A DNA stretch of 41,310 nucleotides from positions 1 through 41,310 of the forward strand of contig NZ_BBAJ01000016.1 in NCBI RefSeq assembly GCF_001311195.1, written 5' to 3'. This stretch comes from Lacticaseibacillus camelliae DSM 22697 = JCM 13995 (GTDB lineage: Bacteria; Bacillota; Bacilli; Lactobacillales; Lactobacillaceae). Shown here one piece after another: positions 1 through 41,310 of this stretch; the stretch's first letter is position 1, and each line of letters opens with the position of its first letter. Under the pieces are notes generated by a model. That model worked only from the letters and a program-made list of their open reading frames with translations. It did no database searches and was not told where the DNA came from. The position numbers and the translations under genes are program-made.

Positions 1-7
1 TTTTTAT

Positions 8-96
8 GGAGAGTTGTCCGAGAGGCCGAAGGAGCATGGTTGGAAACCATGTATACGAGTTTACCCGTATCAAGGGTTCGAATCCCTTACTCTCCG
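8..96 (+). tRNA. tRNA-Ser (anticodon GGA)
   Basis: Cloverleaf with a 7-bp acceptor (GGAGAGT with ACTCTCC) and discriminator G. The anticodon arm CATGG/CCATG encloses the loop TTGGAAA, giving anticodon GGA. A long variable arm follows, as expected for a class II serine tRNA. CCA is not encoded. It is the first of four tightly spaced tRNAs, probably co-transcribed; the promoter lies outside the window. Confidence 0.95.
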
Positions 97-104
97 TTGA
101 GTAT

Positions 105-176
105 GGCCCGTTGGTCAAGTGGTTAAGACACCGCCCTTTCACGGCGGTAACATGGGTTCAAATCCCGTACGGGTCA
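105..176 (+). tRNA. tRNA-Glu (anticodon TTC)
   Basis: Acceptor GGCCCGT pairs with ACGGGTC including one G-U pair; the discriminator is A. Anticodon stem CCGCC/GGCGG holds loop CTTTCAC, anticodon TTC. The T-loop TTCAAAT is present. Only 8 nt separate it from tRNA-Ser, supporting one polycistronic tRNA transcript. Confidence 0.95.
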
Positions 177-181
177 CTTAT

Positions 182-254
182 GGAGGATTAGCTCAGCTGG
201 GAGAGCGTCTGCCCTACAAGCAGAGGGTCACAGGTTCGAGCCCTGTATCCTCCA
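182..254 (+). tRNA. tRNA-Val (anticodon TAC)
   Basis: Acceptor GGAGGAT pairs with ATCCTCC; the discriminator is A. Anticodon stem TCTGC/GCAGA holds loop CCTACAA, anticodon TAC. The D-arm (GCTCAGCTGGGAGAGC) and the T-loop TTCGAGC are canonical. Five nucleotides separate it from tRNA-Glu. Confidence 0.95.
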
Positions 255-267
255 TTTTTTTGCTTTT

Positions 268-341
268 GGTTCCATGGTCTAGTTGGTTAGGACGCCTGCC
301 TGTCACGCAGGAGATCACGAGTTCGAGTCTCGTTGGAACCG
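268..341 (+). tRNA. tRNA-Asp (anticodon GTC)
   Basis: Acceptor GGTTCCA pairs with TGGAACC; the discriminator is G. Anticodon stem CCTGC/GCAGG holds loop CTGTCAC, anticodon GTC. It is the last tRNA of the array; a strong terminator begins 10 nt downstream. Confidence 0.95.
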
Positions 342-350
342 TTCCACATG

Positions 351-385
351 AAAAAGCGTTCATCCTAGGATGAACGCTTTTTTTG
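351..385 (+). terminator. Intrinsic terminator of the tRNA array
   Basis: A near-perfect hairpin (AAAAAGCGTTCATCC, a 2-nt loop, then the complementary arm) followed by a T run. The A-rich left flank means it can also work on the minus strand, for the convergent membrane-protein gene ending at 390. Confidence 0.9.
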
Positions 386-389
386 ATGT

Positions 390-1031
390 CTAGCCGTGAA
401 TCCGAATAAAGATAAACGTCAGGTTCAAGATGATGCCTGCCCAACTAAACGGTAGCGGATTTGGTTTGATGCGGCGTGTATTGAGTACACTTGCCACGAC
501 CAGAAACGCTGCGCAGAAAGACAAAGTGAACTGTTGCATCCAGTAACCCATGCCAAGCCCTGCGAGCCCAAGTACCGCCAATAGCCATAGCGGCAGATTT
601 CCGGCCCATACGCAGAGCAGCAGTAAGCCGTTGATCAAGGCGAAAACGATTGGCGCAAGCGTGGTGAGACCTTGGGTTAGGTTTGCGCTTAACATGATTT
701 GAATGAAGGTCAGTTCAACCAGCCAACCGGTGATGGCCATCTTGGCACTCATCTTCTGAGTGGCCAACAGCCAGCCGAGTCCAACTTGGGCCAGTGCCAG
801 CGGCAAGAGCGCCCACTGACTGCTGCTGCCGATGATGGCAAGCGCGAGGGCCGCAATCGTCCACGGCGTTGTGCGGCTGGTGGTGCTCAAAGCGGCCAAG
901 ACGAGGGTCAGGCCAAGCAGGGCCAAAAACGGCCAGTCATGCCAGTTGAAGTTTGACAGGCTGAGCATTAGTGGCAGAGTCGCTGCCTGAAGAAAACGGC
1001 TGACGCTGAGCACACATTTTTGAATCGTCAT
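390..1031 (-). CDS. Hypothetical multi-pass membrane protein (213 aa)
   Basis: I do not recognise the family. The protein is strongly hydrophobic, with about seven predicted membrane segments rich in Leu, Ala and Trp and a short basic patch near the C-terminus (LNTRRIKPNP). No catalytic or transport signature is visible. I chose the ATG at 1031 because an AAAGG Shine-Dalgarno lies 9 nt upstream; an in-frame TTG at 1037 would leave only 3 nt. It converges on the tRNA terminator and is divergent from metK, with about 200 bp between them. It could be a small permease subunit or an integral membrane protein of unknown role. Confidence 0.6.
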   Translation of the reverse strand: MTIQKCVLSVSRFLQAATLPLMLSLSNFNWHDWPFLALLGLTLVLAALSTTSRTTPWTIAALALAIIGSSSQWALLPLALAQVGLGWLLATQKMSAKMAITGWLVELTFIQIMLSANLTQGLTTLAPIVFALINGLLLLCVWAGNLPLWLLAVLGLAGLGMGYWMQQFTLSFCAAFLVVASVLNTRRIKPNPLPFSWAGIILNLTFIFIRIHG

Positions 1032-1155
1032 AAGCAAATTCCTTTCATCATGTGTCCTATGATACCGAACAGGGCGATGCGGTGCAAAAGTAATTTGTGA
1101 TGGCCTGCAAAGGACGTTAGATTTAACCCTAACCCTGTGATAAGATTAGACAGTT

Positions 1156-1235
1156 GCAAAGAATTCCCGATGGGATCCAAGGCGGCGCGTCTTGGAGATG
1201 CCTTGTAACCGAAATTAAAGGGGGAAACAATTAAG
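1156..1235 (+). promoter_or_regulatory. S(MK) box (SAM-III) riboswitch upstream of metK
   Basis: The leader carries TTCCCGA (1164-1170), a GGATC element, a hairpin CCAAG/CTTGG, then the hallmark AGATGCCTTGTAACCGAAA (1196-1214) and a GGGGG Shine-Dalgarno (1220-1224) just before the metK ATG. In this class, SAM binding stabilises pairing of the SD with the upstream anti-SD and blocks translation; here TTCCC can pair with GGGAA around the SD. This class is known from metK leaders of lactic acid bacteria. A possible -10 (TAAGAT, 1141-1146) would start transcription near 1153, but its -35 is weak. Confidence 0.9.
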
Positions 1236-2420
1236 ATGCAAGAACGTCATCTATTTACCTCAGAGTCAGTCTCTGAGGGTCACCCAGACAAAATTGCAGA
1301 TCAGATTTCCGATGCAATTTTGGATGCGATGCTGGCGCAGGATCCGGATGCTCGTGTGGCGTGTGAAACGACCGTGACCACAGGGCTAGTCCTGGTGGTT
1401 GGTGAGATTTCGACCACTGCCTATGTTGATATTCAAAAAACAGTGCGTGACACGATTCGCCGCATTGGTTATGACAAGGAATCCGGGTTTGATCCGGACT
1501 CCGTCGGTGTGCTAACGGCGCTAGATGAGCAGTCGCCGGACATCGCGCAGGGGGTCGATGATTCCTACGAGGCGCGTGAAGGCGAAGATGATCCACTTGA
1601 TCGCATCGGCGCCGGCGATCAAGGTATGATGTTCGGGTACGCGATCAACGAGACGCCTGAGTACATGCCGCTGCCAATTGAGCTGGCACACAAACTGATG
1701 CAGCGGATCGCTAAGCTGCGCAAGGATGGGACCATTACTTACTTGCGCCCGGACGCGAAGGCGCAGGTCACCGTTGAATACGATGATCACGAAAAGCCGA
1801 TGCGCGTGGACACCGTTGTGGTGTCCACTCAGCATGATCCGGATGCCACCTTGGCCCAGATTCGCAAGGATGTCGAGGAGCAGGTCATTCGCGCGGTGAT
1901 TCCGGCCAACCTACTGGATGACAACACGAAAATTTATGTGAACCCAACAGGCCGGTTTGTGCTGGGCGGGCCCGAAGCGGACTCCGGTTTGACCGGGCGC
2001 AAGATCATCGTCGATACTTATGGCGGCTTTGCGCGTCACGGTGGTGGGGCCTTCTCTGGCAAGGATGCGACGAAAGTTGACCGGTCTGCCTCGTACGCGG
2101 CGCGCTACATCGCCAAGAACGTGGTGGCGGCCAAGCTGGCTGACAAGCTGGAGGTCCAGCTCGCCTATGCGATTGGGGTGGCTCAGCCCGTGTCGGTTTC
2201 GGTGGATTGCTTCGGAACAAACAAAATTCCTGAGGCAAAAATTGCCGAGGCCATTCGCGATAACTTTGATCTGCGGCCGGCGGGAATCATTAAAATGTTA
2301 GACTTGAAGCGGCCGATTTACGAGCAAACCGCCGCCTATGGTCATTTTGGACGTACAGATGTTGATCTGCCATGGGAACACCTTGATAAGGTGGCCGATT
2401 TGGCGAAGTACTTAGATTAA
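1236..2420 (+). CDS. metK: S-adenosylmethionine synthetase
   Basis: MetK makes SAM from methionine and ATP, releasing phosphate and diphosphate, in the cytoplasm as a tetramer. The 394-aa protein is full length for the family. It shows the N-terminal [20 protein letters not shown] motif (residues about 7-26), the [15 protein letters not shown]-binding segment (about 125-136) and the [17 protein letters not shown] phosphate-binding loop (about 269-285). The frame is intact. The start is the ATG placed just after the GGGGG SD of the S(MK) box, so translation should fall when SAM is abundant. A terminator follows; the downstream MFS gene has its own SD. Confidence 0.97.
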
Positions 2421-2430
2421 CGAGAAAAGA

Positions 2431-2466
2431 GGCGGCCGTTCCAGGATGCTGGGCGGCTGTTTTTTA
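2431..2466 (+). terminator. Intrinsic terminator after metK
   Basis: A 7-bp stem GCGGCCG/CGGCTGT (with G-U pairs) and an inner CAG/CTG pair, followed by six T. It lies between the metK stop and the SD of the MFS gene. Confidence 0.75.
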
Positions 2467-2484
2467 TGGAATGGAGAAATTATA

Positions 2485-3944
2485 GTGAGTAAAACCAAGC
2501 AAACCAACGTGGCAATCACAACAATCGCAATTTTCGTGGCGACGTTCATGACCGCGATTGAAGGCACAATTGTGGCGACTGCCATGCCCACGATTGTCGG
2601 TGACCTTCACGGCGTTCGCCTGATGAACTGGATCGTGTCGATATATTTGCTGACCAACGCGATGGCAACGCCAATCTACGGTAAATTTGCGGATAAAATT
2701 GGCCGCAAGCCGGTGTTTCTGCTTGGCTTGCTGATTTTTATCATCGGGTCTGCAGCCTCGGGGCTTTCCCAGTCTATGCCGGTCCTGATCATCTGCCGCG
2801 CTTTTCAGGGTATTGGTGCCGGCGCATTATGCCCGTGACCTTCACCATTATTGCGGACATCTATCCGTACGAAAAGCGGGCCAAAGTGCTGGGATTCAAT
2901 GGCTCGGCGTGGGGCATCGCGTCGGTGGTCGCACCACTGCTTGGTGGCTTCATTGTCGATTCTCTGTCCTGGCACTGGATCTTTTTCATTAATGTGCCCA
3001 TTGGCTTGATCACGATGGCGCTGATCGCGGTCTTTTTCCACGAGCAACACGAAACGGTACCGGCACCTGTGGATTACCTGGGGACGTGCTGGCTGGTACT
3101 GACGCTGCTGCTGTTGATGCTGGGCTTTCAGGCGTTAGCCGGGACCCATGGACTGTCTAGTTTTCTGGGCCTGCTCATTGGGGCGGGCATCACCCTGTGG
3201 TTGTTTGTTCGCCGTGAACGGCGCGCCGCCGATCCCATTATCGACTTGAAGCTGTTCAGCAATCGCCCGTTTGTCGTTGCCAACGTGCTGGCCGCCTTGG
3301 TGTCCGGAGTCGTGATCGGCTATGAGACTTATATGCCGATGTGGGTGCAAGGGGTCTTAGGCATGGCGGCGTCGTTTGGCGGCTTTGCCATCACCCCCAG
3401 CAGTCTGATGTGGGTCATCGGCTCCTTCGTTGCGGGACGTTGGCTGACTAAAACCGCGCCAAAACGGATCCTGACCTTTGCCCTGCTGGATATTCTGGTG
3501 GGCATCCTGATCCTGGCGCTAGTGCCCGAAAGCACACCGTACGTGGCCTTCTTGGTGATTGCTGGGGTGATGGGCTTTGGGTTTGGAATTGTCATCACGA
3601 CGACGACAGTTCGCGCGCAGGCGGTCGTGAAACCGGACGAGGTTGGCGTGGCGACCAGCTTTAACACGCTGTCGCGGACGCTAGGCCAGACGCTGATGGT
3701 GTCTTTGTACGGCGTGGTCCTCAACCTCCGCATGGCGCAGGGCGTTGCGGCCCACCCAGCAGTGAACATGGGGATGCTGAATCGGTTGATCAATCCGCAA
3801 ACCGCCGTTAGCCTGCCGCGTCACCTGTTGCCCGTGCTCCACGAAATTCTGTACTCTGGGTTGCATAACATTTACTTCTTTTCCGTGGTCATTGTCGTGT
3901 TGGGTTTGGTGTTCAACGCCTTGGATCGCTCGGGCAAGCAGTAG
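2485..3944 (+). CDS. MFS transporter, DHA2/EmrB-QacA type drug exporter (one frameshift)
   Basis: Proton-motive-force-driven exporter of the DHA2 family in the cytoplasmic membrane. Visible signatures: the acidic first helix MTAIEGTIVATAMPTI, the loop 2-3 motif GKFADKIGRKP, and motif C-like GIASVVAPLLGGFIVD in a later helix. The reconstructed length is 486 aa, typical of 14-TM members. I chose GTG 2485 because GGAG lies 8 nt upstream; the open frame upstream of it overlaps the metK terminator. The frame breaks near 2826: residues GIGAGA continue one frame over as (I)MPVTFTIIADIYPYEKRAK, explained by one missing base. The substrate cannot be read from sequence; resistance to drugs or bile is only a family-level guess. 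Confidence 0.85.
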
Positions 3945-3970
3945 AATTTGGCAGGCAGAATTATTGAGAG

Positions 3971-3999
3971 TTGTAATTTTAGTTTGAAGCCGTCATAAT
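3971..3999 (+). promoter_or_regulatory. Putative sigma-A promoter of the RpiR-type regulator
   Basis: TTGTAA (3971-3976) and CATAAT (3994-3999) are separated by 17 bp. They lie 28 bp before the TTG start at 4028. The match to consensus is fair. I saw no terminator between the MFS stop and this site, so read-through is possible. Confidence 0.5.
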
Positions 4000-4027
4000 A
4001 GAAGAAAAGGCTTTTGGGGGCGCTTCA

Positions 4028-4775
4028 TTGTTCTCTTACGAAAAATTACAGACGCTGAACGATATTGAGACGGCAATTTACAATTACGTCATCAAGCACG
4101 AGGCGGCAGTGGAAACCATGCCCATCCGGGAACTGGCCAAACACGCCCATGTTAGTACCGCTTCTGTCCTGCGTTTTGCCGAAAAAAATGGGTTACGACG
4201 GCTATGCCGAACTGCGCTTTGCGCTGAAGCAGGATCGTAAAGCAAAAGCGGCAGAGTTTCAGGCCACCACTTACGATACTTCGGTCCAACTGGCTGATTT
4301 TTTTCAACAAGGTGAATTCCGCCGATTTCAGTAAGTTAATTGACGAAGCGCTAGCCATGGTTCTAAAGGCGCCTTTGGTGATGTTTTTTTTGGGTTAGGG
4401 TCAGGGAACTCGCTTGCGCAGTACGGCGCACGCTTCTGGTCGAACGCGGGGAAAATTGCATTGCCTGTGTACGATCCATTTCAGCCCTTCCCGCAAAGCA
4501 GTCCGCTGCCGGCAGGGACGGTCTTGGTCGTGCTCTCGGTTTCCGGTGAAACGACTGAAACCATTGATTTTGTGAATAAGGTCCGGCCCGAAGACGTCAA
4601 GATAATTGCGGTGACAAATTCAGGCAACTCGACCATGGCCAAACTGGCCGACTTGACGATTGCGTACTTCATGCCCGAAATTAAGCACGCCTCGCTTAAT
4701 TTGACGACTCAGGTGCCGGTGGTCTACCTGATTGAGCTGATCGGTCACCGACTGGATGAGCTCAACCACCAGTAA
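4028..4775 (+). CDS. RpiR/MurR-family sugar-phosphate-responsive regulator (three frame breaks)
   Basis: Transcription factor with an N-terminal RpiR helix-turn-helix (ELAKHAHVSTASVLRFAEKMG, about residues 36-56) and a C-terminal SIS sugar-phosphate domain (FFGLGSGNSLAQYGARFW, then VLSVSGETTETIDFVN and AVTNSGNSTMAKLAD). The reconstructed length is 247 aa, normal for the family. Breaks sit at an A7 run (4182-4188, expected 6), a T7 run (4298-4304, expected 6) and a T8 run (4384-4391, expected 6). The four extra bases bring the gene back to whole codons. The start is TTG with GGGGG 7 nt upstream. Being directly upstream of the EIIC and phospho-glucosidase genes, it most likely controls them in response to a phosphorylated sugar. 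Confidence 0.85.
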
Positions 4776-4791
4776 ACATAACGATAGTCTG

Positions 4792-4823
4792 ACACCCGTT
4801 ACAATCCTGTAACGGGTGTTTTT
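4792..4823 (+). terminator. Intrinsic terminator after the RpiR gene
   Basis: Perfect 11-bp stem ACACCCGTTAC/GTAACGGGTGT with a 6-nt loop, followed by T5. It separates the regulator transcript from the PTS operon. Confidence 0.92.
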
Positions 4824-4826
4824 AAG

Positions 4827-4840
4827 TGAAACCGGTTTCT
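4827..4840. promoter_or_regulatory. Putative CcpA site (cre)
   Basis: TGAAACCGGTTTCT fits the cre consensus TGWNANCGNTNWCA except at the last base. It sits just upstream of the beta-glucoside PTS gene. A second, weaker match (TGGAAGCGGCTACA, two mismatches) lies at 4871-4884, inside the spacer of a possible promoter TTACGT-17-TAATAA. This suggests carbon catabolite repression of the operon. Confidence 0.65.
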
Positions 4841-4892
4841 TTACAGGCCTCAGGGGTAGCGCTTACGTGGTGGAAGCGGCTACACTAATAAC

Positions 4893-4928
4893 TGTGATGA
4901 GCGCATCACATTGATTTCGGCCGAAATC
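4893..4928. promoter_or_regulatory. Two palindromes upstream of the EIIC gene, candidate operators
   Basis: TGTGATG-AGCG-CATCACA (4893-4910) has 7-bp arms. GATTTCGGCCGAAATC (4913-4928) is a perfect 16-bp palindrome. They lie about 95-130 bp before the EIIC start and neither is followed by a T run, so they look like protein-binding sites rather than terminators. The adjacent RpiR-type regulator is the obvious candidate ligand (inference). Confidence 0.45.
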
Positions 4929-5022
4929 ATTCATATCGCAGGGTGACCTGCACAAGCGTTTAGCAATGATACATTGACTTGGCTGCCGAGTGAAATCGGC
5001 GGCAGAAAGATAGGTGAACATA

Positions 5023-6383
5023 ATGGGGGATTATATCAACCAAAAAGTTTTGCCTAAGATCATGAAGTTCACGAGCACCCGTCCGATCACGGCCTTGAAG
5101 AATGGCATGATGTACACCATTCCTTTCATCATCGTGGGGTCCTTCTTCCTGATTTTGGGTTCGTTGCCTGTTGAATCATGGGCAAACTGGATGAACAGTA
5201 CCGGCTTGGTTCCGTACTTCAACCAGATTTATAACTTTAGTTTTAACATCATGGCGCTGATTGCCGTTACCGGGATCGCGTATGAATGGGCACGTGCTGA
5301 AAAAATCGATCCGCTGGCTTCAGGGATCACCGCGCTGCTGTCATTCCTGATCGTGCTGCAGCCTTCTAACCCAATCGTTAACCAGGCTGGCAAGACCATC
5401 GTCACCAACTCCCGTGGGATCACGGGCTGGATCGATACCGGCTTCTTAGGCGGTAAAGGGATGATCGCCGCGATCATCATCGGCCTTTTGACCGGCTGGA
5501 TCTATTCCTGGTTCGTTAAGAACAACATCACCATCAAGCTTCCTGATTCAGTGCCAGCGAACGTCGCTAACTCGTTCATCGCGCTGATTCCAGCCGCCGT
5601 TCTGCTGACCGGCTGGGGCCTGGTTTACATGTTCTTCGATCACTTTGCCCACGAAGGCATGCTGCAGTGGCTGTACCAAGTTATTCAGACACCACTGCAA
5701 GGGCTGACTGATTCCTTCGGCGGGGTCCTGGTTGTTTCCCTGCTGATCACGTTCCTGTGGTTCTTCGGGGTTCACGGGTCCGCGATTATCTCTGGTGTTA
5801 TGACTGGGATCCTGATGTCCAACTCAACTGATAACGCTGCGCTGTTCCACTCAGGCAAGGCGCTGACGGTTGCTAACGGCGGCCATATCTTCACGCAGGC
5901 GCTGCTGGACCAGTTCGGGACTGTTACCGGTGCTGGTATCACCGTTGGGCTGCTGTTCTACATCCTGTTCTTTGCGAAGTCCGATCAGTTGAAGGCGTTG
6001 GGTACTTTGGAAATTGCCCCAGCGATCTTCAACATCAACGAGCCATTCCTGTTCGGGATTCCGCTGGTTATGAACCTGTTCTGGCTATTCCGTTCATGGT
6101 TGTCCCTGCACTTTCCATGTCGCTCACTTACTTTGCGATTAAGCTTGGGATAATTCCACTATTTAACGGGATATATGTGCCGTGGACCACACCGGCAATC
6201 TTCTCTGGGTTCTTGGTCGGCGGCTGGCGCACTGCCCTGTGGCAGGCTCTCATGCTGGCCATGTCCTTCGCGGTTTACTTCCCATTCATCCGCACCTACG
6301 ACAACACGTTGTTGAAGCAGGAGCAGGAGAAGTTGGCTGAGGAAAACAAGGAAAAATCTGATACTGCAACGGCTCAGGCTTAA
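5023..6383 (+). CDS. PTS EIIC component, lactose/cellobiose family (one frameshift)
   Basis: Membrane permease domain of the phosphotransferase system that carries a beta-glucoside across the membrane during phosphorylation. Hydrophobic helices run throughout; typical EIIC-Lac/Cel features include LKNGMMYTIPFIIVGSFFLI near the N-terminus, FLWFFGVHGSAI mid-protein and FNINEPFLFGIPLVMNP in the substrate loop. The reconstructed length is 453 aa. One C is missing near 6075 (MNP-VLAIPFMVVPALS expected). The start is ATG 5023 with AGGTG 6 nt upstream; GTG 5014 is the alternative. No EIIA or EIIB gene is present nearby, so they must be supplied from elsewhere. The 6-phospho-glucosidase downstream suggests a beta-glucoside such as cellobiose as substrate. 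Confidence 0.9.
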
Positions 6384-6409
6384 TGCTGAACTAGTCTAAT
6401 TAGTTCTTA

Positions 6410-6452
6410 AGCGTCCGGATCCCGTGGATTAAACACCGGGCTTCGGGCGCTT
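6410..6452 (+). terminator. Hairpin between the EIIC and glucosidase genes, weak terminator
   Basis: AAGCGTCCG pairs with CGGGCGCTT (one wobble), followed by a mixed T/G tract TTTGTTTGTTG. The T tract is imperfect, so it may only attenuate or protect the mRNA rather than end transcription. Confidence 0.5.
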
Positions 6453-6462
6453 TGTTTGTTGA

Positions 6463-7917
<1,455 letters not shown>

Positions 7918-7928
7918 GAGGCGGGCGT

Positions 7929-8852
7929 ATGAAAACATTCGTCGGATTTGACGTCGGCGGGACGACCATCAAATACGGTTTAGTCTCGGCGGCAGGCAAA
8001 ATTTTAGATCACGGGTCGTTTAAAACGCTCAAGCGCGCGTCGAGCAACGTCAACAAAATGGTCGGTGTGGTCACCGCTTATCAAAAGCAGCAGGTCATTG
8101 ATGGCGTGGGGGTCGATGCCCCAGGAATTGTCGACAAAGATGGTTACATGATCACCGGTGGGGCCATTGACAGCTTTTACCGGTACCCACTGGGGAAGAC
8201 CCTTCGCGACAAGCTGAAGCTGCCTGTCAAGGTCGAAAACGATGCCAACGCGGCCGCCATTGCCGAACGCTGGCTGGGCAACGCCAAGGATGTCGACGAT
8301 TACGTCTGCCTGGTTTTGGGCACAGGCATCGGCGGCGGCCTTGTCCTTAATGGGGACGTCTATCGCGGTGCGCATGGGATGGCCGGTGAAATTGGCTGGA
8401 GCATCACGCATGACTTGGATTTTCGCGACGACCTGGAAGGGGTTTCGCTGAATTATGCGGCTTCGGTGGTCACCGGGCTGGTCCGGCGCTACAATCTGTC
8501 CCTTCAGCACTATGACCCCAAAGCCAAGCCGGAAAAAGACGCCGCTCAGATCATTGCGCTGGCGCACGAGGACGATATGATCGCCCTGCCGGTGTACAGC
8601 CAGTTCTTGAGCGATGTGGTCGTGATGCTGATGAACCTGATTGGCACACTCGATCCTGAGCGGATTTTGATCGGCGGCGGGATCAGCCAAAACGACACGT
8701 TCATGCAGGACCTGCAGGCGCGGTTTGACGAGTACATTGCCCGCCACCGCGGACTGAATGAGGCCCGCAAGAGTTTTCCGTACAAGATCATGCCGGCTGG
8801 GCTGCGCAACAACGCAGGCCTGATCGGGGCGGTTTATCCGCTGACCCGGTAA
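7929..8852 (+). CDS. ROK-family sugar kinase, probably glucose or beta-glucoside kinase
   Basis: ATP-dependent hexose kinase. The 307-aa intact protein has the N-terminal phosphate loop FDVGGTTIKYGLV (about residues 6-18), the catalytic region VENDANAAAIAE (about 101-112), and LGTGIGGGLVLNGDVYRGAHGMAGEIG (about 131-157, read in pieces). The cysteine cluster of zinc-binding ROK proteins after the GEIG motif is absent. No DNA-binding domain is present, so it is a kinase rather than a NagC-type repressor. Placed directly after the 6-phospho-beta-glucosidase with an AGGAGG SD, it most simply phosphorylates the glucose released by that enzyme. A BglK-like role on intact beta-glucosides is the alternative. 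Confidence 0.85.
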   Translation: MKTFVGFDVGGTTIKYGLVSAAGKILDHGSFKTLKRASSNVNKMVGVVTAYQKQQVIDGVGVDAPGIVDKDGYMITGGAIDSFYRYPLGKTLRDKLKLPVKVENDANAAAIAERWLGNAKDVDDYVCLVLGTGIGGGLVLNGDVYRGAHGMAGEIGWSITHDLDFRDDLEGVSLNYAASVVTGLVRRYNLSLQHYDPKAKPEKDAAQIIALAHEDDMIALPVYSQFLSDVVVMLMNLIGTLDPERILIGGGISQNDTFMQDLQARFDEYIARHRGLNEARKSFPYKIMPAGLRNNAGLIGAVYPLTR

Positions 8853-8854
8853 CG

Positions 8855-8900
8855 CAAAAGGATCCAGACTTCCTGGGGAGGAGGTCTGGATCCTTTTTTT
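8855..8900 (+). terminator. Strong terminator after the beta-glucoside operon
   Basis: AAAGGATCCAGAC pairs perfectly with GTCTGGATCCTTT around a G-rich loop, followed by T7. The A-rich left side may also end transcription of the convergent PAP2 gene. Confidence 0.93.
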
Positions 8901-8918
8901 GTCCGGCATCGAAGGCCG

Positions 8919-9614
8919 TTATTTTCGTGAGTTGGCCTTGTGCTGAGGACCGGCCCAGCCGGTGGGCCCCACGGCGGTCAGCCACGGGTACATCAGCCAC
9001 CACAGCAGCATCAGGCCGGCCAAGGCAGAGCTCCAGCCGGCGAACACATCAGTGGGAAAATGGACTTGCACATAAATGCGCGAAACGCCAATGAGGATGA
9101 TCATCACCGTTGAGAAGCCGACCAGAAAGTGGCGAGCGCGCGGCAGCGACACCAGGCTGAGCGCGATCAGGATGACAGTCCCGTAAAGCAGCATTGAGCC
9201 GCTGGCGTGCCCGGAGGGAAAACTCCAGCCCCCGGCAGTAGTCAGCGGGGTGATCCTTGGGTCTTGAACAAACGGGCGTGGCCGGCGAATCCAGTTTTTG
9301 ATGATGTGGTTGACTAAGCTCATCAGGCAAATCGAAGCAAAGGCGAACCAGGCATAGCGGCGCCGCCTGAAGTAAAAGAGGACGGCGGCGACAATCAGGC
9401 CCACGATCACGACCACCGGCGGGTCGCCCAGGTTGGTGATCACCAGCACAATGGCGGTCAGCCAGGTCGGGCGGTACGCGGTGACCACTTGGACGACGGC
9501 ATGATCAACGGTCGAGATCCATGCGGCGTGCGTGATGACGCCGCTTAAAAGTGGGATGAAAACCGCTAAACTGACCGCGGCTATAATCAGCGGATACACA
9601 GGACGTTTTTTCAT
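8919..9614 (-). CDS. PAP2-family membrane phosphatase
   Basis: Integral membrane lipid-phosphatase of the PAP2/PgpB superfamily. The three-part active site is visible: KNWIRRPRP (motif 1), PSGHASGS (motif 2) and SRIYVQVHFPTD (motif 3, catalytic His). About six hydrophobic segments surround these, and the N-terminus has a basic-then-hydrophobic signal anchor. Family members dephosphorylate undecaprenyl diphosphate, phosphatidylglycerophosphate or diacylglycerol phosphate; the exact substrate is not readable. The start is uncertain: ATG 9614 gives a typical MKKRP N-terminus but has no SD, and in-frame ATG 9632 also lacks a properly spaced one. The frame is intact. It is divergent from leuS. Confidence 0.88.
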   Translation of the reverse strand: MKKRPVYPLIIAAVSLAVFIPLLSGVITHAAWISTVDHAVVQVVTAYRPTWLTAIVLVITNLGDPPVVVIVGLIVAAVLFYFRRRRYAWFAFASICLMSLVNHIIKNWIRRPRPFVQDPRITPLTTAGGWSFPSGHASGSMLLYGTVILIALSLVSLPRARHFLVGFSTVMIILIGVSRIYVQVHFPTDVFAGWSSALAGLMLLWWLMYPWLTAVGPTGWAGPQHKANSRK

Positions 9615-9651
9615 AATAATGAATTTTAGCATACTTCCGTGGGGATGCCGC

Positions 9652-9680
9652 TTGTTTCAACCTTAGGATTTTGCTATGAT
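9652..9680 (+). promoter_or_regulatory. Promoter of the T-box-leuS transcript
   Basis: TTGTTT (9652-9657), a 17-bp spacer, then TATGAT (9675-9680) preceded by TTGC. Transcription should start near 9687, at the beginning of the T-box leader. Confidence 0.75.
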
Positions 9681-9686
9681 TGACGC

Positions 9687-9892
9687 AACATCGAACGTGT
9701 TTGGGACGAGTAGGCAAAGTGTTTCGCTTAAGAAAGCAGGCGGCTGCTGCAAGCCTGTGCGAAGCTTCGGCGAACTGACCCAAGTCATGCACGCCGGCAC
9801 TGGCCGTTATCCAGAAACAAGGGCTGCTGTTAGGCAGAACTTAGGTGGTACCGCGGCAAAAAGCCGTCCTAACAATGTTAGGACGGTTTTTG
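9687..9892 (+). promoter_or_regulatory. T-box leader (leucine) controlling leuS
   Basis: The 14-nt T-box core AGGTGGTACCGCGG is at 9843-9856. It is followed by a terminator hairpin CCGTCCTAAC/GTTAGGACGG (9864-9886) and a T run. The stem I landmark GACGAGTAG lies near 9707. The most likely specifier is CTG within GAACTGACC (near 9774), which would read tRNA-Leu(CAG). The T-box bulge TGGT matches a discriminator A, as in both tRNA-Leu(CAG) genes of this window. Uncharged tRNA-Leu should stabilise the antiterminator and switch leuS on. Confidence 0.93.
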
Positions 9893-9936
9893 TCGTTTTT
9901 CCTACCACGCTCGATAAATTCAAGGAGGCATTAAGC

Positions 9937-12343
9937 ATGTACGATCACAAGGCGATCGAGAAAAAGTGGCAAAAGCACTGGGCTGAGCACAACGAGTTCA
10001 ACACGACGACGGACCCGAACAAGAAGAATTATTACGCGCTGGACATGTTTCCGTATCCGTCAGGGCAAGGCCTGCACGTTGGCCACCCTGAGGCTACACC
10101 GCCACGGACATTATCGCGCGGATGAAACGGGCCCAAGGCTACAACGTGCTCCACCCAATGGGCTGGGACGCTTTCGGGTTGCCTGCCGAGCAATACGCGC
10201 TGAATACCGGCCATAATCCCAAGGGCTTTACCCACAAAAACATCGAGACCTTCAAGCGCCAAATCAACAGTCTCGGCTTTTCCTACGACTGGAACCGGGA
10301 AATTGCCACTACGGATCCTAATTACTACAAGTGGACCCAGTGGATCTTCGAGCAGCTGTACAAGCATGGCCTGGCTTACGAGGCGGAAGTGCCGGTCAAC
10401 TGGAGCCCGGACCTGGGCACCGTGGTCGCCAACGAGGAAGTCATCGATGGCAAAACCGAGCGCGGCGGCTTCCCTGTGATTCGAAAGCCGATGCGTCAGT
10501 GGATGCTGAAAATCACCGCTTACGCCGACAAGCTTTTGGCCGACCTCGATGACCTCGATTGGCCGGAAAACATCAAGCAGATGCAGCGGAACTGGATCGG
10601 CCGCTCGGTGGGCGCGCAGATCACTTTTGAGGTACAAGGCACTGACAAGCAGTTCGATGTCTTTACCACCCGGCCAGACACCCTGTTTGGCGCAACCTAT
10701 GTGGTCATGGCGCCGGAGCACGCGCTTGTCGACGCCATCACGACCCCTGAGCAGAAGGCCGCGGTGGCTGCTTACAAGGCAGGCATCGAGCACAAGTCTG
10801 ACCTTGAGCGGACCGATTTGAATAAGGAAAAGACCGGCGTGTGGACCGGGGCCTATGCCACCAACCCGGTGAACGGGGATAAGTTGCCGATTTGGATCTC
10901 CGATTACGTGCTGGCGACATACGGCACCGGCGCCATCATGGCGGTGCCAGCTCACGACGATCGCGACTACGCGTTTGCCAAAAAGTTCAATCTGCCGATC
11001 CGCGCAGTCATCGAAGGCGGCGACATCGATGATGCTGCCTACACCGGCGACGGTGTGCACATCAATTCCGATTTTCTGAACGGCAAGAACAAGCAAGACG
11101 CCATTGACACGATGCTGCAGTGGCTGGAAGACAAGAAGATCGGCGAGAAGAAGGTCAACTACAAGCTGCGCGACTGGGTCTTCTCCCGGCAGCGCTACTG
11201 GGGCGAACCGATTCCGGTGATTCACTGGGAAGACGGCGAAACCACCCTGGTGCCCGAAGATGAGCTGCCCCTTGTGCTGCCTGAAGAGGCGGACATCAAG
11301 CCGAGCGGTACCGGCGAATCGCCACTGGCCAACCTGGACGACTGGGTCAACGTGGTCGATAAAAACGGCCGCAAAGGTAAGCGCGAGACGAACACCATGC
11401 CGCAGTGGGCAGGGTCGTCCTGGTACTTCCTGCGCTTTGTCGATCCCCACAACAAGGAAAAACTGGCCGATTACGATAAGCTGAAACAGTGGATGCCCGT
11501 TGATCTGTACATCGGTGGCGCGGAGCACGCGGTCCTCCACTTGCTGTACGCGCGGTTCTGGAATCTCTTCCTGTATGATATTGGCGTGATCCCGAACAAG
11601 GAACCCTTCCAGCGGCTGTTCAACCAGGGGATGATCCTGGGCGACAACCATGAGAAGATGAGCAAGAGCAAGGGCAACGTGGTCAATCCGGACGACGTGG
11701 TCGAAGAATACGGTGCTGATACGCTGCGGCTGTACGAGATGTTCATGGGCCGCTGGATGCCGGCATCGCCTGGAGCACAACTGGCCTGGCCGGGGCGCGG
11801 AAGTTCCTGGACCGTGTCTACACGACCTTCATCGACGACAATGGCAAAATGCGTGATCACATCACGACCATCAACGATGGCAAGCTCGACAAGGTTTACA
11901 ACGAAACGGTCAAGAAGGTCACCGAAGACTACGATGCGCTGCACTTTAACACGGCCATTTCACAGATGATGGTCTTCATCAACGAGGCGCGGAAGGTCGA
12001 TGACCTGCCGTACGCGTATGTCGAAGGGTTCGTCAAGCTGCTGGCGCCGATCGCCCCACACCTGATGGAGGAAATCTGGCAGAAGTTGGGCAATGAACAC
12101 AGCCTGACTTACGCCCCATGGCCAACTTACGACGAGAAGGCCTTGGTCACCAAGCAGGTCCAGCTGATGGTCCAGGTCAACGGCAAGCTCCGCGGTCATG
12201 TTATGGAAGCCGTGGATGTTGATAAAGATCAGGCCATTACGGATGCGATGGCGATCGATAACGTCAAGAAGTTCACGGCTGGCAAGACAATCGTTAAACA
12301 GATCGTGGTGCCAAATAAGATCGTCAATATCGTGGTTAAGTAG
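9937..12343 (+). CDS. leuS: Leucyl-tRNA synthetase (two frameshifts)
   Basis: Class I aminoacyl-tRNA synthetase charging tRNA-Leu. Visible: the HIGH-type motif in [16 protein letters not shown] (about residue 40-55), the CP1 editing domain including [13 protein letters not shown], and the KMSKS loop in [16 protein letters not shown]. The C-terminal anticodon-binding region ends in [12 protein letters not shown]. The reconstructed length is 802 aa, normal for Gram-positive LeuRS. Two single-base losses split it: one G near 10093 ([17 protein letters not shown] expected) and one C near 11752 ([10 protein letters not shown] expected). Since the enzyme is essential and otherwise well conserved, sequence error is far likelier than a real mutation. 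AAGGAGG lies 8 nt before the ATG. The T-box leader controls expression. Confidence 0.95.
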
Positions 12344-12351
12344 TGCTAAAG

Positions 12352-12378
12352 TGGTCCGGCGCAGGTCGGACCATTTTT
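12352..12378 (+). terminator. Terminator after leuS
   Basis: TGGTCCG pairs with CGGACCA around an 8-nt loop, followed by T5. The 138 bp from here to the flippase start hold no recognised gene. Confidence 0.88.
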
Positions 12379-12516
12379 GTGCGAAAAATTACGGATTGCT
12401 AACGTCTCCGGGTTCTGATTGAAAGGAGCCCGTGCTTCACTTAAAATAGAGAATAATCTAAAGGGCCTCACCGTTTCAGTAGAGGTCATATCAAGTGAGA
12501 AAATTGGGGTAAAGGC

Positions 12517-14149
12517 ATGGCAAAAAAACCGCAAGTCAAAACACCGAGTGCGCAGGAACAAATGCTGCGCGGGTCGCTTGGATGACAGCCGGAAGTATTT
12601 TTGTCCCGAGTCCTCGGGGCAATTTATATTATTCCGTGGCGCATCTGGTTAGGTGCGGCTTTTTTTGGCGGCCAATAATCTGTTTACCAAAGGGTACAAC
12701 ATTTACAGCATTTTCCTGACGATTGCGACGGCCGGGGTGCCAGGGGCGATTTCTAAGCAGGTGGCCCATTACAACGCGATGAATGAGTACCGCACCGGCA
12801 TTCGGCTCTTCAAGCAAGGCACCATTTTGATGGGGGCCATGGGGCTGCTGTCCTTTGGCTTGATGTGGGTGCTGGCGCCGTGGCTGGCGCTCAACGACCC
12901 TGCGCTGACGCAGGTCTACCGGTCGCTGGCCTGGCCGCTGCTGATCATTCCTGTCATGAGTATCATGCGGGGGTTCTTCCAGGGCTATAACGACATGGCG
13001 CCGTCTGCGCTGTCGCAGCTGGTTGAGCAGGTGGCACGCGTCATTTACATGCTGGTCATGACTTACGCCATCATGGTGCTGGGCAGTCACAATTACGTGG
13101 ATGCGGCGTCGCAGTCGACGTTTGCCGCGTTCGTCGGGGCCGTTTTTGGCCTGTTGTTGCTGGTTTTAGTCCTGCTTTCCCGGCGCCAGAAGTATCAGAC
13201 CTTGGTGGAGGGGTCGACAGATGCCGTGAAGATCTCCACGCCACACATCCTGAAGGAAATTGTGGCGCAGGCGGTGCCGTTCATCATTATTGGGTCCGGT
13301 ATCAACCTTTACTACTTGTTCGATCAGTACACCTTTAATCCCATGATGGCCAGCCATTGGCGCGCCAGCACGGTCGAACTGAATAGTTTGTTCACGCTGT
13401 TTGCCGGGAACGCCAATAAGCTGATCATGATCGTGATCAGCTTGGCGGTCGCCATGTCGTCGACGGTGCTGCCGCTGCTTTCAGGGGCGAAGACGCGTGG
13501 GGATAAGCACGCCATCGGCGAACAGGTGACCAATCTGCTTCAGCTGTTCTTCATTGTCATGGTGCCCAGTGCACTGGGGATGGCGGCGGTGGCCAAGCCG
13601 CTTTACGTGGTTTTCTATTCTTACGATCAGCTTGGCATTCGGCTGCTGGTGCTTTCTGCGTTTGTGGCGGTGGGCATGGGCTTGTTCACGGTGCTGGCCG
13701 CGGCACTGCAAGGACTGTTTCACAACCGCATCGCCATTTACGACATGCTCGTGGGGATGGTCGTGAAGGTCGTCCTGCAGTGGCCGCTGATTTACTTCCT
13801 GAATGTCTGGGGGCCATTAGTCGCGACCTTGGCCGGGATGCTGGTGTCCAGCCTGCTCATGATTCACGCGCTGCGTCAGCGTTATCCGGTCCGGCTGCGG
13901 CAAACCGGTCGGCGCCTGGTCGGGATCACGCTGTTTTCGGTATTGATGGCAGTCGTTGTGCGGCTGATCGTCTGGCTGGTGGGTCTGGTGATTGCGCCTG
14001 AACGCGCAGTCGGTGCGGTGGTTGCCCTGGTGATTGCAGTGCCGGTTGGGGTCGTCATTTACGGCTATGCGCTGCTGAAGACGCGCCTGGCTGACATGGT
14101 GCTGGGCGAACGCGTTGGCCGGCTGCGCACGCGCCTGCACATGAGGTAG
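12517..14149 (+). CDS. MOP-superfamily polysaccharide / lipid II flippase, YtgP (MurJ)-like (three frame breaks)
   Basis: Polytopic membrane protein of the oligosaccharide flippase family; in Bacillus the YtgP member moves the peptidoglycan precursor lipid II across the membrane. The reading begins MAKKPQVKTPSAQEQMLRGS, then the conserved start of helix 1 (SRVLGAIYIIPWRIWLG) and FTKGYNIYSIFLTIATAGVPGAISKQVA. About 14 hydrophobic segments follow. The reconstructed length is 543 aa, close to Bacillus YtgP. Breaks cluster at the 5' end: a missing base near 12577, an extra T at 12598-12602 and an extra T in the run 12660-12666. From 12667 on the frame is clean. Position between leuS and rsuA fits this family. 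A teichoic acid or capsule flippase is the alternative. Confidence 0.83.
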
Positions 14150-14153
14150 GCCA

Positions 14154-14862
14154 ATGAGATTAGATCGCTATTTGGCTAATCTTCAGTACGGGACGCGCAG
14201 CGACGTCAAAAAAATGATCAAGGCCAATCGGGTCGCATTGATGGCCAAAAAGTTCGCAATGGCAGTGTGGCTGTCGCGCCCGGTGCGCAGGTGACCGTCG
14301 ACGGTGAAGTGGTTGGCGGCAGTCTGCAGGTTTACTACTTGATGAATAAGCCCAGCGGGGTCTTAACGGCTAATTCCGACGCGGCCCAGAAAACGGTCCT
14401 TGATTTGATTCGCCCGGCCGATAAGCGGCCGGGCCTGTACCCGGTTGGTCGGCTGGATAAGGACACGACCGGCTTGCTGTTACTTACCAATGATGGCGCA
14501 CTCGGACATGCGCTTTTGGCCCCTAAGCGCATGTGCCAAAGACCTACCTGGTGACGCTGGCTTCGCCGCTAACGCCTGCGATGGCGCAACAATTGGCACA
14601 TGGGATCACCTTTCAGGAGTTCACCAGCGCACCTGCGACCGTGGTGGTGCGCCCCGCAAGCGGCCAGCGTCTAATTGAGTTAACGATTCACGAAGGCAAG
14701 TTTCATCAGGTGAAGCGGATGCTCAAGGCAGTGGGTAATCAGGTCACTGCCTTGGCACGGGTTCAAATGGGCCCGTTGCAGCTGCCCCCAGACTTAGCGC
14801 CTGGGCATTACCGGAGCCTGACGGCTGAGGAGTTGGGCCAGCTGCTCAAGGCAAAAAAATAA
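14154..14862 (+). CDS. rsuA: RsuA-type 16S rRNA pseudouridine synthase (two frameshifts)
   Basis: Isomerises a uridine in the small-subunit rRNA (U516 in E. coli numbering). It has an N-terminal S4-like RNA-binding domain (MRLDRYLANLQYGTRSDVKKMIK, then VRNGSVAVAPGAQVTVDGE) and the catalytic GRLDKDTTGLLLLTNDG with the conserved Asp. The C-terminal part contains EGKFHQVKRMLKAVGN, typical of the RsuA/RluB/E/F group. The reconstructed length is 236 aa. One base is missing near 14242, and one C near 14530 (APKRHVPKTYLV expected). The start lies 4 nt after the flippase stop, so the two are probably translationally coupled. Confidence 0.9.
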
Positions 14863-14896
14863 TCGAACCGCCACCTGGCGATTCGATTATTTTTTT
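14852..14896. terminator. Bidirectional terminator between rsuA and the hydrate dehydratase gene
   Basis: AAAAAATAATCGAA and TTCGATTATTTTTTT flank an inner stem CGCCACCTGGCG. A tracts on one side and T tracts on the other serve both converging genes. Confidence 0.92.
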
Positions 14897-14901
14897 CGGC
14901 C

Positions 14902-15732
14902 TTACACCTGCGCTGCGGCAGCGCGCTGCATGTAGTTTGGCAGCTGCTGAATCAGCATCGACGGGAGGACCACGTAATTGGTTTTCGCCAGTTCCTCGGC
15001 GATTGCGCTGTGGGCGTAGACCGCTGCTGAGACGACATCGTCGCTCAGGCCGAACTGGGCAATGAAGCCGGCCAGCATGCCAACGAGGGTGTCGCCCATG
15101 CCGCCGGTGGCCATTGCAGGGGTGCCCACGGGGTTCTCATAGCTGGCTGTTGGCGTAAATAGTTCGGTGCGGTGTGATTTCACGATCACCGTTCCGGGCA
15201 GTTTAGTTGCGGCGGTTTGGTTGGCCAGTGGGGTTTGATCCCGCACGGCAATGCCGGAAAGACGCTGCCATTCCATCTGGTGTGGGGTCCAAACGGTGCG
15301 GGCGTGGCTGACAGTGAGTTGGTGCTCGGCAATCAGCGTGATCGCCGAGCCGTCGATGATCAGCGCCTGCGAATCCTTGACGGTTTTCAAGGTGTGGCTC
15401 AGGATCGATGCGGCCAGCTCATCGGTGCCTAGGCCGGGGCCAATCGCGACGACGTCCACCGTGCGGATCAAGGCCATCAGCTGCGGATCATCGTAGGGGA
15501 TGATCATAGCCTCAGGCAGGCGGGCGTGTAAGGCGCTACGGTTGACTGGCGCGGTGGCGACGCTGACCAGGCCGGCACCACAATAGACGGCAGCGCTGGC
15601 GGCCATGATTGCGGCCCCACCGAACTGAGCGTTCCCGCCGATGACCAGCACGCGCCCAAAAGTCCCTTTGTGGCTTTCTTGGGGCCGCGGCTGGATGACC
15701 CGATTGATCAACGATGCGGAAATCTTCTTCAC
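14902..15732 (-). CDS. nnrD: ADP-dependent NAD(P)H-hydrate dehydratase
   Basis: Nicotinamide-nucleotide repair enzyme of the ribokinase-like fold that turns damaged NAD(P)H hydrate back into NAD(P)H. Motifs: KGTFGRVLVIGGNAQFGGAA near the N-terminus, VVAIGPGLGTDE, DGSAITLI, WTPHQMEWQRLSG, VIVKSHRTELF and the catalytic GTPAMATGGMGDTLVG. The frame is intact. I chose GTG 15732 (276 aa) because GAGGTG precedes it by about 8 nt; the longer open frame to 15798 overlaps the tRNA-Leu promoter on the other strand. No epimerase domain is fused, so it is the stand-alone NnrD type. Confidence 0.92.
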   Translation of the reverse strand: MKKISASLINRVIQPRPQESHKGTFGRVLVIGGNAQFGGAAIMAASAAVYCGAGLVSVATAPVNRSALHARLPEAMIIPYDDPQLMALIRTVDVVAIGPGLGTDELAASILSHTLKTVKDSQALIIDGSAITLIAEHQLTVSHARTVWTPHQMEWQRLSGIAVRDQTPLANQTAATKLPGTVIVKSHRTELFTPTASYENPVGTPAMATGGMGDTLVGMLAGFIAQFGLSDDVVSAAVYAHSAIAEELAKTNYVVLPSMLIQQLPNYMQRAAAAQV

Positions 15733-15791
15733 AGCAATCACCTCATCAGCATTATACCGCACCACTAGGTGGCTTTTTTTCCCAAAAGGGG

Positions 15792-15820
15792 TTGGCAAGA
15801 CGCCGTTTGATTGATATACT
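15792..15820 (+). promoter_or_regulatory. Promoter of tRNA-Leu copy 1
   Basis: TTGGCA (15792-15797), a 17-bp spacer and TATACT (15815-15820), 13 bp before the tRNA. The same arrangement precedes the second copy. Confidence 0.8.
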
Positions 15821-15833
15821 TATTCCTGTTGTT

Positions 15834-15917
15834 GCCGCAATGGCGGAATTGGCAGACGCGCAGTGTTCAGGTCGCTGTAGGGTTTTCCCTGTGCAGGTTC
15901 GACTCCTGTTTGCGGCA
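15834..15917 (+). tRNA. tRNA-Leu (anticodon CAG), copy 1
   Basis: Acceptor GCCGCAA/TTGCGGC, discriminator A, no encoded CCA. The anticodon stem CAGTG/CGCTG (one G-U pair) holds loop TTCAGGT, anticodon CAG. A long variable arm with a GTAGGG/CCCTGT-type stem follows. The sequence is identical over its 84 nt to the copy at 23108. It has its own promoter and terminator. Confidence 0.95.
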
Positions 15918-15930
15918 TCAGGCGACATCG

Positions 15931-15961
15931 AAGTCGGTCATCGAAAGGTGATCGACTTTTT
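15931..15961 (+). terminator. Terminator of tRNA-Leu copy 1
   Basis: AAGTCGGTCATC pairs fully (two wobbles) with GGTGATCGACTT around a GAAA tetraloop, followed by T5. Confidence 0.9.
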
Positions 15962-15965
15962 CTTT

Positions 15966-16260
15966 TGCGTTTTTATGGGTCACCGGGGTTTGCAGGGGGA
16001 AATCATGGCAATCGCAAAAAAGATATTTCAAAGGTTAAATATTGCAAACCATGACTCATTCTAAGAAGCCGGCTGGCCAACTTAGAATCCTTTAATACTT
16101 GGCAAACGCGAGAGACCAGGGACTGGATGCCTCAGAAAACTCCGTTGCAGTGGGCAATTTTGCGCCTGCTTCTGTTCGTCAGTGGTGACTGAGCCCCGGT
16201 GTCAGCCAGAATTGTTCAAGAAAAAAATCGCATTTGTTCGCGAAAAACCTCCACACATGC
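15966..16260. other. Non-coding stretch before opp, with one hairpin
   Basis: I find no convincing gene here. A hairpin TTCTAAG/CTTAGAA (16059-16087, 15-nt loop) is present without a T run. The rest is unstructured to my eye and the start of an opp leader may be excluded, because the clear promoter lies at 16261. A small RNA cannot be ruled out. Confidence 0.4.
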
Positions 16261-16289
16261 TTGACACCCCCCTCTAATCAATTTATAAT
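16261..16289 (+). promoter_or_regulatory. Consensus sigma-A promoter of oppA
   Basis: TTGACA (16261-16266) and TATAAT (16284-16289) with exactly 17 bp between them, a full consensus match. Transcription should start near 16296, giving a leader of about 60 nt. Strong constitutive expression fits a peptide-binding lipoprotein. Confidence 0.92.
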
Positions 16290-16356
16290 CTTAGATATTC
16301 TCAAGTACGTTAGAGGCGGAATTGGGAACTATCTCATAGGTTGGAGGCTTATGTGT

Positions 16357-18326
16357 ATGAAGATGAATAAGAAACGAGGCGCGGTGGTCGTCGCATTGAC
16401 GCTGGCCACACTGCTCGCTGCTTGCGGTAATAGCTCAAGTAGCAACAGTTCCTCAAAGAACAGCACTTATAATTATGTGTATTCGACTGATCCGGATAAC
16501 TTTGATTACTCCGTTACCAGTCGTGCGACCAACAGTAATCACTTGGCCAACTTCGAAGAGCCTTTGATGAGCACTAACAAGTATGGTGAAATCGTCCCAG
16601 GTCTGGCAAGTTCTTACAAGGTGACCAATGGCGGCAAGACTTACACTTACACGCTGCGTAAGGGTGTGAAGTGGGTCGATGCCCAAGGCAACACGTATGC
16701 CAACGTTAAGCCGCAAGACTTTATCACTGGTATGAAGCACGCCGTTGAAGCAAAGTCCGAAACCTTGTACATCGTTCAAGGCTCCATCAAGGGCTTGGAT
16801 GATTACGTCAATGGTAAGACCAAAGACTTCAACAAGGTCGGCATCAAGGTTGTTGGCAAGAACAAGATTCAGTACAACTTGAATGAAGCAGAACCATTCT
16901 GGAACTCCAAGTTGCAATATGGGATCTTGGAGCCAGTCAACGCGAAGTTCTTGGCTGAAAAGGGCAAGAGCTACGGCCAGCCAAAGGCTAACGCGATTTT
17001 GTACGATGGCCCATACCTGCTGAAGAACTTCACTTCGAAGTCTGTCATCGAGTACACGGCTAACCCGAAGTACTGGAACAAGAAGAACGTTCACGTTACG
17101 GACGTCAAGGAAACATACAACGACGGGTCAAACCCAGACGCTTTGTACAAGTCCTTCCAGAAGGGTGATTTCTCTCAGGCGCGGGTATACCCGAACCTGC
17201 CAGGTTACAAGTCAGTTAACAAGAAGAACGTTGTTTGGGGTCCTCAGGACGCTTCGACGTACAACATGACCTTCAACTTGGACCGTAAGTCATACAACAT
17301 GACCGATAAGAAGACGGACAAGCAAAAGGCTGACACGAAGAAGGCTGTTTTGAACAAGGACTTCCGTCTGGCGATTCAGTTTGCGTTTAACAAGACCGCG
17401 TACAACGCGCAGTCAACTGGTGCCGCTGGTGCGACGAAGTCTCTGCGTAATTCATTCATCCCGCCTACTTTTGTTCAGGCTGACGGTAAGAACATCGGGA
17501 CCTTCACCCAGACAGATCTGCACGCACTGGGCTCTGAATACAAGTTCATGGATCTGACGGATGCGCAGGATGGCACTTACAACAAGGCTGCTGCCAAGCT
17601 GAATTTGCCAAGGCGAAGAAGGCACTGTCTGCTGAAGGGGTTTCATTCCCAATCAAGCTTGATCTTCCTGAAGAGGAAAAACAGGCGCTGCAGCTGAACC
17701 AAGCTAAGTCCTTCAAGAAATCTGTTGAGTCCGTGCTGGGCAAAGACAATGTTGAAATCGACATCATCCAAGCTGCTGAAGACAAGTACTTGGCAGGGAC
17801 TTACCAAGCTGCAACTGGTGCACAGTCCGACTTTGATATCAGTAACGCTTCCGGCTGGAGTCCTGACTATCAGGATCCTTCCACTTACCTGGATATCTAC
17901 AAGCCATCTAGTGGTGCGCTGCTGAACACCTTGGGTCTGACGCCTGCTTCTGCTTTGACTTCCGCAGCCGACAAGGCTGATTACGCCAAGGCTGCCAAGG
18001 CTGCAGGTCTTGATAAATTTGAGGAATTGACTAACCAAGCCGAGGCCATCACAACTGACACGAATGCTCGTAACAAGGCTTTTGCTAAGGCTGAAGCTTA
18101 CCTGTTGAGCACTGGCGTTCAAATTCCAATCAATTCTCTGGGCGGTACTCCTTCTGTAACGAAAGTTGTTCCATTTACTGGTTTGAAGTCATGGACTGGT
18201 GCAAGTTCATCTCGTTTCGATGGGATGAAGATGCAGTCTAAGCCTGTTACGACTTCGCAGTTCAACAAGGCACTCAAGGCGTGGACCGCAAAGCGCGCTG
18301 AAATTGCTAAGGAACAGGACAAGTAA
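16357..18326 (+). CDS. oppA: Oligopeptide ABC transporter substrate-binding lipoprotein, OppA/AmiA type (one frameshift)
   Basis: Extracellular lipid-anchored receptor that captures peptides for the OppBCDF importer. The N-terminus MKMNKKRGAVVVALTLATLLAACG is a lipoprotein signal with lipobox LAAC; a Ser/Asn-rich linker follows. SBP family 5 features are visible (LANFEEPLMSTNKYGEIVPGLASSY, TYTYTLRKGVKWVDAQGN). The reconstructed length is 656 aa, close to streptococcal AmiA rather than shorter OppA proteins. One base is missing near 17603 (AAKL-EFAKAKKALSAEG expected). I chose ATG 16357, 9 nt after GGAGG; ATG 16351 is too close. Codon use is strongly biased (AAG, AAC, TAC), typical of a highly expressed gene. 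Confidence 0.93.
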
Positions 18327-18373
18327 ACTAAGCTTTGAGCTGACTCGATAAGCTCTTTGAACTTAGGCGTGTT

Positions 18374-18415
18374 AAAGGGCTAGCACACTGATAATGTGAC
18401 TAGCCCTTTTTCTTT
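18374..18415 (+). terminator. Terminator or attenuator between oppA and oppB
   Basis: AAAGGGCTAG-CACA pairs with TGTG-CTAGCCCTTT, followed by T-rich sequence. It lies inside the operon 27 bp before oppB with no new promoter visible, so it probably lets oppA be made in excess over the membrane parts. Confidence 0.85.
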
Positions 18416-18441
18416 AATGAAGATAAGAGGGGGAACCGCAC

Positions 18442-19952
18442 ATGAAGAAGTATCTGTTCTTTCGCGTACTTCGTTCAATCGTGAGTATCTTTCTGGTCAC
18501 GACCCTGACATTCATCCTGATCTACACGATGATCCCACGACGGGACGTGTTCAAGCAGGATCCGATGATCAACAAGTTGTCCTCGAAGCCCGACTCGCTG
18601 ACTGATTACAAGAATAACGCGTACGAAAAAAATGAACTACATGGATTACAAGGACACTAGGTCACTGATCAAGACGGTCGAGAAAGCCGATCCTAAGGTC
18701 ACAGTGACAGCTGCCCATACCGCCTCCAACCAAGCTGCGTTCGAAAAGTGGACGAAGGCTAATGGTTATACCTTGCACCGCTTTAAGATCAGCAAGGATT
18801 ACTATGCTACGCGTGATCTGCCAATTTGGGAACGGCTCGGCCGCTTCTATGGCAATATGATCAAAATCGATACCCCGTGGGCCATTCATGACCCGAAAAA
18901 CCCGAATCTGCCGCGCTACCTGAAGATCAAGCATGATCCTTTGGTTGGCTGGGCTGTCGTTGGTTCGGGGACAAAGTACCGTTACCAGCTTTACTTCAAC
19001 TCGAAGTTTCCGTACATTCACGAGAACTTCTTGAAGTTCAACCTTGGGACTTCCTATCCAACTTATGCTGGCGAACCTGTCAGTGAAGTGATTGGCGGCG
19101 GCCAAGGCCCTGCCGACAGCATCACTAAGACGTTCCCGAACGGTCGTAAGCTCATCACGTCTGATGACGTGTACACACGGGCCTACCAGCCGCGGAAGCA
19201 CCGCGATCCCGAAGCCTATGAACAGTACAAGGACGATTACACCAGTACCGAGCAACTCAACCGCGATCCTTCAATGGTTGGGACTTCTGTCCGGGCCGGG
19301 TTCATCGGGCTGATCATCTCGTACGCCATTGCGATTCCGATGGCCATTTACATGGCGCGGAAAAAAAGGCAAGTGGTTCGACCGCGCCGGGACCTTCGTG
19401 GTCACCGTGCTGATTGCCGTCCCGAGTCTGGCCTTCATCTACGTCTTCCGTTACTTAGGGGCCACGCTGTTCGGCCTGCCGGATTCATTTCCAACTTTGG
19501 GGGCCGAGAACTGGCGTTCTTGGGTTCTGCCTGCGGTGGTCTTAGGGCTGCTGAGCGTTTCCGGGCTGGTGATCTGGTTCCGGCGTTTCATGATCGACCA
19601 GCAGAAGTCTGATTACGTGAAATTTGCCAAGGCCAAGGGCCTGAACGAAAGCGAAATTTACACCAAGCATATCTTTAAGAACGCCTCGATTCCAATCGTT
19701 CAGGGGATTCCTGGATCTATCATCGGATTGATCGGTGGGGCCACGATGACCGAAGAGATTTTCGCTGCCCCTGGGATGGGGAAGATGCTGCCAGATTCAA
19801 TTTCTGCGCACAATAACGCGGTCGTTATCGCACTGGTCTTCATCTTCACCACCATTGCTGTTCTCTCCGTTCTGCTTGGCGACATTGCCATGGTCCTAGT
19901 TGATCCGCGAATTAAGCTGTCGTCGTCCGACACATCAAAGGGGGAGGAATAG
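18442..19952 (+). CDS. oppB: Oligopeptide ABC transporter permease OppB/AmiC type (two frameshifts)
   Basis: First membrane subunit of the peptide importer. Helix 1 (LRSIVSIFLVTTLTFILIYTMI) is followed by an external insert of about 230 residues before the remaining helices; the reconstructed 502 aa matches the long AmiC form (about 498 aa) rather than the roughly 300-aa OppB. The C-terminal half carries the permease EAA-type loop (YVKFAKAKGLNESEIYTKHIFKNAS, read in pieces). Two extra A bases break the frame: runs of seven at 18626-18632 and 19361-19367, each expected to be six. GGGGG lies upstream of the ATG. It is followed by oppC after 3 nt. Confidence 0.92.
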
Positions 19953-19955
19953 TCA

Positions 19956-20902
19956 ATGGCTGAAAAAGAAACTGCTCAACCAGAAATTCAGGATTCCGAC
20001 TTTACCCCGGTGGAGATTGATAAGCTTGAAACTGAAAAACTCGATACCGAAAAGTACTCGTATTGGGGTTCTGTCGGCCGTGCGTTTTTCTCCAGCAAGA
20101 TGACCATTTTCCTATTACTGCTGATGCTGGCAATCCTGTTGATGTCGTTCATTCAGCCGTCATTTTCTGGCTATTCGCTGAACAACGTGTCTAAAATTAA
20201 CGATTTTGGGGCCCGATACAACTGGCCGAGTGCCAAGTACTGGTTCGGGACCGATGACAATGGGCAATCACTGTTTGATGCGATTTGGGCTGGTGCGAAA
20301 ATTTCCATCTCGATTTCCGTCATTGCGACGTTGATCACGACGGTTATCGGTGTTGCCGTTGGTGCGGTCTGGGGCACTTCTAAGGGCCTTGATCGCATCA
20401 TGCTGGAAGTTTACAACGTTATTTCTAACGTGCCTCAGCTTTTGATCATCATGGTTCTGTCCTACTCCTTCGGGGCGGGCTTCTGGAACCTGATTTTCGC
20501 GATGACCGTCACCGGGTGGTTAGGCACAGCGTACTTCATCCGGGTCCAGGTCATGATCATGCGCGATCGTGAGTACAACATTGCGTCCAAGACACTGGCA
20601 CTGGGCTGGGACGGATGGTTTTACGCAACATCATGCCGTACCTGACATCCGTTATTGTCACCCAAGTCTCGCTGTCCTTGCCGTCCTACATTTCATATGA
20701 AGTGTTTCTCTCCTTCTTGGGCGTTGGGCTGTCGGCCAGCACCCCGTCACTGGGCCGGTTAATTTCCAAGTACTCACCATACATGACGAGTTATCCGTAC
20801 TTGTTCTGGCTGCCGGTGCTTGTGCTGGCGCTGATCGCGGTTTCCCTGTACTTGGTCGGCCAACGGCTGGCTGATGCTTCGGATCCGCGCACACACTTAT
20901 AA
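19956..20902 (+). CDS. oppC: Oligopeptide ABC transporter permease OppC/AmiD type (one frameshift)
   Basis: Second membrane subunit of the importer. A long acidic cytoplasmic N-terminus (about 45 residues) precedes helix 1 ([18 protein letters not shown]). Then come the [22 protein letters not shown] segment typical of OppC/DppC and the terminal helices with [21 protein letters not shown]. The reconstructed length is 315 aa, near AmiD. One base, most simply a G, is missing near 20612 before [15 protein letters not shown]. The SD GGGGGAGG of this gene overlaps the end of oppB, indicating coupled translation. Confidence 0.92.
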
Positions 20903-20916
20903 AAGGGGGAGTGACA

Positions 20917-22032
20917 ATGAGTGACGAAAAAGAACCGATTCTGAAAATTGACGACCTCTCTGTTCACTTCCATGTCCGCGGCAAGACGCTCAAGGCAATC
21001 CACCATGTCTCGATGGATCTCTACAAGGGTGAAGTACTGGCCATTGTCGGGGAGTCCGGTTCCGGCAAGTCTGTTCTGACCAAAAGCTTTACCGGAATGC
21101 TGGAAGAAAACGGTGAGATTGCCGGTGGTACGATTGTGTACAAAGGCAAGCACCTTGAAAAGCTAACGAAAGATAAGCAGTGGGAAGGGATTCGTGGCAA
21201 TGAAATCGCCACGATTTTCCAGGACCCGATGACATCGCTGGACCCGATCCGGACGATTGGGTCTCAGATTGCCGAAGTCGTGGTCAAGCACCAGGGCAAG
21301 TCGAAGGCCGAAGCAAAGCAAATTGCGATTGAGCTGATGAACCGCACAGGCATTCCTAATGCGGCGGCCCGCTACAATGAGTACCCGTTTGAGTATTCTG
21401 GCGGCATGCGGCAACGGATCGTCATCGCCGTGGCGCTGGCTTGCCGGCCAGACATTTTGATTTGCGATGAACCGACAACCGCGCTGGATGTCACGATTCA
21501 GGCCCAAATCCTCGACTTGATCAAGTCCCTCCAAAAGGAAGACGGTTTTACCACCATTTTCATTACGCATGACCTGGGGGTTGTGGCGTCCATTGCCGAC
21601 CGCATCGCAGTCATGTATTCCGGCCGCATCATTGAGTACGGCACCTGCGACGAGATCTTCTACGATCCGCGTCACCCGTACACTTGGAGCTTGCTGTCCT
21701 CGCTGCCGCAATTGGCCCAAAAGGGTGGTCAGCTGTACTCGATTCCAGGCACGCCGCCAAGTCTGTACAAGGACATTGTCGGCGACGCCTTCGCGCCGCG
21801 CGATCCGTGGGCGATGAAGGTTGACTTCAAGGCCGACCCGCCATTCTTCAAGGTTTCCGATACGCATTACGCCAAGACATGGCTCTTGGATCCGCGGGCG
21901 CCGAAGACTGAAAAGCCGAAGCTGATTCAAAACCTGCACGAACGGATGGCCGCAACTGTGGCGGAATCCCACTTGGAGAACTTGGATCTGGCGCTCAATG
22001 CCAATAAGGAGGATGATGCAGATGGCGAATGA
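20917..22032 (+). CDS. oppD: Oligopeptide ABC transporter ATP-binding protein OppD/AmiE type
   Basis: Cytoplasmic ATPase powering peptide import together with OppF. Walker A GESGSGKS (about residue 43-50), Q-loop [11 protein letters not shown], signature [12 protein letters not shown], Walker [14 protein letters not shown] and the switch His in FITHDLGVV are all present. A C-terminal oligopeptide-transport extension includes [20 protein letters not shown]. The frame is intact at 371 aa. I chose ATG 20917, 6 nt after GGGGGA; GTG 20911 is too close to the SD. Its last 11 bp overlap oppF. Confidence 0.95.
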
Positions 22033-22972
22033 TAAAGAAACAATTGTTAGTCTGAAGGATCTGCAGATCTCCTTTGGCTCAGGGAAAGATAAGTTTGTTG
22101 CTGTTCAGGATGTCAACTTCGACATTTTCAAGGGTGAGACCTTCTCGCTGGTTGGCGAGTCCGGGTCTGGCAAGACCACCATTGGCCGCGCCATTCTGGG
22201 CATTAACCCAACGGAGAAAGGGACCATTACCTTTGAAGGGGAACAGATCAACGGCAAGATCTCTGAAAAGAAGAAGCACTCAATCGAACGCAAGATTCAG
22301 ATGATCTTCCAGGATCCGTCGGCCTCCCTGAATGACCGGGCCACTGTCGACTACATCATTTCGGAGGGTTTGTACAACTATGGGCTGTTCGATTCCGAAG
22401 AGGACCGCGTCAAGAAAGTTCGGACGATGCTTGAGGAAGTTGGGTTGCTGCCAGAGCAGTTGTACCGTTATCCCCATGAATTCTCAGGCGGCCAGCGTCA
22501 GCGTATCGGGATCGCCCGCGCGCTGATCATGCAGCCGGACCTCGTGGTGGCCGATGAACCGATTTCCGCGCTGGATGTTTCCATTCGGGCGCAGGTGCTG
22601 AACCTGCTGAAGAAGTTCCAGCGTGAACAGGGTGTCACCTACCTGTTCATTGCCCATGACCTGTCTGTTGTCCGGTTCATCTCGGATCGCATTGCGGTCA
22701 TTCGCGCCGGTCGCATTTTGGAGCTGGCGCCGACTGAAGAGCTGTTCACGAACCCGATTCATCCGTACACCGAAGCACTGCTTTCGGCTGTGCCAGTGCC
22801 GGATCCGCAAATTGCCCGCACGCGCAAGTCGTATGTTTACGACCCGAGCATGCACCACTACGAAACCGATAAGCCAAAGTTTGTCGAGATCAAGCCTGGT
22901 CACTTCGTTTACTGCAACGAAGAAGAACAGGCCCGTTACACCAAGGAATTGAAAGAACAGGGTCAGATCTAG
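22022..22972 (+). CDS. oppF: Oligopeptide ABC transporter ATP-binding protein OppF/AmiF type
   Basis: Second ATPase of the importer. Walker [11 protein letters not shown]-loop [12 protein letters not shown], signature [15 protein letters not shown], Walker [16 protein letters not shown] and switch His in [11 protein letters not shown] are visible. The C-terminal [16 protein letters not shown] is the usual OppF/DppF ending. The frame is intact, about 316 aa. The ATG at 22022 lies 9 nt after AAGGAGG, which is inside oppD; ATG 22016 is the alternative. It is the last gene of the operon, followed by a terminator at 23020. Confidence 0.95.
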
Positions 22973-23019
22973 TCTGCTCCTCTGGTAGGTCGTTCGGCCC
23001 CCTCTGGACGGCTTCCCGT

Positions 23020-23051
23020 AAGTCCCCACTCATCACGAGTGGGGACTTTTT
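23020..23051 (+). terminator. Terminator of the opp operon
   Basis: Perfect 12-bp stem AAGTCCCCACTC/GAGTGGGGACTT with a 5-nt loop, then T5. Confidence 0.95.
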
Positions 23052-23065
23052 GAATCCGAAAACGG

Positions 23066-23094
23066 TTGGCAAAGCGTGCCGCGCTTGCTATAAT
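23066..23094 (+). promoter_or_regulatory. Promoter of tRNA-Leu copy 2
   Basis: TTGGCA (23066-23071), a 17-bp spacer, and TATAAT (23089-23094) 13 bp before the tRNA. The -35 and the spacing equal those of copy 1, although the spacer sequence differs. Confidence 0.88.
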
Positions 23095-23107
23095 ACTAGT
23101 TGTTGCT

Positions 23108-23191
23108 GCCGCAATGGCGGAATTGGCAGACGCGCAGTGTTCAGGTCGCTGTAGGGTTTTCCCTGTGCAGGTTCGACTCCTGTTTGCGGCA
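23108..23191 (+). tRNA. tRNA-Leu (anticodon CAG), copy 2
   Basis: Identical over 84 nt to the tRNA at 15834 (acceptor GCCGCAA/TTGCGGC, anticodon loop TTCAGGT). The flanks differ beyond a short common ATCA after the 3' end, so the identity is limited to the mature gene. It has its own promoter and terminator. Confidence 0.95.
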
Positions 23192-23203
23192 TCAAAGTTC
23201 TTG

Positions 23204-23234
23204 AACCGGTCATCCCCAGATGGCCGGTTTTTTT
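23204..23234 (+). terminator. Terminator of tRNA-Leu copy 2
   Basis: AACCGGTCATC pairs with GATGGCCGGTT (one wobble) around a CCCA loop, followed by a run of T. Confidence 0.9.
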
Positions 23235-23248
23235 GTCGTCTAAAATAT

Positions 23249-23276
23249 TTGACAGCCGGGCGATGTGCAGTAAACT
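23249..23276 (+). promoter_or_regulatory. Promoter of the ABC exporter leader
   Basis: TTGACA (23249-23254), 16-bp spacer, TAAACT (23271-23276). The -35 is perfect; the -10 matches at four of six positions. The predicted start (about 7 nt past the -10) falls at or next to 23283, the A of an ATG. Confidence 0.65.
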
Positions 23277-23282
23277 GACCTT

Positions 23283-23315
23283 ATGAACATTTCAAGCAGC
23301 GCCACGGATCCTTAG
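23283..23315 (+). CDS. Possible leaderless leader peptide (MNISSSATDP)
   Basis: A 10-codon ORF with its ATG at the predicted transcription start, no Shine-Dalgarno, and a TAG stop. Its second half (from 23298) lies inside the left arm of the terminator hairpin, so a ribosome on it would keep that arm from pairing. That is the geometry of translation-coupled attenuation. Such a short ORF can occur by chance, and I know of no family for this peptide. Confidence 0.3.
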   Translation: MNISSSATDP

Positions 23316-23351
23316 TCCTTACTAGGCCTGGGTTCAGTGGCGCTTTTTTTT
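23298..23351 (+). terminator. Leader terminator / attenuator before the ABC exporter
   Basis: Long hairpin: AGCGCCAC with GTGGCGCT, extended by GGATCC with GGGTTC (wobbles and one bulged A), and a small inner TAGT/ACTA stem, followed by T8. It lies downstream of the promoter at 23249 and only 16 nt before the GTG of the first exporter gene. Full termination there would silence the operon, so a conditional attenuator is likely. Confidence 0.75.
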
Positions 23352-23366
23352 CGTGGAGGTGGCAAG

Positions 23367-25109
23367 GTGTTTAAAATCCTGATGCAAAATATGCATGGCA
23401 AGGTGCGCCTGACATTTTTTTCTTGCGCCGCTGGTCATGCTGATCGAGGTCTTCTGCGACTTGCAGCAGCCGACGATGATGGCGGACATTGTGGACTCAG
23501 GGCTGGCCAAGGGGGACATGCAGTTCGTGATCAAAACGGCGGCCTTGATGCTGATGTTTGCGTTGATCGGCATCTGTGCCGGAGGCGGGTCCGGCGTCTT
23601 GGGCAATTATGCCTCACTGCACATGGGGCAGAGCCTGCGCACGAAAATGCTGACCATTGCCTTAAATTCTCGCGCGGCTGGCGGCCTGCCGCCGGCAACT
23701 TTGATCACCCGTATCACCAACGACGTGACCCAGATGCAAAATTTGGTGATGATGATGACCCGTGGGATGGTGCGGGCGCCGATGCTGATGCTCGGCGGCG
23801 TCGTGATGTCGACGCTGGTGTCGCCGCGCCTGGCGCCGATTTTATTCGTGATCCTGCCAATTCTGCTGGTTTACACGCTGGTCGTGATGCGGCGCAGCCT
23901 GCCGTTTTACACGGACATGCAAGGCAAAACCGATGACATGAACCGAGTGATGCGGGAAAATTTGCAAGGCGCTAAGACCATCAAAGCGTTTGTGCTTGAA
24001 AATCACCAGCAGGCGCAGTTTACTGAGACCAATAACGCCTTGCTTGACAGCTCCGTGCGGGCTTCCATGGCGACGGTGCCGCTCGCGCCGGTGATTCAAT
24101 TTTTGCTCAATCTTGGGGTCGTGATCGCGTTGGCGTATGGTGGCACCCTGGACGTCGGTGGGGTGATCCTGGATGGGCAAATCATTGCCTTCATCAATTA
24201 CATGATTCAGATCACCAACGCGATGGTCATGACGGTGAACATTATCACCGCCTTTTCGCGGGCGATCACATCGGCGACGCGCGTTCAAGCGGTCCTCAGC
24301 GAGCAAGTCGGTGAGGTGCAGGTGGGTTCTGCTGCTGACGCGCCACAGGATTCGAGTGTGACGTTTGATCACGTGTCGTTCGGCTACGATCAAAGCAAGC
24401 CCATTCTGGATGACATCAGTTTCTCCGTGCCAAGCGGGCAGTGGCTCGGCATTATCGGCACCACTGGTTCCGGCAAGTCGACCTTGATCAACTTGCTGAC
24501 GCGCGGGTTTGATGATTACACCGGCACTATTAGGATCGGCGGTGTGGACACCCAGCAGCTCGACTTGGCGGCTGTGCACACAAGGTGACCGTGGCCACTC
24601 AGGACGCCATGCTGTTTTCTGGGACGGTGCGGCACAATCTGACCTTTGGTGAAAAAGCAGCCACCGAGGCCGAGCTGGCGGCCGGCGCGCACTTGGCGGA
24701 CGCAGATGAGTTCATCGAGCCGCTGCCCAAGCGGTATGATGCCCCGGTTGAGCAAGGCGGGAAGAACTTCTCAGGCGGCCAGCGGCAGCGGCTGAACATT
24801 GCGCGTGCGGCCGTGCCTGACCCGGATATTCTCGTGTTTGACGACGCGACGAGCGCGGTCGACCAAACCACGAACGCCAGGATTCAGCAGCGGCTGGTCG
24901 AGCACCGGCGCGGCCGCACGACGCTGATCATCTCGCAGCGGGTGGCCAACCTGCTGCAATGCGATCAGATCCTGGTGATGCAGGAAGGGCGACTGGCGGC
25001 CCGGGGGACCCATCAGGAGCTGCTGGCCAGCTCGCCGTTTTACGCGCAGTTGGTTGAGACTCAGCTGGGAGGAGGGCGTTTTGATGCAAGTGATGAATCG
25101 CGGGCCTAG
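23367..25109 (+). CDS. ABC exporter half-transporter with degenerate ATP site, BmrC/LmrC-like (two frameshifts)
   Basis: Membrane domain (about residues 1-300) plus ATPase domain. Walker A is GTTGSGKST and the signature is canonical [14 protein letters not shown]. Walker B ends ILVFDDATSAVD with Asp where catalytic Glu is normal, and the switch His is Gln (IISQRVANLL). These changes mark the non-catalytic partner of a heterodimeric multidrug exporter. The reconstructed length is 580 aa. Breaks: an extra T in the run 23415-23421 (TFFLAPLVMLIEV expected) and a missing A near 24581 (VHTKVTVATQDAMLF expected). The start is GTG 23367 after GGAGG. It overlaps the next gene by 26 bp. Export of drugs is a family-level inference. 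Confidence 0.88.
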
Positions 25110-26877
25110 ACACAACCTGCACCAGGAAAAGGCCCAAGTCACGGACTGGCAGGCGACGGCGCGGCGGATTTTAGGGTACATTGGGTTTGCGCGCGGCAAG
25201 CTGATTATTGTGTTTGTGCTGACCATCTTCACCACCGCGGCGACCATTATTGGCAACCGGGTCAACGGCATTGTCGTCGATCAGTTTCTCAAGGCCAGCA
25301 AGTTGCATTTGCTTTATGTCATCTGCTTGGTCCTTGGCGTGATGTACCTGCTCTCGGCGGTGTTCACCTATTTTCAGAATGCGGTGACGGTAAAAGTCGC
25401 CCAGAAGGCGTCGGCGGACATTCGCCGTGATATCTTCAGCAATCTCCAGCGCCTGCCGATGCGCTACTTTGACACTCATGACAACGGGGATGTGATGTCG
25501 CGGCTGACCAACGACGTGGACAACATCAACACCGCCATGATGCAGACCTTTGTCCAACTTTTTACGGGCATTGTTTCTGTCGTGGGCATGGGGGCAGCGA
25601 TGCTGGTGCTGTCGCCGCTCCTGACGCTGATCGCGCTGGCCGCCTCGGGGTTGACGTACCTGTTCACCCGCGCTGCGGCTAAGGTCACGCAGAAGGCCTT
25701 CATGACGCAGCAGGAGGCACTGGGCGCTTTGAACACGCAGATTGAGGAATCGGTTTCGGGTAAGCAGGTGGTCCAGCTTTTTGACCACGAGGCGGACACG
25801 ATGGCGACATTTAATCAGACCAATGCGCGATACACGCATGCCGCGTTCATCGCCCAGTCTGTGTCCAGCTTTATCGGGCCGGTGAACAACGGGACCAACA
25901 ACCTGGCGTACCTTGCCATCACCGCCGCAGGGGCATTTTCGATCCTCACCGGCAGCAGTACGATCACGGTTGGGATCATCTTCACGTTTCTGATCTATCT
26001 GCGCAATTTCACCGGGCCGATCAACAATGTCCTGAATTTGATCAACACCCTGCAGCTTTCGCTGGCTTCGGCTGAGCGTGTCTTTGAGGTGATCGATGAG
26101 CAGCCGGAGAAAGATGTCCCAGAGGCGGTCTCAGTTAAAACCACCACCGGGCACGTTGAGTTCGAGCACGTTGATTTTGCCTATGAACCGGGCCGCCAGA
26201 TTTTGCATGACATTAACCTCGTTGCTGAACCTGGCCAGACCATCGCGCTGGTAGGGGCAACCGGCGCGGGCAAGACCACCATCATGAACTTGCTGACCAA
26301 TCTTTACCCGCTGCAGTCCGGCCGGGTGCTGCTGGACGGTCGCGACGTGACTTTGATTCGGCGTGAGGACCTGCGGCACTTGATCACCGTGGTTCAACAG
26401 GAGCCCTACATGTTCCAGCTGTCGATTCGAGAAAACATTCGGCTGGGCCGAGCCGATGCGACCGACGATGACGTGGTGCTGGCGGCGCAGCGCGCCCATG
26501 CAGACGGGTTTATCCGCCAGCTGAAGGACAGCTATGATACCGTGCTAGCCGAGAATGCGCACAACATCTCGCAGGGCCAGCGGCAGCTGCTCAGCATTGC
26601 CCGTGCCTTCATTGCTGAGGCGCCGGTGCTGGTCTTGGATGAGGCAACGGCATCAATCGATTCCAACACCGAGGCGGATGTTCAGCGGGCCATGACCGGG
26701 CTGATGAAAGGCAAGACCAGCTTTGTGATTGCCCACCGGCTGTCTACGATTCGTCACGCTGATCAAATTCTGGTCATTGATGATGGGCGCGTCGTGGAGC
26801 GCGGCACGCACGAGGAACTGCTGAAGCGCAACGGGGCGTATGCTGCCTTGTACAACAGTCAGTTCGATCAGCATTAG
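25084..26877 (+). CDS. ABC exporter half-transporter with catalytic ATP site, BmrD/LmrD-like
   Basis: Partner of the preceding half-transporter. Six hydrophobic segments (about residues 35-320) precede the ATPase domain: Walker A VGATGAGKTT, signature altered to ISQGQRQLLSIARA, Walker B VLVLDEATASID with the catalytic Glu, and switch His in FVIAHRLSTIRHAD. Its intact Walker B/His with the partner's SGGQ forms one competent site; its SQGQ with the partner's Asp/Gln forms the degenerate one, as in LmrCD or BmrCD. The frame is intact at 597 aa. ATG 25084 follows GGAGGAGGG; TTG 25081 is less likely. Confidence 0.93.
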   Translation: MQVMNRGPRHNLHQEKAQVTDWQATARRILGYIGFARGKLIIVFVLTIFTTAATIIGNRVNGIVVDQFLKASKLHLLYVICLVLGVMYLLSAVFTYFQNAVTVKVAQKASADIRRDIFSNLQRLPMRYFDTHDNGDVMSRLTNDVDNINTAMMQTFVQLFTGIVSVVGMGAAMLVLSPLLTLIALAASGLTYLFTRAAAKVTQKAFMTQQEALGALNTQIEESVSGKQVVQLFDHEADTMATFNQTNARYTHAAFIAQSVSSFIGPVNNGTNNLAYLAITAAGAFSILTGSSTITVGIIFTFLIYLRNFTGPINNVLNLINTLQLSLASAERVFEVIDEQPEKDVPEAVSVKTTTGHVEFEHVDFAYEPGRQILHDINLVAEPGQTIALVGATGAGKTTIMNLLTNLYPLQSGRVLLDGRDVTLIRREDLRHLITVVQQEPYMFQLSIRENIRLGRADATDDDVVLAAQRAHADGFIRQLKDSYDTVLAENAHNISQGQRQLLSIARAFIAEAPVLVLDEATASIDSNTEADVQRAMTGLMKGKTSFVIAHRLSTIRHADQILVIDDGRVVERGTHEELLKRNGAYAALYNSQFDQH

Positions 26878-26914
26878 CAGGCGACTGAGACATTAAGTCG
26901 TTTTAGCCTACAAG

Positions 26915-26970
26915 ACAAACACCTCTGCGCCACGATGCGGTTTAAAATCGCGGTGCAGAGGTGTTTGTTT
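26915..26970 (+). terminator. Terminator of the ABC exporter operon
   Basis: ACAAACACCTCTGC pairs with GCAGAGGTGTTTGT around a loop of about 26 nt that itself can fold; T-rich sequence follows. It may also serve the convergent phosphoesterase gene. Confidence 0.85.
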
Positions 26971-27020
26971 ACTCGACTGTTGCGTGATGGAACGCGATTG
27001 GGGCATTTATGTCGCGCACT

Positions 27021-28357
27021 TCACTTGGTGGGGATGACTTGATGCAGGTCGTTGCGATCTTTATCCTGCATAATTGATTTCATATAGCGATGAATACTCG
27101 GCACTTGGTCATCCACCTGGTAACCGGTTGTGGCGCGCAGCTTGGCCGCCGCCGCATTGGAAATGTCGTCTTGGCCGGTGAAGAAGCGCCAGTTGAGCTC
27201 ACCCAAGAATTTAACGCCGGCCTCGCGTTTGCGTTCGCTCATCTGATGGTCAAAGAGGCTGTTTACCGCCAGCGCCTCACCATTTTGCAGGAAGAGCTTC
27301 TTCAGGTAGGCCTGGTAGTGCATCAGGTCAGGATTGTGTTTTTGTTTGGCCGTCAGCACGGGCCGGACGTTGACGGCTTGGCGATCATACGTCAACTGGT
27401 TCGGCGTCAGCTGCACGACACCATATCCGGCCGGTGAGATCGAAAAGGCCCCATCAACGATTTCCACTGGTTCGGCAGCCGTGCTGCCGCTTTTAATATC
27501 CTGGGCGTGAATGTGACCAGAAAAGACAACGGGCACATGGTACTGGGTCAACAACTTGCGAAGCTGCGGGGCGTTATTCAACACGTAGCCGCGGTTGACC
27601 ATGGCGTTGTGCGTGTACAGATTGTGGTGCATGAAGACCAGGCTGGTGCGGCCGGCCTTCTTGGCGGCCGCCAGCTGACTGCGCAGCCAGCTCATGGTCG
27701 CTGGCTTCAACTCGCCTCCGGTGTTGGGATTGCGATTGCTCGGCTGAACGGTGTAAATGTTGGAGTCAAGCATGATCAGCTGATAATCGCGATTCAGCGT
27801 CACGGTGTAACTCAGCGAATCCGCATCCTCGCTGGTTTCATTGCGGTAGCCATCGCTAAAAATATTGCGCCAGTCCGTGGGGCTGATGTGGGCCACTCTG
27901 AGTTGCCGGTTGCCTGATACTTGCGCGCCCAGCCGTCGTAGATGTCATGGTTACCAGGCGTGACCAGAACGTGGATGCCCGCTTTTTGCAAGGGGGCCAG
28001 CCGCTTTGCGAGGCTTTGCGCACTGGCCTTGGCCCCGTTGAAGGTGACGTCACCGGTAATGATCACGGCAGTGGGACGCGGCCGGGCGGTCAGCGCCTCG
28101 TGCACCAGTGCGCGAATGGCCACCGGCTGGTAGTCAACGTCTTTGCCCGCGGCGCTGCGGGCAATCTCGCGGTAGGCCGCCTGGTGATCATGCAGGGCCG
28201 GCGCGATGAAATGCGAGTCTGACAGCACCCAGAAGCTTGGTGTGCGACTTTGGGTGAGCACCTTGGCCGCAGTGCGCTGCGGGGTCGCCAGGGTCAGCCC
28301 CCACGCCAGCAGGCTCATTGCGAGCAATGCACTCAAGATTTTGCCAAACCACTTCAT
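27021..28357 (-). CDS. Secreted calcineurin-like metallophosphoesterase (one frameshift)
   Basis: The N-terminus MKWFGKILSALLAMSLLAWG is a signal peptide or anchor without a lipobox, so the enzyme should act outside the membrane. Metallophosphoesterase motifs appear in order: LSDSHF, IITGDVTFNG, VTPGNHDIYDGW, FMHHNLY and FSGHIHAQD, supplying the metal ligands. The reconstructed length is 445 aa. One base is missing near 27888, where the frame passes from ATGNSE to VAHISPTDWRNIF. I chose ATG 28357 because GGTGGGG precedes it. The substrate (nucleotide, phosphodiester or lipid) cannot be told. Confidence 0.85.
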
Positions 28358-28469
28358 CCGCGACCCCACCTTAGATATATTCGTTAAATTGATTGTACCG
28401 CAGTTAGTCGTGTATTGCCGATGCGTTTCCGGTGTGAGACGGCGTAATCTTTGACTGGAGGTGAGGGGC

Positions 28470-29534
28470 ATGCTAGTTGCGTTGAATGAGGCAGATGAGC
28501 TGGTGACGCTGCGCAGCCACGAGCAGGCGAAAGGGCTTAGCGGTCAGCGCTTTCGCTGTCCGGCGTGTCGAGGCGAGCTGCGAATCAAAAACGGGGCCCA
28601 ACTGATCGCGCACTTTGCGCACAAGGACAACGCCTGCAAAACGTCAAGTGAGCCGGAAAGTGAGACCCACCTGGCCGGCAAATGGTGGCTGGCCAAGTTT
28701 GGGGCGCAGATCGGCGAGACGGTGACGCTGGAGACTTATTATCCTGAGATTCAGCAGCGCGCCGATGTCGTCTGGGAGCACCAGGGCAGGCAGCGCATTT
28801 TGGAGTTTCAGTGCAGTGGGATCAGCCCGGAGCGGATTAAAGCGCGGACGGATGGCTATCAGTCACTAAACTTAGAGGTGATTTGGATCGCGGGGCCGCA
28901 GTATCTGACCCGTTGGCCCGGCAGCAAGCAGGCAAGGTTTCTGCGGTGGGGCAAGGACATGGGATTTCATCTTTGGCAGCTGGACCCGGCCAAGCAAGCG
29001 ATGACACTCTTGCAGCTGACAAGCCAAGCCATCGTTGAAACCGAGTATCGCCAGGGCCTGCCGACCAGGAGACAGACGCGAGTGTACGTTGAGCCGCTCG
29101 CCAGTCGCGCCAAGGCGATTCAGGCCGCGCTTGTTCACCGTGCACCGGCCGTGATGCAGTTGCAGGCGCGCGCCAGCGGCCAAGGCCTAAACTTGGCGGG
29201 CGCGCCTTGGCTCATGCATCAAGCGCTGCGGCATTTACCAGGTCTTGATGCCCCGGAGTGGGCCATCCGCGCCGCGTGGCTGCTTCGGTTTCAGCATCAG
29301 CCCATTGAAAAAGCCGCCGAGGCGGCTTTCTGGCAGCAGTATTCAAGCGTGCGCGCCCCGCAGCTGCCTGAGGGCCTGCTGCAGGCGGCAGTGCGGCGGC
29401 AATGGCTGGCCGTGTTGACAACTGGGGGGTATTTACAGGAAAGCGCCACTGGCTGGCAGTGGCGCCGCGTGCCGCGGTGGTACGACACAGTCGATGAAAA
29501 GTTACAGGCGCTCGGCCAGGCCGGCCTCAGCTAA
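28470..29534 (+). CDS. coiA: Competence protein CoiA
   Basis: CoiA is a competence-related protein needed for recombination of incoming DNA in streptococci and widespread in Lactobacillales. The 354-aa intact protein shows the N-terminal zinc-ribbon-like CPACRGELRIKNG segment, HFAHKDNAC, and the nuclease-like core ESETHLAGKWWLA ... QRADVVWE ... RILEFQCSGISPERI with conserved Asp, Glu and Gln. I chose ATG 28470, 7 nt after GGAGGTG. Its last four bases overlap the convergent alanine dehydrogenase gene and no terminator lies between. Competence in this organism is not shown by this gene alone. Confidence 0.92.
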   Translation: MLVALNEADELVTLRSHEQAKGLSGQRFRCPACRGELRIKNGAQLIAHFAHKDNACKTSSEPESETHLAGKWWLAKFGAQIGETVTLETYYPEIQQRADVVWEHQGRQRILEFQCSGISPERIKARTDGYQSLNLEVIWIAGPQYLTRWPGSKQARFLRWGKDMGFHLWQLDPAKQAMTLLQLTSQAIVETEYRQGLPTRRQTRVYVEPLASRAKAIQAALVHRAPAVMQLQARASGQGLNLAGAPWLMHQALRHLPGLDAPEWAIRAAWLLRFQHQPIEKAAEAAFWQQYSSVRAPQLPEGLLQAAVRRQWLAVLTTGGYLQESATGWQWRRVPRWYDTVDEKLQALGQAGLS

Positions 29535-30610
29535 GTCCAGGCTTTGGGCAACGGCGTGCTCAACCAGGGCGCTTGGTAAGTATTGATCCCAGTGAACACC
29601 ATGTTGTCGGCTTTGGCGGCTTTGGCCAGCCCCAGGCTGGCGATCTTGAGCCCCGCCGGGGTCGTGACCGCCGTTAAAGCTTCGGTGGCTGTCCGCGGCA
29701 CGGCCCCTGGAATATTGGCCACAGCGTAATGAATGACGCCGTGTTTAACATAGGTGGGGTGGTCGAAGTCGGTCGCGTGATCTGACGTGGCAAAGATGCC
29801 GCCTTGATCGATCGGAATGTCGACGACGACCGAGCCGGGCTGCATGCTGGCCACCATTTCTTCGGTCACGATTTTCGGCGCCTTGGCGCCTGGGATCAGC
29901 ACCGCCCCGATGGCCAGATCTGCAGTGGGGAGAATGGCGCTGAGATTAGCCGGCGTCGAGAACAGCGTTTCGATTTGACCATCAAAGTCGGTGTCGAGTT
30001 TGGCAAGGACATGGGCGTTGATGTCCATGACGGTGACCCGTGCGCCCAAGCCAAGCGCGGTGCGCGCCGCATTTTCACCGACAACGCCGCCGCCGATGAC
30101 CACGACATGGGCTTTCGGCACACCAGGGACACTGGTTAGCAGGATTCCCTTGCCGCCGTTTTGATTCTGCAGGCATTCCGCCCCAACAAGCACCGCCATC
30201 CGTCCCGCCACTTGGCTCATCGGGGCCAGCGCGGGGAGGTCATCTGCCGGCCCCACCATGGTTTCGTAACCGATGCCGGTCACCCCGGCTTTGAGCAGTG
30301 CCAAGGTCAACTCACGGTTTGCGGCCAAGTGCAGGTAGGTGTAAAGAATGAGCCCTTGCCGAAAGAAGTGATACTCGGCCGGCAGGGGTTCTTTCACCTT
30401 GATCACCATTTCTGCTGCCCAGGTGGTACTGGCATCGGTCATCGTGGCACCGGCCGCCTCATAGGCTTCGTCGGCATAGCCAGCGGCGAAACCGGCATCG
30501 TGTTCCACGGCGACGGGGTGACCGGCGGCGACAAAACTCTGCACGCCGCTGGGGGTCAGGGCAACACGATTTTCATTGTTCTTGAGTTCTTTGGGGATTC
30601 CAATTTTCAT
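29531..30610 (-). CDS. ald: Alanine dehydrogenase
   Basis: NAD-dependent enzyme interconverting L-alanine with pyruvate and ammonia. The 359-aa intact frame begins [20 protein letters not shown]. It carries the substrate and catalytic segment [24 protein letters not shown] (catalytic His), and the NAD-binding loop [22 protein letters not shown] with Asp after it (MDINAH). The C-terminal region [19 protein letters not shown] is typical. AAGGAGATG precedes the ATG. The gene overlaps the convergent coiA by 4 bp. Confidence 0.94.
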
Positions 30611-30690
30611 GAGTTCATCTCCTTGCTGATATGAGTTAATGATACGCGCCTGCCTGCAGCAAAAGCGAGAAAGCGGTTACGCTGTCAAGC

Positions 30691-30723
30691 AAAAAAAACG
30701 GCCAGGCAATTGCCTGGCCGTTT
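30691..30723 (-). terminator. Terminator of spxH
   Basis: Palindrome AAACGGCCAGGCAATTGCCTGGCCGTTT, followed on the minus strand by a run of eight T. The spxH stop lies 3 nt upstream. Confidence 0.93.
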
Positions 30724-30725
30724 GG

Positions 30726-31336
30726 TCACTGCAAAACGTGGAATAAGTCTTTTGAGGGTTGAATCTCTGGCTGAGTGATAATTTTTTGCACGACGCTCTT
30801 AAACCGTTCGTAGGATTTCAGGTTGCCCAGGCGCAGCCCATCGCCGGCACTTGCGCTGTTCATGATCACCACCGCCGGCGTCTTGGTGATCCCCATCTCG
30901 ACGGCAATCGCTTGATCGGAGGCGAGACAGTGGTGCATTTCTTCGCGGCGCCGATCATCACGAAACGCGTCGAGGTCGAACCCGACCGCCTCGAGGCACT
31001 CATAGGCCGTCTCCTGGTCGTAAGGGGCAACTGGAATCGTCATGTGGGCCTGTTCCATGATCAGCAGCTTGCGTGCCTTTTGATTGCCCTGAAACTGGGC
31101 TGCCTTGTAGTCCACAGCCAATTGGTAGGCCGTGTCAAACAACTGGTTGCGAAGGGCCAGATTGTGCGAATCCAAATGGGCATCGGCCATGTACTGGTCG
31201 ATGACTTTAAAGTTGACCAGCGGAACGAAGCGGAGGCTGATCTTTTGCGTCAACTCACTGGAAAGACGCTGGACGATCAGTTCTGCTTCACGCAGCGGCT
31301 GCCAATGGGGTTGATGAACAAGAAAAGTTCTAACAC
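30726..31336 (-). CDS. spxH: DsbA-family adaptor SpxH (YjbH) (one frameshift)
   Basis: SpxH belongs to the thioredoxin/DsbA fold and delivers the stress regulator Spx to ClpXP for degradation. Reconstructed from GTG 31336, the protein starts VLELFLFINPIGSRCVKAEL, the typical N-terminus in which NPIGSRC replaces the CxxC of true oxidoreductases. GGAGG precedes the GTG. One base is missing near 31290 (VKAEL expected). Reconstructed length about 203 aa. The middle includes YQLAVDYKAAQFQGNQKARKLL, and the cis-Pro loop is KTPAVVIMN. Neighbours (CYTH protein, relQ, nadK, RluA-type) match the Bacillus yjb cluster. Confidence 0.87.
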
Positions 31337-31373
31337 GGCGAATCCTCCAGTTTGGGCTAATAAGCAACGGGTT

Positions 31374-31408
31374 AAGGTTTGACCAACCTTTGCACCGACT
31401 GTCGGTGC
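31374..31408. repeat. Two adjacent inverted repeats upstream of spxH
   Basis: AAGGTT-TGACC-AACCTT (31374-31390) and GCACCGAC-T-GTCGGTGC (31392-31408, perfect 8-bp arms). They lie 38-72 bp before the spxH start and lack T runs on either strand. They could be operator sites or a 5'-leader structure of spxH. Confidence 0.5.
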
Positions 31409-31451
31409 CTATTGTTTATCCTTACCTTACCAGAAATCTTATCAAAGACAA

Positions 31452-32044
31452 TTAATCAGCTTGTGAAATATTCACGTTGGCATACGCCCGCCGAACTTTG
31501 TTTTGCACGGGCTGCAAGGCGATTGCAAACTGCTTGGTCGTTTGATCCCAGTAACGCTGGGCGGCTGCTGGGTCGGTGTACTCCAGCTCCAGCTCCCAGT
31601 CCCGCTTGCCGTTTGGGTACAGCGTTTCATCTAAGGTCAGCTTTCCGGCAGAAACATCGAGTAAGCGCCGCCAGGTGGTGGCCGCGGCAAATTGCTGAAG
31701 GTTGTCTGGCAGGATCTGCTGGCTCGCTAAATACTCGCGAATCTGGCCGTGGGTGGCGACGCTGTTGGCCCGGATCAGCTGGCGCGCTTCACTGACGGTC
31801 AGAGGGTCAGTCATTTCCTCAAGCAGGCGGTCGGGCCCTTTGGGGAGCTTTAGCGTTTCCTCAGCCGCGTGTTAAAGAGCCGGATGCGCAGGCCCAGGCC
31901 AGCTTTGTGCAAGCGAAAATCGGCCGTGTCATAGTAGGTATTGGCTTGACCGAATGCCGGGGCAAAGGGCAGTGCGGCCTGCAAGGCGGCAGCTTGGTCA
32001 GCTGTGATCAGGGTTTTGAACTCTTGCTCGGATTGGATACTCAT
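31452..32044 (-). CDS. CYTH-domain protein (YjbK-like) (one frameshift)
   Basis: CYTH/triphosphate-tunnel fold protein, of which family members bind or cleave inorganic triphosphate or other triphosphates. The signature SEQEFKTLITADQAAAL (ExExK-like start) is near the N-terminus, followed by NTYYDTADFRLHKAGLGLRIRLFN. The C-terminal part contains DWELELEYTDP, the acidic strand of the tunnel. The reconstructed length is 197 aa. One G is missing near 31867 (NTR-AEETLKLPKGPDR expected). ATG 32044 follows GAGGTG by 6 nt. It is divergent from relQ; in Bacillus the homologues yjbK and yjbM are neighbours too. Confidence 0.85.
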
Positions 32045-32146
32045 ACAATTCACCTCGGTAATAGTATACAGCTACTCTTCTGGCCGGTGGGTGGCAGGCG
32101 GCGCATTTATGGTAAAATGAAACAGAATCAGAGTGGAGGCTTTGGC

Positions 32147-32870
32147 ATGCAGCGCGATTGGGATACTTTTTTTGATGCCATACGAGCAGGCAGTGAAGGA
32201 ACTTAAAATTAAATTTCGCGGTATGCGCAGCCAATTCCTTCAGGAAAGCCGTCATTCCCCGATTGAAATTGTCACCGGCCGCGTCAAACCGGTGGATTCG
32301 ATCATCGAAAAACAGTCGCGAAGGTACATCTCGGATGCCTTGCTTGAACAGGACATGCAGGATATCGCCGGGCTGCGGATCCAGTGCCAGTTTGTCGAGG
32401 ATATTTACGCCGTCGTGGATCTGATCCACCAGCGCACGGACATGAAGGTCGTCGAGGAGCGGGACTACGTGACCAACGTGAAGCCATCGGGTTACCGGAG
32501 CTATCACGTGGTCATTGAGTATCCGGTCCAAATGGTGGAAGGCGAGAAAAAGCTGCTGGCCGAGATCCAGATCCGGACCATGGCGATGAACTTCTGGGCC
32601 ACCATTGAACACTCGCTGAACTACAAATACCAAGGGGAGTTCCCCGATGCGCTGAAAGAGCGGCTCAAACGCGCGGCCCAGGCCTCGGCGCTGCTTGATA
32701 ACGAAATGTCCGAGATCCGTGAAGAAATTCAGGAGGCGCAGCGCCTGTTTTCCTACGGCAAAGGGCAGAATATGCCGCGGCGGTTGGATGAACCGGATTC
32801 TTCCCATGATAACGACGCTGACGGTAAGCAAAGGATGAATGACGATGCGCATAGCGATCCAAGCAAATAA
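32147..32870 (+). CDS. relQ: Small alarmone synthetase / GTP pyrophosphokinase RelQ (YjbM) (one frameshift)
   Basis: Synthetase-only (p)ppGpp enzyme that transfers pyrophosphate from ATP to GTP or GDP. RelA/SpoT core: GRVKPVDSIIEKQSRR, LLEQDMQDIAGLRIQCQFVEDIY, ERDYVTNVKPSGYRSYHVVIEY and the active-site stretch AEIQIRTMAMNFWATIEHSLNYKY. No hydrolase HD domain is present. The reconstructed length is 240 aa, slightly longer than Bacillus YjbM at the C-terminus. The run of seven T at 32167-32173 should be six (DTFLMPYEQAVKELKIKF). GGAGG precedes ATG 32147, and an extended TGGTAAAAT -10 lies near 32109-32117. Its 3' end overlaps nadK. Confidence 0.93.
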
Positions 32871-33654
32871 TAACGCGAGTTCTCAGGCGGCCCGGCAAAA
32901 ACTGATCAAGGGGCTGAAACAGGCTAATTTTGAGGTGGACGTGCCGCATCCGGAAGTCGTCATCACCATTGGCGGGGATGGCACCCTGCTTTCGGCGTTC
33001 CATCGCTACGCCGCGGTGCTGGATGAGGTCCGATTCATCGGGGTCCACACTGGCCACCTGGGATTCTACACCGACTGGCGTGACTACGAGACGGATGAGC
33101 TGATTGCGGCCCTTAAGCGGGATTCTGGGGAAAGTACCAGTTACCCACTGCTGGATGTGCTGGTCGACTACGAAGACGGGACGACTGCGCACTTTTTAGC
33201 GCTGAATGAAGCCACGTTGAAGGGCACGAGCGGCACCATGCGCACTGATGTTTACGTCAAGGAGAATTTTTTTGAAAGCTTTCGCGGCGATGGGCTGTGC
33301 GTGGCCACCCCGACAGGGTCGACGGCTTATTCCAAGTCCAATGGGGGCGCGGTGATCCACCCTCGGCTGGCTGCCCTGCAAATGACGGAGATCGCCTCGA
33401 TCAACAACCGCGTGTTCCGCACGCTGGCGGCCCCGATGATCCTGGCGCCAGACGAATGGGTGTCCTTGCGGCCGGAGCCGTTTCAGGAGTATGTGATGTC
33501 GATTGATCAGTTCACGGCCAAGCCGGCCATGATCAACGCGATCCGGTTCAAAGTGGCAAGTGAAAAAATCCGCTTTGCCAGTTATCGGCACATGCACTTC
33601 TGGGACCGCGTTGAGGACGCCTTCATCGGGGAGAAGAAACCGGATGCGCTTTAA
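32845..33654 (+). CDS. nadK: NAD kinase
   Basis: Phosphorylates NAD to NADP. The 269-aa intact protein shows the ATP/NAD-kinase signature VVITIGGDGTLLSAF (about residues 38-52) with the catalytic Asp, then GVHTGHLGFYTDW, LNEATLKGTSG and GDGLCVATPTGSTAYSKSNGGAVIHP. I chose ATG 32845, 9 nt after AAGGA; ATG 32839 is possible. It overlaps relQ by 26 bp and the downstream pseudouridine synthase by 11 bp, so all are translated from one message. Confidence 0.95.
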   Translation: MRIAIQANNNASSQAARQKLIKGLKQANFEVDVPHPEVVITIGGDGTLLSAFHRYAAVLDEVRFIGVHTGHLGFYTDWRDYETDELIAALKRDSGESTSYPLLDVLVDYEDGTTAHFLALNEATLKGTSGTMRTDVYVKENFFESFRGDGLCVATPTGSTAYSKSNGGAVIHPRLAALQMTEIASINNRVFRTLAAPMILAPDEWVSLRPEPFQEYVMSIDQFTAKPAMINAIRFKVASEKIRFASYRHMHFWDRVEDAFIGEKKPDAL

Positions 33655-34540
33655 GTGGACTTATCAAGGGCCGCGAGTCAGCCTGCAGACGTTCTTGCGG
33701 CACCAAGGGTTTTCACAGGCTCAGCTCAAACAGTTGAAGTTTCATGGCGGTTTTGTGTTTGTGAACAAAAGACAACGCAACACCGCTTTTACTTTGCGGC
33801 CGGGTGATGTGATCTTTTTACAAACCGCGCCGGAAGTAGCCGCGGACGCGGTGGTGCCATTCGCCGCGCCGCTTGCGATCGTTTACGAGGATGAATACCT
33901 AATGGTGGTCAACAAACCCGCCGGGGTCCCCTCTATTCCAGATGTCGGCAAAAGTCCGGACACGATGGCCAACCGGGTGAAAGCTTACCTGCTAAAGACG
34001 CATGCGGAAAGCACGGCGATTCACGTGGTGACGCGGCTGGACCGTGACACCAGCGGGCTGATGCTATTTGCCAAAAGTGGCTGATCCACAGCCTGCTGGA
34101 CGCCGAGCTGCACACAGACGACCTGCAGAAGGAATACTTGGCGCTGGTCGCCGGCGCGAGGAAACTGCCGCGGCACGGCTGGTTGGTGCTGCCGATTGGC
34201 CATGGCCCTGAGTTTTACATGAAGCGCGCCGTTGTGCCATCGGGAAAGCGTTCGGTCACGGAGTTTGAGACGCTGGCGCAAAACAGGCGCGGCAGTCTGG
34301 TGCGCGTGCAGCTGCACACCGGCCGGACGCACCAGATCCGCGTGCATTTTGCCGCCATTGGTCATCCGTTGTTCGGGGACGATCTCTATGGCGGGCCGGC
34401 CGCTGCTGAACCGCCAGGCGCTGCACTGCTCCCATCTCCATTTCTGGCACCCCATCCTGAAAAAGCCGCTGGAGTTGACGGCACCGCTGCCGAACGATAT
34501 GTTATCTTTGGAGAACGAGTTGGGCCTGGCCCAAAAATAA
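33644..34540 (+). CDS. RluA-family pseudouridine synthase (two frameshifts)
   Basis: RNA pseudouridine synthase of the RluA/RluD group, homologous to the gene after nadK in Bacillus (yjbO). It has an N-terminal S4-like segment (VSLQTFLRHQGFSQAQLKQLK), the catalytic VTRLDRDTSGLMLFAKSG with its Asp, and VRVQLHTGRTHQIRVHFAAIGHPLFGDDLYGG, a family hallmark. The reconstructed length is 298 aa. One G is missing near 34082 (SGW-IHSLLDAEL expected), and one extra G lies near 34393, after which the true C-terminus is RPLLNRQALHCSHLHFWHP in the original frame. It starts inside the nadK stop region. Confidence 0.9.
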
Positions 34541-34556
34541 TGAGGATGTGGGAAAG

Positions 34557-35425
34557 ATGTACCAACTATTGACCGATTCTGCGTGCGATTTGCCGCGTCA
34601 GACCCTGGCAGATGCGAATGTTAACTTCGTGTCCTTTCACTTCAATGTTGAAGGCCAGGATCTGACGGATGACATGGGGGGCTCGTACGAGCTAAAAGAC
34701 TTTTTTGCGAAAATCAAAAATGGCGTGATGCCGTCCACTTCGGCCATCAATGTTGGCGAGTATGTCGACTTTTTCACGCCATACGCCAAGGCGGGAACGC
34801 CGGTCGCCTACATTGCGTTTTCGAGCGGTCTGAGCAGTTCCTTTGAGGCGGCGACCGAGGCCAAGGCCATGGTGCTGGAGAAGTATCCTGAGGCGCAAAT
34901 CGCGCTGGTGGACACCCTGGCAGCCTCTGAGGGGGAGGGGCGCATGGTGCTTGAAGCCATCCGGCTGCAAAAAGAAGGCAAGACCCTGGCGGAGCTGGTG
35001 GCTTGGTTCGAAGAGAATCGCTGCGCCTTCAGGAATGGTTTACTGTCGATTCGTTGGATTATTTGTATCACGGCGGCCGTGTGTCACGCACATCGGCAGC
35101 GCTGGGGACGCTGCTCAACATCAAGCCGATCATGGACGTGGATACTCTGGGCCGGCTGCGTGTAGACGGTAAGGTGCGGGCTCGCAAGCGGTCGCTGACC
35201 ACGCTTGGAGACAAGATGCTGGCGGCGCTGCCAAGCGATCCGCAGCAGCCCATCCTGATTGCCACTTCCGGGGACTACGAGGCGGCCAACCAGGTCCGAG
35301 ATTACATTTTGGCTAAAGCGCCAGCCGCGAACGTGACGGTGGGCGATATCGGGCTCACGATTGCCAGCCACACCGGTTTCGGCTGCGTGGCGGCGTTCGT
35401 CATGGGGACGGACAAACGGCAGTAA
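34557..35425 (+). CDS. DegV-family fatty-acid-binding protein (one frameshift)
   Basis: DegV (FakB-like) proteins bind a fatty acid and can present it to the kinase FakA for phosphorylation. The reading starts MYQLLTDSACDLPRQ; the family loop MPSTSAINVGEYVDFF (about residue 60-75) and the conserved IAFSSGLSSSFEAA are clear. The second half has YLYHGGRVSRTSAALGTLLNIKPIM and ends with IASHTGFGCVAAFVMG, a typical FakB C-terminus. The reconstructed length is 289 aa. One C is missing near 35022 (ENRLRLQEWF expected). The SD is weak and ATG 34557 is a best guess; GTG 34548 is in frame. It lies 16 nt after the RluA-type gene. Confidence 0.9.
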
Positions 35426-35431
35426 GAAATC

Positions 35432-35484
35432 AAAAAGGCGACTGCCAGCCAATCGAGTCAAGATTGGCTGGCAGTCGCCTTTTG
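35432..35484. terminator. Strong bidirectional terminator
   Basis: Perfect long hairpin: AAAAGGCGACTGCCAGCCAATC and its complement around a 7-nt loop, flanked by A5 and T4. It serves the relQ-degV operon on the plus strand and the convergent minus-strand operon. Confidence 0.95.
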
Positions 35485-35489
35485 TGTGG

Positions 35490-35959
35490 TCAGACACTCA
35501 GCTCAAACGCAAAGCTGGTCGTCGCCGGCCACGGCTTGTCATCGCTGGCAAAAAAAGCCGTGCAGTTGCAGCTGCTTTGCTGCCTTGGTCAGCGCGAACC
35601 CACGCGGGCCTTGGTTGCTGAGGGCAGGGCTGGCAACAAAAAACGTTGCCGGCCGGTTGATCGCCCCATTGTAGTCTCAGGAAGGCCGCGGCGGCAAGGG
35701 GCACCAAGCCCAGGCCGTAGTGCTGGGCCGTTTGAAAAATGTGCGGCAGGGTGCTGCCTTGGCTCAACCCTAGGTCACGCGCGCGGATCAGCCCCAGACG
35801 GATCGGGTAGGGCCGCTCACCTGGGTAAACGGGCATGGTCTGGAGGAGCCGCTCGGCAGCCTGGTCGGTTTGGACGTGCCGCTCGCGCAGCGCGTTGACC
35901 AGCGCCGCCCGGGTCATGCCGCCGCCGCTCAGCTGAATGGTCGTAAATTGGGGATCCAT
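35490..35959 (-). CDS. Unrecognised 155-aa protein (two frame breaks, reconstructed)
   Basis: I do not know this family. The start is clear: ATG 35959 with GGAGG 6 nt upstream, giving MDPQFTTIQLSGGGMTRAAL. The middle is normal coding sequence, ending LQWGDQPAGNVF. After this the reading is broken by an extra T near 35640 and another near 35557. Removing one T from each run gives VASPALSNQGPRGFALTK and a terminus ending WPATTSFAFELSV just before the terminator. Without correction the ORF ends at 35498 with an unnatural tail. No membrane segment or catalytic motif is seen. It is the last gene of the uppP-cutC operon. Confidence 0.55.
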
Positions 35960-35973
35960 TTGCCGCCTCCTGC

Positions 35974-36005
35974 AAAACGCCGTGAGGATCATCCTCGCGG
36001 CGTTG
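35974..36005 (-). terminator. Weak terminator after cutC
   Basis: AACGCCG...CGGCGTT with an inner GAGGAT/ATCCTC stem, about 14 bp in total, followed on the minus strand by only four T. Partial read-through into the 155-aa gene is likely. Confidence 0.65.
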
Positions 36006-36009
36006 ACTG

Positions 36010-36651
36010 TTACTTGAAAGTGACCACCTTGGTGCCATGGGCCTGCTTGACGCCGATGGCTGCGGTGATTTCATCGACATTAGCCGCAGTCACGCCGCCG
36101 CCGGGCAGGATCTCAAGCTTGCCCGCAGCCATTTTCACGAGCTCCTGCAGGTGAGGCACCGTTTGGGCAATGGGCACACTCAGCGGGCCGCCGTGAGTCA
36201 GGATGCGGCTCACGTCATGGGCGGCCAGCCAGTCAATGGCGGCCTGTTGACGCGCTGCCGGGATCTCGTCGAACGCCATGTGCATAACGACGTTCATTCC
36301 GCCAGCGGCGCCGATCAGGTTTTCCATCGCCTCTTCGTCCAACCAGTGGTCTTTCGTCAAGGCCCCAAAGGCCACGCCGTCCGCGCCGAGTTCCTGGGCG
36401 ACAAACAGGTCAGCCTCCATGATTTTCAGCTCGGTGTCCGTGTAGACAAAGTTGCCGCTGCGTGGCCGAATCATGCAGACGATCCCGGCATCGTGCTCGT
36501 GGACGTAGCGAATGGCTTCAGCCATGACCCCGCGCGAAACGGTCGTGCCGCCAACGGTGAGGTTGTCGTTCAACTCAATGCGGTTGGCACCGGCGCGCAA
36601 GGCCGCCGGAATGTCAGTAAAGTTTTCAACACAAGCTTCTTTTAACAGCAT
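36010..36651 (-). CDS. cutC: CutC family protein
   Basis: TIM-barrel protein historically linked to copper homeostasis; its biochemical role is unsettled. The 213-aa intact frame shows the family pattern: KEACVENFTDIPAALRAGANRIELND, then LTVGGTTVS, IVCMIRPRSGNFVYTD, LGADGVAFGALTKD, MHMAFDEI and ILTHGGPLSVP, LEILPGGGVTAANVD. AGGAGG precedes the ATG by about 7 nt and overlaps the uppP stop, so cutC is translationally coupled to uppP. Confidence 0.93.
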   Translation of the reverse strand: MLLKEACVENFTDIPAALRAGANRIELNDNLTVGGTTVSRGVMAEAIRYVHEHDAGIVCMIRPRSGNFVYTDTELKIMEADLFVAQELGADGVAFGALTKDHWLDEEAMENLIGAAGGMNVVMHMAFDEIPAARQQAAIDWLAAHDVSRILTHGGPLSVPIAQTVPHLQELVKMAAGKLEILPGGGVTAANVDEITAAIGVKQAHGTKVVTFK

Positions 36652-36660
36652 GAGAACCTC

Positions 36661-37481
36661 CTAGATGAATAAGACTAGCAGTACCACTAAGCCCAAGGCG
36701 ATGCGGTACCAGCCAAACGGCTTGAAATCGTGCGTCTGCACAAACTTAAGCAGCCACTTGATGGCCACAATGGCGACCAGGAACGAGACAAGCATACCAG
36801 TCAGCAAAATGCCCCACTGTAAGCCGGTGAAGACGTTGCCCTTCATCAGGTAGGAGCCGATTTTCAAAATCGAGACGCGACCATGGTCGGGATCGCCAGG
36901 AAAAATGAGAATTCTGTCGCGACGTAGCGGCTGGCCCCAAGGATGATGGCCCCAAGGATCGTTGCCCCAGAGCGGCTGGTCCCCGGAACGATTGAGAGGG
37001 CTTGGAACAGCCCAATGAACAGCGCGGTTTGAAAGCTGATGTCCGCCAGCGTAGTGATTTTAGGTGAGCGGTCCTTGAAGTAGTTCTCGATGATGATGAA
37101 CAAGATCCCGTACAGGATCAGCATCGAGGCGACCACGATCGGCTTGTGTAAGTGCGCGTCCATGAAGTCGTTCAGCGGCAGGCCGATGATGACCGAAGGC
37201 AGGACGGCCACAATGACCTTAAACCACAGCGTCCAAGTCGCGGCACGCTCCGGTTTTGATTTGCTGGGTGCCCAAGGGTTGAGCTTGTTGAAGTACAGCA
37301 GCACCACCGCCAGGATCGCCCCAAACTGGATCACGTACTCGAACATGGCCATGAAGGCCGGGCTTTGATTGATTTTGACGATTTGATCGACCAGGTCAAT
37401 GTGGCCGGTGGAGCTGATCGGCAGGAACTCGGTCAGGCCTTCAACAATCCCGATGATTGCTGCTTTAATGATATCTAACAT
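36661..37481 (-). CDS. uppP: Undecaprenyl-diphosphate phosphatase (one frameshift)
   Basis: Membrane enzyme that dephosphorylates undecaprenyl diphosphate, recycling the carrier for cell-wall synthesis. BacA/UppP motifs are plain: [17 protein letters not shown] at the N-terminus with the catalytic Glu residues and, later, [12 protein letters not shown] with the active-site Ser/Arg. About eight hydrophobic segments are present. The reconstructed length is 273 aa, normal. One base, probably a G, is missing near 36883, where [16 protein letters not shown] is expected. GAGGAGG precedes ATG 37481. Confidence 0.93.
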
Positions 37482-37582
37482 ATTATCCTCCTCAAAGTTG
37501 CCAATGGGTCAAGTATACCGGACTCACCAATTATGGCTAGGCGGAAAAGGAAAAATTTCGGTAAAGCCTGACTTCCCACAGT

Positions 37583-37610
37583 AAAACAGCGCGCCGTGTG
37601 GGCACGCTGT
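37583..37610 (-). terminator. Probable terminator of the lactonase gene
   Basis: ACAGCG/CGCTGT with an inner GCC/GGC separated by one mismatch, followed on the minus strand by TTTT. The T tract is short. Confidence 0.55.
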
Positions 37611-37623
37611 GAGACTTTAGGCG

Positions 37624-38658
37624 TTACGCTTTGAGGAAGACCACATTGACAGATTCTGGGGCGACAATATCCTTTTGGACCATCGTCAGCTTGCCGGAGC
37701 CGCTGTCGCGCTGATACAGCGTTGCGTTGCTGGTATTCTGGTTGACCGCCAGCAGGTAGTTTTCGGTGAGATCAAGATTGGCATCGCGCGGGAAGTCGCC
37801 TTCCGTTGAAATCTGCTGCACTTCGGTCAGCTCTAGGCCATCTTCTGAGACCGCGTAAACGGTGACGCTGTTGTAGCCGCGGTTGGTCACGTAGATAAAC
37901 CGGGAGTCCGCGCTGATGCGAATGGCTGCGGCGCCGTTGTGCTTAGTCCAGTCGGCCGGAATGGTCTTCTGGGTCTGACCTTGGGTGAACCCGCCGGTGG
38001 CCTGATCGTACTGCAAGACGGTGATCTGACTGGAAAGCTCACCCAGTAGGTAGGCAATCGGTTTGTCGTGATGGAACACCAGGTGGCGCGGCCCGAACCC
38101 AGGGGCCAGCTTGAGGATCGCCGGCGTGCCGAGTTTGCCTGCTTCGTCAAGCGGGTAGGTGTAGACCTCGTCCGTCCCCAAATCGATGACCGCGAGGCGC
38201 CTGTCAGGGGTCAGACCGGCAAAGTGGACGTGGCTGGCATCCTGTTCAGGCAGTGGGCCATGGCCATGGTGCCGGGCAACATCGGTCGGCGTGAGGGTGC
38301 GGTCGGGGTTGATTTTATAGACATTGACGCGGCCTTCGTGGTAATTCGCGGCAAAGACGAGCTGCCGCTTTTCGTCAATCGACACATGGGCGGGACTCGT
38401 ACCCGGTTCCAGCACGGTGTTGAGCAGCTGCGGTGGGGTCTGGTTCAGGTCAAAGGCTGCTAAACCGCCTTTGCCATCCGCGGCGTCAACGACATACGCC
38501 GCATTCGCCTTGGAGACGGCCAGGTAAGTGGGCGAGCCAATGCCGGTGATGTACGGCTCGGCTTCACTCATGGTGCCCGTTTCCGAATCGAAGGTCGCGC
38601 GGTAAACGCCTTGGCCTTCGTGTTTGGTGTAACCACCAAGTAAAACAGTTTCTTTCAA
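37624..38658 (-). CDS. Lactonase-family beta-propeller protein (6-phosphogluconolactonase type)
   Basis: Seven-bladed propeller of the Pgl/YkgB family; members hydrolyse 6-phosphogluconolactone in the oxidative pentose phosphate route. The 344-aa intact protein starts (TTG) LKETVLLGGYTKHEGQGVYRATFD. Family segments are PTYLAVSKANAAYVVD, GTSPAHVSIDEKRQLVFAANYHEG, DASHVHFAGLTPDRRL, GFGPRHLVFHHD and DFPRDANLDLTENYLLAVNQNT. I chose TTG 38658 because AAGGAGG lies 7 nt upstream; the ORF extends to 38730 but this would include the promoter. The exact lactone substrate is inferred from the family only. Confidence 0.88.
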   Translation of the reverse strand: MKETVLLGGYTKHEGQGVYRATFDSETGTMSEAEPYITGIGSPTYLAVSKANAAYVVDAADGKGGLAAFDLNQTPPQLLNTVLEPGTSPAHVSIDEKRQLVFAANYHEGRVNVYKINPDRTLTPTDVARHHGHGPLPEQDASHVHFAGLTPDRRLAVIDLGTDEVYTYPLDEAGKLGTPAILKLAPGFGPRHLVFHHDKPIAYLLGELSSQITVLQYDQATGGFTQGQTQKTIPADWTKHNGAAAIRISADSRFIYVTNRGYNSVTVYAVSEDGLELTEVQQISTEGDFPRDANLDLTENYLLAVNQNTSNATLYQRDSGSGKLTMVQKDIVAPESVNVVFLKA

Positions 38659-38692
38659 TGTATTGCCTCCTTGGTTAGATACGTACCCGACC

Positions 38693-38722
38693 ATTATAGC
38701 AGAAACCGGATACAGCTTCGAA
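38693..38722 (-). promoter_or_regulatory. Probable promoter of the lactonase gene
   Basis: On the minus strand TATAAT (38698-38693) is perfect and preceded by TGC. The best -35, TTCGAA (38722-38717), is 18 bp away and poor. It lies 35 bp before the TTG start. Confidence 0.6.
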
Positions 38723-38725
38723 ACA

Positions 38726-38760
38726 CACAACCGCCTGCCGAGGACGGCAGGCGGTTGTGA
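38726..38760 (-). terminator. Hairpin terminator after guaC
   Basis: Perfect 15-bp stem CACAACCGCCTGCCG/CGGCAGGCGGTTGTG with a 4-nt loop. The minus-strand sequence after it is only mildly T-rich. Confidence 0.7.
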
Positions 38761-38768
38761 GGGCGAAG

Positions 38769-39746
38769 TTAGTACTGATCACCGTTAAAAATCGAGTTTT
38801 TCACGATCACGTAATCGACGGCCTTAAGCGCGCCGATGTCGCGACCACCCGCGTAGGAAACTGCTGACTGGAGGTCTTCTTGCATTTCGACCAACGTGTC
38901 TTTGATTGAGCCCTTGACCGGCAGCAGGATTTTCTTGCCTTCAACGTTGTGGTGGGTGCCTTTTTGGTATTCAGAGGCGGAGCCGTAATATTCCTGGTAT
39001 TCTTTGCCGTCTTTGACAATGTGCTTGCCTGGCGTTTCTTTGTGCCCGGCAAATAGTGAGCCGATCATGCACATCGTCGCCCCAAAGCGAATACTTTTGG
39101 CGATGTCGCCATTGTTGCGGATGCCGCCGTCGGTGATTATCGGCTTGCGCGCGGCTTGGCGCACCATCTCAGCGCAGCCAGTTGCCAGCCGCCAGTCCCA
39201 AAGCCCGTCTTGAGCTTGGTGATGCAAACCTTGCCTGGGCCAATGCCGACCTTGGTGGCGTCAGCCCCTGCGTTTTCCAAATCGCGGACCGCTTGGGGCG
39301 TGCCGACGTTGCCTGCGATCACAAAACTGCCTGGCAGGTATTTTTTTGATGTGGCGGATCATGTCCATCACAATGTCGGAATGCCCGTGAGCGATGTCGA
39401 TCGTGATGTATTCAGGCACCAGCTGAGCGCCGGCAAGCGATTTGATGAAGGCGAACTCCTCGTCCTTCACCCCCACGGATATCGAGGCAAACAGGCCGGC
39501 CTCGTGCATGTCGCGGACAAACTGTTCTCGCGTTTCCGGATTAAACCGGTGCATCACGTAGAAGTAACCGTTGGCGGCGAGCCACTTGGCCAGCGGTGCG
39601 TCAATAATGGTTTGCATATTCGCAGGGACGACTGGCAATTTAAATTTGCGGCCGCCGAACTCAACGCTGGTATCCACTTCCTTGCGTGAGCGCACCACGC
39701 ATTTATTTGGAATCAGCTGAATATCTTCGTAATCAAAAATTTCCAT
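38769..39746 (-). CDS. guaC: GMP reductase (two frameshifts)
   Basis: Converts GMP to IMP with NADPH, balancing purine pools. It has the IMPDH/GMPR barrel: [21 protein letters not shown] at the start, [31 protein letters not shown], and the catalytic Cys loop [19 protein letters not shown]. The phosphate-binding end is [20 protein letters not shown] and FAGHKETPG. The reconstructed length is 325 aa, as in firmicute GuaC. An extra base sits in the T7 run 39341-39347 (A7 on the coding strand), and one A is missing near 39155 ([13 protein letters not shown] expected). GAAAGGACG precedes the ATG. PurBox-like sites lie upstream. Confidence 0.93.
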
Positions 39747-39803
39747 GCTTATCGTCCTTTCACCACATCGAGAACTCGTGTGACCTTTGCCACACCACGC
39801 GCT

Positions 39804-39832
39804 AATATACGGTAAGCGTTCGGAAATGTCAA
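39804..39832 (-). promoter_or_regulatory. Promoter of guaC
   Basis: On the minus strand TTGACA (39832-39827), 17-bp spacer, TATATT (39809-39804). Transcription should start near 39797, giving a leader of about 50 nt. A PurBox-like TTTCCGAACG lies in the spacer (39817-39826). Confidence 0.88.
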
Positions 39833-39855
39833 CTTATTCTCAAAAATAATATTTT

Positions 39856-39879
39856 AATGTTCGATACGTTCCGAACAAT
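39856..39879. promoter_or_regulatory. Inverted PurBox pair upstream of guaC
   Basis: AATGTTCG (39856-39863) and CGAACAAT (39872-39879) form an inverted pair of PurR-type boxes; TTCCGAACAAT fits the known core WWCCGAACWWT. The centre is about 70 bp upstream of the predicted start. PurR is known to control guaC (yumD) in Bacillus. Whether PurR activates or represses here is not readable. Confidence 0.7.
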
Positions 39880-39890
39880 GCCTCGGACGG

Positions 39891-39920
39891 GGAAAAGAAA
39901 ACCCTCGCCGCGGCGAGGGT
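39891..39920 (-). terminator. Terminator of corA
   Basis: Perfect stem ACCCTCGCC/GGCGAGGGT with a 2-nt loop as drawn, followed on the minus strand by TTTTCTTTTC. Confidence 0.85.
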
Positions 39921-39926
39921 CATGTG

Positions 39927-40874
39927 TTAGAAGTACCGATTTTTCCAGAACTGCAGGCCGATGAGGACCGAGATGATCAAAGAGATGATGATGGTGATGA
40001 TCCAAGAGATATGCATCCCCGCCCAGGGTAAGTCCATATTCATGCCGTAGAACGAGAACACCAGCGTGGGAATGGTCAAGATGATGGAGTAAGAGGTGAG
40101 AAACTTCATGACTCCATTCATGTTGTTGTTAATGATGTTGGAGTAGGTGTCTGTGGTTTCGCTGATGATCGAATTCGAGATCTGTGCCATTTCAATTCCT
40201 TGCTGGTTTTCGATCAGGATATCATCCAGCAGGTCAGTGCCTTCCTCGTCCAGCTGCAAGGGATCCGTGCGTTCGAGCTGCTGCAGCACGTTGCGATCGG
40301 TGCGCAAGCTCATCATGAAGTACACCAAGCCGCGCTGAATTCCCATTAACCCGTAAAGCTCCTCGTTGCGCAGACTAGATTGCAGTTTTGCTTCCAAGCT
40401 CTCGCGCGCCTTGTTGATGTCCCGCAAGTACGTCAGGTAGGCTGCCGTTGCGCGGTACATCATTTGCAACGCGGCGTGATTTTGACGTCGGGGGTCAAAG
40501 TCAGGCACCCGATTTTCGGCAAACAGCGAAAGTAGCGGCTGGGTCTGCGTATCGATCGTGATCAGGGCGGTTGCGGTGATAATAATGGCCAGCGGGATTG
40601 TTTTGTAGGTGACACGCTTTTTCGGGTCCAGCGTCGCCACGGGCATATCAAAAATAAGCAGGTGCACGTTCACGTCCGCATCGTATTCGTAGCGGGCGCC
40701 TTCGTCGGGATCCAAGCCGTAGAGCAGAAAGTCTTCCGGCACGCGGGTCTTTTTTTCCAGCGTGGACAGCTCGTCTTTGCTGGGCGCAGTCACGTTGATC
40801 CAAACCCCGGGTTCGATTTTGGCTTGTGGCTTCACGCCGCCTTTTGTATCATCGAATTTGTAAACAGAAAGCAT
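39927..40874 (-). CDS. CorA-family magnesium/divalent cation transporter
   Basis: Pentameric ion channel of the cytoplasmic membrane. The 315-aa intact protein has a large soluble N-terminal domain, a long helical region (RDINKARESLEAKLQSSLRNEEL), and two C-terminal membrane helices (FLTSYSIILTIPTLVFSFYGMNMDLP and ISWIITIIISLIISVLIGL, read in pieces). The selectivity motif YGMN is present at the end of the first helix; the following loop reads MDLPWAG. ATG 40874 follows GGAGG by 5 nt; the longer open frame to 41060 lacks support. Magnesium is the likely ion but cobalt or other divalents are possible. Confidence 0.9.
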   Translation of the reverse strand: MLSVYKFDDTKGGVKPQAKIEPGVWINVTAPSKDELSTLEKKTRVPEDFLLYGLDPDEGARYEYDADVNVHLLIFDMPVATLDPKKRVTYKTIPLAIIITATALITIDTQTQPLLSLFAENRVPDFDPRRQNHAALQMMYRATAAYLTYLRDINKARESLEAKLQSSLRNEELYGLMGIQRGLVYFMMSLRTDRNVLQQLERTDPLQLDEEGTDLLDDILIENQQGIEMAQISNSIISETTDTYSNIINNNMNGVMKFLTSYSIILTIPTLVFSFYGMNMDLPWAGMHISWIITIIISLIISVLIGLQFWKNRYF

Positions 40875-40943
40875 GATGACCTCCGCAGACTTTTTCTTAA
40901 GTGTACTATAAAACTGTGAGAGTTCGCGGGAAAGGGATGCGCG

Positions 40944-41310
40944 ATGCGAAAAATTGAGGAAAAAGCCAAGGTGATGGCCCAACTGGCAGTGTTTGCTTGT
41001 CCAGTTTGCGGCGAGCCGCTGAGTGTGAGTGGGACCAGTTTGCTGTGTCCGAATGGGCACCGGTACGATTTGGCCAAAAAAGGGACGGTCAATTTTCTGG
41101 CGAAGCCGAGTCCGACGGAGTACGATACGCCAATGCTGGAGGCCCGGCGGCGCGTCCTACAGGCGGGCTTCTTTGCGCCATTCATCGAGGCCATTGGCAG
41201 CCGGCTTGGCGCTGGCGAGACGGTGCTCGACGTCGGTTGCGGGGAAGGCACGCCGACTGCGGCGCTGGCGCAAAGCGGTGCCCTGGCGGTGGGCTTTGAC
41301 ATTTCGGCCC
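40944..41310 (+). CDS. 23S rRNA (guanine-N1)-methyltransferase RlmA, 5' part
   Basis: The gene runs off the right edge, leaving about 122 codons. The N-terminus has a zinc-ribbon, FACPVCGEPL ... LLCPNGHRYDLAKKGTVNFL (three Cys and one His), typical of RlmA proteins. Then comes the SAM-binding motif I, VLDVGCGEGTPTAAL, ending GFDIS at the edge. RlmA(II) methylates G748 of 23S rRNA in Gram-positive bacteria; the exact position is family knowledge. AAAGGGA lies upstream of ATG 40944. It is divergent from corA with about 70 bp between. Confidence 0.88.
   Translation, partial: MRKIEEKAKVMAQLAVFACPVCGEPLSVSGTSLLCPNGHRYDLAKKGTVNFLAKPSPTEYDTPMLEARRRVLQAGFFAPFIEAIGSRLGAGETVLDVGCGEGTPTAALAQSGALAVGFDISA

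Follow-up and report, generated by a model that had tools for sequence, protein, structure and literature searches.

A conserved terminator hairpin linked to an ABC exporter in Lactobacillaceae, probably a transcription attenuator

A hairpin of about 45 nt with the core CACGGAUCCUUAGUCCUUACUAGG stands at the predicted 5' end of an ABC exporter transcript and was found in 34 Lactobacillaceae genomes, conserved in sequence, pairing, position and gene linkage. We consider it highly probable that this premature-termination element controls the exporter, whatever its sensor may be. On the best reading of the data the conserved core, and not a ribosome, reads the signal, which would make the element an RNA attenuator embedded in its own terminator. 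A defined RNA of 60 nt seems to decide the production of a multidrug-type exporter in food and gut lactobacilli. The element was recognized in a stretch of 41,310 nt (hereafter, the window) of Lacticaseibacillus camelliae DSM 22697 (= JCM 13995), taken from one contig (C16) of a 161-contig genome of 84.5% completeness.

The features of the locus are collected in Table 1. The promoter proposed in the first-pass annotation, with an ATG at its predicted start, is borne out by both the sequence and a promoter scan: its boxes match 10 of 12 consensus positions, and the scan returned three promoter-like sites in 22500-24000 (0.7 expected). The 10-codon ORF lacking a Shine-Dalgarno sequence is likewise present, as are the stem that overlaps it and the T run after the stem; its ATG lies 7 nt past the -10 box, and a TAG closes the frame. 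As had also been claimed, the upstream tRNA-Leu gene (23107-23193) has a separate terminator (23203-23230). The exporter terminator does lie just 5' of the exporter, the GTG start codon following the T run at a distance of 15 nt and not the 16 given earlier. The hairpin stretch (23295-23352) has a predicted folding energy of -25.6 kcal/mol (z -4.5), equalled by none of 200 shuffles, and to judge from its sequence the structure is a terminator. Two tRNA-Leu(CAG) genes of the window (15833-15919 and 23107-23193) stand on either side of an opp peptide-transport operon, and tRNA-Leu(CAG) genes also occur near the exporter in four relatives (L040, L051, L057 and L064). Elsewhere in the window, a SAM-III (SMK box) riboswitch (1149-1235) lies immediately 5' of an ORF at 1236.

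Table 1. Features of the exporter leader and exporter genes, in window coordinates
Feature	Position	Strand	Basis or remark
Sigma-70-type promoter: TTGACA (23249-23254), 16-nt spacer, TAAACT (23271-23276)	23249..23276	+	Promoter scan; predicted start near 23283
10-codon micro-ORF MNISSSATDP	23283..23315	+	Kept no further than the sister species
Conserved terminator hairpin; outer stem formed by 23299-23305 and 23337-23343	23299..23343	+	Folding, alignment, covariation
Near-invariant core ACGGATCCTTAGTCCTTACTAGG, 5' side and tip of the hairpin	23304..23326	+	Alignment of leaders
GGA, possible alternative partner of UCC 23316-23318 (putative competing hairpin or pseudoknot)	23306..23308	+	
Apical hairpin CUUAGU-CCUU-ACUAGG	23311..23326	+	Covariation, folding
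UCC, putative GGA partner; its CC lies in the apical loop, conserved though unpaired in the terminator	23316..23318	+	
T8 run of the intrinsic terminator	23344..23351	+	Sequence
Shine-Dalgarno GGAGG of exporter subunit 1	23355..23359	+	Read from the sequence
Exporter subunit 1, GTG start (23367), frame-broken in this assembly	23367..25109	+	
Exporter subunit 2, ABC_membrane and ABC_tran; nearest solved relative TM_0288	25054..26877	+	

A domain search identified both subunits as half-transporters of an ABC exporter. Among solved structures, TM287/TM288 (3qf4 and kin) are closest to them, as determined for subunit 2 of the window and for the intact subunit 1 orthologue of Lacticaseibacillus hegangensis (L032); the BmrD chain (YheH) ranked lower. 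L. hegangensis is a sister species, its subunit 2 being 95% identical to that of the window. The reading frame of subunit 1 in the window shifts twice, first next to a T run at about 23.42 kb and then at about 24.58 kb, which may be assembly error or real decay. The permease gene at 18632-19952 may be another frame-broken gene in this assembly: a BPD_transp_1 permease domain was recognized only within 19329-19952, and nothing in Pfam matched the overlapping longer ORF (18632-19612).

Upstream DNA of the exporter orthologues was collected from 13 contigs and 18 further genome regions, giving 32 regions with the window, and the same hairpin lies shortly 5' of the start codon in 22 of these, the window included. 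It is absent from the upstream regions L036, L044, L056, L058-L061, L066 and L067. L. jixianensis (L033, genome G014) carries a terminator at the same place (L033 2241-2296) in which the core is replaced, a natural core-minus version. The core is conserved across genera, while the flanking DNA is unrelated between them: information content averages 1.47 bits per column in the element versus 0.24 in the 40 nt upstream, and is mostly below 0.5 past the U run (28 rows, i.e., 33 leaders minus the near-duplicates L110, L035, L055, L032 and L073). Two loop residues that are unpaired in the terminator, C24 and C25, are kept in 33 and 32 of the 33 leaders, respectively. G12 and G13 are kept in all 33, and their column partners fail to pair in 10 and 7 leaders, respectively; when the stems were folded freely, each of the two was paired in 25. 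The element is an intrinsic terminator with an unusually conserved loop, one feature of the terminator-embedded riboswitch design. No Rfam 15 family matched at gathering level; at E up to 10 there were seven weak hits, of which just one, ncS54 (13.5 bits; gathering 43), extends over the hairpin. Two strings of the core gave no match in the literature text searched, and a 13-base substring turns up in nine papers whose titles are unrelated.

The stems of the hairpin covary. The alignment used had been fitted to an earlier 12-pair model, towards which it is biased; in its 32 distinct rows the 19 named pairs are 91.8% paired (mean of 89.0 in shuffles, which keep relatedness in). Changes on both sides affect 9 pairs and 17 cells, compared to 3.4 and 4.3 in the shuffles, none of which (0/500) was as high; when the partners were slid, pairing fell to 30-44% and the doubly changed pairs to 1-3. 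Most of the covariation resides in the outer helix (6 of 8 pairs), and the apical helix shows one double change.

The distribution of the element was assessed with two covariance models. The first, built on 22 sequences, detected it in 16 of the 30 genomes of the window's genus. With a threshold of 52 bits, a second genus yielded 10 carriers among 36 genomes; an eleventh match there (L115) proved to be a plain terminator. The large samples were searched with stricter filters, able to lose weak matches: of 395 genomes sampled across the order, seven carried strong matches, each belonging to the window's own family (the two further hits with E up to 1e-4 are plain terminators), and the second model, built on 33 sequences, reached at least 52 bits in 32 of 397 genomes family-wide, the next match scoring 40.9 bits. 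Taken together, the searches yielded 34 genomes with five genus codes, the named carriers being Lacticaseibacillus, Companilactobacillus, Lactiplantibacillus, Levilactobacillus and Secundilactobacillus. A regulon of several copies was considered and rejected, since strong matches (at least 52 bits) occur once per genome; the inspected matches of 41 bits or less (L115-L117, L134-L139) lack the core and are plain terminators, and those on the reverse strand are palindrome artefacts.

The exporter lies directly 3' of the element in 32 of the 34 genomes (in G685 by position and sequence). This linkage extends beyond the training set: of ten copies new to the first model, nine precede the exporter and one a GNAT gene. 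In one of the two exceptions (L131, G701:C1:63900-67800) a transposase-like ORF separates element and exporter; subunit 1 of that genome also appears as two overlapping frames. In the other (L079/L133, G288:C6) the genome has no exporter, and the gene that follows the element encodes a GNAT acetyltransferase akin to phosphinothricin/arsinothricin acetyltransferases (below curated cut-offs). Across two genera the element is present in 25 of 33 genomes with the exporter, as opposed to one of 33 without it, namely G288. Within the window's genus the exporter is present in 24 of 30 genomes (orthologues of about 65% identity or more, three of them matched only partly), and the element occurs in 16 of these and in none of the six others, such that 8 of the 24 exporter genomes have no strong element. 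In the second genus the exporter is found in 9 of 36 genomes, and the element in all 9, versus one of the 27 without it. On a tree of 34 exporter proteins and two outgroup rows the element label changes five times (shuffled mean 8.0; 1 of 500 shuffles as low), and rows of different genera are mixed. The element is probably old, with several losses and some joint transfer together with the exporter. No regulator gene is linked to it.

The position of the element relative to promoter and gene is equally regular. In 31 of 32 leaders the stem is separated from the start codon by 20-50 nt (138 nt in L043), a distance which on sequence grounds is too short to hold a promoter; exporter transcripts therefore pass the terminator, L043 being the one possible exception. 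The best -35/-10 score found 8-35 nt 5' of the stem averages 8.4 (29 rows) versus 6.1 in shuffled sequence, and 14 of the 29 rows score 9 or more, versus 1.9 expected. In the relatives 13-32 nt lie between the end of the -10 box and the stem, and the RNA is therefore predicted to start about 6-25 nt before it. As in BmrB-type attenuators, an intrinsic terminator is located prematurely, between promoter and exporter. This part of the first-pass annotation is thereby upheld, and the comparison adds that the terminator is a conserved cis element tied to the exporter.

In the mechanism that we favor, sensor and terminator would be one structure, and the hairpin would act in cis as a transcription attenuator of the exporter. 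By default the 45-nt hairpin and its U run would form once polymerase has made about 65 nt, and transcription would stop; the sequence and the covariation show the terminator structure, and the default-off state is one that we infer. The conserved 5' strand and apical loop would bind the signal before the 3' arm is completed, and the bound core, held in another fold, would keep the stem open and allow the exporter to be transcribed. In the manner of terminator-embedded riboswitches, the RNA would sense a small molecule directly, for which a toxic compound connected with the exporter is the likeliest candidate. In a candidate alternative fold the UCC of the apical stem and loop would pair with the invariant GGA. 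This pairing is possible at its three positions in 33, 33 and 31 of the 33 leaders and, being nearly invariant, lies outside the reach of a covariation test. When the 5' half is folded alone, the apical hairpin (predicted frequency 0.34-0.47) and the GGA/UCC hairpin (about 0.35) compete; predicted energies are about -1.5 to -8 kcal/mol for the left halves, and the terminator reaches -15 to -32. The GGA/UCC pairing is weak and, according to folding, leaves the outer stem able to close over it. Since this pairing would not open the outer stem on its own and is also beyond covariation, we infer the sensing step.

Direct sensing of a small molecule by the RNA itself is thus quite possible, though we would place it somewhat below an even chance. 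Arguing against it, the leaders offered no antiterminator in which the outer left arm pairs strongly elsewhere, eight exporter genomes of the window's genus do without a strong element, and L033 retains the terminator with a replaced core. The association with nearly one gene type only would suit a protein-dependent or constitutive device too. The fullest version of the proposal, a very small terminator-embedded riboswitch class of Lactobacillaceae in which a 26-nt core with a GGA/UCC pseudoknot would sense the toxic substrate of a TM287/288-like exporter and switch the pump on, requiring neither regulator protein nor leader peptide, is tentative and, taken as a whole, rather unlikely. If the RNA does sense the compound itself, it would add a compact class to the terminator-embedded riboswitches and would reveal the natural substrate of the exporter family.

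Alternatively, a housekeeping RNA-binding protein, or an RNA acting in trans, might bind the conserved 5' strand and loop and thereby prevent or promote termination. Such a factor would account for single-strand conservation of the 5' side in excess of pairing needs in a short hairpin with no evident antiterminator in cis: among the leaders folded, neither the 5' tail nor the left half consistently provided a strong one. There is also a precedent, as some proteins bind palindromic RNA that doubles as a terminator (Naville and Gautheret, PMC2965389). On the other hand, no regulator gene accompanies the element, which, if it works, does so in five genera. A search of the window's own genome with a 17-base core (up to three mismatches) returned the element itself and one site with three mismatches; reversed-core controls gave more sites (4 and 2), and hence no RNA partner in trans was seen at that sensitivity. 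We regard a host factor as rather unlikely.

Less likely still is a fixed partial terminator, which would lower exporter expression or block read-through and respond to no signal. In its favor, the hairpin and U run are strong, the A residues of the stem can pair with the U residues as in two-way terminators, and the terminator of L033 persists without the core. However, a plain terminator has no need of a conserved loop, the other terminators that the models found in these genomes share the type of outer stem and lack the core, and the element lies within the transcript, after a promoter-like site.

The core could also be read as a DNA operator, in which a dimeric repressor would occupy the imperfect palindrome CTTAGT-CCTT-ACTAGG just past the start site. 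Although palindromy and position shortly 3' of the predicted start would fit, the spacing of the half-sites varies (L112, L076 and L064), a U-G wobble within the palindrome is conserved (30 of 32 distinct rows), G-U intermediates occur in the outer stem, and only one of the two strands has the U run after it. An operator is accordingly very improbable.

The first-pass annotation had proposed that a leaderless micro-ORF controls the pump, and had listed a lack of conservation of the ATG frame among the results that would refute this; the comparison of leaders gives that result. The same ATG and frame recur in only 2 of the 33 leaders, the window and its sister L. hegangensis, which alone has a counterpart of MNISSSATDP. 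An ATG frame reaching the stem occurs in 8 of the 33 leaders, in differing frames, and in the 25 others there is none; when GTG and TTG are counted as well, such a frame is found in 13 of the 33, none with a Shine-Dalgarno sequence by the scan used. No conserved translated ORF overlaps the terminator as in BmrB-type leaders. The shared TDP-stop ending comes from the RNA core, and the peptide is therefore not what selection keeps; in the window the micro-ORF may have a local, species-specific role. A leader peptide in another frame was also considered, as the core can be read as ...LSPY-stop with synonymous-looking changes in the loop. It was rejected: the start codon is missing in most leaders, a stop falls right before the stem in several (L039, L042), and L112 lacks the LSPY stop. 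That ribosomes start at the ATG of 23283 and, when stalled by a drug, mask the left arm so that the pump is transcribed is thus extremely doubtful: the ATG coincides with the predicted start in the window and L032 and its frame enters the left arm, but beyond the counts given above stops precede the stem closely in further leaders (L034, L035).

Several known systems resemble the element in part. The BmrB leader of bmrCD in Bacillus subtilis likewise places an intrinsic terminator between a promoter and a heterodimeric multidrug ABC exporter; as described, this leader of 53 residues is translated, has three alternative stem-loops and depends on translation for induction (PMC4191407). Unlike BmrB, the element described here has no conserved ORF, and its exporter is nearest to TM287/288 and not to BmrCD. 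The ABC-leader of Lactobacillus gasseri and L. johnsonii is a predicted attenuator preceding a multidrug export operon (PMC2965389), and shares with our element both this arrangement and its occurrence in lactobacilli. It differs in coming from two other species and in being said to form an antiterminator. The comparison is with its published description (Naville and Gautheret 2010, Fig. 4b), and the ABC-leader is a possible earlier sighting of a related element; apart from this lead, our literature search identified nothing as the element.

In the accounts of Guanidine-IV (PMC7736828) and Gd4v (PMC9788692) the terminator hairpin is part of the sensing structure, and exporter and GNAT genes are among the targets. 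Those RNAs are described as two hairpins joined by a pseudoknot; the present element is a single hairpin of about 45 nt, with a predicted start only 6-25 nt before it. A parallel in design is the HMP-PP (thiS motif) riboswitch, although the element has another sequence, precedes an exporter instead of thiamin genes, and was confined to Lactobacillaceae among the genomes searched; Rfam 15, which may not hold this class, gave no such match at E up to 10. As reported (PMC6478431), the HMP-PP aptamer resides almost wholly inside an intrinsic terminator, as would the putative aptamer proposed here. Both RNAs combine an abnormally conserved hairpin loop with tight gene association, the putative competing fold or pseudoknot of the present element may be a further likeness, and it was the abnormally conserved terminator loop that gave the authors of that study their first clue (PMC6478431).
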